From Alteraurantiacibacter aquimixticola (GTDB lineage Bacteria > Pseudomonadota > Alphaproteobacteria > Sphingomonadales > Sphingomonadaceae): DNA of 64,000 nt. Made by a program: the position numbers and the translations under genes. Positions 1-64,000 of the stretch are shown piece by piece; positions within the stretch are counted from its first letter, which is position 1, and the number at the start of each line of letters is the position of its first letter. The notes under the pieces were generated by a model. That model did no database searches, was not told the origin of the DNA, and worked only from the letters and a program-made list of their open reading frames with translations. The DNA lies in contig NZ_SSHH01000001.1 in the NCBI RefSeq assembly GCF_004965515.1, forward strand, positions 995,280 to 1,059,279, given 5' to 3'.

Positions 1-1
1 C

Positions 2-82
2 TATGCGCGCGGGCTCGGTGTCGACGGATATCAGATTGATATGGACTATGAATATTTCACAAGAAACATAATTTCATTGTGA
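2..82 (+). CDS. possible 3' end of an upstream gene (partial)
   Basis: An open frame runs in from the left edge and stops at TGA 80-82, giving about 26 residues that end in YFTRNIISL. The first 55 bases have coding-like GC-rich codons, and the sequence then turns AT-rich. The fragment is too short to name a family. It could instead be non-coding leader of the downstream receptor. Confidence 0.3.
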   Translation, partial: YARGLGVDGYQIDMDYEYFTRNIISL

Positions 83-193
83 TCAATTGAAGAAATAAAA
101 GTCTGAATTTCAAAGGTAAAAAAGTGACGGTTCTCATTTCGCCGGGTGGTGATTTGGGGGTGTGTCAACGCGTCTAATGAACAGGGGGTAATA

Positions 194-2926
194 ATGAGGT
201 ATTTCAAAGGGGCCAGTTTGGTCGCAATCGCTCTGCATACGGGCTTTGGCAGCGTCGCTTACGCGAACGAGGCTGAGGATGAGAGCGCATATGCTGCCGA
301 TCAGGCCGTCGCCGGCGGAACGATCGTCGTCACCGGTTACAAGGACAGCCTGAACAGGGCGGAGGAGATCAAGAAGGAGACAACCGGGACGCGTGAAACG
401 ATCCTGGCGGAGGATATTGCGGCCTTCCCCGAACATAACCTTGCCGATGCGCTCCAGCGTATCCCGGGCATCACCATCACGCGCGAAGCGGGGGAGGGGC
501 GGCAGATCCAGCTGCGCGGTCTCGGGCCCGATTTCACGCAGGTGACGCTGAACGGGATGGAAGCGCTGGCCACCACCTCATCGGCCATGGACTCGCGCGG
601 TTCGGTCAGCCGTACCCGCGGTTTCGACTACAACATCTTCGCCTCGGAATTGTTCAACCGGGTCGATGTCTACAAGACCTATTCGGCGGAACTCGACGAA
701 GGCGGCCTGGCCGGCACGGTGGCGCTGACGACGGCGCGGCCTTTCGACTATGACGGCTTCCAGGCCGCATTCAGCGCACAAGGCGTGGCAAACGACAATG
801 TCGACACGATCGGCAAGCGTTTTGCCGCGCTGATCAGCAATAACTGGGGCGATTTCGGGTTGCTCGCTTCGGTCGCCTACAGCCGCCGCGACGTATCCGA
901 AACCGGCTATGACACGGTCCGCTGGCGCCGCGTGGATTCGCAGAATGCGGACATCTCCGCGCTTCCGCAGGCCACGCAGGACCTGATCGAGGACAAGCAG
1001 CTGTGGTTCCCCCGCGGCGCGCGCCCGATCATCTTCGACAGCGACACAGAGCGCCTGGGCGCAACGATCGCGCTGCAATGGCAGCCCACCGATGGCCTGC
1101 GCCTTGGCATTGACGGCCTGTATGGCGAGCTGAACGCCAATCGCGACGAATTCCACATCCAGCACGCGACCGGCACCTCGACCGGCATGGGCTGCTACCA
1201 GCTTTTCGGCGAGATCGAATGCGCGAGCGTGACCGAACTGGAATTCAACAGCCAGAACCACGTCACCTATTATTCGCTGCTCAACACCACGCTGGCTTCG
1301 GAGAGCAAGGTGGAGGATGCGGATTCCACCATCGAACAGCTGGTCTTCAACGCCGACTGGCAGCTTTCGGACAGTTTCCACATGAGCGGTCTGGCAGGTC
1401 GGGAAGAGACGACTTTCATCGACAACAGCGCGAAGGTGTACATGGTCACGCGCGGCGACATGACGCTCGACTTCACCCAGGGCTTCACCGGCCTCAACAC
1501 CTATCACTTCGATACGCTTGATCCGACCCGCTACACCTACTCCGATCTCGACATCTGGCAGCCGCAGATCGAAAACCGGTTCGATACGGCGAAGCTGGAC
1601 TTCGACTACAGCTTCGATCCGCTCATCGCCCTGCGTTTCGGCGCGAGCTTCAAGCGTTACCGCAACGAATACAGCGTCGTGGAAAACGAGAACATCAACA
1701 AGGCGGGCTTCAACGATGGGTCGGTCGACGGCACCGTCGATCCGGATGTCACCTTCGTGAGCGATGCCACCGGCGCGGAGTGGCTGAGCGTGGACGTGCT
1801 GGAAGTCTACCGGCGCATGGGCATCGAGCGCTACCTGCCGGAGCCGGACAGGAAGCATGTCGTCATCGAAGAGACCATGGCCGGTTATGCGCTGTTCGAC
1901 CTGCAGGACATTCCGCTGGGGCAGGGTTCGCTGCGCAGCAATATCGGCGTGCGCTACTATGATACTCAGATCACGTCGGAAGGCCATGTGGGCGATACAC
2001 CCGTTTCCATCGAGCGGAGCTATGACGGCTTCCTGCCCACTCTCAACCTCGCATGGGATGTCACCGACGAGCTGGTGCTGCGGGCAAGTGCCGGCAAGAA
2101 CCTGACGCGAGTGGCGCTTGGCTCGCTGAATGTCGCGGGCCGCGTGAACAGCGATGCCAGCAGCGGCGGAGACCTGACCATCTCGGCCGGCAATCCGGAC
2201 CTGCGGCCGATGAAGTCCTGGAACTTCGAACTGGGCGCGGAATACTACTTCCCCGAAGGTGGCTATCTGTCGGCAGCCTTCTTCTACAAGGATATCACCG
2301 ACATCGTCGGCTCATCCTCGGTCGATGTGCGTTATGGCGATACCGGCTATCCGCTCTCGCTGCTCGGCGACGTCGATGGTGCTGGCAATCCGCAGACGGC
2401 AGACACGATCTTCCAGTTCAACCGGCCTGCAAACGTCAATGACAGCACGGTAAAGGGCTTCGAAGTGGGCCTGCGGCATGACTTCGATTTCCTGCCGGCC
2501 CCGTTCGACAAGCTCGGCATCATCGCCAACTACACCTATGCCGACGGCGAGACGCTGTATGAGAATGTCGGCGGCACCGGGCTGGCGGAGTACAAGGGCT
2601 TCCCGGGCCTTTCGAACCACACTGCGAACGTGACCCTCTACTACGAGGCCGAGCGCTGGGGAATGCGCGTGTCGACGGCCTATCGCAGCGGCTACATCTC
2701 GCAGGTCCAGTCCGGGAACACGGACGAGAACGAGCGCGGTTTCCATGGATCGAACTTCGTCGATTTCACGAGCCACTACGCGATCACGGACAATCTGAAG
2801 GCCAACTTGAGCGTGCTGAACATCACCGACGAAGCGGTCGAACAATATTCGGACACAGCCGACCGCCTCTACGGCACGACCACTTCGGGTCGCACCTATA
2901 TGCTAAGGCTGGGATATACGTTCTGA
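194..2926 (+). CDS. TonB-dependent receptor (TIGR01782 type), probable glucan uptake
   Basis: Outer-membrane TonB-dependent receptor of about 910 residues, in the usual size range. The ATG at 194 is preferred over the upstream GTG at 146 because a purine-rich ACAGGGGG lies just before it and the product then starts with a signal peptide ending near VAYA (residues 20-24). A TonB-box-like TIVVTGYK follows at about residue 43. The plug domain contains IPGITITREAGEGRQIQLRG and GLGPDFTQVTLNGM, typical of the Xanthomonas/Caulobacter TonB receptor family. The barrel ends in a C-terminal Phe (MLRLGYTF), as expected for outer-membrane insertion. It faces the amylase/MFS pair convergently and is separated from it by a strong hairpin. 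A maltodextrin substrate is inferred from the neighbours only. None of the LacI-like sites described here lies in its promoter, so it may have separate control. Confidence 0.9.
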   Translation: MRYFKGASLVAIALHTGFGSVAYANEAEDESAYAADQAVAGGTIVVTGYKDSLNRAEEIKKETTGTRETILAEDIAAFPEHNLADALQRIPGITITREAGEGRQIQLRGLGPDFTQVTLNGMEALATTSSAMDSRGSVSRTRGFDYNIFASELFNRVDVYKTYSAELDEGGLAGTVALTTARPFDYDGFQAAFSAQGVANDNVDTIGKRFAALISNNWGDFGLLASVAYSRRDVSETGYDTVRWRRVDSQNADISALPQATQDLIEDKQLWFPRGARPIIFDSDTERLGATIALQWQPTDGLRLGIDGLYGELNANRDEFHIQHATGTSTGMGCYQLFGEIECASVTELEFNSQNHVTYYSLLNTTLASESKVEDADSTIEQLVFNADWQLSDSFHMSGLAGREETTFIDNSAKVYMVTRGDMTLDFTQGFTGLNTYHFDTLDPTRYTYSDLDIWQPQIENRFDTAKLDFDYSFDPLIALRFGASFKRYRNEYSVVENENINKAGFNDGSVDGTVDPDVTFVSDATGAEWLSVDVLEVYRRMGIERYLPEPDRKHVVIEETMAGYALFDLQDIPLGQGSLRSNIGVRYYDTQITSEGHVGDTPVSIERSYDGFLPTLNLAWDVTDELVLRASAGKNLTRVALGSLNVAGRVNSDASSGGDLTISAGNPDLRPMKSWNFELGAEYYFPEGGYLSAAFFYKDITDIVGSSSVDVRYGDTGYPLSLLGDVDGAGNPQTADTIFQFNRPANVNDSTVKGFEVGLRHDFDFLPAPFDKLGIIANYTYADGETLYENVGGTGLAEYKGFPGLSNHTANVTLYYEAERWGMRVSTAYRSGYISQVQSGNTDENERGFHGSNFVDFTSHYAITDNLKANLSVLNITDEAVEQYSDTADRLYGTTTSGRTYMLRLGYTF

Positions 2927-2974
2927 TCGCAAGTTCAGATCGATGTATCCGTAGTATCGGCTAGCCGCATAGGG

Positions 2975-3010
2975 GACGCCGGGGATGGCAAACCGACCAT
3001 CCCCGGCGTC
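2975..3010. terminator. strong hairpin terminator between convergent genes
   Basis: A perfect 14-bp stem (GACGCCGGGGATGG at 2975-2988 with its complement at 2997-3010) encloses an 8-base loop and is followed by TTGTCGTT on the plus strand. It sits between the receptor stop (2926) and the convergent amylase stop (3165), so it probably ends transcription in both directions. The rest of 2927-3164 shows no gene. Confidence 0.8.
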
Positions 3011-3164
3011 TTGTCGTTCGGGCCTACTGCGCTGCCTCTCCAGGGTGCTCCGAATGGACGGTGAACACGGAAAACATCCTGCGCGCCGAAAAAGCCGGTG
3101 CGGGCGAACGCGGTCGGTCGCACAGCAAGGCATCCGCGGCAGGAGGGGCGAGCAGCCGCGTGGG

Positions 3165-4553
3165 TTACTCGCCGCCGCTCGACAGCAGGCGATAGCCCCA
3201 CGCAGGCAGGCTCACCGTATCGCCAGCCGCGATGGTCACCTCACCGCCGGTCTGGAACTCGGTATAGGCACCGGCCGCCAACCCATCGGCCAACGTAGCC
3301 TCCACGGGCTTGCCGGACAGGTTGAACAGGCCCAGCACCTTGTTGCCATCCTGCTGGCGCACCCAGCCGAACAGCTGCTGCGGCTTGTCATTGACGACCT
3401 GGCTCATGATGGCACCCCACTTGCCGTTGGCCAGCGCGGGGTTGGCATCGCGGAAGGCAATCAGGTCCGCCAATAGCTGGCCGTATGCGCAGCCTTCGCC
3501 CTGGCTCCAGTCGATCGGGTCCTTCTCGAAGAACTCCAGCCGTTTGGCGTTGCAGGTTTCCTGCCCGTTATGGACCATCGGCAGGCCCTGGTGGGTGAAG
3601 GCAAGCGCGGTCATTGCGTCCAGCGCCGGGCCGTAATTCTCGTAGATGGTGCCTTCCCACGCATTGCTGTCGTGGTTCTCGATATAGGTCAGTCGCATGG
3701 CCTCACGCGGCCACAGGCTTTCATGTTCTGCGTAGTATCCGAACAGGCCGGTGGCATCCGCTGCGCCTGCGGCAATGCGCTTTGACGTGTGGTGCCAGTC
3801 CCAGCCATAGGTCGCATCGAAGGCGGCGCGGTGGTAGCTCGATTGCTGTACCTCGCCGAGCATGAAGACCGGGCGAATGGTATCGAGCCGGGCGCGCATG
3901 GTTTCCCAGAAATCGACCGGGACATAGCCCGCCACGTCGGCGCGGAAGCCATCGACGCCGTAGTCGCGTACCCACATTTCCATCGCCTCGCCGACATGCT
4001 TGCGCACGCCGGGCTGCGACCAGTCGAGATCGATGATGTCGGACCAGTCCCACCAGGGTGTGGGGCGGAATTGGCCGTCCCAGGTCTTTTCGTACCAGTC
4101 CGGGTGGTCGGTCGCGAGCTGGTTGTCCCACGCCGTATGGTTGGCGACGAGGTCGAGGATCACATGAAAGCCCTGTTCGTGGGCCGCATCGATGAAGCTC
4201 CTCAGATCCTCCTCGCTGCCGAATTCGGGGTTCACCGCGTAATAGTCCTGCACCGAATAGGGGCTGCCCAGCGTGCCCTTGCGGTTCACTGCGCCAATCG
4301 GGTGGATGGGCATCAGCCACAGGATATCGACGCCCAGTTCCTTGAGCCGCGGCAGCTCCCGCTCGGCGGCGGCAAAGGTGCCCTCGGGCGTGAATTGGCG
4401 CGTGTTGATCTGATACAGCACGGCGTCGCGCGTCCATTCGGGCGCCTCGATCTGCACGTAGGGCTGCAGCTCCCAGGGATCGCTGGTAGCAGTGTCGGCC
4501 TGGTTGCAGGCTGCGAGCAGCAGCGGGGATAGCGCGAGGGCGAGTTTACGCAT
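3165..4553 (-). CDS. GH13 alpha-amylase family lipoprotein
   Basis: Alpha-amylase family glycoside hydrolase of 462 residues, predicted to be a lipoprotein: the signal LALSPLLLAAC gives a lipobox with Cys16. The (beta/alpha)8 barrel motifs are all visible: DLVANH (about 134-139), GVDGFRAD with nucleophile Asp206, MLGEV with acid/base Glu234, and IENHDS with Asp295. A small C-terminal beta domain follows. The start overlaps the end of the upstream MFS gene by 8 bases, indicating one operon transcribed from the LacI side. The enzyme would cleave alpha-1,4-glucans in the periplasm or at the cell surface. Its exact subfamily (amylase or neopullulanase-like) cannot be fixed by eye. Confidence 0.9.
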   Translation of the reverse strand: MRKLALALSPLLLAACNQADTATSDPWELQPYVQIEAPEWTRDAVLYQINTRQFTPEGTFAAAERELPRLKELGVDILWLMPIHPIGAVNRKGTLGSPYSVQDYYAVNPEFGSEEDLRSFIDAAHEQGFHVILDLVANHTAWDNQLATDHPDWYEKTWDGQFRPTPWWDWSDIIDLDWSQPGVRKHVGEAMEMWVRDYGVDGFRADVAGYVPVDFWETMRARLDTIRPVFMLGEVQQSSYHRAAFDATYGWDWHHTSKRIAAGAADATGLFGYYAEHESLWPREAMRLTYIENHDSNAWEGTIYENYGPALDAMTALAFTHQGLPMVHNGQETCNAKRLEFFEKDPIDWSQGEGCAYGQLLADLIAFRDANPALANGKWGAIMSQVVNDKPQQLFGWVRQQDGNKVLGLFNLSGKPVEATLADGLAAGAYTEFQTGGEVTIAAGDTVSLPAWGYRLLSSGGE

Positions 4554-6072
4554 GGGAAATCCCTTGATTGGCCGAGGGCAGGACGGCCTGCACGCGCAGC
4601 ATGGCGGCGGCGGAAATCAGCCAGACGATTGCGGCGAACAACATCGTCCACACGGGCTCGCCGGGGAATAGCCACAACATGATCTGCCCCATGACCGTCG
4701 CGACCAGCAGCTGCGGCACGACGATGAAGATGTTGAACAGCCCCATGTAAATGCCGAGCTTCTTCTGCGGCAGGTTCGAGGCGAGGATGGCGTAGGGCAT
4801 GGCAAGGATGCTGGCCCAGGCGATGCCGATGCCCACTTCGGCCAGCAGCAGTGCCTGGGCATCGCGCACGAAGAAGAACATCAGGAAGCCGATGGCGCCC
4901 AGCGTCAGGCAGATCGAGTGCGTCAGCACCTGTCCGAACTTGCGGCTGAACCACGGCAACAGCACCAGCGCGGCAATCGCGGCCACGCCATTGTAGACCG
5001 TGAACAGCAGGTTCACCCAGTTCGCGCCTTCGTTATAGGCGGCGCTCGTGGTGTCGGTGCTGCCAAAGACATATTGCGTCACCACGGGCGTGGTGTTGAT
5101 CCACATGATGAACAGCGCCGACCAGCTGAAGAACTGCACGACCGCCAGCCGCTTCATCACTTCGGGCATGCCGGAAAAATCACCAACGATGCTGGAGAGC
5201 ATGTTGGTCGTCCGTCCCTGCCGTGCGAGGCCGATGGCAATGGCGGACAGCAGGCCGTAAATGGCCAGCAGCGCGCCAAGCAGGAAGAGCTCCTTCTCCA
5301 GCGCGAACAGCTGCACTGCGGCCAGCACGACTGCACCGGCCACGAGCCAGACCATGCTGGACATGTAGCTCTTGGCGGCAAGCAGGCGGGCGGGCTCGCC
5401 GTCCTCCACCGCTTCAACCCCGGCAAAGGCGGCCTGTTCTTCGGGGCTGTATTCCCTGATGGTCACAACGGTCCACAGCACCGCCAGCAGCAGTGCCGCG
5501 CTCCCCGCCCAGAAACTCCATTTCACCGTATCGGGAATGCCGCCATCCGGCGCGATATTGGCGACGCCCAGATGTTCCAGCAGGTAAGGGAAGATCGATC
5601 CGACAACCGCGCCCGCGCCGATAAAGGCCGTCTGCACGGCATAGCCTGCGCTGTGCTGGTCGGTGTGCAGCATGTCGCCCACGAAGGCGCGGAACGGCTC
5701 CATGGAGACGTTCAGGCTGGCATCGAGGACCCACAGCATGGCGGCTGCAAACAGCAGTGGTGCTCCGAAAGCCGGGGCGAGCGGCATAACGAAGAGCGCA
5801 ATCGCCGCGAAGATCGCGCCGGTCAGGAAATAGGGTCGGCGACGGCCCAGGCGGTTCCATGTTCGATCCGAAAGGTGGCCGATGATCGGTTGCACGATCA
5901 GCCCGGTCAGCGGCGCGGCAACCCATAGTGCGGGCAAGTCGTCCATGCTCGCGCCCAAGGTCTGGAACACGCGGCTCATGTTCGAATTTTGCAGCGCGAA
6001 GCCGATCTGGATGCCGAAAAAGCCGAAGCTAATGTTCCACAGGCCCCAGAAACTCTGACGCGGTTTTTCCAT
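4546..6072 (-). CDS. MFS sugar transporter (GPH/SLC45-like), probable maltose/maltodextrin importer
   Basis: Twelve-helix major facilitator protein of 508 residues in the inner membrane. The start [13 protein letters not shown] at 6072 is preceded by GGAAGGAAC; the open frame extends upstream to 6249 but that part lacks coding character. The loop between helices 2 and 3 reads [16 protein letters not shown], a signature of glycoside/sucrose-type MFS carriers (MFS_2/SLC45-like). Sphingomonads and Caulobacter use such carriers in place of an ABC importer in mal loci. It is followed by the overlapping GH13 gene, so both are likely co-expressed. A LacI-type site lies about 90-110 bases upstream (6161-6180). 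The substrate is inferred from context. Confidence 0.88.
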
Positions 6073-6160
6073 CCTTCGTGTTCCTTCCCATTGCGCGGAA
6101 GGTCTGTGGCCGTCCTGCGTCAATGCGAAGGGGCTGGCACGAATGCGTCCAGCCGACAAC

Positions 6161-6180
6161 ACGCATACGAATGTGCAGGA
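6161..6180. promoter_or_regulatory. candidate LacI-type operator upstream of the MFS gene
   Basis: The sequence CACGCATACGAATGTGCAGG shares GCATAC, a gap, then TGCAGG with the perfect palindrome at 7359-7378 (13 of 20 positions). It lies between the lacI stop and the divergently related MFS promoter region. Assignment as an operator is inference from similarity and position. Confidence 0.45.
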
Positions 6181-6184
6181 CTGC

Positions 6185-7276
6185 TCAGGCGGTTGGCTGC
6201 TTGGGCGGTTTCGGCGGTGCAGGCGCTGGTGGAACGGGAGGGCAGGCACCGCTGCTGGCGCGCACGATCAGCCTGGTCGGCAGGCGATTGTCCGGCCCTT
6301 CGCGGTCCTCCACCTTGGCCAGCAGGGTTTCGACGAGCCGCTCACCGGCACCCTTGATGTCCTGCATGATGGTCGTCAGCGGCGGGGTGGTGAGGCTGGC
6401 GGCTGGGATATCGTCGAAACCCACCATCGCCACATCTTCGGGCACGCGCAGGCCCGCCTCGGCCAAGGCGCGCATCGCGCCGATGGCGATCAGGTCACTG
6501 GCAGCGAAGATGCCATCGAATTCCTGTCCACTCTCGATCAGGTTCTGCATGGCCGCATGGCCGGCTTCCTCGGTGGTGATGGCATCGTATTGCAGCGAGC
6601 TATCGGGCGTCAGCCCCGCATCCTTCAGTGCCTGGCACATGCCGCGATAGCGCTGCGCGAATTCGGGGTAGTGCTCGTCCGCATGGCCAAGGAAGGCGAG
6701 CTTGCGCCGCCCCTGCTCGACAAGGTGTGCACCTGCCAGCTTGCCTGCGCCGAAATTGTCCGAGCCAATGGTCGAGCCCGAGCTGTCGCTGGTGACCGAG
6801 CCCCAACGCGCGAAATGCGTACCCTGCCGCTCCAGCTGGTCGAGCCGTTCCCGGTAGAGCGTATAGTCGCCATAGCCCAATAGGATGAGCCCGTCTGCGC
6901 GGTGGCTGTCCTGGTATTGCACGTGCCAATCATCTTCCATCCGCTGGAACGAGATGAGCAGGTCCAGCCCGTGATTGGCGCAGGCGCGTGTGATCGATCC
7001 CAGCATCGCGAGGAAGAACGGGTTGATCATGGACTCGTCAGGCGTCGGGTCCTCGAAGAACAGCAGGGCGATGGTATTGGAGCGTTGCGAGCGCAACGAA
7101 GAGGCGTTCTTGTCGACCGTATAGTTGAGGTCCTGCGCAATCTGCTTGATCCGCGCGCGCGTCTTCTCGCTGACTGACTTGTCGCCACGCAAGGCGCGGC
7201 TGACGGTGGGCTGCGACACCCCGGCAAGATATGCGATATCGAAGCTGGTCGGTCGACCAGTAGCTGCGCGTCCCAT
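6185..7276 (-). CDS. LacI-family transcriptional regulator of the glucan locus
   Basis: LacI/GalR-type repressor of 363 residues. The start at 7276 (MGRAATGRPTSFDIAYLAG) is supported by GGGAGAGGAC upstream and by the N-terminal helix-turn-helix FDIAYLAGVSQPTVSRALRG (about residues 12-31); upstream in-frame sequence is not coding-like. A periplasmic-binding-protein-like sugar domain follows (FDGIFAASDLIAIGAMRAL, VGFDDIP). The C-terminus carries an unusual proline-rich tail (PPVPPAPAPPKPPK), which may be dispensable. The gene is divergent from the DUF6445 gene, and a perfect 20-base palindrome sits between them, suggesting autoregulation. By analogy with MalR/MalI-type regulators it would respond to maltose or a related sugar; that ligand is inferred. 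Confidence 0.92.
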   Translation of the reverse strand: MGRAATGRPTSFDIAYLAGVSQPTVSRALRGDKSVSEKTRARIKQIAQDLNYTVDKNASSLRSQRSNTIALLFFEDPTPDESMINPFFLAMLGSITRACANHGLDLLISFQRMEDDWHVQYQDSHRADGLILLGYGDYTLYRERLDQLERQGTHFARWGSVTSDSSGSTIGSDNFGAGKLAGAHLVEQGRRKLAFLGHADEHYPEFAQRYRGMCQALKDAGLTPDSSLQYDAITTEEAGHAAMQNLIESGQEFDGIFAASDLIAIGAMRALAEAGLRVPEDVAMVGFDDIPAASLTTPPLTTIMQDIKGAGERLVETLLAKVEDREGPDNRLPTRLIVRASSGACPPVPPAPAPPKPPKQPTA

Positions 7277-7358
7277 GTCCTCTCCCGCCGCGCTAGCTCC
7301 TTGTCTTTTCTCTCGGTTGGAAAAGGCTTTCTGGTGCGCCCGGACGATTGCAAACACA

Positions 7359-7378
7359 CCTGCATACTTGCATGCAGG
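7359..7378. promoter_or_regulatory. perfect palindrome, candidate LacI operator
   Basis: CCTGCAT and ATGCAGG form a perfect 7-bp inverted repeat around ACTTGC, in the 127-base region between the divergent lacI and DUF6445 genes. Its size and symmetry fit a LacI-family operator. Related sites occur at 6161, 8156 and 11247 in front of other genes of the locus. Confidence 0.6.
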
Positions 7379-7403
7379 CCGTGGTAATTCTTCCGTACCA
7401 TCG

Positions 7404-8102
7404 ATGTCCCAGTCCCCGCTAGCCCTTTCGCCCACGTACGGCCTGACTGTCTCGCATTTCGGCGAGGAAGCGCAGCCGCTGTTGCAGGTGGATGGCGCAC
7501 TCGCCGACCTGGCGCTGGTGCGCAAAATTGCCGCAAGGCACAGCTATCGTTCGATCGGACCGTTCTATCCGGGACTGCGTGCGCCCGTATCGGCGAAAAT
7601 CGCCATGCCGCTGGTGGAGCCGTTGCTGCCGAAAATGTGCGAAACCTTCGGCCTGGAGCGCGAACCGGCCTATTTCGAGTGCTACCTCAGCCTCGTCACC
7701 AAGGCGCCTGGCGAACTTGCGCCAATCCAGCGCCTGCCGCATTTCGACGGGACCGAACCCGAGCGACTTGCCGTATTGCTGTTCCTGTCGGACGACAGCG
7801 CGTGCGGTACGGCCTTCTATCGGCAGTGCTCGACCGGCTACGAAAGCGTCGATGGTTCGCGCTACGATTGCTACCTGGCGGAACTGGAGGCGGCCACCGC
7901 GCAACATGGCATTCCGCCCGCCAGCTATATCGGGGCAGACTCGCCCATCTTCACGCGAACGCTCCGGGTGGCGGGCGCGGCGAACCGGATGATTGCCTAT
8001 CGCGGCAACACGCTTCATTGCGCCGCGCTTCGCGATGATTTCACGCCCGATGCCGATCCCCGCAGCGGCAGGCTGACACTGAATCTGTTTTTAAAAGCCT
8101 GA
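7404..8102 (+). CDS. DUF6445 family protein
   Basis: Protein of 232 residues that resembles DUF6445, a family often found next to TonB receptors and halogenases in sphingomonads and Caulobacter. The ATG at 7404 is chosen because the long upstream frame overlaps the lacI gene. It has no signal peptide, so it is likely cytoplasmic. A histidine-acid motif RLPHFDGTEP and a later GNTLHCA, followed by GRLTLNLFL, resemble the HxD...H iron site of 2-oxoglutarate/Fe(II) oxygenases, but this similarity is by eye only. Its position inside the glucan locus suggests a shared role with the halogenase gene. No substrate can be named. Confidence 0.75.
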   Translation: MSQSPLALSPTYGLTVSHFGEEAQPLLQVDGALADLALVRKIAARHSYRSIGPFYPGLRAPVSAKIAMPLVEPLLPKMCETFGLEREPAYFECYLSLVTKAPGELAPIQRLPHFDGTEPERLAVLLFLSDDSACGTAFYRQCSTGYESVDGSRYDCYLAELEAATAQHGIPPASYIGADSPIFTRTLRVAGAANRMIAYRGNTLHCAALRDDFTPDADPRSGRLTLNLFLKA

Positions 8103-8155
8103 TATTCCGATTGTTTAGTCAAACATTCTTGCGGCGAAATCATGCCTGCATCGGC

Positions 8156-8173
8156 TTGCGTATACGTATGCTG
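8156..8173. promoter_or_regulatory. candidate LacI-type operator upstream of receptor 2
   Basis: TTGCGTATACGTATGCTG contains the palindrome ATACGTAT and shares the ATACGNATG pattern with the site at 6161-6180. It lies about 140 bases before the receptor ATG, in a 210-base non-coding region that otherwise shows no recognisable gene. Confidence 0.4.
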
Positions 8174-8312
8174 TCTTTCGCCAGGTGCATTCCGCCCGGT
8201 AAGTAAACGGCAAGCGAGGCAAGGCTGCGAGCCTTTAGACCCGCGAGTTTGGAGCAGGAATGTCGGGAAGGGACGAAGGATCCCACCGGCCCCAATTGTC
8301 CCGGGGGACTAG

Positions 8313-11165
8313 ATGAATATCCGCAACACCCTTCGCGCCGGTGCCAGCACCACCGCATTTGCCATTGCCGCCCTGGCCTTGCCGGGCGTCGCCTTCGCAC
8401 AGGATGCAGGCGAGCAGCAGGACGAGGCCACCGTCGCAGACGACGGCTTGGATGCCGGCAGCGTCATCATCGTCTCCGGCTATCGCCAGGCGCTGGAGTC
8501 GGCCATTGGCGAGAAGCGCCAGAGCACGGCAATCGTCGAAGCCTTCTCGGCGGAAGATATCGGCAAGCTGCCCGACGTCTCCATCGCCGAAACGCTTGGC
8601 CGCTTGCCCGGCCTTGCCGTGCAGCGTGTCGACGGCCGTGCGCAGAGCCTCTCGATCCGCGGCCTTGGCCCGGACTATTCGACCTCGCTGCTGAACGGTC
8701 GCCAGATCGTTTCCTCGGGCGACAACCGCGCGGTTGAATACGACCAGTACCCATCCGAACTCATCAATAGCGGTGTCGTCTACAAGACGCCTTATGCCGG
8801 CCTGATCGGTCAGGGTCTGGCCGGTACGGTCGACCTGCGCACGATCCGTCCGCTGGACCAGAACGAGACCGTGATCTCGGTCAGCGGTCGCCTGGAGTTC
8901 AACGAAGACGGGTCGCTCAACCCCGATATCAAGGGTTGGGGCTACCGCGCCACCGGCACCTATGTCGACCAGTTCGCTGACGATACGCTGGGTGTCGCGC
9001 TGGGCGTGGCTTATCAGTCGAGCCCGAGCCAGGTCGAACGGTTCAACGCATGGGGTTATCCCGAACTTGGCCAGGGCGATGTCGATGGTGGCAACGCGCC
9101 CGACGGTTCGCAGGGCGCGCTGGTGCTGGGCGGCATGAAGCCCTTCGCCCGTTCTGTCGATCTTGATCGCCTCGGCGTGTTTGGCACGCTGGAATGGGAG
9201 CCGTCGCCGGAATGGAACAGCTCGATCGACGTGTTCTACGCCGATTATCGCGAGCGTATCCCGCAGCGCGGCATCGAATTCCCGCTGAATCCGGGCTGGG
9301 GTGCCACCACCACCATTACCGACATCAGCGATGCGGACGGCATTGCCGACAGCACAACCTTTGCCGGTGTACGTCCGGTCGTGCGCAATGACTATGACCG
9401 CAAGGATACCGAGACCTTCGCGATCGGCTGGAACACCCAGTACGACAGCGACGACGCGATCCTGATGCTCGACGTCGCCTATTCGCGCTCGGACCGCAGG
9501 TTGCAGCAGATCGAGAGCTATTCGGGCCTCAGCTATGCGGCTGATCCGGCTTCGCCTTCGGACACTGTCGTTGCCATGCTCAGCTCGGGCGGCTTTCCGT
9601 TCCAGTTCAGCAACCAGATCGATTATTCCGACACCGACCTGGTCCAGCTGACCGATCCGCGTGGCTGGGGTGCTGGCGGCATTGTGCAGGCCGGTTTCAT
9701 CAACGACACCGAGACCGAGGACGAACTGTGGACGATCCGCGGCGAGATCGCCCTTCCGGTCGATCGCATCTCCTTCGTCGACCAGGTCGTGTTCGGCGCG
9801 GCCTTCGACGATCGCACCAAGTCGCGCGACATCACGCAGAACTTCATCAGCCTGGCGGGTGGCCCTTCGGTCTATGCCGACCAGGGAGCGGTAACCAGTG
9901 CGCCGATCCCCACGTCGGCATTGCTCGATCCCACCGCGTCGCTGAGCTTCATCGGCTTCGGCCCGCAGGTCGCCTACGATCCCTTCGCGCTGCTGAACGA
10001 TGGCACCTATGCGCTCACCGACGTGCAGAGTTCCAGCCTGCCCTTCCCGGGTGACTGGACCGTCAACGAGCAGGTGCTGACCGGCTATGTGCGTGTCGAT
10101 CTCGACGCCATGCTCGGGGACCTGCCGATGACTGGCAATATCGGCGTCCAGTTCGTGCAGACCGACCAGTCTTCCGACGGCTTCGAATCGCCGGGCGGTA
10201 TCGGTGCCACGCGGACGCCGGTTTTCCAGAGCGACGAATATCTTGACGTGCTGCCCAGCGCGACGCTGAGCTTCGAAGTCGGTCCGGACACCATGCTTCG
10301 CCTGGGCGCGGCTCGCACTCTGGCCCGTCCGCGCATGGACCAGCTCAACGCTTCGTATAGCGCCAGCGTCGCGAACCAGCCCCAGGGTGCGCTCGATTCA
10401 ATCTTCAGCGGCAGTGGCGGCAACCCGCAGCTCCGCCCCTATATCGCGGATAGTGTGGACCTTTCGGTCGAGCACTATTTCGCTGGCGGCCAAGGCTATT
10501 TCGCACTCGCTACCTACTACAAGTGGCTCGACGATTTCGTGAACCCGAGCGCCTCCGTGGTGCGCGATTTCTCCTATCTCGTGTCTTCGCTGACCGGATC
10601 CCAGCTGGACGCCTACAACGCGAGCGGCACGCAGAACCTCGGCTTCGTGAGCGGTCCGGACAATGGAGCCGACGGCCACATCTTCGGTATCGAAGCGAGC
10701 ATGGCGCTGCCGTTCGGTATGTTCTCCGAGGCGCTGGAAGGTTTCGGCCTGCAGAGCAGCGTGTCCTACACCGACAGCGAGCTGACGATCCATCCGCAGC
10801 AGGGACCCTCATTCGAAACCGATGTTCCGGGTCTGTCGGAATGGGTGGTCAACACCACTGCCTTCTATGAGACCGGCGGCTTCGAGGCGCGCATCAGCCA
10901 TCGTTACCGGACCGAATTCCTTGCCGAATTCATCGGTATCTCGGCTAGCCGCACCTTCCGCGAGACCTATCCGGAATCGATCTTCGATGCCCAGATCGGT
11001 TATCGCTTTGAAAGTGGCTCGCTCGATGGCCTGTCGATCACGCTGCAGGCGCTGAACCTGACGGACGAACCCTTCGTCTCGTTCCAGAACGACGATGAAG
11101 CACAGATCATCGACTACGAATCCTATGGTCGCACTTACCTGATCGGGGCGTCTTATCGCTTCTGA
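8313..11165 (+). CDS. TonB-dependent receptor (TIGR01782 type), alpha-glucan uptake
   Basis: Outer-membrane receptor of 950 residues. A signal peptide ends near GVAFA (about residues 25-29), a TonB-box-like SVIIVSGYRQ follows, and the plug carries GKLPDVSIAETLGRLPGLAV and IRGLGPDYSTSLLNGRQ. The protein ends with an aromatic-rich strand and C-terminal Phe (YLIGASYRF). It lies between the DUF6445 gene and the halogenase/hydrolase operon and is followed by its own hairpin terminator. It is comparable in role to Caulobacter MalA, the maltodextrin receptor; the substrate here is inferred from the linked GH13 and GH97 genes. Confidence 0.93.
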   Translation: MNIRNTLRAGASTTAFAIAALALPGVAFAQDAGEQQDEATVADDGLDAGSVIIVSGYRQALESAIGEKRQSTAIVEAFSAEDIGKLPDVSIAETLGRLPGLAVQRVDGRAQSLSIRGLGPDYSTSLLNGRQIVSSGDNRAVEYDQYPSELINSGVVYKTPYAGLIGQGLAGTVDLRTIRPLDQNETVISVSGRLEFNEDGSLNPDIKGWGYRATGTYVDQFADDTLGVALGVAYQSSPSQVERFNAWGYPELGQGDVDGGNAPDGSQGALVLGGMKPFARSVDLDRLGVFGTLEWEPSPEWNSSIDVFYADYRERIPQRGIEFPLNPGWGATTTITDISDADGIADSTTFAGVRPVVRNDYDRKDTETFAIGWNTQYDSDDAILMLDVAYSRSDRRLQQIESYSGLSYAADPASPSDTVVAMLSSGGFPFQFSNQIDYSDTDLVQLTDPRGWGAGGIVQAGFINDTETEDELWTIRGEIALPVDRISFVDQVVFGAAFDDRTKSRDITQNFISLAGGPSVYADQGAVTSAPIPTSALLDPTASLSFIGFGPQVAYDPFALLNDGTYALTDVQSSSLPFPGDWTVNEQVLTGYVRVDLDAMLGDLPMTGNIGVQFVQTDQSSDGFESPGGIGATRTPVFQSDEYLDVLPSATLSFEVGPDTMLRLGAARTLARPRMDQLNASYSASVANQPQGALDSIFSGSGGNPQLRPYIADSVDLSVEHYFAGGQGYFALATYYKWLDDFVNPSASVVRDFSYLVSSLTGSQLDAYNASGTQNLGFVSGPDNGADGHIFGIEASMALPFGMFSEALEGFGLQSSVSYTDSELTIHPQQGPSFETDVPGLSEWVVNTTAFYETGGFEARISHRYRTEFLAEFIGISASRTFRETYPESIFDAQIGYRFESGSLDGLSITLQALNLTDEPFVSFQNDDEAQIIDYESYGRTYLIGASYRF

Positions 11166-11176
11166 TTGGTAACAGG

Positions 11177-11217
11177 CCGGCGGGGAGATGCTCCTCCTCC
11201 CCTATGCTCCCCGCCGG
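11177..11217 (+). terminator. hairpin terminator after receptor 2
   Basis: An 11-bp perfect stem (CCGGCGGGGAG at 11177-11187 and its complement at 11207-11217) begins 11 bases after the receptor stop and is followed by TTCACTGTTCC. It separates the receptor transcript from the halogenase operon, implying that the operon has its own promoter within 11218-11284. Confidence 0.7.
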
Positions 11218-11246
11218 TTCACTGTTCCGATAGCGCCTCGATAGAT

Positions 11247-11260
11247 TGCAAACTTGCCTG
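11247..11260. promoter_or_regulatory. candidate LacI-type site upstream of the halogenase operon
   Basis: TGCAAACTTGCCTG matches the palindrome site at 7361-7374 in 12 of 14 positions. It lies 24 bases before the halogenase ATG, close enough for repression at a promoter or start site. Confidence 0.4.
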
Positions 11261-11284
11261 GTCAGGCGTTGGGGGCAACTGGCA

Positions 11285-12799
11285 ATGACGGACACAGCAG
11301 TAAACGACTTCGTGATTGCCGGCGGCGGCACGGCCGGATGGATGACCGCCGCCGCGCTTTCCCGCTTCGCGCCCCCGGGCACGTCGGTCACGCTCGTTGA
11401 AAGCGAAGCCATCGGCACCGTGGGCGTGGGCGAGGCAACGATCCCGCAGATCCACCTTTTCAATTCAGCCCTGGGTCTCGACGAGGCCGAATTCCTGCGC
11501 GAGACGCGCGGCAGCTTCAAGCTGGGGATCGAGTTCGACGGCTGGCGGCGCGAGGGCGAGAGCTACATGCACGCCTTTGGCGACGTGGGCCGCCCTCTGG
11601 GCTTGCTGCCTTTCCAGCACTACTGGCTGCGCGCGCAACACGCGGGCTTTGCCAAGCCGCTGCAACGCTATTCCCTGAACGAGCTGGCCGCGCGCACCAT
11701 GCGTATGTACCGCGGCAAGACAGCTGCGGGCCGCGAGATGCCCTATGCCTATCACTTCGATGCGGGCCTTTATGCCGCCTATCTGCGCCGCTTCGCCGAA
11801 GCGCGCGGGGTAACGCGCGTTGAAGGCAGGATCGCCAAGGTCGCCCGGCACGGCGAAAGCGGCGATATTGCCGCACTGGAGCTGGAAGGTGGCGAGCGGG
11901 TCGAGGGCAGCTTCTTCATCGACTGCACGGGCTTTCGCGCGCTGCTGATCGAAGGCGCGCTGGGTGCGGGTTTCGACGACTGGAGCAATTTCCTCCCCTG
12001 CGACCGCGCCATGGCCGTTCCGTGCGAAGGTGGCGGGGACTTCACCCCCTATACCAGGGCCATCGCCCGCAAGGCCGGTTGGCAGTGGCGCATCCCCTTG
12101 CAGCACCGCATCGGCAATGGCCTCGTCTATTGCAGCGATTTCCTGTCGGATGACGAAGCCGCCGAGACCTTGCTCGCCAATCTCGATGGCGCGCCACAGG
12201 CCGAACCGCGCCCGATCCGTTTCACCACCGGAAAGCGCTGCGTGCACTGGAAGAACAACTGCCTCGCGATAGGCCTGGCCGCCGGGTTCATGGAGCCGAT
12301 GGAATCGACATCGATCCACATGATCCAGAGTGCGATCAGCCGCTTCCTGGCAGTCCTGCCGCGAGGCCGGGGCGAGCCTGCAACGGTGGACTGGTTCAAC
12401 GCCCAGAGCAGCTTCGAATGGGAGTGCATCCGCGATTTCCTGGTGCTGCACTACACCGCCAACGAGCGGGAAGGGCGGCCCTTCTGGGACCATGTCCGCA
12501 GCATGGAACTACCCGCAACGCTCACCGCAAGGATGGAGCAATGGCGCGCGGGCGGCTTCATCCACCGCGAGCACGAGGAACTGTTTACCGAAATCGCCTG
12601 GTTCCAGGTTTTCGCCGGACAGGGCGTCGAGGCGCGTGGTTACAATCCAATGGCCGACACTCTGCCCGAGGCGGAACTGCGCGCGCTGCTGGACGAAACA
12701 GAGGCGTCGCTTGTCGAACAGGTGAAGCCGATGCCGCGCCATCTCGATTTTCTGCAAGGCTTCGTGACTGGTAAGACAAACGAAAAGGTTACTGCATGA
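11285..12799 (+). CDS. flavin-dependent (tryptophan-type) halogenase
   Basis: Flavin-dependent halogenase-like protein of 504 residues. The ATG at 11285 follows GGGGGCAACT and places the FAD-binding GGGTAGWMTAAA at residues 13-24. The main functional marks of the family are present: GVGEATIP (47-54), the active-site lysine in GSFKLGI (Lys79, matching Lys79 of PrnA), WQWRIP (266-271, the WxWxIP signature) and the GFMEPMEST region (334-342) carrying the conserved glutamates. It is therefore not visibly inactivated. It is the first gene of a coupled operon with three glycoside hydrolases and overlaps the next gene by ATGA. Such genes are common beside TonB receptors in this group; BrvH from a Brevundimonas metagenome halogenates indole. 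The natural substrate and any link to glucan use are unknown. A reduced-flavin supplier is not encoded nearby. Confidence 0.88.
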   Translation: MTDTAVNDFVIAGGGTAGWMTAAALSRFAPPGTSVTLVESEAIGTVGVGEATIPQIHLFNSALGLDEAEFLRETRGSFKLGIEFDGWRREGESYMHAFGDVGRPLGLLPFQHYWLRAQHAGFAKPLQRYSLNELAARTMRMYRGKTAAGREMPYAYHFDAGLYAAYLRRFAEARGVTRVEGRIAKVARHGESGDIAALELEGGERVEGSFFIDCTGFRALLIEGALGAGFDDWSNFLPCDRAMAVPCEGGGDFTPYTRAIARKAGWQWRIPLQHRIGNGLVYCSDFLSDDEAAETLLANLDGAPQAEPRPIRFTTGKRCVHWKNNCLAIGLAAGFMEPMESTSIHMIQSAISRFLAVLPRGRGEPATVDWFNAQSSFEWECIRDFLVLHYTANEREGRPFWDHVRSMELPATLTARMEQWRAGGFIHREHEELFTEIAWFQVFAGQGVEARGYNPMADTLPEAELRALLDETEASLVEQVKPMPRHLDFLQGFVTGKTNEKVTA

Positions 12800-14634
12800 C
12801 GATCCGATCCGCCCTGAAACTCGCGGTCGGGCTCGCCGCTCTGACCATGGCTGGTTGCACCACCGCGCCCGACGAAAGCGATGGCGCAGCCTATCTCGAC
12901 CGCTTGCCGAGCGAGGAGATCATCTATTTCGTGCTGCCGGATCGCTTCGAAAACGGCGATCCTTCGAACGACACCGGGGAATTTGCCGGCGACCGCCTGC
13001 AAACCGGCTTCGACCCCGCAGCGCGCGGCTTCTTTCATGGCGGCGACCTGGCCGGTCTTACCAGCCGCCTCGACTACCTCGAAGGAATGGGCATCACCGC
13101 GATCTGGTTCGCGCCGATTTTCCAGAACAAGCCGGTGCAGGGCCCGCCAGGAGATGAAAGCGCGGGGTATCACGGCTACTGGGTCACCGATTTCACCCGG
13201 CCTGACAGCCATTTCGGCACGCGCGAGGAATTTGTCGCCTTCGTGGATGCCGCGCATGCGCGCGGGATGAAGGTCTACATGGACATCATCACCAACCACA
13301 CGGCTGACGTGATTACCTATGCCGATGGTGACGAGAGCAATTTCGAATATCGCAGCCTGGGCGACTATCCCTATTCCACGCGCGGCGGCGTGGATGGAGA
13401 GCCGATCAACCCCGGCTTCACCGGCCATGAGGATTCGAGCGAGGAAAATTTCGCCCGGCTGGTCGATCCGAACTACGCCTATATTCCCGAAGTGCCCGAG
13501 GCGGAGCGCGACGTGAAAGTGCCCGTCTGGCTGAACGATCCGATCTACTACCACCATCGCGGCAACAGCAGCTTCACCGGCGAAGACAGTCGTTTCGGGG
13601 ATTTTTCCGGGCTTGATGACCTGTTTACCGAACATCCGCGCGTGCGCGCCGGCATGCAGGAAATCTTCTGCGACTGGATCACCGAAACCCGTGTCGACGG
13701 CTTCCGCATCGATACCGCGCGTCACGTCGATCCCGGCTTCTGGCAGGAATTCGTACCCGCCATGCGGGAATGCGCGGCCGGGGCCGGCATCCCCAACTTC
13801 CACATGTTCGGCGAAGTGTACAAGGACGTGCCCGAGAACGGCTATATCGCCGAATACACGCGCCGCGACGGCCTGCCTGCCGTACTCGACTTCGCCTTCC
13901 AGGCCGCCATGCGCGAGCTTCTGGGGCGCAATCAGGGCACGGTCGTGCTGGCGCAAATGTTCGATGGCGACGTATTGTATGAGGATGGCGAGGAGACTGC
14001 CCGCACGCTGCCGACCTTCCTCGGCAATCATGACATGGGCCGCTTCTCCACCCTGATCCGCGATGACATTCCCGGTATCTCGCAGGACGAGCTCCTACAG
14101 CGGGTGATGCTGGGCCACGCCATGATGCTCAGCCTGCGCGGCTCTCCCACCATCTATTATGGTGACGAGCAGGGCTTCGTTGGCGATGGCAACGACCAGC
14201 GTGCGCGCGAGGACATGTTCCCCAGTCTGACGGCGGAATACAACGACAACGTACTGATCGGCACCGATGCGACCACGGCGGACAGCAATTTCGACATCGC
14301 CCACCCTCTCTATCGCCTGATCGCGGAGTTCTCCGCCTTGCGCCGTGCACATCCGGCACTCGCGCGCGGCCCTCAGCAGGTGCGCCACTATGAACAGGAG
14401 GCAGGCATTTTCGCAGCAGCCCGTTTCGATCCCGACGACGGGACCGAATATCTCGCCGTGTTCAACACCAGCGACGAGGAGCGCTCGGTCAATATGTGGG
14501 TCAATTACAATGCCCGCGCGTTCGAGACACTGGCGGGCGAATGTCCCGCCATCGTTTCCGCACCGGGCAGTGCAGCCTTCACGCTGCCTGCGTTCGGCTG
14601 GGCGCTCTGCCGGGTGAGCGAGGTTGCCGAATGA
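12796..14634 (+). CDS. GH13 alpha-amylase family lipoprotein (large)
   Basis: GH13 hydrolase of 612 residues with a lipoprotein signal (AALTMAGC, Cys21). Barrel motifs: DIITNHTAD, VDGFRIDTARH with nucleophile Asp306, MFGEV with Glu340 and LGNHDMGR with Asp413. A long inserted B-domain-like stretch between the first motifs and the nucleophile, and a C-terminal beta domain, account for its size. Its ATG overlaps the halogenase stop (ATGA), and its stop overlaps the next start in the same way, so the operon is translationally coupled. It probably acts as an alpha-amylase or cyclomaltodextrinase-type enzyme on imported oligosaccharides. Confidence 0.9.
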   Translation: MTIRSALKLAVGLAALTMAGCTTAPDESDGAAYLDRLPSEEIIYFVLPDRFENGDPSNDTGEFAGDRLQTGFDPAARGFFHGGDLAGLTSRLDYLEGMGITAIWFAPIFQNKPVQGPPGDESAGYHGYWVTDFTRPDSHFGTREEFVAFVDAAHARGMKVYMDIITNHTADVITYADGDESNFEYRSLGDYPYSTRGGVDGEPINPGFTGHEDSSEENFARLVDPNYAYIPEVPEAERDVKVPVWLNDPIYYHHRGNSSFTGEDSRFGDFSGLDDLFTEHPRVRAGMQEIFCDWITETRVDGFRIDTARHVDPGFWQEFVPAMRECAAGAGIPNFHMFGEVYKDVPENGYIAEYTRRDGLPAVLDFAFQAAMRELLGRNQGTVVLAQMFDGDVLYEDGEETARTLPTFLGNHDMGRFSTLIRDDIPGISQDELLQRVMLGHAMMLSLRGSPTIYYGDEQGFVGDGNDQRAREDMFPSLTAEYNDNVLIGTDATTADSNFDIAHPLYRLIAEFSALRRAHPALARGPQQVRHYEQEAGIFAAARFDPDDGTEYLAVFNTSDEERSVNMWVNYNARAFETLAGECPAIVSAPGSAAFTLPAFGWALCRVSEVAE

Positions 14635-16226
14635 GCACTTCCGAAACTCCCATGCCCTGGTGGAAAGGCGCATCGATCTACCAGATCTATCCGCGCAGCT
14701 TCATGGATTCGAACGGCGATGGCATTGGCGACCTGCCTGGCATCACCTCCCGGCTGGACCATGTCGCTTCCCTTGGTGTCGATGCCATCTGGATCAGCCC
14801 GTTCTTCACCAGCCCGATGAAGGATTTCGGTTACGACGTTTCGGACTATCGCGACGTCGATCCGATTTTCGGCGAGCTGGCTGATTTCGACGTGCTGGTG
14901 ACACGCGCGCACGAACTGGGCCTGAAAGTCCTGATCGACCAGGTCTATTCGCACACGTCCGATGAGCACGCCTGGTTTGCCGAAAGCCGGTTCAGCCGCG
15001 ACGGTGCCAAGGCGGACTGGTACGTGTGGGCCGATGCCAAGCCCGATGGCTCACCACCGTCCAACTGGCAGTCCGTATTCGGCGGCCCTGCCTGGACCTG
15101 GGATGCAAGGCGCGGGCAGTTCTACCTGCACAATTTCCTCTCATCTCAGCCGCAGCTCAATCTGCACAACCGGGAGGTGCAGGATGCAGTGCTCGACGTG
15201 ATGCGTTTCTGGCTCGATCGCGGGGTCGACGGGTTCCGCATCGATGCGCTCAACTTCGCGATGCACGACCCGCAACTGCGCGACAATCCGCCCGCGCCCC
15301 ATAACGGCAAACAGCGCACGCGCCCGTTCGATTTCCAGCTCAAGCTCCATAACCAGTCGCATGCGGATATCCCGCTTTTCATCGAGCGGATCCGCGCCCT
15401 GACCGACGAGTTCGACGGCATATTCACCGTCGCCGAGGTGGGCGGGGACGATGCCGACAAGGAGATGAAGGCGTTCACGGCGGGAGAGAGCCATCTCAAC
15501 TCGGCCTATGGCTTCGATTTCCTCTACGCCGACAAGCTGACCGGCGAACTGGTGTGCAAGGCGCTGGCGAACTGGCCGGATGAGGAAGGCCTCGGCTGGC
15601 CCAGCTGGGCTTTCGAGAACCACGACGCGCCGCGCGCCCTGTCGCGCTGGATCGACAACGGCAACCGCGATGCCTTCGCGCGGATGAAGATGCTGCTGCT
15701 TGCTGTCCTGCGGGGCAACATCATCCTCTACCAGGGCGAGGAGCTGGGCCTGACGCAGGTCGATATCCCCTTCGACCAGCTGCACGATCCCGAAGCCATC
15801 GCCAACTGGCCGCTCACGCTCAGCCGCGATGGTGCGCGCACGCCGATGCCGTGGGACACGCGTGGCTGCGGCGGCTTTGGCAGCGAAACGCCGTGGCTGC
15901 CGATGGGCGAGGAAAACCGCGCCCGTGCCGTGGCGGTGCAGGAGGCGGACGAAGCATCCTTGCTGAACCACGCCCGCGCCATGCTGGCGCTACGCAAGGC
16001 GCATCCGGCACTGCATCACGGTGCAGTTTCGCGCTGCGAAGTACGCGGAACGCTGCTGGTGCTGGGCCGCCGTAGCGAGGGCGAATGCGTGCGCGCTTTC
16101 GTCAATCTCGGCGCCGATCCGATCGCACTTGAGCCCGGTGAAGCCGATGGCGCGGTACTCGCCAAGGTCAACGGCGCGAGCGCAAAGTTACTTCCCCCTT
16201 ATGCAGCATTGGTGGTGCAGGCATGA
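14631..16226 (+). CDS. GH13 alpha-glucosidase (GH13_23-like)
   Basis: Exo-acting alpha-glucosidase of 531 residues. The ATG at 14631 overlaps the upstream stop (ATGA); the open frame continues upstream but lies over the end of the amylase gene. The N-terminus WWKGASIYQIYPRSFMDSNG is typical of oligo-1,6-/alpha-glucosidases. Catalytic motifs: GVDGFRIDAL with Asp205, VAEVGG with Glu269 and FENHDAPR with Asp332; the first region is QVYSHTSDEH. No signal peptide is seen, so it should act in the cytoplasm on sugars brought in by the MFS carrier, releasing glucose from maltose and maltodextrins. Confidence 0.92.
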   Translation: MSTSETPMPWWKGASIYQIYPRSFMDSNGDGIGDLPGITSRLDHVASLGVDAIWISPFFTSPMKDFGYDVSDYRDVDPIFGELADFDVLVTRAHELGLKVLIDQVYSHTSDEHAWFAESRFSRDGAKADWYVWADAKPDGSPPSNWQSVFGGPAWTWDARRGQFYLHNFLSSQPQLNLHNREVQDAVLDVMRFWLDRGVDGFRIDALNFAMHDPQLRDNPPAPHNGKQRTRPFDFQLKLHNQSHADIPLFIERIRALTDEFDGIFTVAEVGGDDADKEMKAFTAGESHLNSAYGFDFLYADKLTGELVCKALANWPDEEGLGWPSWAFENHDAPRALSRWIDNGNRDAFARMKMLLLAVLRGNIILYQGEELGLTQVDIPFDQLHDPEAIANWPLTLSRDGARTPMPWDTRGCGGFGSETPWLPMGEENRARAVAVQEADEASLLNHARAMLALRKAHPALHHGAVSRCEVRGTLLVLGRRSEGECVRAFVNLGADPIALEPGEADGAVLAKVNGASAKLLPPYAALVVQA

Positions 16227-18259
16227 ATATCGTCCGATCCCTTATCGCAGCCTCCACGCTGGTGGCATGGCCCACGGCCGCGCTGGCAGGCACGGTCTCC
16301 TCGCCCGATGGCCGCATCGTCGCCACGCTGGAGGCCGATGGCGAAGGCATTCCCGTCTACGAAGTCAGCTTCAATGGCGAACCCGTGATCGCACGTTCGA
16401 CCATCGGGTTCAATTTCACCGATGCCGACCCGATGCGGCGCGGTTTCGAAGTGATCGCGGAGACCACCGACAGCGTCGACGCTACATGGGAACAGCCATG
16501 GGGCGAACGGCGCTTCGTCCGTGACAACCACAATGAGCTGGCCGTCACCTTCCGCCAGCAGGACGAGGCTGCGCGCGAAATGACCGTGCGCATGCGCGTG
16601 TTCGACGATGGCTTGGGTTTCCGCATGGAATTCCCCGAGCAGGCGAGCATGCCGGTGGCCAACATTGCCGAGGAGTTGACCGAATTCCGCATTGCCGGCG
16701 ATGGCGAGGCCTGGTCGATCCAGGCAGGCGACTGGAACCGCTACGAATACCTCTATGAGCGCACCCCGATCAGCGCGCTGTCCACCGTGCACACGCCAGT
16801 GACCATGGTGCTGGAAAACGGCACGCATGTCTCCTTCCACGAGGCGGCTCTGGTCGATTATTCGGGCATGTGGCTGCGCCGCATGGAAGGCACGAATTTC
16901 CGCGCGCAGCTTGCGCCCAGTCCGCGCGGGCCGAAAGTGGTGCGTGAAGGCGCGTTCCACACGCCGTGGCGCACGATCCAGATCGCTGACGGCCCGGCAG
17001 GCCTGTTCGAAAGCGCGATGATCCTCAATCTGAACGAGCCCAATGCGCTGGGCGACGTCAGCTGGTTCAAGCCACACAAATATATCGGCATCTGGTGGGA
17101 AATGCACCTCGACGAGAGCAGCTGGAACAGCGGGGACCGTCACGGCGCGACCACCGCGAATGCCATGCGCTATATCGACTTCGCTGCCGAGCACGGCTTT
17201 CGCGGCGTGCTGATCGAAGGCTGGAATGTCGGCTGGGACGGCACATGGTTCGGCAATGGGCGCGACTTCAGCTTCACCCAGTCCTACCCCGATTTCGATA
17301 TCGAGGCCGTCGCTGCCTATGCCGCCGAGCGCGGCGTGCGGATCATCGGCCACCACGAAACCGGCGGCAATATCGGTGTCTATGAGCGCCAGCTCGAAGA
17401 GGCGATGGCCTTCTACGAAAGCCTTGGCATCGATGCGGTGAAGACCGGCTATGTCGCCGATGCCGGCGGCGTGATCGCGCCGGATGGCGAGGGCGGCGAA
17501 GTCTTCGTCTGGCATGATGGGCAGGAGGCTGTGCAACACCACCTGCGCGTGGTCCGGATTGCTGCCGATCACCACATCGCAGTCAATCCGCATGAGCCGG
17601 TGAAGGATACGGGCCTGCGCCGCACCTATCCCAACTGGGTCAGTCGCGAAGGCGCGCGCGGGGCCGAATACGACGCATGGGGCGTGCCCAAGAACGGGCC
17701 GGACCATGTGCCCGAGATGATCTTCACCCGCCTGCTTTCGGGGCCGATGGACTATACGCCCGGCGTTTTCTCGCTGCGTGGCCGCGGGGCCGAGGCGCCT
17801 GACATTCCCTCCACGCTGGCGCGCCAGCTGGCCTTCTACGTGGCGATCTACTCACCGATCCAGATGGTGGCCGACCTGCCCGAGAATATCGCTGCCTACC
17901 CCGAGGCGCTCGACTGGGTGCAACGCGTGCCTGCTGACTGGAGCGAGAGCCGCCTGCTCGACGGCGCCGTGGGCGAATATGCGGTGATCGCGCGGCGGGA
18001 TCGCAATTCGCAAGGCTGGTATATCGGCGGCGTGACCGATGCCGAGGCACGCGATGCCACCGTGGCGCTGGACTTTCTCGACCCTGGCACCGCCTATGTC
18101 GCCACCATCTGGGAAGACGGTGAAACGGCAGACGGCCTGGGAGAGGATCGCCACGCGTTGGACGTGCGCAGCTACACGGTGACTTCTACCGACACCCTCA
18201 CCTTGCACATGGCACGCGCGGGTGGCTTCGCCATCGAGCTGGCACCTGCTGGCGAGTGA
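16223..18259 (+). CDS. GH97 alpha-glucosidase (SusB-like)
   Basis: Glycoside hydrolase family 97 protein of 678 residues, with a signal peptide ending near AALA (about residue 22), so periplasmic. Domain order matches SusB: an N-terminal beta-sandwich, a central barrel with GVLIEGWNVGWDGTW and RIIGHHETGGN (Glu379), then TYPNWVSREGARGAEYD (Glu476, Glu482), and a C-terminal beta domain. Glutamates at these positions match the inverting alpha-glucosidase branch, where they serve as base and acid and bind calcium; retaining GH97 galactosidases carry Asp instead. The ATG overlaps the preceding stop. A GTGA overlap at its own stop once led into a further halogenase gene, now broken. Confidence 0.92.
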   Translation: MNIVRSLIAASTLVAWPTAALAGTVSSPDGRIVATLEADGEGIPVYEVSFNGEPVIARSTIGFNFTDADPMRRGFEVIAETTDSVDATWEQPWGERRFVRDNHNELAVTFRQQDEAAREMTVRMRVFDDGLGFRMEFPEQASMPVANIAEELTEFRIAGDGEAWSIQAGDWNRYEYLYERTPISALSTVHTPVTMVLENGTHVSFHEAALVDYSGMWLRRMEGTNFRAQLAPSPRGPKVVREGAFHTPWRTIQIADGPAGLFESAMILNLNEPNALGDVSWFKPHKYIGIWWEMHLDESSWNSGDRHGATTANAMRYIDFAAEHGFRGVLIEGWNVGWDGTWFGNGRDFSFTQSYPDFDIEAVAAYAAERGVRIIGHHETGGNIGVYERQLEEAMAFYESLGIDAVKTGYVADAGGVIAPDGEGGEVFVWHDGQEAVQHHLRVVRIAADHHIAVNPHEPVKDTGLRRTYPNWVSREGARGAEYDAWGVPKNGPDHVPEMIFTRLLSGPMDYTPGVFSLRGRGAEAPDIPSTLARQLAFYVAIYSPIQMVADLPENIAAYPEALDWVQRVPADWSESRLLDGAVGEYAVIARRDRNSQGWYIGGVTDAEARDATVALDFLDPGTAYVATIWEDGETADGLGEDRHALDVRSYTVTSTDTLTLHMARAGGFAIELAPAGE

Positions 18260-18621
18260 GCTATCCAGCGCCTCCGCGCATCGTCGTTCCTGGCGGCGGC
18301 GGCGCGGGGGCGGACAACCGCTTGCCTGCTTCATCACCGCTGGGCTGGGCGCGGCGGCAAGGCCACCGTCGTCGAAAGCCCGGCAATCGGCATTTTCGGT
18401 GTGGGTGAAGGCTCTACGCCGTAGCTGAGGGCCATGTCCGATCTTCTCGGCATCGCCGAGGTTTCGATAAGCCTGTGCTGCCTGATGACCGGTTCCTTGC
18501 TGCAAGGCTGGCCGACGAAGGCAAGGCACCGCACCCGAGCGAGAATTTTCCCTTTCGGCCCAGCTACGGCTACCGCTTCGATGCCTTCAAGCTGGGTGCC
18601 TTTCGCATGATATTGCCGTGA
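18256..18621 (+). pseudogene. remnant of a second flavin-dependent halogenase
   Basis: Pieces of a halogenase can be read in shifting frames with stops and deletions: IVVPGGGGAG near the GTG at 18256 (from an FAD-binding motif), then TVVESPAIG and GVGEGSTP ending at a stop, LRAMSDLLGIAE, and finally APHPSENFPFRPSYGYRFDA with KLGAF. The order and motifs match the first 170 or so residues of the family (the intact copy has VESEAIGTVGVGEATIP and AYHFDA). The GTG overlaps the GH97 stop as GTGA, so the ancestor was the fifth coupled gene of the operon. The C-terminal two thirds are missing. Bases 18622-18741 hold no recognisable gene and probably contain the next promoter. Confidence 0.75.
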
Positions 18622-18741
18622 CAGGCGGAACGTAGCGATTCGGTCGCGCAAATCGCCCTGATTGCAAGAACGTTTCGCCCAGTGTCGGAACAGCGTTTTT
18701 GCTTTACCCGAAATCAACGCTTTTCAGCCTAATACGGTCGT

Positions 18742-21096
18742 GTGAGTGAGAACTACTCCGGACTGCCCAGCCTGCCCTTGCGGTTGAACGCTATGCAGGT
18801 GATCGGTCTTGCCGAACCCGGCGAGGGCGATTGGGCACGCTTGCGCTCTCTGCAATATCGCGATCTCTACGCCAATACCTCTACCCGCATCATCGGCCAC
18901 ATGCTGGCCGCGCTGATCACGCTCGGCCTCTTCCTGGGCGACCTGCCGATCCTGCTGCTGGGCGGCTGGATGGGCACGCTGGCCATCGCCGTGGCGCATA
19001 TCACGCGGGTGGAAGCCTCGCTGGAGGGCGTCGACCATCGCTTGATGACCAAGGCCGACTATTTCCGTCATGCCGTGGCCGTGCTGGCGCTTGCGACGGT
19101 GTGGACATTGCCGCTGCTGGGTTTTGCGCCGACCGCTTCACCGGCTGACAAATACGCACTGTGGACGGCAGTGGCGATGCTGGTGGCCGGCTCTGCGCTC
19201 AAGACATCGCAGGCCCCGATCACCTCGATCATCTTCGCCGGTGTTTGCGGTGCCGCGGGGATCTATATCTTTGTGCTCGAGGGCAGCTATGTCTTCGCGC
19301 TCGCTTCGGTCCTTTTCTGCGGCATCATCATCAGCGGGGCGATTTCCTCTGCGCGCACCTTCCTGACCGCACGCGTCGCCGAAGCGGGCGTGGCGGAAAA
19401 GGACGAGGTGGTCTCGCTCCTCCTGCGCGAGTTCGAGGAGAACGAGGCCGACTGGCTGTGGCAGGTCGACCAGCACCGCCGCATCAAGGCTGCCAGCCCG
19501 CGCTTCGCCTATGCGCTCGGCTGCGATGCCAAGAGCGTGGAAGGCAAGCGCTTCGTCGAATTGCTATGCGGCGACGAGGGCTGGAAGAGCGGCAATTTGC
19601 CGCCTTCGCTCCACGAGCTGGCCGACCGGCTGAAGCGGCGCGAAAGCTTCGCCAACCTGGTGGTGCAGGTGGAGCTGTCCACGGGGCGCCGCTGGTGGGA
19701 GCTTTCCGGCACGCCGATCGCCAATGAGAAAGGCGGCCATGGCGGTTTCCGCGGCGTGGGTTCGGACGTCACCGAACAGCGCGAATCCTCCGAAAAGATC
19801 GCCTACCTTGCCCGCTACGACACGCTGACGGGGCTGCCCAACCGCCTGATGCTGACCGAGGGGCTGAACGAAGCCCTGCGCTATGCCGCGCAATGGAAGA
19901 CGCGCTGTGCCTTCCTGATGATCGATCTCGACCGTTTCAAGGCGGTGAACGATTCTCTGGGCCACCACGTAGGCGACAAGCTGCTGGCGCAGGTCTCTCT
20001 GCGGCTGAAGCAGGTCATCAGCGACAATGAACAGGTCGGCCGCCTGGGTGGTGACGAATTCGCCGTGGTTATCCGCGACGTGCCGAACCCGGCCTATGCC
20101 GGCAAGGTGGCGGACAATATCATCGCCTCGCTCTCCGCGCCCTACACGGTCGACCACCACACGCTTTATATCGGTGCCAGCGTCGGTTCCGCCATCGGTC
20201 CGCGCGACGGCCTGAATGTCGAGACGCTGATGCGCAATGCCGACCTCGCGCTCTATCGCGCCAAGGACGAGGGCGGTGGCGAACATCATTATTTCGAACC
20301 TTCGCTGCATGCGGATGCGGAGGAGCGGCTGAAGCTGGAAGCCTCGCTGCGTCACGCCATTTCGCGCGAGGAGCTGGAAGTGCATTTCCAGCCGGTGGTG
20401 AATGCCAAGGCGGAAAACGTCGTCAGCTTCGAGGCGCTGCTGCGCTGGAACAGCAAGGAGCATGGCTTCGTCAGCCCGGGCAAGTTCATCCCGCTGGCCG
20501 AGGATACGCGCCTGATCGTGCCGATCGGCGACTGGGTGCTGCGCGAGGCCTGCCGCCATGCCGCCACTTGGCCCGAGGATATCCGCGTGGCGGTGAACGT
20601 ATCGGGCGAGCAACTGCTGGAACCGAACTTCGCCCAGACCGTTGTGCGCGCGCTGGCCGATACGGGCCTCGCCGCGCATCGCCTGGAAGTGGAAGTTACC
20701 GAAAGCGTGTTCCTGCGCGACGGGCGCCATGCGCGCCAGACGCTGGAGGAGATCATGGATCTCGGCTGCTCCATCGCGCTTGACGATTTCGGCACCGGCT
20801 ATTCCTCGCTCGGCTACCTGCGTACTTTGCGCTTCTCGACCATCAAGGTGGACCGCAGCTTCGTGCAGGGCGCCGCGCAGGACAATCGCGAGAGCCTCGC
20901 CATCATCAATGCCGTTGTCGCCATGGCGCAGAGCCTGGAGATGTCCACGACCGCTGAGGGCGTGGAGGACGAGAAGCAGGCCCAGATGGTCCGCGACCTC
21001 GGCTGCACCAAGATCCAGGGCTACTATTTCGGCCGCCCGATGCCCGCCATCGAAGCGCGCAGCCTGGTGGTGAAGCGGCGCAACGCTGCTGCGTGA
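18742..21096 (+). CDS. membrane PAS-GGDEF-EAL cyclic-di-GMP protein
   Basis: Protein of 784 residues that may make or break cyclic di-GMP. It starts at GTG 18742 (an in-frame ATG at 18793 is an alternative). About five to six hydrophobic segments (residues 40-195) form an uncharacterised membrane sensor, followed by a PAS-like domain (NEADWLWQVD, about 230-350), a GGDEF domain with an intact RLGGDEFAVV (about 434-443), and an EAL domain beginning FEALLRWN (Glu564). EAL catalytic and metal positions look complete: NVSGEQL, EVTESVF, DDFGTGYSSLG, KVDRSF and TAEGVED. Both halves therefore appear competent; the net direction cannot be predicted. It stands alone and ends in a hairpin terminator. 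Confidence 0.92.
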   Translation: MSENYSGLPSLPLRLNAMQVIGLAEPGEGDWARLRSLQYRDLYANTSTRIIGHMLAALITLGLFLGDLPILLLGGWMGTLAIAVAHITRVEASLEGVDHRLMTKADYFRHAVAVLALATVWTLPLLGFAPTASPADKYALWTAVAMLVAGSALKTSQAPITSIIFAGVCGAAGIYIFVLEGSYVFALASVLFCGIIISGAISSARTFLTARVAEAGVAEKDEVVSLLLREFEENEADWLWQVDQHRRIKAASPRFAYALGCDAKSVEGKRFVELLCGDEGWKSGNLPPSLHELADRLKRRESFANLVVQVELSTGRRWWELSGTPIANEKGGHGGFRGVGSDVTEQRESSEKIAYLARYDTLTGLPNRLMLTEGLNEALRYAAQWKTRCAFLMIDLDRFKAVNDSLGHHVGDKLLAQVSLRLKQVISDNEQVGRLGGDEFAVVIRDVPNPAYAGKVADNIIASLSAPYTVDHHTLYIGASVGSAIGPRDGLNVETLMRNADLALYRAKDEGGGEHHYFEPSLHADAEERLKLEASLRHAISREELEVHFQPVVNAKAENVVSFEALLRWNSKEHGFVSPGKFIPLAEDTRLIVPIGDWVLREACRHAATWPEDIRVAVNVSGEQLLEPNFAQTVVRALADTGLAAHRLEVEVTESVFLRDGRHARQTLEEIMDLGCSIALDDFGTGYSSLGYLRTLRFSTIKVDRSFVQGAAQDNRESLAIINAVVAMAQSLEMSTTAEGVEDEKQAQMVRDLGCTKIQGYYFGRPMPAIEARSLVVKRRNAAA

Positions 21097-21105
21097 TTGG
21101 TTTTG

Positions 21106-21127
21106 CGAAGGCGCATCCGCGCCTTCG
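21106..21127 (+). terminator. hairpin terminator after the GGDEF-EAL gene
   Basis: A perfect 9-bp stem CGAAGGCGC / GCGCCTTCG with an ATCC loop begins 9 bases after the stop codon. No strong T-run follows. On the minus strand the loop reads GGAT closed by C-G, as in three other hairpins of this window. Confidence 0.6.
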
Positions 21128-21230
21128 TCCTCGGTGCTGTTCCCTCCGCTACGCTGCGGGGCACCTGCGGGCGGCCAGTCGGCCTTTTACTGCCGTGACC
21201 AAGAACCGCTCGGACCTGCCAGATAAGCTC

Positions 21231-21437
21231 TGTAACGGGCCGCAGGCCCGCAAGCGCGAACGCGCGCCCCCTTCGGCTGGCTGCTTGCAGCAGCCGCTCA
21301 GGATAAACTGCGCCGCCCCGTAGTGGAGTGAAGCGGAACGGAGGGATTCAGGCGAGGATAGCCAAGGGGCCGGATGGCCCCGCCGGCGCTTGAGGCCGAA
21401 CAAAATTCACCGAGGACGCGCCCGCGGATGCGGGCGC
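21231..21437. repeat. structured repeat, copy 1 (convergent intergenic region)
   Basis: The 350-base gap 21097-21447 holds no gene but a chain of hairpins: CGGGCC-GCA-GGCCCG (21236-21250), GCGCG-AA-CGCGC (21254-21265), a core CCCCCTTCGGCTGGCTG with GGCTGC-TTGCA-GCAGCC (21279-21295), then ATAAACTGCG, GGGGCC-GGAT-GGCCCC (21366-21381) and GCGCCCGC-GGAT-GCGGGCGC (21418-21437). A second copy at 59876-60026 keeps the core sequence and the hairpins, but several stems differ by paired changes. The last hairpin is 10 bases from the purQ stop and may end purQ transcription. Confidence 0.7.
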
Positions 21438-21447
21438 ATGAAACAAG

Positions 21448-22119
21448 CTACGCTACCGAAAGATTTTCAAACACGCTCTCGAACAGCGCGCGGCCATCAC
21501 TGCCGCCATGGTCGCTCTCGATCGCGCGTTCGGGGTGGGGCATCATGCCGAGCACATTGCCGCCCGCATTGAGTATGCCGGCGATGTCGCGGCGCGAGCC
21601 GTTGCAGGCTTCGGCATAGCGGAAGGCCACGCGGCCATCGCCTTCCAGCCGGTCCAGCGTAGCTTCGTCGGCGAAGTAATTACCGTCGTGATGCGCCACG
21701 GGAATGTGGATCACCTGCCCTTTTTCGTAGCGGCTGGTGAAGAGCGACTGGCTATTCTCCACCCTCAGCGCGACGGTGCGGCAGATGAAGGTCTGGCCCG
21801 CATTGCGCATCAGCGCGCCGGGCAGCAGGCCGCTTTCGGTCAGCACCTGGAAGCCATTGCACACGCCCAACACGGGCACGCCCTTGCCGGCCGCCTCTAC
21901 CACGCTCTTCATGATCGGGCTGTTCGCGGCCATCGCGCCGGAGCGCAGGTAATCGCCATAGGAAAAGCCGCCGGGCAGGGCGATGAAGCCGAGCCCGTCG
22001 GGCAGGGCCGCATCGCCATGCCATACGCGCAGCGGCGCCTTGCCCGAAATCTGCTCGATCGCCACTGCCATGTCGCGGTCGCAGTTCGAGCCGGGGAAGG
22101 TGATGACCGCGGCTTTCAT
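21448..22119 (-). CDS. purQ: phosphoribosylformylglycinamidine synthase, glutaminase subunit
   Basis: PurQ, the glutamine amidotransferase subunit of FGAM synthase in de novo purine synthesis, 223 residues. It starts [16 protein letters not shown] at 22119 and carries the class-I amidotransferase nucleophile Cys87 in VLGVCNGFQ; the His-Glu pair lies in the C-terminal MPHPERA. Its ATG overlaps the purS stop by one base (TGATG), so the two subunits are coupled. It works with PurS and the separate large subunit PurL, which is not in the window. Confidence 0.96.
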
Positions 22120-22358
22120 CAGGCTGTCTCCAGCTTCTCGATCCGGTAGTTCTCGATCACCATGTTGGCGAGCAGCTTGCGGCACATGTCGTCCAGCGCC
22201 TCGTCCGTGGTGCTGTCGGCCACGTCCAGTTCGATCAGGCGGCCGATGCGCACATCCTCGACGCCGGAAAAGCCGAGGCCTTCAAGAGCATGGTGGACTG
22301 CGCGGCCCTGCGGGTCGAGCACGCCGGGCTTGAGGCTGACATGGATGCGGACTTTCAT
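22119..22358 (-). CDS. purS: phosphoribosylformylglycinamidine synthase subunit PurS
   Basis: PurS of 79 residues, the small subunit that bridges PurQ and PurL. The start [18 protein letters not shown] at 22358 is the family N-terminus; the longer frame to 22394 is not supported. Conserved [13 protein letters not shown] and [11 protein letters not shown] are present. It is followed directly by purQ. purC, usually adjacent in related genomes, lies 4.3 kb away beyond two unrelated genes. Confidence 0.95.
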
Positions 22359-22549
22359 GGGGCGGACCTTCGCATATCTATGGAGTCGGTTCACGAGTGC
22401 CTATGGCGATGGAGGCCCCGTGCTGCAAGGGCAAGCACCCGAACAAGCCCCCGCCAAATGGCCGTTGTGGGTGGAGTTGTTACAATTCAGGGCTTGTTGC
22501 TGCGAATCCCTCTCATTAACCCAGCATATTCGAGTGATTCGAGGATGCG

Positions 22550-23737
22550 ATGGACCAGGTAACCAGCGGTAATGACGGCGCGGCGATGACGGCCAAGCCC
22601 TATCTCTCCAAGCAGGCGAAGCGGCGGCAGCTGTGGCTGGCGGTGCATCGCTGGCTGGGCATTATCCTGCTGATCCCGATGGCGGTGCTGGGCGTGACCG
22701 GCTCTGCACAAGTCTGGCCGGAGGAGACCGAGGCGCTGCTCAACCCGCAGCGCGAGGTCGCCGCCACCGCCGATCCGGCTGCCATCAGTGAAGACCATAT
22801 CGCCAAGGCGCGCGAGGCGCTGGCCGATTACGGGCCCATCGTCCGCATCCAGATGGGCGAGGTGGGCGAGCCGATCGTTGCTTCCACTGGAGGCTATGCC
22901 GATCCGCCCTTCGGCATTGGTGCTCCCGGTGGGATGAGCCGCCAGGCCTATGTCGATCCCGACAGTGCCGAGGTGATCGACAATACCGACAGTTCGGGCG
23001 GCTTCATGTGGTACATGCACTTCATCCACGGCCTGTTCCTGATCCCCGGCATCGGCCGCCAGATCGTAGGCATTATGGGCCTGTTCCTGACCATTTCGGC
23101 GGTGACCGGCATCTATGTCTTCTGGCCGGGCATGAAGCGCGTTTGGGCCGCTCTGAAGTGGCAGAAGCGCGACGGGAAGATGCTCAACATCCATCGCCAG
23201 TCGGGCTTCGTCCTGTCCATCGTGCTGGTCGTGGAAGCGATCACCGGCGCGTGGATTTCCTTCCCCGGCTTCTTCGCCATGCTGGTGGAGCCGGGCGTGG
23301 AGCAGCCCGAGCGCCCGCGGCGCGGCGGCGGCCCGCAGGGTGAGGTGCTGGAGGCAGAGGATGAGGCCTGGATGGCCGCGCTCGCTTCCGCCAGTGCAGC
23401 CTATGACGGCAGGCCCACCGCGATCAGCGCGCCGACGGTCGAGAGCGCCGCGTGGACCGTGAACCTTGTCGGCGAGGGCATGGAAGCCACCGCCAGCGTG
23501 CCGCTCAATGGCGGTCCCGTTTCGGTCGAGGAAAGCCCCGCGCGTGCCGGTCCGCCGCCCGCGCCCACCCGCGCCATCGCGGTGTCGACATGGATGCGGC
23601 AGGCGCATTACGCCACCATTGGCGGCATCGTGTGGGAGTTGCTCGTCTTCCTCAGCGGTATCGCGCTGACCTTCCTTGCGATCAGCGGGATCTATGTCTG
23701 GGGCAAGCGCGAGCTGGACAAGAAGCGCCGCGCCTGA
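22550..23737 (+). CDS. PepSY-associated transmembrane protein
   Basis: PepSY_TM-family inner-membrane protein of 395 residues. The ATG at 22550 follows GAGGATGCG; an internal ATG at 22586 lacks a binding site. Four hydrophobic helices are visible: after HRWLGIILLIPMAVLGVTG, GIMGLFLTISAVTGIYVFWP, SGFVLSIVLVVEAITGAW and near the C-terminus. Conserved histidines (VHRWLG, MHFIHG, IHRQSG) could bind haem, as in related reductase-like members. Relatives often accompany iron or siderophore uptake and may reduce ferric chelates; no iron gene is adjacent here, so function is open. It is convergent with the M16 protease, leaving a 3-base gap. Confidence 0.8.
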   Translation: MDQVTSGNDGAAMTAKPYLSKQAKRRQLWLAVHRWLGIILLIPMAVLGVTGSAQVWPEETEALLNPQREVAATADPAAISEDHIAKAREALADYGPIVRIQMGEVGEPIVASTGGYADPPFGIGAPGGMSRQAYVDPDSAEVIDNTDSSGGFMWYMHFIHGLFLIPGIGRQIVGIMGLFLTISAVTGIYVFWPGMKRVWAALKWQKRDGKMLNIHRQSGFVLSIVLVVEAITGAWISFPGFFAMLVEPGVEQPERPRRGGGPQGEVLEAEDEAWMAALASASAAYDGRPTAISAPTVESAAWTVNLVGEGMEATASVPLNGGPVSVEESPARAGPPPAPTRAIAVSTWMRQAHYATIGGIVWELLVFLSGIALTFLAISGIYVWGKRELDKKRRA

Positions 23738-23740
23738 CCC

Positions 23741-26617
23741 TTAGTCAGCCGCCTCGCCCGGATCGGGCAGCACGGTGATCTCCAGCCGCTCCGCCGGATC
23801 GAGATAGCGCAGCGCCATTTCCTGTACGTCCTCGGGTGTCAGAGCCTCCAGCACCGCGCGGCCTTCGGTATAACGCTCCAGCCGGTCCGCCTGCGTCTGC
23901 GCGCGGTCGACAAGGCCCATCCAGCCGCCATTGGTCTTCAGCAGATTGTCATAGGCTTCCAGCTGCGGCGCGCGGGCGCGTTGCAGCGTGTCCTCGTCCA
24001 CCGGAGCGCTGCGCAGGCTATCGATCACCTGCAACATCGCGTCGCGCGCGGCAGGGACATCGTCGGGGGTCAGGGAGGCGCTGATCGCGAAGGTGCCATA
24101 GCCGGGATAGACGCGCGATTGCTGCGCACTGGCGGAAGGCGAATAGGTCTGCCCCAGCTCCTCGCGCAAAGTGTCGAGCAGCAGGGAGCGGGCGACCGCC
24201 TGCAGCAGTTCCAGCTCCAGCGTCTCGCGCAGATCCTCGCCATCGCGGGTGGGCCACATCATGTGCAACAGCGCCTGGTTGTCCTCGCCCTGGTGATAGA
24301 GAATGCGCGGATAACGGCTATCGGTGAAGCGGCGGTCGCGATTATCCGCCCATGCGCCGAAATCCGCTTCGCGCGGGGGCAGGGCGCCCAGTGTGGCGGC
24401 GACCAGGTCGATTGCGGCCTGCTCGTCGAAATCGCCGACCAGCGCCAGCTCGATCGCGCCGTTTTGCCAGCGCTCGGCAATTGCATCGCGCAATCCGGCA
24501 AAGCTGAGCTGGAGATAGGCCTCCTCCGGCTGCAACGAAAACCGCGGGTCATTGTCCGACAGGATCGACCCCAGTTCATTGCCCAGGGCTGCATCAGGCG
24601 TCGCGTTAAGTCGGGCAAAGAAGTTGCTGACATTACGTTGATATTGCTCTTCACCTTGCGGGCGATAGCCGGGATCGGCGATCATCGCGGCGAAGAGTTG
24701 CAACTGCGTGTCGAGATCTCGCGGAGTGGTGGTGGAGCGGAAGCGGAACGTCTCCTCATCCGCATCGATATTGAGGCCGACCTGCGCCCCGGCGAGCACA
24801 GATTGCAGCTCATCCAGCGAGTGCTCACCCAAGCCGCCCACCAGCAGTGAACTGGTCATAGCGGTGGCCAGCGGTGCTTCGCGCGTGTCGAGCATCTGCC
24901 CGCCATCGATATTGAGCTGCACCGAGACGCGATCCTCTTCGAGGTCGGTGCGCTTCAAGTTCAGCTTCACACCGTTCGCAAAGGTGATCTGGCGGATGCC
25001 GAGCAGCGGCTCCACCGCGTCGCTCACTACCGTTCCGGGTGTGCCGAAGTCGGTATAGGCAAACTCGCCGAGTGCGGCTTCCTCGCGCGGCTGCAGCACC
25101 AGCGCCATGCCTTCATCCCACGCGGCGCGCAAAGCCTCTGCGCCGCCTTCGGGAGCCTCGCGCCCGGCATAGCGGATCAGCGGATTATCGAGCGGGACGA
25201 CATCTTCCTTGAGCGCGGCAAGCACCGTTTCGGGGTTGATCGTGGGCTCAAGCGCTTCGAAGCGCTCGAGCGCGCTGGCAGGCGTGGTCGGGACCTGCCC
25301 ATCTTGCAGCAGGGTCAGCGCGCCGGTCATGAAATCGCGATTGTTGCGGGTGTTCTCGCCAGCCGCATTGCTCTCGATCGCAGCGCGTAGATTGGCGACC
25401 TGCTCCGCCACTTCGCCTTCGCTGAAGCCATACAGCATCGCGCGGCGATATTCCTCCTGTGCGGCGGCGAGGCCGCGTTCCCATTCACCCTCGGCCGCCT
25501 GCACCACCAGCGAGGTTGAACGGACGATTTCGAAATTCTCCTCCGTCACCATGCCCGCGCTGCGGAAGGGCGGATTGTCCTCGCGCGCAAGGCGGGTGAG
25601 GCGGCGGTTGATGATGCCGTAGCCGATCTGGCGCAGCACGCGCTCGCGGCGCGATTCGACCGTGTCGGGACGGTCGATATAGGGGCCGTGACGGGTGATG
25701 AGGATTTCGGCGGACAGGGCGGGGTCGAGATAGACCTCGGTATCTCCCTGCCGTTCATAGGGGATCGGCCCGGCGCTGGCGGGCGCTTCCACTGCCGGCG
25801 CTTCCCAGCTGGCGAAATGCTGGCGGATCGCGGCTTCCACCTGGTCGGGATCGAATTCGCCGACCACGATCACCGCGGCATTGTCGGGCCGGTACCAGCG
25901 TTCGTAATAGTCGCGAAGCCGCTGCGAGGTTGCATTGGCGATGGTCTCTTCGGTGCCGCCGACCCAGTTCTGCGCGAATTGCGATCCGGGGTAGAGGAAT
26001 TCGAGGCGGGCGAGCAGGTTGCGCAGCTGGAAGGTGTCGCGCACACGCTGTTCGGAATGGATCACGCCGATCTCGCGCGCGACGGCTTCGGGCTCGAACA
26101 GGATCTCGCTCGCCGTCTCGCGCATCAGCATCAGCGCGGTGTCGAGCAGCCCCTCGTCATTGCGCGGCAGGTCGAGCGTATAGGTCGTGCGGTCAAATGT
26201 GGTGGAGGCGTTGGTGTCCGCGCCGAAAGCCAGCCCTTCGCGTTCGAGCAGGCGGATCATCTCGCCTTCGGGAACATTGGTGGTGCCGTTGAAGGCCATG
26301 TGCTCGACCATATGGGCATAGCCGGCCTGGTCGGGCTCCTCACCCAGCGACCCGGCATTGACCCATAGATAGACCATGCCCTGGCCCGCAGGCGTGCCGT
26401 TGGGGCGGATCACATAGCGCAGCCCGTTATCGAGCACGCCCACGCGATAGTCCGGGTCCACCGGCAGGTCGCTGGCGGCAAAGGGCCAGGGATCGTCCGC
26501 AGCAGCGGCGGGTACGGAAACGGCCGCATCCGTGGTCTGGTACTCGGGAGCTTGTGCGTAGGCGGCAAGCGGAAGGGCGGCTGCGCACAGGAGCGCGGTG
26601 AGGGCACGGAATTTCAT
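23741..26617 (-). CDS. M16 family zinc metallopeptidase (pitrilysin-like)
   Basis: Periplasmic M16 protease of 958 residues with a signal peptide ending near AAYAQA. The inverted zinc motif HMVEH lies at residues 102-106, with a downstream glutamate region EIGVIHSEQRVRD providing the third ligand. The protein has the two-half architecture of pitrilysin: an active N-terminal pair of M16 domains and a C-terminal pair that lacks the motif. Members degrade peptides in the periplasm. It is transcribed toward the PepSY gene and lies between purC and purS. Confidence 0.92.
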   Translation of the reverse strand: MKFRALTALLCAAALPLAAYAQAPEYQTTDAAVSVPAAAADDPWPFAASDLPVDPDYRVGVLDNGLRYVIRPNGTPAGQGMVYLWVNAGSLGEEPDQAGYAHMVEHMAFNGTTNVPEGEMIRLLEREGLAFGADTNASTTFDRTTYTLDLPRNDEGLLDTALMLMRETASEILFEPEAVAREIGVIHSEQRVRDTFQLRNLLARLEFLYPGSQFAQNWVGGTEETIANATSQRLRDYYERWYRPDNAAVIVVGEFDPDQVEAAIRQHFASWEAPAVEAPASAGPIPYERQGDTEVYLDPALSAEILITRHGPYIDRPDTVESRRERVLRQIGYGIINRRLTRLAREDNPPFRSAGMVTEENFEIVRSTSLVVQAAEGEWERGLAAAQEEYRRAMLYGFSEGEVAEQVANLRAAIESNAAGENTRNNRDFMTGALTLLQDGQVPTTPASALERFEALEPTINPETVLAALKEDVVPLDNPLIRYAGREAPEGGAEALRAAWDEGMALVLQPREEAALGEFAYTDFGTPGTVVSDAVEPLLGIRQITFANGVKLNLKRTDLEEDRVSVQLNIDGGQMLDTREAPLATAMTSSLLVGGLGEHSLDELQSVLAGAQVGLNIDADEETFRFRSTTTPRDLDTQLQLFAAMIADPGYRPQGEEQYQRNVSNFFARLNATPDAALGNELGSILSDNDPRFSLQPEEAYLQLSFAGLRDAIAERWQNGAIELALVGDFDEQAAIDLVAATLGALPPREADFGAWADNRDRRFTDSRYPRILYHQGEDNQALLHMMWPTRDGEDLRETLELELLQAVARSLLLDTLREELGQTYSPSASAQQSRVYPGYGTFAISASLTPDDVPAARDAMLQVIDSLRSAPVDEDTLQRARAPQLEAYDNLLKTNGGWMGLVDRAQTQADRLERYTEGRAVLEALTPEDVQEMALRYLDPAERLEITVLPDPGEAAD

Positions 26618-26670
26618 GCCCAGCTAGATGGGGCAGAAATGCTGAACCTGCAATGTCCTGTTACTGCGGC

Positions 26671-27477
26671 CTATTTCTTCGGCTTGGCAGGCGGCGAGCG
26701 CAGGCGCGAGCGGTGGGCGTTCATGTCCAGCACCTCACCCGGGCCGTTATCGTCCCCCTGCAGCAGGCCGAGGCGGCGCGCGACTTCCTGGTATGCCTCT
26801 TCCTCACCGCCCATGTCGCGGCGGAAGCGGTCCTTGTCGAGCTTTTCGCCCGTGTTGAAATCCCACAGGCGGCAATTGTCCGGGCTGATCTCGTCGGCCA
26901 GGATCACGCGGCTGAAATCGCCATCGTAGATGCGGCCGAATTCGAGCTTGAAATCGACTAGGCGGATATCGATCGCGGCGAACATGCCGGACATGAAATC
27001 ATTGATGCGGATCGCCATGGCGGCGATGTCATGCATCTCCTCATGGCTCGCCCAGTTGAAGCAGGCGATATGCTCTTCGGCCACCATCGGATCGTTCAGC
27101 TCGTCCGACTTGAGGTAATATTCGATCAGCGTGTGCGGCAGCGCCTCGCCTTCTTCCAGCCCCAGCTTCTTGGCGATGGAACCGGCGGCGACATTGCGCA
27201 CCACCACTTCGAGCGGGATGATCTCGCACTGGCGAACCAACTGCTCGCGCATGTTCAACCGGCGGATGAAGTGGGTGGGGATGCCGATATGCGACAGGCG
27301 CGTGAACACATGCTCGCTGATGCGGTTGTTGATCACGCCCTTGCCGTTGATCGTGCCCTTCTTGGCCGCGTTGAAAGCGGTGGCGTCATCCTTGAAATAC
27401 TGGATGATCGTGCCCGGCTCGGGGCCTTCGTACAGGATCTTGGCCTTGCCTTCGTAGATCTGGCGGCGGCGGGACAT
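26671..27477 (-). CDS. purC: phosphoribosylaminoimidazole-succinocarboxamide synthase
   Basis: SAICAR synthase, 268 residues, joining aspartate to CAIR in purine synthesis. The start [20 protein letters not shown] at 27477 is the canonical N-terminus; upstream frame sequence covers a GC-rich hairpin and is not coding. Motifs [28 protein letters not shown] and [10 protein letters not shown] are present. The last 20 or so residues (a basic [13 protein letters not shown] tail) extend beyond the usual end. A 41-base hairpin lies 44 bases upstream in its leader. Confidence 0.96.
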
Positions 27478-27520
27478 GGGCGTGACCTTCTTCAATGCGC
27501 TTCGGCGTATAAACGACAAG

Positions 27521-27561
27521 GCCCCGGCGGACGAAGCGCTTCGCTTCGCAAGGGCCGGGGC
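27521..27561. promoter_or_regulatory. GC-rich hairpin in the purC leader / divergent promoter region
   Basis: GCCCCGGC (27521-27528) pairs with GCCGGGGC (27554-27561), and the interior contains the palindrome CGAAGCGCTTCG (27532-27543). It lies between the divergent purC and receptor genes, where no upstream gene needs a terminator. It may act as a leader or attenuator for purC; that is inference. Confidence 0.4.
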
Positions 27562-27659
27562 ACTTGCGCGCGGCCTATACACCCAAGCGGTGAGGCTGGC
27601 AATTGCAGTGACCGCGTAACGCGGCTAAGCGGCGCGCAGAGAAGAATGAGGGGTCGTCC

Positions 27660-29918
27660 ATGAACAGGCAGGTTTTGCGCAGCGGTATATCCGCCGTGGC
27701 GATGCTGGTGTCGCTACCGGTAATGGCGCAGGAGAGCGCAGGCGAAGCATCCGACGATGTGATCGTGATCGAGGCGACGATCGATGCCGCCTCCTCCGTG
27801 CTCGAATTCCCCGGCGCAGTGACGGCCGTCGATGCCGAGGCGCTGGAAGCCCGCCAGTTCCGCGACCTTACCTCGCTGTCCTATGCCGCGCCGAATGTTC
27901 AGCTGGAAACGGTGGGGACGTTCAAGGGCGTATCCAACTTCGCCATTCGCGGGCTGGGCGTGAACAGCTCGATCCCCTCGATCGACCCGGCGGTCGGCCT
28001 GTTCGTCGACGGCGTCTATATGGGCCTCAATGCCGGCAGCGTGTTCGACACGGTGGACCTCGCGCAGATTGACATCTTGCGCGGACCGCAGGGCACCTCC
28101 TTCGGGCAGAACACCACTGGCGGCGCGGTGATGGTGCAGACCGCCGATCCCACCGAGCATTGGGAAGGCTTCGCCCGGATCGGTTATGAAGGCCCGGTCG
28201 ATAGTGGCCGTGGCACCGGCATGCTGACCGCGCGCGGCGCGATTTCCGGTCCGATCACCGATGGCCTGTCCTTCCGCGTTGCGGCGCTGAAGAGCGACGA
28301 CAACGGCTATTTCACCAACCAGTTCGACGGCGAATCCTATGGTGCCGCCAACACCACCGTGCTGCGCGGCGGGCTGAAATACGACAAGGGCCCGCTGGAG
28401 ATTACCGGCAAGCTCGAATGGATGGAGAGCACGGGCGACGGTGCGGCAACGCATAATAACGGGTTGTTCGCGCGCGACACGTTCGAAATCTCCGTCAACC
28501 AGCGCGGCTTCAACGATAGCGAGAACCTGTTCGGATCGCTGCGGGCGGAGCTCGACCTTGGCGCGGGCAAGCTGACCAATATCTTCGGCTGGCGCGATTA
28601 TCGCCAGGCAACGCGCAACGACATCGATTCCTCGCCCACGCCGATCTTCCAGTCGGACACGGTGACCGAGCAGGAGCAGTGGTCGAACGAGCTGTCCTAC
28701 GCGGTCGAGACCGGTCCCTTGCGCCTGGTGGCGGGCGGTTACCTGTTCCACCAGCAGATCGGCTATGACGAGCAGCGCGACCTCAGCTTCTTCGGCGCCG
28801 CGCCGCAATTTGGCGGCGGGCGGCAGGACCATGACGTCTACGGCCTGTTCGGACAGGTCGATTTCGACGTCAGCGAGATCCTCTCGCTCAAGGCCGGCCT
28901 GCGCTGGTCGCGCGAGGAAAAGGCGGCCGACATCACCTATGTCCGCACCCGGCCTGCATGTTCGGTGATCGCGGGTACCTGTCCCTTCACCGGCGAGCGT
29001 GTGCCGGGCGAAAATAACGGCTTTTCGGATGAGCGCAGCTGGGAGAATTTCTCGCCGCGCCTCGTCGCGACTTTGCGCGCGTCCGAAGATGCCAACATCT
29101 ATCTGGGCTGGTCGCGCGGGCACCGTTCTGGCGGCTACAACTTCCGCATCACCCAGCCTGACGCATTCGAGGAAGTCTCGATGATGCTCGGCTCGCCCGC
29201 CTTCGATCGCGAGTTGGTGGACAGTTTCGAACTGGGCGCCAAGTGGCAGTCGCCCGACGGCCTCGTCTTCCTGCAGGGCGCACTGTTCTGGATGGAAGTC
29301 GACAATATCCAGCGCGAAGTGGTTCTGCCGAGCATTACCGCAGGCCTCGCCCAGTCGATCTACAACACCGCCGATGCGCGCATCAAAGGGCTGGAGCTGG
29401 AAGCGGCGGTTGAGCCTGCCGACGGTTTATCGCTCACCGCCAATCTCGGTTTCACCGATGCCGATTACACGCGCATTTACCAGGACCTGTCGGGCGACAA
29501 TGTGATCGACGCGGCGGACCTCGCGCTCGAGCTGCCGCGCGCGCCGCGCTGGACCTATGGCGGCAGCGCGAGCTACGACGTGGCGCTGTCCGACACGAAG
29601 GTGCTGACCGCGAACATCTTCTATCAGCACCGCTCGCGCTACGCCTATACGGACAACAATTGGGGCTTCAATTACGCCTCCGACATGCTCGACGCCTCGC
29701 TGTCGGTCGGATGCACCGAATGCGGCGTGACGCTGACGGTGTTTGCGCGCAACTTGCTGGATGAGGTGCAGTTCGGTGCCGATGCGGGCCTGCCCTTCGC
29801 GGGCGGCCCATTCTCCGACGGTGACGATGCGCCCTTCGATCCCGCGCCCAATGCCGGCACCTTCTCCCCCATCAACAAGGGCCGGGTGCTGGGCGTGGAG
29901 CTGGGCTACGAGTTCTAG
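27660..29918 (+). CDS. TonB-dependent receptor (smaller, siderophore/vitamin-like type)
   Basis: Outer-membrane receptor of 752 residues with a signal peptide ending near PVMAQ. A plug domain with NFAIRGLGVNSSIPSIDP, VGLFVDGVYMG and DILRGPQGTSFGQNTTGGAV is of the FecA/CirA-like class common in sphingomonads, different from the larger receptors of the glucan locus. The barrel ends GVELGYEF. It faces the FNT gene and the two stops share the palindrome CTAG (29915-29918). The ligand is unknown; no transport partner is adjacent. Confidence 0.92.
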   Translation: MNRQVLRSGISAVAMLVSLPVMAQESAGEASDDVIVIEATIDAASSVLEFPGAVTAVDAEALEARQFRDLTSLSYAAPNVQLETVGTFKGVSNFAIRGLGVNSSIPSIDPAVGLFVDGVYMGLNAGSVFDTVDLAQIDILRGPQGTSFGQNTTGGAVMVQTADPTEHWEGFARIGYEGPVDSGRGTGMLTARGAISGPITDGLSFRVAALKSDDNGYFTNQFDGESYGAANTTVLRGGLKYDKGPLEITGKLEWMESTGDGAATHNNGLFARDTFEISVNQRGFNDSENLFGSLRAELDLGAGKLTNIFGWRDYRQATRNDIDSSPTPIFQSDTVTEQEQWSNELSYAVETGPLRLVAGGYLFHQQIGYDEQRDLSFFGAAPQFGGGRQDHDVYGLFGQVDFDVSEILSLKAGLRWSREEKAADITYVRTRPACSVIAGTCPFTGERVPGENNGFSDERSWENFSPRLVATLRASEDANIYLGWSRGHRSGGYNFRITQPDAFEEVSMMLGSPAFDRELVDSFELGAKWQSPDGLVFLQGALFWMEVDNIQREVVLPSITAGLAQSIYNTADARIKGLELEAAVEPADGLSLTANLGFTDADYTRIYQDLSGDNVIDAADLALELPRAPRWTYGGSASYDVALSDTKVLTANIFYQHRSRYAYTDNNWGFNYASDMLDASLSVGCTECGVTLTVFARNLLDEVQFGADAGLPFAGGPFSDGDDAPFDPAPNAGTFSPINKGRVLGVELGYEF

Positions 29919-30721
29919 CTGCCGCCGGTCTTCCCGGGCCTGAGATAGACCAGCCAGTACACCAGCGCGACGAGCACGCCGCCGCCCACGACATTGCCCG
30001 CCGTCACCACGGCAAGGTTCTGCAATGCCGGGGCGAGGGCGAACTCGCCTGCATGCAGCATGCCCACCGGGATCAGGTACATATTGGCGATGGAGTGCTC
30101 GAAGCCGAGCGCGACGAAGGCGGTGATGGGGAAGAGGATCACCAGCACCTTTCCCGAAACGCTGTGCGCGGCAAAGCACATCCATACCGCCAGGCACACC
30201 AGCACATTGCACAATATCGCGCGGGCAAAGGCCTCGGTGACGGAGAGCGACAGCTTGCCCTCGGCAATCGCCACGGCAGTCGCGCCCACCGCGCCATCGC
30301 CCAGTCCCAGCGTGCCGGAGAAGTGCACCAGTGCCGCCGTTCCCAGGCTGCCGATCAGATTGCCGAGATAGACGATCCCCCAGTTCCGCAGCAGCTGCGC
30401 CAGCGTCACCTTGCCATCGGCCAGCGCCAGCACGATCAGGCTGTTGCCGGTGAACAGCTCCGCTCCCCCGACGATCACCAGAACGAGGCCGAGCGAGAAG
30501 GCCATGCCGCCCAACAATCGCGTGGGCCCGAGCCCCAGTTCGCTGCCCGTCACGGTGACGGTGTAGAACATCCCGCCAAAGGCAATGAAGGCCCCCGCCA
30601 GCACGCCCAGCGTCAGCAGCGGCCAGAAGGGCAGGGCGACCTTGCGCAAGCCCACCTCCTCCACCAGCCGCGCAATCTGCGCCGGGGCGACAACGTCGAG
30701 CGGGTGGGGCGTTTCGGGCAT
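29915..30721 (-). CDS. formate/nitrite transporter family channel
   Basis: FNT-family protein of 268 residues with about six transmembrane helices, expected to form a pentameric inner-membrane channel for formate, nitrite or another small monovalent acid. FNT signatures visible are GGAELFTGNSLI, NWGIVYLGNLIGSLGTA, NVLVCLAVWM and FVALGFEHSIANMY (with the central His). Its ATG overlaps the stop of the 109-aa gene by one base, making it the third gene of an operon with a Na+/H+ antiporter. Which anion it carries cannot be told. Confidence 0.92.
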   Translation of the reverse strand: MPETPHPLDVVAPAQIARLVEEVGLRKVALPFWPLLTLGVLAGAFIAFGGMFYTVTVTGSELGLGPTRLLGGMAFSLGLVLVIVGGAELFTGNSLIVLALADGKVTLAQLLRNWGIVYLGNLIGSLGTAALVHFSGTLGLGDGAVGATAVAIAEGKLSLSVTEAFARAILCNVLVCLAVWMCFAAHSVSGKVLVILFPITAFVALGFEHSIANMYLIPVGMLHAGEFALAPALQNLAVVTAGNVVGGGVLVALVYWLVYLRPGKTGGS

Positions 30722-31050
30722 TAGAGAGATTCACCTCCATCGCGTGGCTCTTTCACCCTGAGTCTATTTCCATCCTTGACGATCAGTGCGCCATCTCCGG
30801 TATCCCGGATGTGACGAAGAGCCATCTTTCGGCATTGCGGGTCGACATTGATCCTTCGCTGGACCCATCTACGCCATTGAAGATCGCGGTGAGCGATCTG
30901 GTGGGCTTCTTCGATCGAGCAGCCGTTACGCAAGCGCGTTTCCTTCACAAACAGGATCCACTGCATGCCGTCTTCAGGATCGCGCGCTTCGCGCAACCTA
31001 CGATAGTTATCGGCGTCAGCCTGTGCGTCTTTGTTGGCAGGAGCGCTCAC
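30721..31050 (-). CDS. small hypothetical protein coupled to antiporter and FNT channel
   Basis: A 109-residue protein starting at GTG 31050 (MSAPANKDAQAD), with GGAGAG six bases upstream. The GTG overlaps the antiporter stop (GTGA), and the TAA overlaps the FNT start by one base, so it is translated as the middle of a three-gene unit. The sequence is charged and soluble: many Arg, Asp and Glu, WILFVKETRLRNGCSIEEAH, and RRWVQRRINVDPQCRKMALR. No signal peptide, membrane segment or known motif is recognised. A regulator or partner of the two transporters is possible but unproven. Confidence 0.7.
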   Translation of the reverse strand: MSAPANKDAQADADNYRRLREARDPEDGMQWILFVKETRLRNGCSIEEAHQIAHRDLQWRRWVQRRINVDPQCRKMALRHIRDTGDGALIVKDGNRLRVKEPRDGGESL

Positions 31051-32339
31051 CCCAAACTCTCCGGCGCGCCATCGCCATGCGGCACCGGCCCACGCTCGAT
31101 AAACCGCCCCAGCGTCGCCCTTTGCACCAGCACGCTGAACAGCACGGCGGCGAAGGTGGCGGCGACGAGCAGGTCGCGCGTCTCGCCGGCGGGGAGGGAG
31201 AGGGCGAGCGCGATGGAGATACCGCCGCGCAATCCGCCCCACCATAGCACGCCCCAGGCGCCTTCCGCCTTGGGCTTCGCAGCAGGGACGACCTTGGTGG
31301 ACAGCGTCACCGCGATCGCCCTTGCGCCCAAAGTGATCGGGATTGCCAGCAGCGCCAGCCAGAGGTGGCTGAGGCCGGGCACCAGCACGATCATCTCCAG
31401 CCCGATCAGCAGGAAGAGGACGGAGTTGAGCAGTTCGTCCACCACTTCCCAGAACTTGATCGTGTAATCGCGCGTCACGTCGCTCATCGCATAGGTCATG
31501 CCGTGATTGCCGATCAGGAGGCCCGCCACCGCCATCGCCAGCGGGCCGGAGATATGCAGCCAGCTGCACAGCGCATAGCCGCCCATGACCACCGCCAGCG
31601 TGATCGTCACTTCCAGCGCATATTCGTCCATCGACCGCATCGCGCGATATCCCATATAGCCGAAGATCAGGCCGATCAGGATGCCGCCGCCCGCTTCCAT
31701 CACGAACAGCCGCGCGCCCTCGGCCAGGCTGAAATCCTGCCCTGTTACCGCCGCGCCCAGCAGGATCACGAAGACGACGATGCCAACGCCGTCATTGAAC
31801 AAGCTCTCGCCCGCGACGGTCGCCTGCAGGCTCTCCTCCACCTTCTCCTCCTTCAGCACGCCGAGGACGGAGACGGGATCGGTGGGCGCGATCAGCGCGC
31901 CGAAGACGAAATACCAGATTGTGCCGATGGGAAGCGCCAGCAGCGTGCCCACGCCCCACATGGCGAGGCCCACCACCAGCGTGGAAATGATCACGCCGAC
32001 GGTGGAGAGCAGCAGCACCGGCACCCAGTCCGCGCGCAGCCGGTCGAGATCGACATGCAGCGCGCCTGCAAACAGCAGGAAGCTGAGCATGCCGTCGAGC
32101 AGCGTGTCGGTGAAGTTCATCTCCTCCAGCAGCCGGGCGACCGTGTCGTCCATCGTCACGCCGGGGATGAAGGCATTGGCGAGCAACAGCGCCACCGCCG
32201 CCACCGCGCCCATCACGGTAAGGCCGATGACATGCGGCAGCTTGATGAAATGATGGTTGAACCAGCCCAACAGGGCGGAAGCGACCACCAGCATGGCCGC
32301 AAGGTCGAACGGGGTCAGGCCGCCAGTTTCTCCGTGCAT
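31047..32339 (-). CDS. Na+/H+ antiporter (CPA1/NhaP type)
   Basis: Cation:proton antiporter of 430 residues with about 12-13 hydrophobic helices. Diagnostic CPA1 motifs are GALIAPTDPVSVLG and GESLFNDGVGIVVF, carrying the ion-binding acidic residues, and FTDTLLDGMLSFLLFAGAL. It exchanges Na+ (or K+) for H+ across the inner membrane. It leads an operon with the 109-aa protein and the FNT channel, which suggests joint handling of pH and a weak acid. It lacks a long C-terminal cytoplasmic domain. Confidence 0.93.
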   Translation of the reverse strand: MHGETGGLTPFDLAAMLVVASALLGWFNHHFIKLPHVIGLTVMGAVAAVALLLANAFIPGVTMDDTVARLLEEMNFTDTLLDGMLSFLLFAGALHVDLDRLRADWVPVLLLSTVGVIISTLVVGLAMWGVGTLLALPIGTIWYFVFGALIAPTDPVSVLGVLKEEKVEESLQATVAGESLFNDGVGIVVFVILLGAAVTGQDFSLAEGARLFVMEAGGGILIGLIFGYMGYRAMRSMDEYALEVTITLAVVMGGYALCSWLHISGPLAMAVAGLLIGNHGMTYAMSDVTRDYTIKFWEVVDELLNSVLFLLIGLEMIVLVPGLSHLWLALLAIPITLGARAIAVTLSTKVVPAAKPKAEGAWGVLWWGGLRGGISIALALSLPAGETRDLLVAATFAAVLFSVLVQRATLGRFIERGPVPHGDGAPESLG

Positions 32340-32372
32340 GGGGGAGGGGATAGCGGCTGCGGGCGCGCTGGC

Positions 32373-32822
32373 CTAGGCCTTTACGACACCGGCACGCGCA
32401 TCGAAATCGGCGCGGGCGCGTTCGATGCGGTCCATGTTCTCCTCCGCCCATAACCACACGCCGCAGAAAGCCGCGCCCAGGCTGTGGCCGAGATCGGTCA
32501 GTTCGTAATCGACATGCGGGGGGACGACGGGGTGGACGGTGCGGGTGAGCAGCCCCTCGCGCTCCATTTGCCGCAGGGTCTGTGTCAGCATCTTCTGGCT
32601 GATGTCGGGAATGCCGCGGGCGATCTGGGTGAAGCGCAGGCAGCCGCGCTCCTCCAGCTCCTCCAGCACCAGCATGGTCCACTTGTCGGCGACCTGTCCG
32701 ATGATCTGCGTGACCAGCGCTTCCAGCTTGGGATCGATCTCCTCATTCGGAGGCGGCGCGGTCTCGTCGCGTATGCGTTTGGCCTCGGCGATCTCATCCC
32801 ATGCGAAAGGAAGTTGGCTCAT
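32373..32822 (-). CDS. HxlR-family transcriptional regulator
   Basis: Winged-helix regulator of 149 residues. Start MSQLPFAWDE at 32822; the open frame continues upstream into the promoter region. The HxlR core is plain: VADKWTMLVLEELEERGCLR, FTQIARGIPDISQKMLTQTL and LEREGLLTRTVHP-like wing residues (here MEREGLLTRTVHPVVPPHVDYELT). It is divergent from an SDR gene with 119 bases between starts, an arrangement typical of HxlR regulators controlling their neighbour. Confidence 0.92.
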   Translation of the reverse strand: MSQLPFAWDEIAEAKRIRDETAPPPNEEIDPKLEALVTQIIGQVADKWTMLVLEELEERGCLRFTQIARGIPDISQKMLTQTLRQMEREGLLTRTVHPVVPPHVDYELTDLGHSLGAAFCGVWLWAEENMDRIERARADFDARAGVVKA

Positions 32823-32941
32823 CGTATTGAAATTCCGACGCTCTCTTTTTGGTAAGTATAATTCTTTTGGGTGCCTTCTTTCATTTGGGTAGCGTTGAAG
32901 CGATCTCCTGTCCAGCACAGCATCCCAGACAGGAGACCCCC

Positions 32942-33682
32942 ATGAAACTCACTGGAAACACCATTCTCGTCACCGGCGGCGGCTCGGGCATCGGGCAGGC
33001 GCTGGCCTGGCAATTCGCCGATCGCGGCAATGAGGTGATCGTCGCGGGCCGCACGCTGGCAAGCCTGGAGGAGACCGTCGCCGGGCGCGACAATATGTAT
33101 GCCGTGGTGCTCGACGTGGCCGATGATGCGTCAGTCGCCGCCTGTGCGGAGAGGCTGGCTAGCGACTTCCCGGCGCTCAACATGCTGATCCATTCAGCGG
33201 GCATCATGCGGCGGGACGAGTTGACGGGAGATACCATCGCGATCTCGCAGCAGATCATCGACATCAACCTGCTGGGTACGATCCGCATGGTGGAGGCGCT
33301 GCTGCCGCAGCTTGAGGGCAAGGAGAATGCCGCGATCTGCACCGTCTCCAGCGGCCTTGCCTTCGCGCCACTGCCCTCGGCTCCGGCCTACAGCGCCAGC
33401 AAGGCGGCCGTGCACAGCTATTCACTGTCGCTCCGCCACCGGCTGCAGGGCGAGGTCGAGGTGATCGAGATCGCCCCGCCTGCAGTGCAGACAGGCCTCA
33501 CGCCGGGGCAGGAGACGCGCGAAGGCTATATGCCGCTGGACGACTACATCGCCGAAACCATGGTGAGCTTCGAACAGCAGCCCACGCCGCGCGAAAACCT
33601 TGTCGCTAACGTCCTCCCCCTGCGCAATGCGGAGAAGGAAGGACGTATGGACGAAGTGCTGGAAATGCTCGGCAACCTCTAG
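32942..33682 (+). CDS. short-chain dehydrogenase/reductase (DltE-like)
   Basis: SDR oxidoreductase of 246 residues. The ATG at 32942 follows CAGGAGACCCC. The NAD(P)-binding motif is TGGGSGIG (residues 11-18), the structural motif HSAGI replaces NNAG, and the catalytic set is Ser in VSSGLAF with YSASK. The closest recognisable group is the DltE-like SDRs with unknown small-molecule substrates. Divergent from the HxlR gene and likely under its control. Confidence 0.9.
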   Translation: MKLTGNTILVTGGGSGIGQALAWQFADRGNEVIVAGRTLASLEETVAGRDNMYAVVLDVADDASVAACAERLASDFPALNMLIHSAGIMRRDELTGDTIAISQQIIDINLLGTIRMVEALLPQLEGKENAAICTVSSGLAFAPLPSAPAYSASKAAVHSYSLSLRHRLQGEVEVIEIAPPAVQTGLTPGQETREGYMPLDDYIAETMVSFEQQPTPRENLVANVLPLRNAEKEGRMDEVLEMLGNL

Positions 33683-33704
33683 GGCTGCCAGCGGACTCGG
33701 CGGC

Positions 33705-34307
33705 TTAAGCGCTCAGCTTGGCCGCCGTGTTCGCCACGCGCTTGCCGAGATATTTCGCGCCGTCGAGCTCGTCCTTGCTCGGCTGGCGGCTGCCGTCGGG
33801 GCCGGCGATGGTGGTGGCACCATAGGGGGAGCCGCCCTTGACCTCGTCCACGCCGTTCTGGCCGTCGAAGCCATAGTCGAGGCCGACGATGGTCATGCCG
33901 AAATGCAGCATGTTGGTGATGAGGTCGAACAGCGTCGGCACCGTGCCGCCATGCTGCGAATTGCTGGATGAGAAGGCCGCGCCGACCTTGCCGATCATCG
34001 CACCCGATGCCCACAGGCCGCCACAGGTATCGAGGAAGCTCGCCATCTGGCTGGGCATGCGGCCAAAGCGCGTCGGCGCGCCCAGGACAACGCCGTCATA
34101 TCCGCCCACCGCATCGGGGCTTTCGATCACCGCATGGTCCTCGTTCACGGCGAAGCCGAAGTTCTTCACGATCTCCTCCGGCGCGGTTTCGGGGACGCGG
34201 CGGATATCCGCTTCCTGCCCGGCCTCGCGAATGCCCTCCGCGACGGCTTCGGCCATCTGCGAGTTGTGACCGTAGGAGGAGTAATAGAGAACGAGGATGC
34301 GGGCCAT
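33705..34307 (-). CDS. wrbA: NAD(P)H:quinone oxidoreductase WrbA
   Basis: Flavodoxin-fold quinone reductase of 200 residues. The FMN phosphate loop is YYSSYGH (9-15), followed by [21 protein letters not shown] and the C-terminal [10 protein letters not shown], all typical of WrbA. It reduces quinones by two electrons and limits oxidative stress in the cytoplasm. Convergent with the SDR gene. Confidence 0.95.
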
Positions 34308-34460
34308 GGATAACCTTTCCGATAGAGCTTGCCGGGCGATGCGGCTTCGTTACAACTCCCCCTATAGGAAGAGATGGGGAGGAATGGGAAGCGTGCCCTT
34401 TGTCCGGTAGTCTGAATGCAGGCACCGCAAAGGGGTTCCACGGCGGCCCGACATGACAGC

Positions 34461-34766
34461 ATGAGCGATAGCGCTAACGAAACGCCCGAAGCGGGCGACG
34501 AGCAGGCAACCGGCGAAAGCGCCGAGAGCAATGCCTATTGGGCAGCGAACCTGAAATTGCTGGGGGTGCTGATGGCGATCTGGTTCGTGGTCAGCTTCGG
34601 TGCGGGGATCCTGCTGCGCGACTGGCTGGACCAGTTCATGCTGGGCGGATATCCGCTGGGCTTCTGGTTCGCGCAGCAGGGATCGATCTACGTCTTCATC
34701 GCGCTGATCTTCTATTACAGCTTCGCCATGCGCCGCCTCGAGCGCAAATACGACCTCGAGGACTGA
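34461..34766 (+). CDS. DUF4212 protein, small subunit of sodium:solute symporter
   Basis: Protein of 101 residues with two membrane helices (LKLLGVLMAIWFVVSFGAGI and GSIYVFIALIFYYSFAM), matching DUF4212 (TIGR03647), the small partner of an acetate/solute symporter. The start MSDSANETPEAGDE at 34461 is chosen over 34416 because the family has a short polar N-terminus; no strong ribosome site is seen. The large subunit follows after a 121-base gap containing a palindromic repeat. Confidence 0.9.
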   Translation: MSDSANETPEAGDEQATGESAESNAYWAANLKLLGVLMAIWFVVSFGAGILLRDWLDQFMLGGYPLGFWFAQQGSIYVFIALIFYYSFAMRRLERKYDLED

Positions 34767-34790
34767 GGCGATGGACAGACATCTCTTGGT

Positions 34791-34870
34791 CGTCATCCCC
34801 GCGAAGGCGGGGATCCAGGGCGAGCTTCGCACACTGTCGGCACTGGATTCCCGCCTTCGCGGGAATGACG
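34791..34870. repeat. 80-bp palindromic repeat (REP-like) within the symporter operon
   Basis: Arms CGTCATCCCCGCGAAGGC...ATCCAG (34791-34818) and CTGGATTCCCGCCTTCGC...TGACG (34843-34870) are inverted copies matching at 26 of 28 positions, and each arm folds on its own (CCCCGC-GAAG-GCGGGG). Elements of this sort are widespread in sphingomonads and related bacteria. It separates the DUF4212 and symporter genes. Transcribed, it could stall polymerase or protect upstream mRNA. Confidence 0.85.
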
Positions 34871-34887
34871 GGGTGGGGGTGTAGGCC

Positions 34888-36660
34888 ATGGAAACGCAGA
34901 CCCTGATCTACCTCTTCGTGGGCCTCAGCTTCGCGCTCTATATCGGTATCGCGATCTGGAGCCGCGCGGGTTCGACTTCGGAGTTCTATGTCGCGGGCGG
35001 AGGGGTGAACCCGGTGGTCAACGGCATGGCCACCGCCGCCGACTGGATGAGCGCGGCGAGCTTCATCTCCATGGCCGGGATCATCGCCTTTTCGGGCTAT
35101 GACGGCAGCGTCTACCTGATGGGCTGGACCGGCGGCTATGTGATGCTGGCGCTGCTGCTGGCGCCTTACCTGAGGAAATTCGGCGAGTTCACCGTGCCCG
35201 ATTTCATCGGCGCGCGGTATTATTCCAAGGCTGCGCGCGTGGTGGCGGTGGTGTGCCTGATCTTCATCAGCTTCACCTATATCGCCGGGCAGATGCGCGG
35301 GGTGGGGATCGTCTTCTCGCGCTTCCTCGATGTCGATGTGACGCTGGGTGTGATCATCGGCATGGCGATCGTCTTCGTCTATGCGGTGATGGGGGGCATG
35401 AAGGGCATCACCTATACGCAGGTTGCGCAATATTGCGTGCTGATCTTCGCCTATCTGGTGCCCGCATTCTTCATCAGCTTCATCGTCACCGGCAATGCCA
35501 TCCCGCAGATCGGGCTGGGGAGCCGGGTGGAGGATGGATCGGGCCTGTTCGTGCTGCAGAAGCTGGACCTGGTGCTGCAGGACATGGGCTTTGGCGCCTA
35601 TACCGATGGCAGCAAGTCGATGATCGACGTGTTCTGCATCACCGCCGCGCTGATGATCGGCACGGCGGGCCTGCCGCATGTGATCGTGCGCTTCTTCACC
35701 GTGCCCAAGGCATCGGATGCGCGGCGAAGCGCGGGCTGGGCGCTGATCTTCATCGCTTTGCTCTATACCACCGCGCCAGCCGTGGGCGCCTTCGCGCGGC
35801 TCAACTTCATCGATACGGTGAACGACAAGGAATATTCCGAGGCACCGGAGTGGTTCACCAATTGGGAGGATAACGGCCTCATCGCCTTCCGCGACCGCAA
35901 TGGCGATGGCGTGATGCAATATCGCAGCGGCGATGCCATCGTCGGCGCGCCCATCTTCCTTGAGGAGCGCGGAGCCTCGGGCGAGCGGCTGACCGAGAAT
36001 GCCACGCCTCCGGGTGAGAACGAGGTCTATGTCGATCGCGACATCATGGTGCTCGCCAATCCGGAAATCGCCAGGCTCCCCGGCTGGGTGATCGCGCTGG
36101 TGGCGGCTGGCGGGCTGGCGGCGGCTTTATCGACCGCGGCGGGGCTGCTGTTGGTGATCTCGGCGTCGGTGAGCCACGACCTGCTCAAACGGACTTTCCG
36201 GCCCAACATCACCGAAAAGGGAGAGCTGCTGGCCGCGCGCATCGCGGCCACGGCGGCGATCCTGGTGGCGGGCTATCTCGGGGTCTATCCGCCCGGATGG
36301 GTGGCACAGGTGGTGGCCTTCGCCTTCGGCCTTGCCGCCGCTTCGCTGTTCCCGGCGATCTTCATGGGCATCTTCACCAAGTGGATGAACCGCGAAGGCG
36401 CGATTGCGGGCATGGTGGCGGGCCTTGGCTTCACCTTCCTCTATATCGCCTGGTTCAAGTTGTGGTCGCCCGAGAGCAATGTGGAAGCGAACTGGCTGTT
36501 CGGCATTTCGCCCGAGGGGATCGGGGTGGTCGGCATGGTGATCAACTTCGCCGTCGCGATAGGTGTGGCGAAGCTGACCGCGCCGGTGCCCCCCGATGTG
36601 CGACGGCTGGTGGCGACCATTCGCGTGCCGAAGGGAGCGGAAACCCCGCATATGCACTAA
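34888..36660 (+). CDS. sodium:solute symporter, large subunit (acetate-permease-like)
   Basis: Sodium:solute symporter family protein of 590 residues (TIGR03648-like, ActP-related), about 13 helices. Motifs include WSRAGSTSEFYVAGGGVNPV, ATAADWMSAASFISMAGI, FTYIAGQMRGVGIVFSRFL, GGMKGITYTQVAQY and AGGLAAALSTAAGLLLV. A long soluble loop about residues 310-385 carries FRDRNGDGVMQYRSGDA, which resembles an EF-hand loop. With DUF4212 it probably imports a small organic acid with Na+; the substrate is not known. The start ATG is 3 bases after the stop of a mini-frame that crosses the palindromic repeat. Confidence 0.9.
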   Translation: METQTLIYLFVGLSFALYIGIAIWSRAGSTSEFYVAGGGVNPVVNGMATAADWMSAASFISMAGIIAFSGYDGSVYLMGWTGGYVMLALLLAPYLRKFGEFTVPDFIGARYYSKAARVVAVVCLIFISFTYIAGQMRGVGIVFSRFLDVDVTLGVIIGMAIVFVYAVMGGMKGITYTQVAQYCVLIFAYLVPAFFISFIVTGNAIPQIGLGSRVEDGSGLFVLQKLDLVLQDMGFGAYTDGSKSMIDVFCITAALMIGTAGLPHVIVRFFTVPKASDARRSAGWALIFIALLYTTAPAVGAFARLNFIDTVNDKEYSEAPEWFTNWEDNGLIAFRDRNGDGVMQYRSGDAIVGAPIFLEERGASGERLTENATPPGENEVYVDRDIMVLANPEIARLPGWVIALVAAGGLAAALSTAAGLLLVISASVSHDLLKRTFRPNITEKGELLAARIAATAAILVAGYLGVYPPGWVAQVVAFAFGLAAASLFPAIFMGIFTKWMNREGAIAGMVAGLGFTFLYIAWFKLWSPESNVEANWLFGISPEGIGVVGMVINFAVAIGVAKLTAPVPPDVRRLVATIRVPKGAETPHMH

Positions 36661-36788
36661 GCGCCACTGCGGCTTTGACCGCAGCGCTCAAGTGGGTAGA
36701 GTGCCGCGCATCACCTATCGCGCGGCCTTTTCCCGACGTGGCGGCATTCCGGCCGTCTGTCCCCGCGTGCCATTGCCCTGACAGGACC

Positions 36789-36992
36789 ATGCCTATGCCC
36801 ACCCATGCCGACCTTGCCGCCAAGCTGCTTCAGGATGCCGCCGGCTTCTTTCGCGATGTGGGTCAGCAAAATCCCGGCGTGAGCGAGCAGATGAACCAGA
36901 ATGCCGAGATGTTCGAGCAGGTCGCCCAGCTGGTCGCGAGCGATCCGATGGGAGAGCTGCCGCTGCCCCCGGAAGGCGAAGCGCCGCTGTAA
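36789..36992 (+). CDS. small hypothetical protein
   Basis: A 67-residue protein, MPMPTHADLAAKLL onward, with a second possible ATG six bases later. CAGGA lies just before the first ATG. It is helical and polar (AAGFFRDVGQQNPGVSEQMN, MFEQVAQLVASDPMGEL), ending PLPPEGEAPL, with no membrane segment. No known domain is recognised. It stands between the symporter and the convergent MHYT gene. Codon use is typical of the neighbours, which supports a real gene. Confidence 0.65.
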   Translation: MPMPTHADLAAKLLQDAAGFFRDVGQQNPGVSEQMNQNAEMFEQVAQLVASDPMGELPLPPEGEAPL

Positions 36993-37003
36993 TAATGGGG
37001 CGA

Positions 37004-39796
37004 TCAGGCGGACTTGCGCTGGTCCGGTTCGGTGTCGTCCGCCTGCGGATGGCTGGCGAGATCGCTTGAAGACAGCTTTTGCGGGCGTCCGAAGAGGTAG
37101 CCCTGCGCCTCGTGGCAGTTCTCCTGCCGCAGCAGCTCGAGGTCTTCTTCAGTCTCCACGCCTTCCGCCAGCACCGGCAGGTTGAGGCTGCGGCCAAGGC
37201 CCAGCACCGCCTTCACGATATTGCGCGAATGGCTGTCCTTCTTCACGCCCATCAGGAAGGAGCGGTCGATCTTGATCTTGTCGAAGGCGAAAGAGCTGAG
37301 CGTATCGAGCGACGAATAGCCGGTGCCGAAATCGTCGATCGCCACCGATACGCCGAGGTTCTTGATCCGCCGCAGGTTGTGCAGCGCGCGCAGCTTGTCG
37401 GAGATGATCGCGCTTTCGGTGATCTCGATTTCCAGCCGGCTGGGTGACAGGCCGGCATCGAGCAGCGCCTCGGTCACGATATCGGGCAGGTTGGGCTGCA
37501 CCAGCTGCACGGGCGAGACATTGACGGCCACCTTGTACGGATTGGCCCAGCTTGCCGCCTCGCGGCAGACGCGGCGCAGCACCCACTCGCCGATCGGCAG
37601 GATCAGTCCGCTTTCCTCTGCCGGGCCGATGAATTCGGTGGGCGGGATTTCACCCAGCGTTGCATGGTTCCAGCGCAGCAGCGCCTCATAACCCAGCACG
37701 CGGCCGTCGCTGACCGCACATTGCACCTGGTAGACGATGTCGAACTCGTTGCGATCCATCGCCAGCCGCAAATCGGCCTGCAGGCTGCGCCGCTCGCGCA
37801 TCTCCTCGTCCATTTCGGGCAGGAAGCGCGACCAGCTGCGCAAGGGGCTGGCCTTGGCGCGATACATGGCCAGATCGGCATTGATCATCAACTCGCGCCC
37901 TGTCGCCCCGTCTTCGGGGTAGAGCGCGAGGCCGATACTGCCCGCGCAATCGATGGATTCGGCTAGCACGCTGTCATCCATGTTGACGGAGAAGTTGAGC
38001 GCTTCGCTCAGCACATCGGCGATGTCGTCAATGGTTGCACCATCGCCGAGGCTGACGAAGACGGCGAATTCATCGCCGCCCAGCCGCGCGCCATTGCCGC
38101 GGCCAGCCAGCGCCTTTTCGAGCCGCATGGCCACATCGCGCAGCACGAAATCGCCTGCACTGTGGCCATGAGTGTCATTGATTTCCTTGAAGTTGTCGAG
38201 ATCCAGGATGGCGACGGCAAGCGCTTCGTCACGCATGCGGGCGCGAGTCAGCGCCTCGTCCATCAACTCGTAGAAGCGCTCGCGATTAGGCAGGCCGGTG
38301 AGCGAATCATGCGTCGCCATATATTCCAGCCGCTTGGCCGATTTCTGCCGCTCCGTAACGTCATCGATGGTCACCACCCAGCCGCCATCGTCAAGCTGCC
38401 TGGCGGCGAGCGAATGAACCATGTCATTGTCGCTTTCGGCGATGATGGGGTGCTGGTCGTCGGCGCTGAGCAGGTCCTGGTAGATGATCCTCGCCGACCT
38501 GATGCTGCTTTCGAAGTGGTCGGCCGGCACTGCACGGCCCAGCGTGTTGGCACAGATATCGCGTATGTTCATGCCCGCTTTCAGCGTGTCGCTGTCGAGG
38601 CCGTAGAGTTCGTGCACGCGGCGATTATGCAGCACCAGCCGCCGATTGGCGTCGAGTACCAGCAGGCCCTGCTGCATGTTGTCGAGAGCAAGGTCGAGCT
38701 GGTCGCGTACCTGCTTGATGGCGGAAATGTCGCGGGTGATCTTGGCATAGCCATGCAGCTTGCCCCGCTCGTTCAGGATCGGCTCGATGGTGATGCTGGC
38801 AAAGAAGGTGCTGCCATCCTTACGCACGCGCTCGCCGAAATCGCGAAAGACGCCATCCTTGCGTGCCTGTGCGAGGACCCGGTCTGCGCGGCCCCTGTCG
38901 ATGTCATGTGGAAGGTAGAAGCGCGAGAAGTGCTCCCCGATGATCTCTGCCGCCTTGTACTGCTTCAGATGGGCGGCACCCTCGTTCCAGGTCATGACCC
39001 GGCCCCCGGGATCGAGCATGTAGATCGCGGTGTCCTTCACCCCGTCCATCAGCAGGCGCAATTCGCGCAGCCGCGCGCGCTCCTGCCTGTCCTTGCGCCT
39101 GCCCAGCAGCAGCAGAGTGCCCGTCCAGCCCGTTATCACCAGCGCGACGATGCCGAGGATGATCGCCAGGACGACATGCGAAACGGCCACGCCCGAGGCG
39201 GGGCCTGCGGCGATGCTGGTGAGCTTCATCGCTTCCATGCCGAAGAAGTGCAGAGCCAGCACCGATCCGGCCAGAAGTACGCTGCCGGCCAGCAGCGTTC
39301 CGCGCCGAGCCCGCGGCCTCAAGATCAGGATGAAGGCGGGGATGGCCAGCGCGGATCCGGCGATCACCGAGAGCGCCGCCAGCGGCATGTTCCAGGCCAC
39401 GTGATGTGGCATGACCAGGGCATTCATACCAATGTAGTGCAGCGCAGCTGTGCTGAGCGCGATGCCGAATCCAGCAAGGCCCGCGCGCAAATCGTTCAGT
39501 TTGGTCCTGACGATAGCCAGGGAGAGCCAGGCCCCGGCGATCCCGGCGAGTAGGGAGAGGACCGTCAGGCCAAGCAGGAAGCGGATCGATCCCGGGCTTT
39601 GGTAACCCAGCATGGCCACGAAATGCGTGGTCCAGAAACCCATGCCGATCACCAGGGTGGAACAGGCCAGCCACCAGCCGCGTTCGCCTTCCTCGGCGCG
39701 AACGGCATTGCGCAGCACGGTCACCGCGCCCAGCGCGGTGACAAGGCAAATCAAGCCGCCGGCCAGTGCCAGCCATAGGTTGTGATCATGCGACAT
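37004..39796 (-). CDS. MHYT-PAS-GGDEF-EAL cyclic-di-GMP protein
   Basis: Large membrane signalling protein of 930 residues. The N-terminal MHYT sensor has about seven helices with the repeated motif seen as THFVAM, LHYIGM and LHFFGM (about 57-62, 118-123, 183-188), thought to bind copper and sense O2, CO or NO. Two PAS domains follow (about 255-370 and 375-490), then GGDEF with intact RLGGDEFAVF (about 571-580) and EAL with YEALLRWN, EITESAI, DDFGTGYSSLD, KIDRSF and LAEGVET. Both catalytic halves look intact. A stand-alone gene. Confidence 0.94.
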   Translation of the reverse strand: MSHDHNLWLALAGGLICLVTALGAVTVLRNAVRAEEGERGWWLACSTLVIGMGFWTTHFVAMLGYQSPGSIRFLLGLTVLSLLAGIAGAWLSLAIVRTKLNDLRAGLAGFGIALSTAALHYIGMNALVMPHHVAWNMPLAALSVIAGSALAIPAFILILRPRARRGTLLAGSVLLAGSVLALHFFGMEAMKLTSIAAGPASGVAVSHVVLAIILGIVALVITGWTGTLLLLGRRKDRQERARLRELRLLMDGVKDTAIYMLDPGGRVMTWNEGAAHLKQYKAAEIIGEHFSRFYLPHDIDRGRADRVLAQARKDGVFRDFGERVRKDGSTFFASITIEPILNERGKLHGYAKITRDISAIKQVRDQLDLALDNMQQGLLVLDANRRLVLHNRRVHELYGLDSDTLKAGMNIRDICANTLGRAVPADHFESSIRSARIIYQDLLSADDQHPIIAESDNDMVHSLAARQLDDGGWVVTIDDVTERQKSAKRLEYMATHDSLTGLPNRERFYELMDEALTRARMRDEALAVAILDLDNFKEINDTHGHSAGDFVLRDVAMRLEKALAGRGNGARLGGDEFAVFVSLGDGATIDDIADVLSEALNFSVNMDDSVLAESIDCAGSIGLALYPEDGATGRELMINADLAMYRAKASPLRSWSRFLPEMDEEMRERRSLQADLRLAMDRNEFDIVYQVQCAVSDGRVLGYEALLRWNHATLGEIPPTEFIGPAEESGLILPIGEWVLRRVCREAASWANPYKVAVNVSPVQLVQPNLPDIVTEALLDAGLSPSRLEIEITESAIISDKLRALHNLRRIKNLGVSVAIDDFGTGYSSLDTLSSFAFDKIKIDRSFLMGVKKDSHSRNIVKAVLGLGRSLNLPVLAEGVETEEDLELLRQENCHEAQGYLFGRPQKLSSSDLASHPQADDTEPDQRKSA

Positions 39797-39927
39797 CTGG
39801 ATACGGTCTCGTAACGAGACCGAACCTAGTTTGCCGGGGTGTGCAATTGGTTAAGCGCCATTAGGGATTGGCGTGAAGGGGCGGGGGAACATTTGGCCGG
39901 TGCGGGCCCTTTCCCCACCGCCCGCAG

Positions 39928-40002
39928 TGGTGCCCAGGGGCGGAGTCGAACCACCGACACGACGATTTTCAGTCGTCTGCTCTACCACTGAGCTACCCGG
40001 GC
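39928..40002 (-). tRNA. tRNA-Phe (GAA)
   Basis: Minus-strand cloverleaf of 75 bases including an encoded CCA. The acceptor stem GCCCGGG pairs with CCTGGGC (one G-T), the D arm is GCTCAGTGGTAGAGC, the anticodon stem GACGA/TCGTC holds the loop CTGAAAA with anticodon GAA, and the T arm contains GTTCGACTC. Confidence 0.95.
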
Positions 40003-40092
40003 ATCGCTGCGGCGACGATCCTTGCGAAAAGGACCGGCGGGCGATTGGAAGCGGCCCTATGGCGAAGCCTCCGCCGCTTGGCAAGGGGCTTT

Positions 40093-40266
40093 TCAATCCT
40101 CTTGCGCGATATCCTCGGGATTCACTCGTTCGCCAGGCACGGTATAGCTGTCATTGAACCAGCGCGCGAGGTCGCGATCCTTGCAGCGCGCTGAGCAGAA
40201 GGGCGCGAATTCCTGGCTGCGCGGCTTCTTGCAGATCGGACAGGCTTTGACCTTGGGCGTGTTCAT
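40093..40266 (-). CDS. yacG: DNA gyrase inhibitor YacG (zinc protein)
   Basis: YacG/DUF329 protein of 57 residues with four zinc ligands Cys9, Cys12, Cys24 and Cys28 (CPICKK and CSARCKDRDLARWF). In E. coli it binds GyrB and blocks DNA binding. The ATG at 40266 overlaps the RNase E/G-like stop (ATGA), closing the conserved infA-maf-RNase-yacG cluster. Confidence 0.93.
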   Translation of the reverse strand: MNTPKVKACPICKKPRSQEFAPFCSARCKDRDLARWFNDSYTVPGERVNPEDIAQED

Positions 40267-41222
40267 GCGGACACCGCCTGCGCGAATCCCGCTGCGAGCG
40301 CAAGGGCGGGATCGGCCTGGGTGCGGACCTGCCGGCCGGTGCGGCGGGCGAGTTCCTCCAGCCATTCCTCCCGCAGCGCTGCCAGCACGGCGGGATGGGC
40401 GGTGAGCAGGATCACACCCGGATCGCCCACGTCTTCCGCCCGACGCAGCAACAGGCGCGCCGCCGCCGCGCTGCGCTGGAAATGCGTGCGGTGGAGCAGA
40501 GAGGGCCCTTCCATGCGCGCCACCAGCTGCACGAAGCCGAAACCGTTCATAGCGGTGCGCTCATGGTCCCAATCGGCCAGCGCCACGCCGAGCGCGCTAT
40601 CGATGGGTTTACGGTCTTCCTTCGCCTGCAAGGTGGGGAAATCGACGCCGATCACCCCGCCCAGGCTCCAGCGCATGATCGCGCGGGCCAGCGGCTCGAC
40701 GGCGGCTAGCGCCAACTCGCGCGGGGGCAGCTGTCCGTCCACGTCCACCAGCACCATGGCCGGTGTAGGGCTGAAATGGAGCGACCCGCCGGGAAAATCG
40801 ACAGTGCCGCTCAAGCATTCGTCCAGCACCTCTTCCCATAAATCATCGGGGAAGCGGCGGACGAGCTTGCCGCCCAGCCGTTCGGCCAGCGTGGGCGCGG
40901 GGCAAAGGGGCGCATCGGTCGGGCGCGCATGGGCGAGTTTGCGTCGCTTTGCTTCTCCCACCGCGCCGCGCATGATCTCGAAGCGCATTTGCGATCCTTC
41001 GGCGGCATCGCGGGGCAGGCGGTCGACCAACGCCTCTTCGCCGTTCTCGAAACGCGCCTGTCCACGCGGCGAGCCCTTGCGGCGGGAGGTCAGCACGCCT
41101 TCGAGAATGGCGCCCGCGGTCAATTCACCGGGCCATTGCAAGCGCGCGGCGATTGCATGGCCGTTTTCGACCAGAAGTGCGCGCTCCTCGCCGATCCCGT
41201 CCTCGATCAGCCACTCAGCCAA
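40263..41222 (-). CDS. short ribonuclease E/G-like protein
   Basis: RNase E/G-family protein of 319 residues. The catalytic metal-binding region is readable: MVLVDVDGQ (matching the first Asp), LARAIMRWSLGGVIGVDFPT (matching the second Asp) and a downstream RTHFQRSAAAARLLL segment. The N-terminus keeps only part of the usual S1/RNase-H-like fold, and it is well below the roughly 490 residues of RNase G. Short versions between maf and yacG are usual in alphaproteobacteria. Its start overlaps the end of maf by 8 bases. Confidence 0.85.
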   Translation of the reverse strand: MAEWLIEDGIGEERALLVENGHAIAARLQWPGELTAGAILEGVLTSRRKGSPRGQARFENGEEALVDRLPRDAAEGSQMRFEIMRGAVGEAKRRKLAHARPTDAPLCPAPTLAERLGGKLVRRFPDDLWEEVLDECLSGTVDFPGGSLHFSPTPAMVLVDVDGQLPPRELALAAVEPLARAIMRWSLGGVIGVDFPTLQAKEDRKPIDSALGVALADWDHERTAMNGFGFVQLVARMEGPSLLHRTHFQRSAAAARLLLRRAEDVGDPGVILLTAHPAVLAALREEWLEELARRTGRQVRTQADPALALAAGFAQAVSA

Positions 41223-41805
41223 TGTCGAACCCCGCCGCTTTCAGCAGCGCGCGCGTTTCATAAAGGGGAAGGCCGACCACTCCCGAATGGCTGCCCTGGA
41301 TCCAGGCGATCAGTCCTTCGGCGCGGCCCTGTATCGCATAGCCGCCCGCCTTGCCGTGCCATTCGTCGCTGGCGATGTAAGCGTCGATCTCTTCGGCTGA
41401 GAGGCGCTTGAAACGCACCTGAGTCTCGCTCAGCCGCTCGCGCAAGGTTCCGTCGGGGGAGAGGAGGGCGAGGGCGGAGAGAACGCGGTGGCGGCGGCCG
41501 GAAACCAGCTCCAGGCACTCGCGCGCAGTCGCCTCGTCCTCCGCCTTGGGCAGGATGCGCCGCCCGCAGGCCACCACCGTGTCGCCCGCCAGCACGTGGC
41601 CGGATGGATCGGCTGCGGCCTGTGCCTTCTCGCGCGCCATGCGCGTGGCATAGGCGCGCGGTACTTCGGTCTTGTGCGGGGTTTCGTCGATATCGGCAGG
41701 CGCGACGGCATCGGGTTCAATGCCCAGCCGCGCGATCAGCTCGCGACGACGCGGGCTCGCCGAAGCGAGGATCAGGCGTCGAGTCTGGGATGAGGGCGGG
41801 GTCAT
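41215..41805 (-). CDS. maf: Maf family nucleotide pyrophosphatase
   Basis: Maf/YceF-type nucleoside triphosphate pyrophosphatase of 196 residues, which hydrolyses non-standard or modified nucleotides. Motifs: LASASPRRRELI (substrate-binding), VLAGDTVVACGRRILPKAED (catalytic Asp) and GYAIQGRAEGLIAWIQGSHS. It overlaps the RNase gene and follows infA by 14 bases. Confidence 0.94.
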   Translation of the reverse strand: MTPPSSQTRRLILASASPRRRELIARLGIEPDAVAPADIDETPHKTEVPRAYATRMAREKAQAAADPSGHVLAGDTVVACGRRILPKAEDEATARECLELVSGRRHRVLSALALLSPDGTLRERLSETQVRFKRLSAEEIDAYIASDEWHGKAGGYAIQGRAEGLIAWIQGSHSGVVGLPLYETRALLKAAGFDIG

Positions 41806-41819
41806 GCCCGCACCTTCGG

Positions 41820-42068
41820 TCAGGATTGCGGACCGGGGCCGCCGCGTCCCGGCATGAAGCGATAGGTGATGCGCGCCTTGGTCAGGTCATAGGGGGTGAG
41901 TTCGCACAGCACCTCGTCCCCCACCAGCACGCGAATGCGGTTCTTGCGCATGCGGCCGGCCGTGTGGCCCAGCACTTCGTGGCCGTTTTCAAGCTCAACC
42001 CGGAACATCGCGTTCGGCAGCAATTCCACCACCTTGCCGCGCATTTCGAGGAGTTCTTCTTTCGCCAT
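41820..42068 (-). CDS. infA: translation initiation factor IF-1
   Basis: IF-1 of 82 residues, a single S1/OB-fold domain ([50 protein letters not shown]). The start at 42068 is the universal MAKEE start; the longer frame is not needed. First gene of the infA-maf-RNase-yacG unit, so expression of the whole unit probably starts upstream of 42068. Confidence 0.97.
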
Positions 42069-42170
42069 CGAGTTGTCTGATCCGTATGCAGTTGTGTCTT
42101 GGCGGCGCGCTTTAGCCGCGCGCGGGGAAAAAGGGAAGCGCCTGCGTGACATGGGGCCGATTCACCCTTC

Positions 42171-42216
42171 GGTAATACATGCGACAGGCGCGATACATGT
42201 GCGACACTTTATTACC
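42171..42216. promoter_or_regulatory. direct repeats inside an inverted repeat upstream of receptor 4
   Basis: TACATGCGACA (42176-42186) and TACATGTGCGACA (42194-42206) are direct repeats 18 bases apart, flanked by GGTAATA (42171-42177) and TATTACC (42210-42216). They lie between divergent infA and the TTG-started receptor, about 85 bases before the latter. The spacing fits binding of two regulator dimers, but no regulator is known. Confidence 0.35.
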
Positions 42217-42300
42217 CTGAGAGCAGTTGCTGACAGGTGCACACCCGGCACATATGCGCTGCCGGTGGGACCGGACAATTGCTTGTAATGGAGTGTCGAC

Positions 42301-45189
42301 TTGCGTCTTTCCAGTTCCGTTAGCCTGACTGCCCTGACAGCCGCCCTTATCATGCTTCCCGCACTGCCCGCCGCCGCGCAGGATGGCGAGGCAGCGCCCG
42401 TGGCGCAGCAGGGCGGTGATACTCCGGCAGACTCCACCGTTCCGGAGGAGCAATTCGACGAGGATACGATCGTCGTCCTTGGCGCCCTGTCGCTGGGTGC
42501 GGTCGAAGCCGCGCAGCCGCCGGTGCTGGAACTGGGCGAGGAAGATATCGCCGCCTATGGCGTCGGCTCGATCGCAGAGCTGATCCAGCAGCTGGGACCG
42601 CAGGTCACCAGTGCGCGCGGGCGCGGCGGCGGGGGCTTTCCCGTTATCCTGGTGAACGGCGTGCGCATCTCCTCCTTCCGTGAAATGCGCAGCTATCCGC
42701 CCGAAGCGATCGAGAAGTTCGAGGTCTTCCCCGAGGAAGTGGCGCTGCAATACGGCTATTCGCCGGACCAGCGGGTGGTGAACATCATCCTCAAGGACAA
42801 TTTCTCCAGCCGCGAGATCGAGCTGGAATATGGCCAGCCCTTCGATGGTGGCTATTCGACGCAGGAGGTGGAGGGCACATACCTGCGTATCGACGGTCCC
42901 TCGCGCCTCAACGTCAATGTCGAGTGGAACAATTCCAGCTCGCTGACGGAGGCGGATCGCGGCGTCGTCCAGTCCTTCGTCCCGACATTCGCCACCGATC
43001 CCGATCCGGCGCTTTACCGCAGCCTCGTGAGCGATACCGCGGGCCTCGAAGGCACGATCAACTGGTCGACCACCTTGGGCGCTGGCAATTCGCTGTCGGT
43101 CAATGCGACCTATGAGCGCGAGGACAGCCTGCGCCTGCAAGGGCTCGATTCCGTCACATTGTTCGATCCGGTCGGCGAGAGGGCCTTCCGCACCTTCAAC
43201 GCCGCCGATCCGCTGACGGTGGACAACCGCAACCAGAGCTACTCCACCGGCAGCACGCTCAATCTGGGCCTGGGCGATTGGGAAGTGACGGGGACGGTCG
43301 ATGCCACCCTGTCCAAACTGCGGACCCTCACCGCGCGTCGCGTCGATACTTCTGCGCTGGTGGCCGATGCGGCGGCGGGTACGCTGGCGCTCGATGGCGA
43401 CCTTGGCAGTTTTACCGACGCCGGTTTCGACGAGGCGCTGACCGATACATATACGGTGAATGCGTTGGCGACGGGACGGACCAATCCGTTCGTCATGCCT
43501 GCGGGCGACGTCTCGCTGACGCTGAGTTCGGGCGCGCGCTGGAATGGCATCGACAGTTCGGACACACGCAATCCCGGCGTGGAGACCGAGCTGTCGCGCA
43601 CGCGCCTGTTCGGCAGCGTCAATGTCGGCATCCCGCTGACCAGCCGCGACGAGGAATTCCTCGGCTTTATCGGCGATCTCAGCCTCAATCTCAGCGCGCG
43701 GGTGGACGACCTTTCGGACTTCGGCACGCTGTATGACTGGAATTCGACGCTGGTCTGGGGCGTGACCGACAGCCTGACTTTCAACGCCACCTATATCAAC
43801 CGCGACGAAGCGCCTTCGCTCTCCATGCTCGGCAGCCCGGAAGTCGCCACGCCCAACGTGTCGATCTTCGACCTGGTGAACAATGAGACGGTGCTGGCGA
43901 CCGTGATCACCGGCGGCAATGCCTTCCTGCCCGCGCAGAACCAGAGCGACTGGAAGATCGGACTGCAATGGCAGCTACCCATCCTCGACCAGGCCAGTTT
44001 TTCGGTCGACTATATCGACAATAGCAGCACTGATGTCGCTTCCGGCTTCCCTTTGCTGACCGAGGATATCGAGGCGGCCTTCCCCGATCGCTTCGTCCGC
44101 GACGGATCGGGCACGCTGGTGCAGCTGGACCAGCGTCCGGTGACTTTCGCGCGCGAGGACCAGCGGCGGCTGCAATTCGGGCTCAACCTGTCGGGTCAGA
44201 TCGGCGGGGGCGGCGATGACAATGCCGCTTCCGGCGGTGGAGCGGCAGTGGGTGGCCCGGTCGGCGGACCCGTTGGCGGCCAAGGCGGCGCGCAATTTGG
44301 CGGGCAGGGTGGTCCGCCCGCAGGATTCCGCCCCGATCCCGAGCGCTTTGCCCAGATGCGCGCGACCTTCTGCGAGGCGGAGCCCGACGTGCTGCGCGGC
44401 CAGATGAATGCGGTGATCGCGGCCGCCGCCAATGGCGAGGACCCGCCGGTGGGCGAGGACGGCCAGCCGATCAACCTGCCGCCGCAAATGCTTGAACGGC
44501 TGGCAGGCGAAGACGGCGTGATCGACGAAGCGGAATTCGCCACGATGCGCGAACGGATCTGTTCCGCCGACGGCCCGCCGCAATTCGCTGGCGGTGCGCC
44601 CGGTGCAGGCGGCCGGCCGCAGGGCGCCCCCGAGGGCGGCCCACCTGCCGGTGCGCGCGGCGGTGGCCGTGGCGGCCCTCCCGGCCTGCCTTTCGGTCGT
44701 GGCGGCCCCGGCGGCGGTGGCGGTCGCTGGTTCGTCAACCTCCAGTACAATTACGAGCTGCAGAACGAGGTGCTGATCGCCGACGGCCTGCCGCTGCTCG
44801 ACCTGCTGGATGGTGACGGCAACCAGTCGCGCCACAGCGCGGACTTGCGCGTAGGCACCTTCTATAACGGCTTCGGCATGATCTGGAGCGGGCGCTATAC
44901 CGGCTCTGCCACGCTCGACGGGTCGGGTGACCCGGGCAGCACGGACCTGACCTTCAACGACTATGTCACTTTCGATGTGCGCGCTTTTGCGGACCTCGGC
45001 CAGCGCGAGAAGCTGGTGGAAGCCGTGCCTTTCCTCAAGGGATCGCGCATCGGCATCGCCGTGGACAATATCTTCGATGCCCGCCAGCGCGTGACGGACA
45101 GCACCGGCAGCGTGCCGATCCGCTACCAGCCCTTCCTGATCGATCCGACCGGGCGCAGCTTCGAGATCGAATTCCGGAAGCTCTTCTAA
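42301..45189 (+). CDS. TonB-dependent receptor-like protein with Gly/Pro-rich insert
   Basis: Outer-membrane protein of 962 residues. It starts at TTG 42301 (GGAG nine bases upstream); the signal peptide is LTALTAALIMLPALPAAAQ. A plug domain is recognisable (GSIAELIQQLGPQVTSARG, VILVNGVRISSF, EKFEVFPEEVALQYGYSPDQ) but diverges from classic receptors. About residues 635-810 hold a low-complexity Gly/Pro/Ala/Arg insert (GGPVGGPVGGQGG, GARGGGRGGPPGLPFGRGG) around a short folded part with two cysteines (ATFCEAEP, RERICSADG) and a degenerate EF-hand-like DGVIDEAEF. Strands resume at RWFVNLQYNYELQ and the protein ends FEIEFRKLF. The insert would form an extracellular loop. Its ligand is unknown. 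Confidence 0.85.
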   Translation: MRLSSSVSLTALTAALIMLPALPAAAQDGEAAPVAQQGGDTPADSTVPEEQFDEDTIVVLGALSLGAVEAAQPPVLELGEEDIAAYGVGSIAELIQQLGPQVTSARGRGGGGFPVILVNGVRISSFREMRSYPPEAIEKFEVFPEEVALQYGYSPDQRVVNIILKDNFSSREIELEYGQPFDGGYSTQEVEGTYLRIDGPSRLNVNVEWNNSSSLTEADRGVVQSFVPTFATDPDPALYRSLVSDTAGLEGTINWSTTLGAGNSLSVNATYEREDSLRLQGLDSVTLFDPVGERAFRTFNAADPLTVDNRNQSYSTGSTLNLGLGDWEVTGTVDATLSKLRTLTARRVDTSALVADAAAGTLALDGDLGSFTDAGFDEALTDTYTVNALATGRTNPFVMPAGDVSLTLSSGARWNGIDSSDTRNPGVETELSRTRLFGSVNVGIPLTSRDEEFLGFIGDLSLNLSARVDDLSDFGTLYDWNSTLVWGVTDSLTFNATYINRDEAPSLSMLGSPEVATPNVSIFDLVNNETVLATVITGGNAFLPAQNQSDWKIGLQWQLPILDQASFSVDYIDNSSTDVASGFPLLTEDIEAAFPDRFVRDGSGTLVQLDQRPVTFAREDQRRLQFGLNLSGQIGGGGDDNAASGGGAAVGGPVGGPVGGQGGAQFGGQGGPPAGFRPDPERFAQMRATFCEAEPDVLRGQMNAVIAAAANGEDPPVGEDGQPINLPPQMLERLAGEDGVIDEAEFATMRERICSADGPPQFAGGAPGAGGRPQGAPEGGPPAGARGGGRGGPPGLPFGRGGPGGGGGRWFVNLQYNYELQNEVLIADGLPLLDLLDGDGNQSRHSADLRVGTFYNGFGMIWSGRYTGSATLDGSGDPGSTDLTFNDYVTFDVRAFADLGQREKLVEAVPFLKGSRIGIAVDNIFDARQRVTDSTGSVPIRYQPFLIDPTGRSFEIEFRKLF

Positions 45190-45197
45190 CACCTCCT

Positions 45198-45280
45198 CAT
45201 TGCGAGCGAAGCGAAGCAATCCAGGGCGACGCCACACCGCCTCTGGATTGCCGCGCGACCTTCGGTCGTTCGCAATGACG
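45198..45280. repeat. dispersed palindromic repeat between convergent genes
   Basis: CATTGCGAGCGAA and CAATCCAG at the left (45198-45224) reappear inverted as CTGGATTG and TCGCAATGACG at the right (45241-45280). It begins 8 bases after the receptor stop and ends 11 bases before the stop of the convergent flavoprotein gene. Elements of this type are dispersed in many proteobacterial genomes and may serve as a bidirectional terminator here. Confidence 0.75.
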
Positions 45281-45291
45281 AATGGTGGAAC

Positions 45292-46473
45292 CTACAGCGC
45301 CTGCGCCGCCGCGTGGGCGCTCGCCCAGGCCCATTGGAAGTTGTAGCCGCCCAGCCAGCCGGTAACGTCCACCGCCTCGCCGATCGCGTAGAGGCCGGGG
45401 ACCTTCTTCGCCTCCATGGTCTGGGAGGAGAGTTCGGCAGTGGAAATGCCGCCCGCAGTGACCTCAGCCTTGGCAAAGCCCTCGCTGCCATTGGGGTGGA
45501 AGGCCCAGCGCGCCAGCCGCTCGCCCGCCGCTCGCAGGGGCTTGTCGGGGACGTTGCCGAGGTCGCCGTCGATCGCCAGCTGGTCCGCCAGCACATCGGC
45601 CAGCCGCGCGGGCAGGCCGTCGCGTAGCTGCGCACGCAAGGTACTGCGCGGGTTCTCGCGTTTCGCGTCGAGCGGCCAGTCCTTCGGGCGGTCGGGGAAG
45701 AAGTCGATATGCACCGGATCGCCCGCCTTCCAGTAGCTGGAGACCTGCAGGATCGCCGGACCCGACAGCCCGCGATGGGTGAACAAAGCCGCCTCGCGAA
45801 AGGCTGTCTTGCCGGTGCTCGCCTCCACCGGGGCGGCGACGCCGGACAGTTCGCGGAACAGCACTTCCTCGCCGCCCAGTGTCAGCGGGACGAGGGCGGG
45901 GCGCGGCTCCACCACCTTGAGGCCGAATTGCCGGGCTAGCCGGTAGGCGAAATCGCTCGCGCCCATTTTCGGGATGGAGGGCCCGCCCGTCGCGATCACC
46001 AGTTTCGGCGCTGTGAAGCTGCCATATTGGGTGGTGACGGTGAACATCGCGCCGTTATGCGCGACCTCGGATACTTCCTCGTTGCAGCGAATGGTCACCT
46101 TGCCGGGGCCGGCGGCGCATTCTTCCAGCAGCATGTCGACGATCTGCCGCGCGCTGCCATCGCAGAACAGCTGGCCCAGCGTCTTTTCGTGCCAGGCGAT
46201 GGAGTGCTTCTCCACCAGCGCGACGAAATCCTGCGGCCGGTAGCGGCTGAGCGCGGACTTGGCGAAATGCGGATTGGCGGAGAGGTAGTTGGCGGGACCC
46301 GCGCCCACATTGGTGAAATTGCAGCGTCCGCCGCCGGAGATCAGGATCTTCTTGCCGACCTTTTCGGCGCGTTCGAGCACCAGCACATTGCGCCCGCGCT
46401 TGGCGGCTTCGGCTGCACAGAACAGGCCCGCCGCCCCGCCGCCCAGAATGATCGCGTCCCACGCCTGTTCCAT
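45292..46473 (-). CDS. BaiN/HI0933-family NAD(P)/FAD-dependent oxidoreductase
   Basis: FAD-binding flavoprotein of 393 residues. The start MEQAWDAIILGGGAAGLFCA at 46473 gives the Rossmann motif GGGAAGLFCA; the long upstream frame overlaps the neighbouring gene's end. Other family marks are GKKILISGGGRCNFTN and LVIATGGPSIPKMGASDFAY, and at the C-terminus GLYAIGEAVDVTGWLGGYNF, all of the HI0933-like (aminoacetone oxidase/BaiN) group. The substrate is not known. Confidence 0.92.
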   Translation of the reverse strand: MEQAWDAIILGGGAAGLFCAAEAAKRGRNVLVLERAEKVGKKILISGGGRCNFTNVGAGPANYLSANPHFAKSALSRYRPQDFVALVEKHSIAWHEKTLGQLFCDGSARQIVDMLLEECAAGPGKVTIRCNEEVSEVAHNGAMFTVTTQYGSFTAPKLVIATGGPSIPKMGASDFAYRLARQFGLKVVEPRPALVPLTLGGEEVLFRELSGVAAPVEASTGKTAFREAALFTHRGLSGPAILQVSSYWKAGDPVHIDFFPDRPKDWPLDAKRENPRSTLRAQLRDGLPARLADVLADQLAIDGDLGNVPDKPLRAAGERLARWAFHPNGSEGFAKAEVTAGGISTAELSSQTMEAKKVPGLYAIGEAVDVTGWLGGYNFQWAWASAHAAAQAL

Positions 46474-46522
46474 GGCTGCGCGCGTTAGGCGTGTTCGGGC
46501 GGGGAGGGAAGGGGGGTCGGCC

Positions 46523-47698
46523 CTAGCCGCTTTCCTCCACGCCGGTTTCGACACTGTCGCAGTCCTCGGCCAGCATGATCCGGTCGCGCCCGTTTTCCTT
46601 AGCCATGTAGAGCGCCTGGTCGGCTGCGGAGAGCGCCGCGCGCGGGCTGTCATAGGCGAAGACATTGGCCACGCCGCCGGAGAAGGTGACCTTGCCGAAA
46701 GGTGCGCCGGTGCGCCGGTTCATCAGGCGCCGTGCACCTAGCGCCCGCCGCGCTCCATCGAGCGCTTCCGCCGCCTCGACAGTGCTCGACCCGCGAAACA
46801 GCATCACGAATTCCTCGCCGCCATGGCGGGCGATATGGCACTTGTCGTCGGAAATCTTCGCGAGCGTTTCGGCCACCACGCACAGCACCCGGTCACCGGC
46901 GGCGTGGCCATGCGTGTCGTTGATCACCTTGAACCGGTCGATATCGCAAAAGGCCACGCTCAGCGCTTCACCATTGGCGCGGGCGGAGCGGTATTCCTCT
47001 TCCAGCATGACTTCGAAAGAGCGGCGATTGCGCAAGCCCGTGAGGAAATCGAACTCCGCATCGCGGCGCGCGCGTTCCAGGTTGCGGCGCAGTCCCTCCG
47101 CCTCCTCCTCCGCATGGCGCAGTTCCGCTTCCGCCTTGCGCGAGCGTTCGAGCATGGCCTGGGCGTAGCCGGCCAGTTCCGAGAGCAGCTTGGGGCCGTC
47201 CCCGTCCGAGGACTTGATGTCGTCCACATGCCGCTCCAGCGCCTCATTATAGTCGTTTGTGGCACTGCGCGCGGTTTCGGTGGTGCGCGAGAAATCGTTG
47301 ATGCCGGTCTCCAGACGCTCGACCAGCTTGTTGAGCATCTCTTCCTCGCCATGCGAGTAGTCGCTGGTGATTTCCTGCAGCCAGTCGCTGGTGATCGGCA
47401 TCCCTTCACTCCGACGCCGGGCAATGCGTCGTTCGAGCGACGGTTCCTCACCGCAGCACAGCCTGAGGGCGATGGTGAGGGTGCCGGATGTGACCTCCAG
47501 ATCGTTGGCCAGTACGAACTCGGCAATTTCGGAGAGCAGTTGCTGCCGCGCTTCCAGCATGTGTTCGCGTGCGCGCGCGTCGCTGGAGCGTCTCCCGCGT
47601 TCGCGTCGGGGGGCAGAGTCAGAGCTTGCGCGCCCAAGTCCCAGCCAGCCAAGCCAGTTTCCGCCTGCCGGATCGTCCTGTTCGAGCGCCTGTGCCAT
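46523..47698 (-). CDS. diguanylate cyclase (GGDEF)
   Basis: Soluble GGDEF protein of 391 residues that makes cyclic di-GMP from two GTP. The start MAQALEQDDPAGGNW at 47698 is chosen because the upstream frame is over the permease gene. The N-terminal ~200 residues are alpha-helical with a predicted coiled coil (ERSRKAEAELRHAEEEAEGL) just before the GGDEF domain (DFLTGLRNRRSFEVML, RHGGEEFVMLF). The RxxD inhibitory site five residues before GGEEF is not seen, so product inhibition may be absent. No membrane segment; the input is unknown. Confidence 0.93.
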   Translation of the reverse strand: MAQALEQDDPAGGNWLGWLGLGRASSDSAPRRERGRRSSDARAREHMLEARQQLLSEIAEFVLANDLEVTSGTLTIALRLCCGEEPSLERRIARRRSEGMPITSDWLQEITSDYSHGEEEMLNKLVERLETGINDFSRTTETARSATNDYNEALERHVDDIKSSDGDGPKLLSELAGYAQAMLERSRKAEAELRHAEEEAEGLRRNLERARRDAEFDFLTGLRNRRSFEVMLEEEYRSARANGEALSVAFCDIDRFKVINDTHGHAAGDRVLCVVAETLAKISDDKCHIARHGGEEFVMLFRGSSTVEAAEALDGARRALGARRLMNRRTGAPFGKVTFSGGVANVFAYDSPRAALSAADQALYMAKENGRDRIMLAEDCDSVETGVEESG

Positions 47699-47748
47699 TA
47701 CGGCAGAATACGGCTTCCCGGCACCCGGTTTACAGAGCGGGAGAACCC

Positions 47749-49050
47749 CTATGTGTGCGGCAAGGTTTCTGTTTCCCCAGCATTGTCCTGCGGCAGCGGC
47801 GTGGTGCGCGCGGCGATGGCATAAAGAAGCGCGCCGCCCAGCAATATGCCGACCAGCACTGTCACTGCCCGTGCATCGACATGGGTGGCGACCCAGATCG
47901 AGCTTGCCAGCGCGACAATCGCCATGGCGAGGTGAAGCGGCACCACGCGCCCCTCGCGCTGTTCGATCACAGGCAGGGCGGCGGCGCAAATGCCATAGGT
48001 CACGAGCCGGATCAGCGTCCCAGCAATGGCGAGCACCGCAAATCCCTCCCAGAAGCCGAGCAGGATCGCCGCCACCGTGATGAAGATGATCGCATTGGCG
48101 GGCGTGCCGAAGCGCGGGGAGACCGCCATGAACCAGCGCGGCAGCATGCGCCTTTCCGCCATGCCATAGACCAGCCTTGCCAGTGCGGTTAGGCCACCGA
48201 ATGTGTTCGCCCCGATGCTGAAGGCGGCGGCGACCACGATGGCGACAGATCCGGCTTGTCCCATGCTGGCAAGCGCTGCGGCGGCCAGCGCATTCTCGCC
48301 ATCATCACCCGGCGCGATCGCCAGATAGGCCCAGATCACCGCCATGTAGAGCACCGTCACCGCCGCCACCATGGCGACGATCGCGCGCGGCAGGTCGCGT
48401 TTGGGATTGCGCATCTCGCCCGCCGGTTCGACCACCGTCTCGAACCCCATGAAGGCGTAGAAGGTCAGCAGCACGACCGTTTCGAATTGCGAGAATTCGG
48501 GCAGGACGAAGCCGATGGCGGGATTGCCTGTGAAGAAGGCGGAGACGACGAGCGCCAGCAGTGGCAGCACCTTGATCGCGGTCATCACCCCCAGCGTGCC
48601 AATCGCGCCGCGCATGCCGAGCAGGTTGATGATGCCTGTCAGCGCCAGGATGACCGCAACCGCAACCGGCGTCGCCACCGGCCCGTCAAGCACCGGGAAG
48701 AGCGCGGCGAGATAAGTGACCATGACATGCGTGTTCGCCGCGCTGGTGACGATGGCGCTGGCATAGCGGCCCCAGCCGGCCTGGAAGCCGAGGAAGCGCC
48801 CGAAGGCGGCCTCTCCATACAGCACCGGCCCGCCACTATGGTCGAACTTGGTGGCGAGCCAGGCGTAACACAGCGCCAGCGGCATGAAGAGCAGCCCGCC
48901 CAGCGCCATCATCCACGGCGCGAAGCTGCCCAGCGCGCCCGCCAGCACGGCGGGGAGGGCAAAGATGCCCGCGCCGATCATGCCGTTCACCGGCAACAGG
49001 CTCGCGCCCCAGAAGCCGACAGTGCGCTTCGGCGCGGTGAATGTGGACAT
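47749..49050 (-). CDS. APC-family amino acid permease
   Basis: Amino acid/polyamine permease of 433 residues with about 12 helices. The start MSTFTAPKRTVGFWGASLL at 49050 follows GGGGAGCC. The first helix carries the APC substrate-binding motif GMIGAGIFALPA, and FYAFMGFETVVEPAGEMRNPKRDLP is the canonical helix-6 and loop region. The substrate cannot be assigned. Its start region is divergent from uvrC with 98 bases between them. Confidence 0.9.
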   Translation of the reverse strand: MSTFTAPKRTVGFWGASLLPVNGMIGAGIFALPAVLAGALGSFAPWMMALGGLLFMPLALCYAWLATKFDHSGGPVLYGEAAFGRFLGFQAGWGRYASAIVTSAANTHVMVTYLAALFPVLDGPVATPVAVAVILALTGIINLLGMRGAIGTLGVMTAIKVLPLLALVVSAFFTGNPAIGFVLPEFSQFETVVLLTFYAFMGFETVVEPAGEMRNPKRDLPRAIVAMVAAVTVLYMAVIWAYLAIAPGDDGENALAAAALASMGQAGSVAIVVAAAFSIGANTFGGLTALARLVYGMAERRMLPRWFMAVSPRFGTPANAIIFITVAAILLGFWEGFAVLAIAGTLIRLVTYGICAAALPVIEQREGRVVPLHLAMAIVALASSIWVATHVDARAVTVLVGILLGGALLYAIAARTTPLPQDNAGETETLPHT

Positions 49051-49148
49051 CAGGCTCCCCGGTTTGCCGGGTATTGCTGCCCGCATTCTCCGGGGAGCGC
49101 AAGCGCGGGCGATTGTGCAAAAGCGGCGCATTGCCTATCTCCCCTCCC

Positions 49149-51107
49149 ATGTCCCGTACCCCTGCCGGAACCCCGCATGATCCCCGTGGCAAGGAGCGCT
49201 TCAACGAGGAGCGCGCCACCTATACCGTGCGCGGAGCGTCGGGAGGTTCCGGTCAGCCGGACTTGCAGGCGGGCGTGGAGGCGATCCGCAATGTGGTGAA
49301 GACGCTGAAGCCCAAGCCGGGCGTCTACCGCATGCTCGATGCGCGGGGCGACGTGCTTTACGTGGGCAAGGCACGGGCGCTGAAGAACCGCGTGGCGAAC
49401 TACACGCAGGTGGCGAACCTCACCAACCGGCTCCAGCGCATGGTGGCGCAGACGCGCGGCATGGAGATCGTCACCACCAATTCAGAGGCTGAGGCGCTGC
49501 TGCTGGAAGCGCAGTTCATCAAGCGATTTCGCCCTCCTTACAACGTCTTGCTGCGCGATGATAAGAGCTTTCCTTTCATCCTGCTGCGCGAGGGGCATGA
49601 CTTCCCGCGCATCATGAAGCATCGCGGGGCGAGGAAGGCGAAGGGCAATTACTACGGCCCCTTCGCCAGCGCCGGTTCGGTCAACACGACGATCAATGCG
49701 CTGCAGAAGCTGTTCCTGCTGAGGAGTTGCACCGACAGCTTTTTCAGCCGCCGCGACCGGCCCTGCCTGCTCTACCAGATCAAGCGCTGCTCAGCGCCCT
49801 GTGTCGGGAGGATCGACAAGGCGGGTTATGACGAGCTGCTGGACGAGGCGAAGGCCTTCCTTTCCGGCAAGTCCGACGCGGTGCAGAAGAAGATCGAAAA
49901 GCAGATGCAGAAGGCTGCCGAGGACCTCGACTTCGAGACTGCTGCCATGCTGCGCGACCGGCTGCGTGCAGCCACTTTCATCCAAGGTTCGCAGGCGGTG
50001 AATGCCGAAGGCGTGGGCGATGCCGACGTCTTCGCGCTGGCGGCCAAGGGCGGGCAGGTCGGCATACAGGGCTTCTTCGTGCGCGGCGGGCAGAACTGGG
50101 GTCATCGCGCCTTCTTCCCCAGCCACACGAAGGACGTGGAGGAGGCCGAGGTGCTCGCCCGCGTGCTGGCGCAATTCTACGAGGAAGTGCCGCCGCCGCG
50201 CACCATCCTGGTCGACCGCGACTTGCCGGATTGCGAGCTGTTGCAGGAGGCATTCGGCGAGCTGGCTGGGCGCAAGGTTGAAATCTCCGTCCCCCAGCGC
50301 GGGGAACGGCGCAAGCTGATGCAGCAGGCCAGTCGTAACGCTGTCGAAGCGCTCGACCGCCGCCTTGCCGAAAGCGGCACGCAGGCGAAGATCATGCGCG
50401 AAATGGCCGAGTTCCTCGAACTGGCGGAGATTCCGCAGCGGATCGAGGTCTATGACAACAGCCATATCCAGGGCGCCAAGGCGGTCGGCGCGATGGTGGT
50501 CGCGGGGCAGGAAGGCTTCATCAAGAACCAGTATCGCAAGTTCAACATCAAGTCGGCGCAGACCAATGACGATTTCGGCATGATGCGCGAGGTGATGGAG
50601 CGGCGCTTTTCCCGCGCGATGAAGGAGGATCCGGATCGCGAAAAGGCGGGCGTCTGGCCCGACCTCGTCCTGATCGACGGCGGCAAGGGGCAGATGAGCG
50701 CGGTGCGCGACACGCTGGAGGAGCTGGGGATCGAGGATGTGCCGCTGATCGCCATCGCCAAGGGCCCGCATCACGGTCGCGAGGGGCGCGAAGTGTTCCA
50801 CTTCCCCGATGGGCGGGAGAAGATGCTGCCGACCAATTCTCCGGTGCTGTTCTATCTCCAGCGCCTGCGCGACGAGGTGCACCGCTATGTCATCGGCGCG
50901 CACCGGGCGAAGCGCAGCCGTGCGATCACCGCCTCACCGCTGGACGAGATTCCCGGCATCGGCCCGGCACGAAAGCGTGCGCTGCTGCTGCATTTCGGCA
51001 CGGCGGGGAAAGTGCGCGCGGCGGGGTTGGAGGATTTGAAGCGTGTGCCCGGCGTCAGCGAGAGCGTGGCGCAGCAAATCTACGATTTCTACCACGCGGG
51101 CGGGTAG
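49149..51107 (+). CDS. uvrC: excinuclease ABC subunit C
   Basis: UvrC of 652 residues, which makes the two incisions in nucleotide excision repair. Domains in order: GIY-YIG nuclease (PGVYRMLD, VLYVGKARALKNRV), a UVR motif that binds UvrB (KQMQKAAEDLDFETAAMLRD), the UvrC RNase-H-like endonuclease (RIEVYDNSHIQG, PDLVLIDGGKGQ, IAKGPHH) and C-terminal helix-hairpin-helix motifs (LDEIPGIGPARKRALLLHFG). The ATG at 49149 is preferred over 49041, which overlaps the permease. A roughly 35-residue extension precedes the GIY-YIG domain. Confidence 0.97.
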   Translation: MSRTPAGTPHDPRGKERFNEERATYTVRGASGGSGQPDLQAGVEAIRNVVKTLKPKPGVYRMLDARGDVLYVGKARALKNRVANYTQVANLTNRLQRMVAQTRGMEIVTTNSEAEALLLEAQFIKRFRPPYNVLLRDDKSFPFILLREGHDFPRIMKHRGARKAKGNYYGPFASAGSVNTTINALQKLFLLRSCTDSFFSRRDRPCLLYQIKRCSAPCVGRIDKAGYDELLDEAKAFLSGKSDAVQKKIEKQMQKAAEDLDFETAAMLRDRLRAATFIQGSQAVNAEGVGDADVFALAAKGGQVGIQGFFVRGGQNWGHRAFFPSHTKDVEEAEVLARVLAQFYEEVPPPRTILVDRDLPDCELLQEAFGELAGRKVEISVPQRGERRKLMQQASRNAVEALDRRLAESGTQAKIMREMAEFLELAEIPQRIEVYDNSHIQGAKAVGAMVVAGQEGFIKNQYRKFNIKSAQTNDDFGMMREVMERRFSRAMKEDPDREKAGVWPDLVLIDGGKGQMSAVRDTLEELGIEDVPLIAIAKGPHHGREGREVFHFPDGREKMLPTNSPVLFYLQRLRDEVHRYVIGAHRAKRSRAITASPLDEIPGIGPARKRALLLHFGTAGKVRAAGLEDLKRVPGVSESVAQQIYDFYHAGG

Positions 51108-51121
51108 CGCCCTGCGCCGGG

Positions 51122-52027
51122 TTAACCCTTGGGATTAACCGCGCGCAGCATGCCTTCCTGCGCGACACTGGCGATCAGGCGTCCGTCGCGGGAGAAAATC
51201 TGCCCACGCCCGAAACCGCGCGCTAGGCCGGACCACGGGCTGTCGGTGACATAGAGCAACCAGTCATCGGCGCGGAAATCGTCATGGAACCACACGGCGT
51301 GGTCGAGGCTGGCCGCCTTTACCTGTCCGCGATGCATGGACAGGCCATGCGGCTGCATGGCGGTGGCCAGCAGCTGGAAATCGGTGGTGTAGGCCAGAAC
51401 CGCGCGATGGATCGGGCGGTAATCGGGCAGGGTGGAAACGGTGCGGAACCAGCAATGGGCGCGCGGTTCGCGCTTTTCCGGATCGAGCCAGTCGCGCGGT
51501 TCCACGCTGCGGAAATCGATCGCGCGCGGGCGCAGTAGCAGCTTCTTCATCGTGCCGTCGGGCAGTTGCGCTGCCACTTCGCGGCGGATTTCGGCGTCTG
51601 AGCGCAGGCTTTCCGGACCGGGAACGTCGGGCATTTCGGCGGCCTGGTGGTGCAGCCCTTCCTGCGGGACCTGGAAGCTCGCGGTCAGGTTCAGGATCGG
51701 CTCGCCCCGCTGGCTGGCCACCACGCGGCGGTTGGAGAAGCTGCGTCCGTCGAGATCGCGCTTCACGCGGAATTCGATCGGGTATTCATCATTGCCCGGA
51801 CGCAGGAAATAGGCGTGCAGCGAATGGGTGTGCCGATCGTCGGGAACAGTGCGCCGCGCCGCGCCCAGCGCTTGTGCGATGGCCTGTCCGCCGAATACGC
51901 GGCCCATGCCTTCGGGATGCTTGCGTCCGATGAACAAATCACCTCCGCGCTGTTCGAGATCGAGCAGCAGCATGAAGTCAGCGACCAGCTGTTCAGGCGT
52001 CGGAGTCGGGCTTGTAATCGTAGCCAT
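51122..52027 (-). CDS. tesB: acyl-CoA thioesterase II
   Basis: TesB-like double-hotdog thioesterase of 301 residues, hydrolysing medium/long acyl-CoA. Motifs are GRVFGGQAIAQAL, HSLHAYFLRPGN, VKRDLDGRSFSNRRV and KAASLDHAVWFH with GRGQIFSRDGRLIASVAQEG. Three in-frame ATGs at 52039, 52033 and 52027 are possible starts; the last is used because it best fits the family N-terminus. Convergent with uvrC. Confidence 0.94.
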   Translation of the reverse strand: MATITSPTPTPEQLVADFMLLLDLEQRGGDLFIGRKHPEGMGRVFGGQAIAQALGAARRTVPDDRHTHSLHAYFLRPGNDEYPIEFRVKRDLDGRSFSNRRVVASQRGEPILNLTASFQVPQEGLHHQAAEMPDVPGPESLRSDAEIRREVAAQLPDGTMKKLLLRPRAIDFRSVEPRDWLDPEKREPRAHCWFRTVSTLPDYRPIHRAVLAYTTDFQLLATAMQPHGLSMHRGQVKAASLDHAVWFHDDFRADDWLLYVTDSPWSGLARGFGRGQIFSRDGRLIASVAQEGMLRAVNPKG

Positions 52028-52059
52028 CGCCATGCCCATGCGCGGCGAGAGCGCATTCG

Positions 52060-52950
52060 TCAATGCAGCCAGGGAATCCGTTTCAGGATGCGCCAGGCCA
52101 GCGCCTTGCCGTAATTGCGGCCGGGCCAGCGTTGCGGCGGTTGCGGCTTCCTTCCCCACTTTCGCAATAAACCATTGAAAGAACGGGCATCTGCTTCCGC
52201 CGCGCTCCATTCGCTGCACCAGGTGATGGCGAGCGAAATCGAGATCGTCTCGCCATTGCTCTGCATATGCGGCTCGCGCGCCGGCAGGTAGATCGCCTGC
52301 CCTGGGGCAAGCGAGAAGGGCATGCCGTCGCGCGAGAAGCTGTCGTGCCAGGCGAGCTCGGCTTCGTGCTCGTTATCGTCATCGGCAGCATATCCGTCGG
52401 GCCCGAAATGGACTTCGCTGCGCGGGAAGATGGTCATCACCTGCTGTCCCTCCACCTGCAACAGCAGCTGGTGTTCCGGCGCGAAGCGGTTGGGCATGGA
52501 GGCGCCGGGGCCGAGGACGATGATCGTCGCCTGCGCACGCAGCACCTTGCCGGTCCGCTGCTGGATCAGTGGGCGCAGTTCCTTGAGCACTTCGTCCAGC
52601 AATTCGCGATAGCCCGGCAGGCGCTGGACCTGCTCCAGCGAAGCCCAGCCGCCATCCTTGCCGATCGAACGGATGACACTGCCGATGGCCTGGCCGGATT
52701 CACCTGGCTTCTCGCACAGCCCTTCGGGCGCGTCGCCGCGATGATGGGTGACGTGGCGGTTTTCGAGCTGCGATGCCAGTTGCGCCAGCGCGTCCAGGTT
52801 CAGCAGCGGGTGGTCGCGCAATCCGTGCCGCAGCAGGTGCGCGCCCGCCGGATAGGACGCGAGGAAGTCGGCGCGCGCTACGGGGCCGAAAACCGACCCG
52901 TCACGTATCTCCTCGTGCGGATCCTCGAAACCGGCGAACTGATGGATCAT
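52060..52950 (-). CDS. cupin/JmjC-like protein
   Basis: Protein of 296 residues with a cupin fold readable in ATIIVLGPGASMPNRFAPEH, LLLQVEGQQVMTIFP and LAPGQAIYLPAREPHMQSNG, resembling the cupin_8/JmjC-like oxygenases found in sphingomonads. The usual iron-binding HxD is not seen in the first strand (FAPEHQLLL), so iron binding is uncertain. The start MIHQFAGFEDPHEE at 52950 is used; a GTG at 52992 is the alternative, with neither having a clear ribosome site. The C-terminus is basic (RWPGRNYGKALAWRILKR). Function unknown. Confidence 0.7.
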   Translation of the reverse strand: MIHQFAGFEDPHEEIRDGSVFGPVARADFLASYPAGAHLLRHGLRDHPLLNLDALAQLASQLENRHVTHHRGDAPEGLCEKPGESGQAIGSVIRSIGKDGGWASLEQVQRLPGYRELLDEVLKELRPLIQQRTGKVLRAQATIIVLGPGASMPNRFAPEHQLLLQVEGQQVMTIFPRSEVHFGPDGYAADDDNEHEAELAWHDSFSRDGMPFSLAPGQAIYLPAREPHMQSNGETISISLAITWCSEWSAAEADARSFNGLLRKWGRKPQPPQRWPGRNYGKALAWRILKRIPWLH

Positions 52951-53064
52951 CCGGCATCCATGCGGCGGGCAAAGCCACGCGACATCCGCCACACGGCAGA
53001 TGCCTGGCCTGGAAACAGAACCGAATGCGCGCGGGTATGATTACCGCGTGTAATTATTAAAATC

Positions 53065-53160
53065 CGGCCCAAGATCGCTTAATCCTTTCAGCGGATACCC
53101 CAAGAGATCCGCCCCTCCCTCCTAGGGGAGCATGGCGGAAGAAGGCTTAAGCGATAGGGT
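53065..53160. ncRNA. possible structured RNA or leader (uncharacterised)
   Basis: ATCGCTTAA (53074-53082) pairs with TTAAGCGAT (53147-53155), enclosing further pairing: CCTTTC with GAAGAAGG, GCGGAT (53091-53096) with ATCCGC (53107-53112), or alternatively CCGCCCCTCC with GGGGAGCATGGCGG. On the minus strand this would be the 5' leader of the cupin-like gene; on the plus strand it could be a stand-alone RNA preceding the hairpin at 53169-53200. No known RNA class is recognised and the direction is undecided. Confidence 0.3.
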
Positions 53161-53168
53161 AAAGATAA

Positions 53169-53200
53169 CCCTGCCCGGAGCATCTCTTCTCCGGGCAGGG
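53169..53200 (-). terminator. hairpin terminator downstream of hppA
   Basis: A perfect 12-bp stem CCCTGCCCGGAG / CTCCGGGCAGGG with an 8-base loop starts about 57 bases after the hppA stop. The following minus-strand bases are GGTTATCTTTACCC, only moderately T-rich. Confidence 0.65.
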
Positions 53201-53209
53201 TCAGAAAAT

Positions 53210-53225
53210 TCATACGACCGTATGA
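53210..53225. promoter_or_regulatory. perfect palindrome TCATACG-AC-CGTATGA
   Basis: Two perfect 7-bp arms separated by AC lie between the hppA stop (53257) and the hppA terminator hairpin. The size suits a protein-binding operator, but its position after a stop codon is unusual. It may alternatively be part of the 3' structure of the hppA mRNA. Confidence 0.3.
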
Positions 53226-53256
53226 CAGGCCGTTAGGCTTGTACCTTGCGATCAGG

Positions 53257-55347
53257 TCACCCGGCGAGCGCTGCGAGCAGCAGCAGGGCCACGATATTGG
53301 TGATCTTGATCATCGGGTTCACGGCCGGGCCAGCGGTGTCCTTGTAGGGATCGCCGACCGTATCGCCGGTCACTGCGGCCTTGTGGGCTTCACTGCCCTT
53401 GCCGCCGTGATTGCCGTCTTCGATATACTTCTTGGCATTGTCCCACGCGCCGCCACCGGCAGTCATGGACAGCGCGACGAAGAGGCCGCCGACGATCACG
53501 CCCAGCAGCAGCGCGCCGAGAGCGGCAAAGCCGTTCTCCTGCCCGCCGATCGCGGCGATCACGAAGTAGACGACCACGGGGGCCAGCACCGGCAGCAGCG
53601 AGGGGATGATCATCTCCTTGATCGCCGCCTTGGTGACGAGGTCCACCGTGCGCGCATAGTTGGGCTTGCTGGTGCCCGCCATGATGCCCGGATCGCCCGC
53701 GAACTGTTCGCGCACATCCTTCACCACATCGCCCGCAGCACGGCCCACGGCGGTCATGCCCATGGCTCCGAAGAGATAGGGCAGCAGCGCGCCGAGCAGC
53801 AGGCCGACGATGACGTAGGGGTTCTCGAGGCTGAAATCGACGGTCAGCGTCGGGAAGAACTCCGCCAGATCGGCCGTGTAGGCAGCGAACAGCACCAGTG
53901 CGGCAAGGCCAGCGGAACCGATGGCATAGCCCTTGGTCACCGCCTTGGTGGTGTTGCCCACAGCATCGAGCAGGTCGGTCTTCTCACGAACGGAGTCGTC
54001 CAGACCGGCCATTTCGGCAATGCCGCCGGCATTGTCCGTCACCGGGCCATAGGCGTCGAGCGCAACGACCATGCCCGCCATCGCCAGCATCGCGGTCGCG
54101 CCATAGGCGAGGCCGATCAGCCCGGCGAGCTGGTAGGCGCCGATGATCGCGGCGATAATCGCCAGGGTCGGCAGGGCGGTCGATTCAAGGCTGATGGCAA
54201 GGCCCTGGATCACATTGGTGCCGTGGCCCGTTTCCGAAGCCTTGGCGATCGAGCGGACCGGACGGAAGCCCGTGCCGGTGTAATACTCGGTGATCCAGAT
54301 GATGATGCCGGTCAGCGCCAGGCCGATGAGCGAGCAATAGAACAGGTGGCGTCCTGTAAACTCGGTGCCCGGAATGGTCGTGCCCGTGCCGATAGCGATA
54401 TCGGTCGCGAACCAGATCGCCGGAACGGAGAGCACTGCGGAAACAAGGAAGCCCTTGTACATCGCGCCCATCACATTCGTGCCGCCGCCAAGGCGGACGA
54501 AATAGGTGCCGATGATGCTGGTGACGATGCACACGCCGCCGATCAGCAGCGGCAGCGCCATCAGCGGGTTGAGCAGGTCGCCCGCGCCCTTCAGCAGCAG
54601 CGCGGTCAGCACCATGGTGGCGCCCACCGTCACGACATAGGTTTCGAACAGGTCGGCGGCCATGCCGGCGCAGTCGCCCACATTGTCACCGACATTGTCC
54701 GCGATCACGGCGGGGTTGCGGGGGTCGTCCTCGGGGATGCCCGCTTCCACCTTGCCGACGAGGTCGGCGCCGACGTCCGCGGCCTTGGTGAAGATACCGC
54801 CGCCCAGACGCGCGAAGATCGAGATCAGCGAGGCGCCGAAGGCGAGGCCGACAAGGCCGTCCACCACCGTGCGGTCCTCACCGCCAACCGAGTAGCCGGC
54901 AACGGCAGTCATGTACCAGTAGAACACCGCAATCGCGAGCAGGGCGAGGCCGGCCACGAGCATGCCGGTAATGGCACCGGCGCGGAAAGCCAGCGTCAGG
55001 CCTTCCTGCAGGCCCTTGCTGGCTGCCTGCGCCGTACGCACGTTCGAACGCACCGAGATGTTCATGCCGATGAAACCGGCAACACCCGACAGGATCGCGC
55101 CGATGACGAAGCCGATCGCCGGGATGGCGCCGAGGAACAGCGCGACCAGCACGGCCACCGCCACGCCGACGAAGGCGATGGTGGTGTACTGGCGGCGCAG
55201 ATAGGCCTGCGCGCCTTCCTCGATAGCTGCAGCGATTTCCTGCATCTTGGCGTTCCCGGCATCCGCGCCGAGAACCTGGCGGCTGGTGATGAAGCCGTAG
55301 ACTACGGCCAGCGCACCTAGAATTATTGAAACGATAACGAGGTCCAT
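53257..55347 (-). CDS. hppA: membrane-bound proton-translocating pyrophosphatase
   Basis: H+-pyrophosphatase of 696 residues, about 16 helices, coupling PPi hydrolysis to proton pumping across the inner membrane. The start [19 protein letters not shown] at 55347 matches the family. The PPi/Mg site is conserved: [40 protein letters not shown] and [13 protein letters not shown]. The motif GNTTKA carries Lys where K+-dependent enzymes have Ala, so this should be the K+-independent type. Single-gene unit with its own terminator. Confidence 0.97.
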
Positions 55348-55470
55348 GACCCGTATCCCCCTCTCCAAATGAAAACGGCCCGGTTTGCCCGGGTCCGAGT
55401 TGAGGACAACAGGGCTATCGGTGGAGAGAAGGACTCGCAAGCTTAAAGGGGCGTTTTCCCCGGAAGCGGT

Positions 55471-56343
55471 CTAATTGTGACTGTAACCGAGGCCTTCGGA
55501 GTTGAGCAGCGGCTCGCCGTCTAGGAAGAGCGGGGCAAAGCCGCGCGGTTCTACTTGGCCGATATTCGTGGCGGGGACGGGCGGTTCTTCGCCTGCGGGG
55601 AGGGTGAAGAGCAGCTGGTAATCGTCACCCCAGGTCAGCGCCTCCATCCGCCGCTCCTCGGGTGCGGCGATGGGCGCGGATTTGCTGTCGATGGCGATGG
55701 AGACCCTGCTCGCCTCGGCCATGCGGAAGCTGTCGAGCAGCAATCCGTCGGACACGTCCATCATCGCGGTGACATGGGGCGCGAGCGCTTGCCCCTCGGT
55801 CAGCAGTGGCACGGGGTGCGAATAGGCGGTGTGGCCGCTCTCGCCGCGCTGGAGAGCCTCCAGGCCCATCATCGCGCCGCCAAGTTCGCCGGTCACCCAC
55901 AATGCATCGCCGACCTGCGCGCCGGTGCGGGAGGGGACGGGGACATGCGTGGCACGCCCGATGGCGGTGAGGCCGTGCGACTTGGGGCCTTTGCCCGACA
56001 CCGTATCGCCGCCCAGCAGAGGCACGTTGTAATGCCCCAGCACTTCGGCCAACCCCTTGGCAAAGGCATCGTCACCATTGCCCAGCATATGGCCGAGCAG
56101 AACGCCGATGGGCTCCGCACCCTTGGCGGCGAGGTCGGACAGGTTCACCGCGACCAGCTTCCAAGCGACGTCAGCCATGTCGGCACCGGGAGGGTAGTGC
56201 GTACCCTCGACCATCATGTCATGCGTGAGGACCAGCGTCTCGCCACCCAGTTCGAGCACGGCGCAATCGTCTTCGAAATTGCGCGCGGCGGGATGGGTCG
56301 CCAGCGCGCGCAGGGAGGAGATGAAGGCGGCCTCGCTGCTCAC
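55471..56343 (-). CDS. thiL: thiamine-monophosphate kinase
   Basis: ThiL of 290 residues, making thiamine diphosphate from thiamine monophosphate. It has the AIR-synthase-like fold with ATP/Mg motifs NFEDDCAVLE, THDMMVEGTHY, AAKGAEPIGVLL, GGDTVSG and MMDVSDGLLLDS. It overlaps nusB by four bases (ATGA) and closes the hisG-hisD-nusB-thiL operon. Confidence 0.95.
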   Translation of the reverse strand: MSSEAAFISSLRALATHPAARNFEDDCAVLELGGETLVLTHDMMVEGTHYPPGADMADVAWKLVAVNLSDLAAKGAEPIGVLLGHMLGNGDDAFAKGLAEVLGHYNVPLLGGDTVSGKGPKSHGLTAIGRATHVPVPSRTGAQVGDALWVTGELGGAMMGLEALQRGESGHTAYSHPVPLLTEGQALAPHVTAMMDVSDGLLLDSFRMAEASRVSIAIDSKSAPIAAPEERRMEALTWGDDYQLLFTLPAGEEPPVPATNIGQVEPRGFAPLFLDGEPLLNSEGLGYSHN

Positions 56344-56783
56344 CGCACCTCTTTCGCGATCGCGTCCAGCACGCCGTTCACGAATTTCGCCTCACGCGCG
56401 TCGAAGAAGGCGTGGGCGACATCGACATATTCGCTGATCGCCGCGCCCGTCGGCACATCGGCGCGGGCGAGCAGTTCATAGGTCCCGGAGCGCAGGATCT
56501 GCACCATGGTCTTGTCGAGCCGCGCCAGCGTCCAGCCTTCGGCGAGCTTGGCGGAGACGAGCGCGTCGATCTCCTCCTCGCGGGCGACCACGCCGCTCAC
56601 CACGTCGTCGAAGAAATCGACTTCGGCATCGGCCAGCGGTTCCTCGTCGATCACTTCGCCTAGGCGGTGCTGGTGGAACTCGTCGAGCAATTTCGCGAGC
56701 GCGGTCTTCTCCATATGGCGCTGGTAGAGCGCCTGCACGGCGGCGAGGCGTGCGGCGGAACGGGCGGTGGAACGGGTATTCAT
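56340..56783 (-). CDS. nusB: transcription antitermination protein NusB
   Basis: NusB of 147 residues, all-helical RNA-binding factor needed for rRNA antitermination with NusE (S10). N-terminal RSAARLAAVQALYQRHM and C-terminal ILRSGTYELLARADVPTGAA and FVNGVLDAIA are canonical. Coupled to hisD (four-base overlap) and thiL. Confidence 0.96.
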   Translation of the reverse strand: MNTRSTARSAARLAAVQALYQRHMEKTALAKLLDEFHQHRLGEVIDEEPLADAEVDFFDDVVSGVVAREEEIDALVSAKLAEGWTLARLDKTMVQILRSGTYELLARADVPTGAAISEYVDVAHAFFDAREAKFVNGVLDAIAKEVR

Positions 56784-58069
56784 TTGAGGCGCACCTGAAC
56801 GGATTTGGCGTGAGCGGGAAGGCCTTCCACCTCGGCCATGGCGACCGCTGCGGGGCCGATGGCGGCGATGGAAGCCTTGTCGAGAGCGATGAAGCTGGTG
56901 CGCTTCATGAAGTCGAGCACCGACAGCCCGCTGGAAAAGCGCGCGCGTCGGCCGGTGGGCAGCACGTGGTTGGGCCCGGCGACGTAATCGCCCACGGCCT
57001 CGGGCGTGTGACGGCCGAGGAACACGCTGCCCGCATGGCGCAGCTTCGCGAAGAAGGCTTCGGGATCGTCCACCGCCAGCTCGACATGTTCGGCGGCGAG
57101 GCGGTTGGCGAGGGCAACGCCTTGCTCAAGCAGGTCCTCGACCACGATAATCACGCCGTAATCGTCCCAACTGGCGCGAGCGGTGGTCTTGGTGGAGAGT
57201 TGGGCACAGGCGACGTCCACCGCATCCTCCACCTCGGCGGCGAAAACAGCATCGTCGGTGATCAGGATCGATTGCGAGGTCGGGTCGTGCTCGGCCTGGC
57301 TGAGCAGGTCGACGGCGATCCAGTCCGGGTCGGACTTCTTGTCGGAGATCACCAGGATCTCGCTCGGCCCGGCGACCATGTCGATGCCGACCACGCCGAA
57401 GAGCTGGCGCTTGGCTTCGGCGACGAAGGCATTGCCGGGGCCGGTGATCACGTCGACCCGCTCGATCGTGTCGGTGCCATAGGCGAGCGCGGCGACAGCC
57501 TGCGCCCCGCCGATGCGCCAGACCTCGTCCACGCCCGCCAGATGCGCGGCGGCGAGTACCAGCTCGTTCATCTGCCCACGCGGCGTGGGGGTAGTGACGA
57601 CAAGGCGTTCGACGCCCGCGACCTTGGCCGGAATGGCGTTCATCAGCAGGCTGGAGGGATAGGCCGCGCGTCCGCCGGGCACATAGAGCCCCGCCGCGTC
57701 CACCGCGGTCCAGCGCGCGCCGAGGCGCACCCCGGCATCGTCCGTATAGTCGCGATCGGCCGGAAGCTGCGCCTCGTGATAGGCGCGGATGCGGCTGGCA
57801 GCGAGTTCGAGTGCCGCGCGCAGATCAGGGGCGAGTGCGTCGAAAGCCGCCTTGCAAGCCTCCGCATCGATCCGCCAGCCGTCCTTGTCGAGATCGTGGT
57901 GGTCGTAGCGATCGGTCAGGCGGCTGAGCGCGGCATCGCCCTCTGCACGCACCTTGGCGATAATGTCGCGCACGACATGCGCCACGTCCTCGTCGCTCTC
58001 GCGCCGGTCGTCGACGATGCGGGCGAAGCGCCGCTCGAAATCGGGATCGGTGGTCTTCAGCCAGTCCAT
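56780..58069 (-). CDS. hisD: histidinol dehydrogenase
   Basis: HisD of 429 residues, oxidising L-histidinol to L-histidine in two NAD-dependent steps with zinc. Motifs: YVPGGRAAYPSSLLMNAIPA, AAHLAGVDEVWRIGGAQAVA, VDVITGPGNAFVAEAKRQL, MVAGPSEILV and DYVAGPNHVLPTGRRARF. It overlaps hisG by one base and nusB by four. Confidence 0.97.
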   Translation of the reverse strand: MDWLKTTDPDFERRFARIVDDRRESDEDVAHVVRDIIAKVRAEGDAALSRLTDRYDHHDLDKDGWRIDAEACKAAFDALAPDLRAALELAASRIRAYHEAQLPADRDYTDDAGVRLGARWTAVDAAGLYVPGGRAAYPSSLLMNAIPAKVAGVERLVVTTPTPRGQMNELVLAAAHLAGVDEVWRIGGAQAVAALAYGTDTIERVDVITGPGNAFVAEAKRQLFGVVGIDMVAGPSEILVISDKKSDPDWIAVDLLSQAEHDPTSQSILITDDAVFAAEVEDAVDVACAQLSTKTTARASWDDYGVIIVVEDLLEQGVALANRLAAEHVELAVDDPEAFFAKLRHAGSVFLGRHTPEAVGDYVAGPNHVLPTGRRARFSSGLSVLDFMKRTSFIALDKASIAAIGPAAVAMAEVEGLPAHAKSVQVRLK

Positions 58070-58737
58070 CAGGCGGCGTCCTTAACCGCATTGGCACGGA
58101 ACCGCTCAACCAGCGCGGCAACGCGCGGATCGGTCTTCAGCGCCACGCGATTGACGATCAGGCGGGCGGAAATGTCCATGATCCGCTCCTTTTCGACCAG
58201 CCCGTTCTGCTGCAGCGTGCGGCCGGTCGAGACGAGATCGACGATACGGCCGGCAAGGCCCAGCGAAGGCGCAAGCTCCATCGCGCCGTTCAGCTTCACG
58301 CATTCGGCCTGCACGCCCTGCCGTTCGAAATGGCGGCTGGTGATGTTCGGATATTTGGTCGCGACGCGCAAATGGCTGGCATTGCCGAGCGGCGCGGGAT
58401 TGCCCTCGGCCGGTTCTGCCACCGACAGGCGGCAATGGCCGATGTCGAGGTCTACGGGCGCGTAGAGCTCCGAATAATTGAATTCCTCGATCACGTCGGA
58501 GCCGACAATACCCACCTGCGCCGCGCCGAAAGCAACGAAGGTTGCGACGTCGAAAGCGCGCACGCGGATGATGCGCATGTCCGCAGCCTCGCAAGCGAAG
58601 GAAAGCGAGCGGTCGGCCTTGTCGTGGAATGCGCTTTCCGGCACGACGCCGGCACGCGCCATCACGGGCAGCGCTTCATCGAGGATGCGCCCCTTGGGCA
58701 CGGCAAAGGTCAGCAGGCGGTTTGCAGTCTCGCTCAT
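58069..58737 (-). CDS. hisG: ATP phosphoribosyltransferase, short form
   Basis: HisG of 222 residues, catalysing the first committed step of histidine synthesis. Typical motifs are [43 protein letters not shown] and the PRPP loop [20 protein letters not shown]. At this length it lacks the C-terminal regulatory domain, so it should need HisZ; no hisZ is present in this window. First gene of the hisG-hisD-nusB-thiL operon. Confidence 0.95.
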
Positions 58738-58809
58738 AGGCGCGGCAGATAGGCGCGGAGGACGGAAAGGGCAACTTCATTGGCAGCGAAAGATGATCGG
58801 GTGGGGGCG

Positions 58810-59868
58810 ATGGATATTCCCAGCGTGGCGGAGGCGCTTGAGTGGCATGCCGACCATGCGGATCGCGCCGATGCGCCGATCACCGCGCGGGTGATCCGCG
58901 CGCTGGTCGCGGTGATGGCAGGCGAGACGGCTACTGCGCGGCGGCTCAACGGCTGGGCGGGGCAGGCGATCGAGGATGCGCTGGCGCTGCGCGTCGCGGC
59001 GGGCATCCATGCGCTGCACCTGTCGGGCGAGGAGAAGCGGCTAGAGCCGGTCTATACCGGCCTCGTCACCGACCAGGGGCAGGTGGACGCCATCGTGGTG
59101 GAAGCGGTGGAAACCTTCGATCACAAGCTGCTGCCATGGTTCGATGGACCGCCGCAGACGAACGAGGCGGGGCGCTCCTCCAGCGTGATGGCGGCGCTGC
59201 TGTGGCTTTCCGAACGACTGGGGCCGAAATTCGAGCTTACCGAGATCGGCGCGTCGGCGGGGATCAACACGATGATGGGCCGCTATCATTACAACCTTGG
59301 CGGCACCAAGGCGGGGCCGAGCCTGTCCAGCATGCAGCTGCGGCCCGAATGGCGCGGCCCTCCGCCACCGCAGGCCGATGTCGAGATCACCGATATCGCC
59401 GGTTGCGACATTGCCCCGGTCGATTTGACCGATGAGCGGCAGGCGCAGCGGCTCAAGGCCTATATCTGGGCCGATGCGCAGGAACGCATGGCGCGCATGG
59501 ATGCCGCGATCGCGATGGCGACGAAGATGCCGCCCGAGCTGGTGCGCAGGGACGCCGGCGAGTTTGTCCGCCAGCGGCTCGCGCGCCCGCAGGAGAGCGG
59601 TGTCACCCGCGTGCTGTTCCACACGATCATGTGGCAATACCTGCCCGCCGAGACGCGCGCCGACATCACCACGATGATGGACGAGGCGGGCGCTGCGGCA
59701 ACGCCGGACAAGCCGCTCGCCTGGGTGCGGCTGGAGACCAATCGCGAAACCTTCCGCCATGAGCTGAAGGTGAAATACTGGCCCATGAACGAAGCGGGCG
59801 GCGAGGAGGTGGTGCAACTCGCCGAAGCGCATCCCCACGGTGCATGGGTGGAGTGGCTGGCGGGCTAG
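58810..59868 (+). CDS. DUF2332 family protein
   Basis: DUF2332 protein of 352 residues from ATG 58810 (GGTGG five bases upstream); a TTG at 58780 would add 10 residues. Recognisable conserved parts are ELTEIGASAGINTMMGRYHY and VLFHTIMWQYLPAE. The EIGASAGIN stretch resembles an S-adenosylmethionine-binding loop, but the family has no established function. Divergent from hisG with a short gap; followed by the second copy of the structured repeat. Confidence 0.85.
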   Translation: MDIPSVAEALEWHADHADRADAPITARVIRALVAVMAGETATARRLNGWAGQAIEDALALRVAAGIHALHLSGEEKRLEPVYTGLVTDQGQVDAIVVEAVETFDHKLLPWFDGPPQTNEAGRSSSVMAALLWLSERLGPKFELTEIGASAGINTMMGRYHYNLGGTKAGPSLSSMQLRPEWRGPPPPQADVEITDIAGCDIAPVDLTDERQAQRLKAYIWADAQERMARMDAAIAMATKMPPELVRRDAGEFVRQRLARPQESGVTRVLFHTIMWQYLPAETRADITTMMDEAGAAATPDKPLAWVRLETNRETFRHELKVKYWPMNEAGGEEVVQLAEAHPHGAWVEWLAG

Positions 59869-59875
59869 GCTGTCA

Positions 59876-60026
59876 AACGGTCGCTAGCGACCGCAAGGCC
59901 AACCGGCCGCCCCCTTCGGCTGGCTGTTTGCAGCAGCCGCTCACAATAAACTGCGTTGCCCCGCACCCTGAGCTTGTCGAAGGGGGAGGGAATAGCGCCG
60001 AGGACGTGCGCCCGGATGGGCGCACG
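59876..60026. repeat. structured repeat, copy 2 (convergent intergenic region)
   Basis: Hairpins in order: CGGTCGC-TA-GCGACCG (59878-59893), GGCC-AACC-GGCC (59897-59908), the conserved core CCCCCTTCGGCTGGCTG with GGCTGT-TTGCA-GCAGCC (59922-59938), ATAAACTGCG, CCCTGAGCTTGTCGAAGGG, and CGTGCGCCC-GGAT-GGGCGCACG (60005-60026). It corresponds to 21231-21437, with stem changes that keep base pairing. It lies between the convergent DUF2332 and FKBP genes and probably ends both transcripts. Confidence 0.7.
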
Positions 60027-60042
60027 CAATCAAACGTCAGAC

Positions 60043-60537
60043 TCAACCCGGCGGCACCATGATATCGATCAGCTCGATCTCGAAGAACAGCGTCGCCGCA
60101 GGAGGGATCGGGCCGGCGCCGCGCGGGCCGTAGCCCATCTCGGCAGGCACCATGATCTCCGCCGTGTCGCCCACGCCCATATAGGGAATGGCGACCTGCC
60201 ATGCGGGCACGAGGCGGGCGAGCGGGAAGGTGGCCGGATCGCCGCCGCGGCTGGAATCGAACTCCTCGCCATTGGTCAGCTTGCCGGTGTAATGCACGGT
60301 CACGATATCGCGCACGGTCGGCGCGGGGCCGGTGCCGTCGCCGCCGGTGCGGCGGAACTTCACCCCGCCTTCAAGCGTGCTCCAGCCGTCTGCGGGAGTG
60401 AGTGCGGCAAGCGCGGCCTGCTGCTGGTTGAACCATTCGGATGACTGGGCGATATCAAAAGCCTCCTCATCTTGGGCATTGGCGGGAAGGGCGAGGGTCA
60501 GGGCGGCCATGGCGGCGATTAGCGTGGCGTGTTTCAT
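60043..60537 (-). CDS. FKBP-type peptidyl-prolyl isomerase
   Basis: Exported FKBP isomerase of 164 residues with a signal peptide ending near LPANA. The FKBP domain covers roughly residues 65-160 (DIVTVHYTGKLTNGEEFDSS, LARLVPAWQVAIPYMGVGDT, PAEMGYGPRGAGPIPP, TLFFEIELIDI). It helps fold periplasmic or outer-membrane proteins, of which this genome has many. Confidence 0.95.
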   Translation of the reverse strand: MKHATLIAAMAALTLALPANAQDEEAFDIAQSSEWFNQQQAALAALTPADGWSTLEGGVKFRRTGGDGTGPAPTVRDIVTVHYTGKLTNGEEFDSSRGGDPATFPLARLVPAWQVAIPYMGVGDTAEIMVPAEMGYGPRGAGPIPPAATLFFEIELIDIMVPPG

Positions 60538-60650
60538 AGGGCGGAGCGTCTAACCGGCATGGGGCGGGACGTCACCCCCTTTTGCCGGGTGGAAACGTGC
60601 TGCAAATGCCCTATTCTCCACCAAGACATTCGCGACGATGGAGTACCCTC

Positions 60651-61262
60651 ATGTCCCTGCCAGCCCGTTCTTCGATCATCCTTGCCTCGCTTGCCCTTGC
60701 GGCCTGTTCGCAAGCACCTGCGGAGGAAGCGCCGCTGGCCGGCGACTGGGTGCTGGCCGGGGACGAATCCAACCTCGCCTTCGTCACCGTGAAGGCGGGG
60801 CAGGTGGCGGAGGCGCATCGCTTCGATGGCCTGACCGGTTCGGTTTCCGCCGATGGCAGCGCCACGCTCACCATCGACCTCGCCAGCGTACAGACCAATA
60901 TCGACGTGCGCGACGAGCGGATGCGCGATTTCCTCTTCGACGTGGCGGAATTCCCGGCCGCGACGGTCACCACCTCGCTCGACCCGGCCGCTTTCGCGGC
61001 GCTCAAGACCGGGGACAGCCTGATCCAGCCGGTTACCGCCACGCTCGATCTGCATGGCGCCAGCGGCGAGATCGCGACCGAGCTTGCCGTGACGCGCGTG
61101 GACGAAGGCAAGGTGAAGGTTGCGACGATCGCCCCGATCATCGTCGGCGCCGACGCTTTCGACCTCGCCGAGGGCGTGGAGGAATTGCGCGGGCTGGCCG
61201 GGCTCGATTCGATCACCGGGCAGGTGCCGGTGACCTTCTCCCTCACCTTCGAACAGCAATAG
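60651..61262 (+). CDS. YceI family lipoprotein
   Basis: YceI-family protein of 203 residues with a lipoprotein signal (ASLALAACSQ, Cys19). The ATG at 60651 follows GGAGTACCCTC. The lipocalin-like beta-barrel usually binds isoprenoid quinones or similar lipids; WVLAGDESNLAFVTVKAG and RDERMRDFLFDVAEFP are the typical conserved parts. The ligand is not known. Confidence 0.93.
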   Translation: MSLPARSSIILASLALAACSQAPAEEAPLAGDWVLAGDESNLAFVTVKAGQVAEAHRFDGLTGSVSADGSATLTIDLASVQTNIDVRDERMRDFLFDVAEFPAATVTTSLDPAAFAALKTGDSLIQPVTATLDLHGASGEIATELAVTRVDEGKVKVATIAPIIVGADAFDLAEGVEELRGLAGLDSITGQVPVTFSLTFEQQ

Positions 61263-61277
61263 GTTTCGCGCCCCCGA

Positions 61278-62162
61278 TCAGGGGTAGCTGACGGTCTTGG
61301 GCTTGTCGGGCAGGGGGATGAATTCCTCCGTGTCGCCCGGCACCTTGGGGAAGCGGCCTGCGCGCCAGTCTTCCTTCGCCTGCTCGATCCGGTCGCGGTC
61401 GGAGCTGACGAAGTTCCACCAGACATGGCGGCGGGTGGGGAAGGCTTCGCCGCCCATCAGCATGGCCTTGCCGCCATGTTCGCTGGTCAGCATCATCACC
61501 TCGCCGGGCTTCAGGACATAGAGCGTGTAGGGCTGCAATTCCTCGCCGGAGAGCGAGCCGTCGCCGCCCACCAGCATGACCGCGCGCTCGTCCGCGCTGG
61601 CATCGATCGGGATCATCCCGCCTGCTTCCAGATTGATCTCGGCATAGATCGTCTGTGCATGGCAGGTAGTCTCGGCCCGGCTACCCCATAGCTCGCCCAT
61701 GATGACGGTGGCGGTGGCGCCCGCATCCTCGACCACCGGCAAGTCGCTCACCGCTTCGAAGGCGGGGTCGATCTCCTCCTTGCCGTCGGGCAAAGCGAGC
61801 CAGGTCTGCATGCCGTACATGGCAGGGCCTGCGTCACGTTCCGATTGCGGCGAGCGTTCGGAATGGACGATGCCCTTTCCGGCGGTCATCAAATTCACCG
61901 TACCCGGCCGGATGGTGGAGAAAGTGCCGAGGCTGTCGCGATGGTCGATCGCCCCCTCGAACAGCCATGTGACGGTGGCGAGGTTGATATGCGGGTGCGG
62001 GCGCACATCCATGCCTTCGCCGCTTTCGAGCCGCGCGGGGCCGAACTGGTCGATGAAGACGAAGGGGCCGACCATGCGGCAATCGCGGCTGGGCACCGCG
62101 CGACGGACGGAAAAGCCGCCCAGATCATGCGTGGTGGGGGAAACAGTCTGCATGATGGCCAT
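61278..62162 (-). CDS. pirin family protein
   Basis: Pirin, a bicupin of 294 residues. The metal-binding part is RPHPHINLATVTWLFEG with later IVHSERSP (His and Glu ligands). Bacterial pirins act as quercetin dioxygenases or regulate enzymes such as pyruvate dehydrogenase; which applies here is unknown. Two in-frame starts (62162 and 62153) are possible. Twelve bases follow the GST gene, likely one operon with it and bolA. Confidence 0.93.
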   Translation of the reverse strand: MAIMQTVSPTTHDLGGFSVRRAVPSRDCRMVGPFVFIDQFGPARLESGEGMDVRPHPHINLATVTWLFEGAIDHRDSLGTFSTIRPGTVNLMTAGKGIVHSERSPQSERDAGPAMYGMQTWLALPDGKEEIDPAFEAVSDLPVVEDAGATATVIMGELWGSRAETTCHAQTIYAEINLEAGGMIPIDASADERAVMLVGGDGSLSGEELQPYTLYVLKPGEVMMLTSEHGGKAMLMGGEAFPTRRHVWWNFVSSDRDRIEQAKEDWRAGRFPKVPGDTEEFIPLPDKPKTVSYP

Positions 62163-62173
62163 GGCGCGCGCTC

Positions 62174-62881
62174 CTATGCCTGGTCCAGCTCCTCATAGTG
62201 CCGGAATATGCCGTTTTCATTGAATTCCAGCCGCCGCTCGGATGCGAGATAGGCGGCCACACCCTCGATATCGGGTATTGTGCCTTGCAACGCCTCAAGG
62301 TTCGGAAAGCTCCCCTGAAGATGGGCCATCAAATTGGGGAAGGCGTAATCGAGGCCCTCCAACAGCTGGAACAGGCTGGTGTCGACATGGCTCCACTGCT
62401 CGCCCAGCATGAAGGGGCCGCCATTGCCGGCCAGCGCATTGTCGAAATGAATGAGGTATTTGGGCAGGCGGTTCTCGCGGAAGTCATGCGCCTTTTCGAA
62501 GGCGGCATCCATCTGGTCGGCATAATACAGGCCGGGCGCGATCGGGTGGTGGGTGGCGTGTACCTCCTCCACCAGATCGGAGATATCCATCTGCAGCTGC
62601 ATCAGCTTCAAATCGGTGGCGAGATCGCCCGAGCCGAGCCCTTCGCGGTCCGACAGGTAGAGCAGGATCAGCGCTGTCTGGCCGATCACCACATCGCCAT
62701 CGATGAGATAGGGCGGGGCAAAGGGGCGCATGCCTTGCCGCGCGTGCAGGTCCTCCACCAGCGCATCGGCACCCTGTTCACGCGCGACATCATCGTAATC
62801 GAGCTCGGCCGCTTCCAGGAACAGACGCACGAATTCGCCGCGGCCCGGAATCTCGGGCCAGTACCAGAGCTGGTAGCTCAC
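62174..62881 (-). CDS. glutathione S-transferase
   Basis: GST-like protein of 235 residues, starting at GTG 62881 (MSYQLWYWPEIPGRGEFVRL). The thioredoxin-like N-terminal domain has PPYLIDGDVVIGQTALILLY at the glutathione site, followed by an all-helical C-terminal domain. The GTG overlaps the bolA stop (GTGA), giving a bolA-GST-pirin unit. The YxxxGRGE N-terminus resembles sigma/alpha-type GSTs. Confidence 0.92.
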   Translation of the reverse strand: MSYQLWYWPEIPGRGEFVRLFLEAAELDYDDVAREQGADALVEDLHARQGMRPFAPPYLIDGDVVIGQTALILLYLSDREGLGSGDLATDLKLMQLQMDISDLVEEVHATHHPIAPGLYYADQMDAAFEKAHDFRENRLPKYLIHFDNALAGNGGPFMLGEQWSHVDTSLFQLLEGLDYAFPNLMAHLQGSFPNLEALQGTIPDIEGVAAYLASERRLEFNENGIFRHYEELDQA

Positions 62882-63156
62882 CCGAGCTCTCCCGGCACGC
62901 CGGCCTTGATGGCGAGCGCATGGACGCGGTCGCCCGGAATGTCGCCCAGCGCCTTGTTGACCATGCGCTGGCGATTGACGCGGTTCTGGCCTTCGAAAGC
63001 GGTGCTTTCGATCACGACGGTGAAATGCGATTCTCCGCTGCCATCGTCGCCCGCATGGCCGTGATGCATGGCGCTGTCATTGATCACCTCCAACCGGGTC
63101 GGCGCGAAGGCCTTGGTCAGCAGCTGTTCCATTTCAACTTGTACGGGTCCGGCCAA
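62878..63156 (-). CDS. BolA family protein
   Basis: BolA-like protein of 92 residues, partner of monothiol glutaredoxins in Fe-S or iron handling. The start is taken as TTG 63156 with GGAGAAG upstream, because relatives begin M-x-GPV; ATG 63132 is eight residues inside. Conserved features are RLEVINDSAMHHGHAG, SHFTVVIES, RQRMVNKALG and VHALAIKAGVP. Confidence 0.9.
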   Translation of the reverse strand: MAGPVQVEMEQLLTKAFAPTRLEVINDSAMHHGHAGDDGSGESHFTVVIESTAFEGQNRVNRQRMVNKALGDIPGDRVHALAIKAGVPGELG

Positions 63157-63220
63157 AATTCTTCTCCGATCGGCGCTTCGGGGGTTTTCATCTGGGCCCC
63201 CATACCCCAGTTTCAAGCGA

Positions 63221-63811
63221 ATGCGCTCAAGCAAATTCCACGGACGATACGAGCATGGAGGCCGGACCTGCGAGGCGCCCCAATGCGACGGTGCGGGTGA
63301 ATTCCGCGCGCCTGGTAATCGCGGCCACGGCTTTGACGGGCCGGGCGAATGGCGCTGGTTCTGCCTCGACCATATTCGCGAATTCAACGCCGGATACGAC
63401 TTCTTCGACGGTATGAATGCGGATGAGATCCACTCCGCCCAGTCGCCGACTTCCGGCTGGCAGACAGAGACCCGGGCCTTTCGTCCCACCGCGGGCGTGG
63501 ACGGCTTGCCGCGCTGGGCCGATTTCCACGATCCGCTCGATGCCATCGGTGCGCGGGCGGAAGGGATCAGGCAGCAGGCCAAGGGCCGCCAGCACGAGCA
63601 GTTCAGCCGCTTCACCCCGATGGAGCGCGAGGCGCTGAACGTGATGGGGCTGACCCCGAAGGACGATCGCGCAAGGCTGCGCCGCCGCTATTCGGAACTG
63701 GTGCGCCGCTATCACCCGGACCGCAATGGCGGGGACCGGCGGCATGAGGGGCGCCTGCAGAAAGTCGTCGAGGCCTACCAGCTGCTGCGCAAGGCGGACG
63801 CTTTCGCCTGA
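63221..63811 (+). CDS. J-domain (DnaJ-like) protein
   Basis: Protein of 196 residues with a C-terminal J domain (about 145-195): LTPKDDRARLRRRYSELVRR and YHPDRNGGD with the invariant HPD motif needed to stimulate DnaK. The N-terminal part has CEAPQCDGAGEFRAP and WRWFCLDH, with three cysteines that could bind a metal, and lacks the Gly/Phe and zinc regions of DnaJ. A J-protein with an N-terminal extension of this kind is common in alphaproteobacteria next to bolA. Start ATG 63221 has no strong ribosome site. Confidence 0.9.
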   Translation: MRSSKFHGRYEHGGRTCEAPQCDGAGEFRAPGNRGHGFDGPGEWRWFCLDHIREFNAGYDFFDGMNADEIHSAQSPTSGWQTETRAFRPTAGVDGLPRWADFHDPLDAIGARAEGIRQQAKGRQHEQFSRFTPMEREALNVMGLTPKDDRARLRRRYSELVRRYHPDRNGGDRRHEGRLQKVVEAYQLLRKADAFA

Positions 63812-64000
63812 CTAGCTGCGCTGCTGGCGGAAGGCCCAGCGCAGGGTCCCGCCCAGCGCATTGGTTGCCAGCCTTGCAGGCAGGGCGGCGAGGCCCGGCG
63901 GTTCTATCCCCAGCATGGTGCGGGCGAAGGGCGGCAACAGGGAGATCGCGGCATTGGCGAGCGCGGGCTGGATCGCGCCCACTGCTCCTCCGCTATTCCC
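63812..64000 (-). CDS. partial 3' end of a gene, possibly DUF2236/MpaB-like
   Basis: An open minus-strand frame enters from the right edge and ends at TAG 63812-63814, giving 62 residues with good codon use. The readable segment AISLLPPFARTMLGIEPPGL and the basic C-terminus LRWAFRQQRS resemble the end of DUF2236 (MpaB-like oxygenase) proteins, but the match is by eye only. Its stop lies directly beside the J-domain stop (convergent). Confidence 0.6.
   Translation of the reverse strand, partial: GNSGGAVGAIQPALANAAISLLPPFARTMLGIEPPGLAALPARLATNALGGTLRWAFRQQRS

Follow-up and report, generated by a model that had tools for sequence, protein, structure and literature searches.

Why should a sugar locus carry an intact flavin-dependent halogenase? 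The question is raised by a locus in the window, which is the whole stretch of 64,000 nucleotides analyzed here. The genes and sites considered, with the halogenase designated HAL1 and the remains of a second one designated HAL2, are as follows.

3165..4553, minus strand, third GH13 enzyme (PF00128, 116.6 bits)
4546..6249, minus strand, MFS sugar transporter (PF07690), true start uncertain
6185..7276, minus strand, divergent LacI-family regulator (PF00356 and PF13377)
7404..8102, plus strand, DUF6445 protein with a predicted Fe(II)/2OG oxygenase fold (PF20043, 211.8 bits)
8160..8171, no strand assigned, operator-like palindrome GTATACGTATGC, 141 bp ahead of the receptor start
8313..11165, plus strand, TonB-dependent receptor of the TIGR01782 subfamily (560.7 bits, cut-off 310), first gene of the operon
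11177..11217, plus strand, 11-bp perfect inverted repeat between the receptor gene and HAL1 (arms 11177-11187 and 11207-11217)
11285..12799, plus strand, HAL1, flavin-dependent halogenase of the BrvH/Xcc4156 type (PF04820)
12796..14634, plus strand, GH13a, GH13 enzyme with a lipoprotein-like signal by eye (PF00128, 206.9 bits)
14631..16226, plus strand, GH13b, GH13 enzyme with no signal visible by eye (PF00128, 393.8 bits)
16223..18259, plus strand, GH97 enzyme (PF10566, PF14508, and PF14509)
18256..18622 (3' end approximate), plus strand, HAL2 relic, recognized by similarity to the HAL2 of relatives

Organization of the locus

The operon is arranged in the order receptor, HAL1, GH13a, GH13b, and GH97. 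HAL1 is therefore its second gene, and the leading position given to the halogenase in a preliminary description of this DNA falls to the receptor gene, which ends 119 bp upstream. Every junction from HAL1 onward is an ATGA stop/start overlap (12796-12799, 14631-14634, and 16223-16226), as had been noted for the coupling of the halogenase to three glycoside hydrolases, which can now be named as GH13, GH13, and GH97; likewise, what had looked like a sugar repressor is the divergent LacI-family regulator. The presence of a TonB receptor, a LacI-type regulator, a transporter, and alpha-glucan hydrolases makes this a maltose-type CUT locus, the sugar specificity of which is predicted. According to the available text of PMC1790865, the maltose CUT loci of Caulobacter (MalA) and Xanthomonas (XCC2469) contain a TonB receptor, a regulator, a sugar transporter, and alpha-glucan enzymes, as here, whereas loci of the window type have one or two halogenases as additional operon members. 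Neither the word halogenase nor the stem halogen occurs in the texts of PMC2996990, PMC1790865, and PMC7142613, and a report of a halogenase-TonB receptor pairing was not found in the open-access literature searched, although a first report is not claimed.

Across the 3.43 Mb genome, the RYATACGTATRY form of the palindrome is present at a single site. Of 58 loci, counting the window, 54 have its core, ATACGTAT, ahead of the receptor gene, and this receptor-upstream stretch accounts for 55 of the 66 occurrences of ATACGTAT in these 58 loci. Since the motif was derived from the same loci, the genome count of RYATACGTATRY is the more independent check. A search of the window with the 12-base operator pattern, two mismatches being allowed, gave 3 matches where 2.18 were expected, which is no commoner than chance. 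The case for a putative operator is made by the single genomic RYATACGTATRY site together with the conservation of ATACGTAT upstream of the receptor. By sequence comparison, the receptor operon, HAL1 included, appears to be one transcription unit behind one putative LacI-type operator.

The inverted repeat at 11177-11217 could possibly act as an attenuator or mRNA stabilizer. A structured stretch follows the receptor gene in 46 of 58 loci (z below -2 against simple shuffles; the row for locus L064 in this test is an artefact), and the gap between receptor and HAL1 measures 48-349 bp across 63 of the best 80 loci surveyed.

Sequence features of the halogenase

The HAL1 ORF (window positions 11285-12799, plus strand) encodes 504 amino acids and scored 604.8 bits against PF04820 in a Pfam profile search, the curated cut-off being 21. 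It has the GxGxxG and WxWxIP signatures and the catalytic Lys and Glu: Lys79 lies within GSFKLGI, WQWRIP begins at residue 266, and GFMEPMEST begins at residue 334, which upholds the earlier reading of the gene as catalytically complete. K79, E337, and E340 are invariant across an 18-row alignment of HAL1 relatives and are kept in all 62 halogenases with at least 53% identity (window included), as well as in loci L057 and L100, in which HAL1 had been overlooked by the gene caller. We take E340 to be the catalytic Glu of PrnA and RebH, and K79 and E340 are presumably the halogen-transfer residues in the flavin-dependent halogenase family.

Four pairwise comparisons with relatives gave a dN/dS of 0.14-0.22 for HAL1, near the values for the receptor gene (0.18-0.27) and GH13b (0.16-0.25), and this supports purifying selection on the halogenase. 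The order receptor, HAL1, GH13, GH13, GH97, and HAL2 is found again in related genera; judged from these sequences, such a conserved arrangement combined with a dN/dS of that size is more than chance. HAL1 might alternatively be a hitchhiker without present use, as the decay of HAL2 in the window and the lack of HAL1 in several relatives could suggest, but that reading is highly improbable in view of the dN/dS and of the retention of HAL1 in 60 of the 65 loci of the receptor clade, a set mostly picked for HAL1.

The closest solved structures are 9luq from Pseudoalteromonas, 6y1w (Xcc4156), and 6frl (BrvH), at 41-47% identity over nearly the whole length and TM 0.91-0.93; fold, catalytic motifs, and short substrate loops are common to these and HAL1. 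The tryptophan halogenases RebH, PrnA, PyrH, and Thal share the superfamily and the catalytic motifs and are well behind, at 29-33% identity. In the second substrate loop HAL1 aligns without gaps to the short loop of Xcc4156, and in the first it is 3 residues longer than Xcc4156 and still short. As far as its sequence tells, HAL1 adds a member to the BrvH/Xcc4156 group, and it is quite probably an active flavin enzyme of that type. BrvH, Xcc4156, and 9luq are known as proteins in vitro or as crystals, whereas HAL1 is known from sequence, with its operon, operator, receptor link, and second halogenase. No signal peptide is visible by eye on HAL1, which therefore should be cytoplasmic.

The long tryptophan-binding loop of free-tryptophan halogenases was not found in HAL1 by alignment to Xcc4156; RebH, PrnA, PyrH, and Thal have this tryptophan-holding loop, according to the available portion of PMC7336383, and free tryptophan is not expected to be a HAL1 substrate. 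In the same portion, the two short loops are described as giving BrvH and Xcc4156 an open site. Both enzymes act on indoles and not on free tryptophan, the relatives in this group prefer bromide, and the native substrates of BrvH and the Xanthomonas halogenases are given as unknown, with a peptide substrate being considered by the authors (PMC5945002 and PMC7336383, as far as their available texts go). One could suppose that the target of HAL1 is a small aromatic molecule, either a signal or a metabolite (an indole or a phenol, for example), that is produced in the presence of the sugar, and the bromination of indole compounds in vitro by BrvH and Xcc4156 (available parts of PMC5945002 and PMC7336383) speaks for this. 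The activity of BrvH on indole is reported to be low, however, and the authors question whether indole is what the enzyme acts on in nature (PMC5945002, in the part available). A small aromatic target would also leave the link to the receptor unexplained, and we regard it as quite unlikely. Endogenous indole from tryptophanase was considered as a source and set aside, a tryptophanase match not having been found in the genome.

HAL2 and the GH97 gene

The relic at the end of the operon retains the GTGA overlap with GH97, but its frame is broken, the region of the catalytic Lys is missing, and similarity ends near residue 170 of about 500. In many relatives an intact HAL2, 34-39% identical to HAL1, closes the operon. 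Under the identity cut-offs used, HAL2 is present in 41 of 71 maltose-type operons, always alongside HAL1. Most of these 71 operons were chosen for carrying HAL1, so the share with HAL1 is not a frequency, and three of them (L129, L141, and L151) are without HAL1 only under the 50% cut, as they hold halogenases at about 49-50% identity. The GH97 protein of the window is 62-64% identical to those of congeners, as against 75-79% to those of three other genomes (G146, G078, and G239) in which HAL2 is absent after GH97. The window GH97 is likely an allele replacement by sequence comparison, and the replacement may have removed HAL2.

Association of HAL1 with the receptor

Partners of HAL1-related halogenases were surveyed in the best 80 loci from alpha-, beta-, and gammaproteobacteria. 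In 63 of these, the gene immediately upstream, on the same strand, encodes a TonB receptor; in the remainder the receptor is divergent (3 loci), lies within 6 kb (7), or was not found or the contig ended (7). The recurrence of halogenase-like genes beside TonB receptors, asserted in the preliminary description, is thus given numbers. The hydrolases beside these halogenases vary among GH13/GH97, GH3, GH10, GH30, and pullulanase. Several Xanthomonas and Pseudoxanthomonas loci have receptors of another cluster, Oar-like by Pfam in one representative (L196), and their halogenases group together on a tree limited to ORFs of 441-699 amino acids. HAL1 remains beside the receptor in two loci whose hydrolases have moved away (L073 and L100) and in one whose stretch has none (L081). 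The reverse is seen in four operons (L133, L134, L136, and L145) with a regulator, transporter, and hydrolases at orthologue level (58-73% identity to the window): their receptor belongs to a different subfamily (32-33%), and no HAL1 or HAL2 was found in the stretch. Three of the four belong to one genus, another genome of which (G207) has the usual receptor and both halogenases. Within the genome of the window itself, a halogenase lies within 6 kb of 3 of 5 TIGR01782 receptors versus 0 of 43 other TonB receptors (Fisher p 0.0006).

These comparisons suggest that the steadiest partner of HAL1 is the receptor, more than the hydrolases, as would be expected of a receptor-modifying enzyme, although the mirror-tree signal is modest and the comparison is a tie: the best partner of the receptor is HAL1 (partial r 0.27), and HAL1 is equally near GH13b (0.27), in the 38 of 61 loci that hold all seven genes, L057 and L100 being missing because their HAL1 was uncalled. 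The function of HAL1 fairly probably belongs to the receptor. An aromatic group on imported maltodextrin-like glycosides is another conceivable target, given that HAL1 shares operon, operator, and ATGA coupling with the hydrolases and is as close to GH13b as to the receptor in the mirror-tree comparison. Related halogenases are, however, also found with GH3, GH10, GH30, or pullulanase genes, and the four operons with orthologous hydrolases have no HAL1, so that we hold such a glycoside target to be improbable. The earlier interpretation was right as to an intact halogenase in a regulated sugar operon and is amended as to its leading position and its preference for a glucan-linked aromatic, which is not favored because the set of hydrolases differs between loci while a receptor stays.

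The receptor link has exceptions. Five loci of the receptor clade (L124, L126, L127, L128, and L135) are without HAL1, and a halogenase is absent from the stretch around a sixth receptor of the clade (L125). The receptors without HAL1 sit at four places on the receptor tree, which corresponds to at least four losses. No receptor column was found to track the loss of HAL1 (65 versus 6 rows, a comparison of low power, in which the best p was matched by 18% of permutations), nor did any W, Y, or H column cleanly separate partnered from unpartnered receptors across all receptor types. A residue tracking halogenase presence, as a receptor-modifying enzyme might leave, was therefore not found in a comparison of low power, and the site may differ by clade. 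Three candidate residues were rejected: W844 is replaced in 3 of the 6 receptors without a halogenase but also in 9 of the 65 others, and of Y555 and Y722, the sole positions to pass the conservation filter, the latter is universal and the former weakly enriched. A recognized receptor was not found near one halogenase of the genome from which the window comes (C1:238042), nor near those of L097 and L104.

Oxygenase and SapC genes in the neighborhood

The genome has a single DUF6445 match, the gene upstream of the receptor (7404-8102). The model of its product has a pLDDT of 95.3, and the best structural matches are Fe(II)/2OG oxygenases such as SnoK, HygX, and SnoN (E about 1e-5, TM about 0.5, 10-16% identity). 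In an alignment of 17 rows, H113, D115, H205, and R223 do not vary; they correspond to the HxD, H, and Arg of Fe(II)/2OG oxygenases. A PDB sequence search with DUF6445 gave nothing useful, and literature on this family was not found among open-access papers. The modeled fold and these residues together lead to the prediction of an Fe(II)/2-oxoglutarate oxygenase fold. DUF6445 is present in a minority of the maltose-type loci and is therefore not obligatory.

Both cupin_8 matches of the genome, and one of its two SapC matches, sit in its two other receptor-halogenase clusters (the SapC match in one of them). The three receptor-halogenase clusters of the genome thus contain all of its cupin_8 and DUF6445 genes, two and one respectively; a chance of 1e-5 calculated for these three oxygenase genes assumes a 75 kb target and independence and is given no weight. 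Cupin_8 proteins include protein hydroxylases. In regulon reconstructions, some chitin/GlcNAc loci reportedly include a tryptophan halogenase next to SapC. Divergent DUF6445-halogenase pairs were observed at L097:8382-10699 and L104:8484-10792, with no recognized receptor found nearby.

Proposed role of HAL1

On balance, HAL1 would seem to be a dedicated tailoring accessory of the upstream TonB-dependent maltodextrin receptor. It would be a halogenase dependent on FADH2, O2, and halide, having an open substrate site as in the BrvH/Xcc4156 group and made together with the receptor under one LacI-type operator. Reduced flavin would be supplied by a separate reductase (PF01613 flavin reductase has one match in the genome, unlinked to the locus) and would react with O2 to yield hypohalite, which K79 and E340 would pass on to an exposed aromatic group in the open site. 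The reaction would take place in the cytoplasm, ahead of receptor export, on an aromatic group either of the receptor polypeptide or of something that the receptor handles. HAL1 may work together with an Fe/2OG oxygenase, namely DUF6445 in this locus and JmjC-like cupin_8 in the sister loci, and also with HAL2 in most relatives that have HAL1.

The same chemistry could serve without a halogenated product, with HAL1 providing hypohalite or peroxide as a means of competition or of defence against phages in the vicinity of the receptor, which phages may use, or performing another flavin oxidation. TonB receptors serve as phage receptors, and flavin machinery by itself can release reactive species. 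A part in virus-host receptor interactions has been speculated for halogenases (PMC11337851, in the text available). Against a role of this kind, which appears improbable, the presumed halogen-transfer residues K79 and E340 are invariant.

As regards the target of a tailoring HAL1, the receptor polypeptide itself is rather unlikely. It is unlikely also that the scheme extends to a general one, in which proteobacterial sugar-uptake TonB receptors would be halogenated and hydroxylated before export by a flavin halogenase and an oxygenase of the Fe/2OG type, either DUF6445 or JmjC-like cupin_8 and in some cases accompanied by SapC; BrvH-type halogenases would then have their native role in this tailoring. 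Halogenation of the receptor or of its cargo, should it occur, would be a modification not expected in the nutrient uptake of bacteria. The conserved receptor-halogenase pairing narrows the substrate search to a single receptor and operator with a small set of partner enzymes. Natural controls are provided by operons without a halogenase, operons with another receptor, and a species that no longer has a functional HAL2.

Other halogenase relatives

Degenerate halogenase paralogues without the catalytic Lys were observed at L009:9993-11480, with similar ORFs in L103, L108, L112, L113, L117, and L122. These paralogues lie next to TonB receptors, each in tandem with an intact halogenase, and could possibly act as non-catalytic partners. 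Further relatives of the halogenase, mostly at about 30% identity to HAL1, are encoded on viral contigs (L233-L312).
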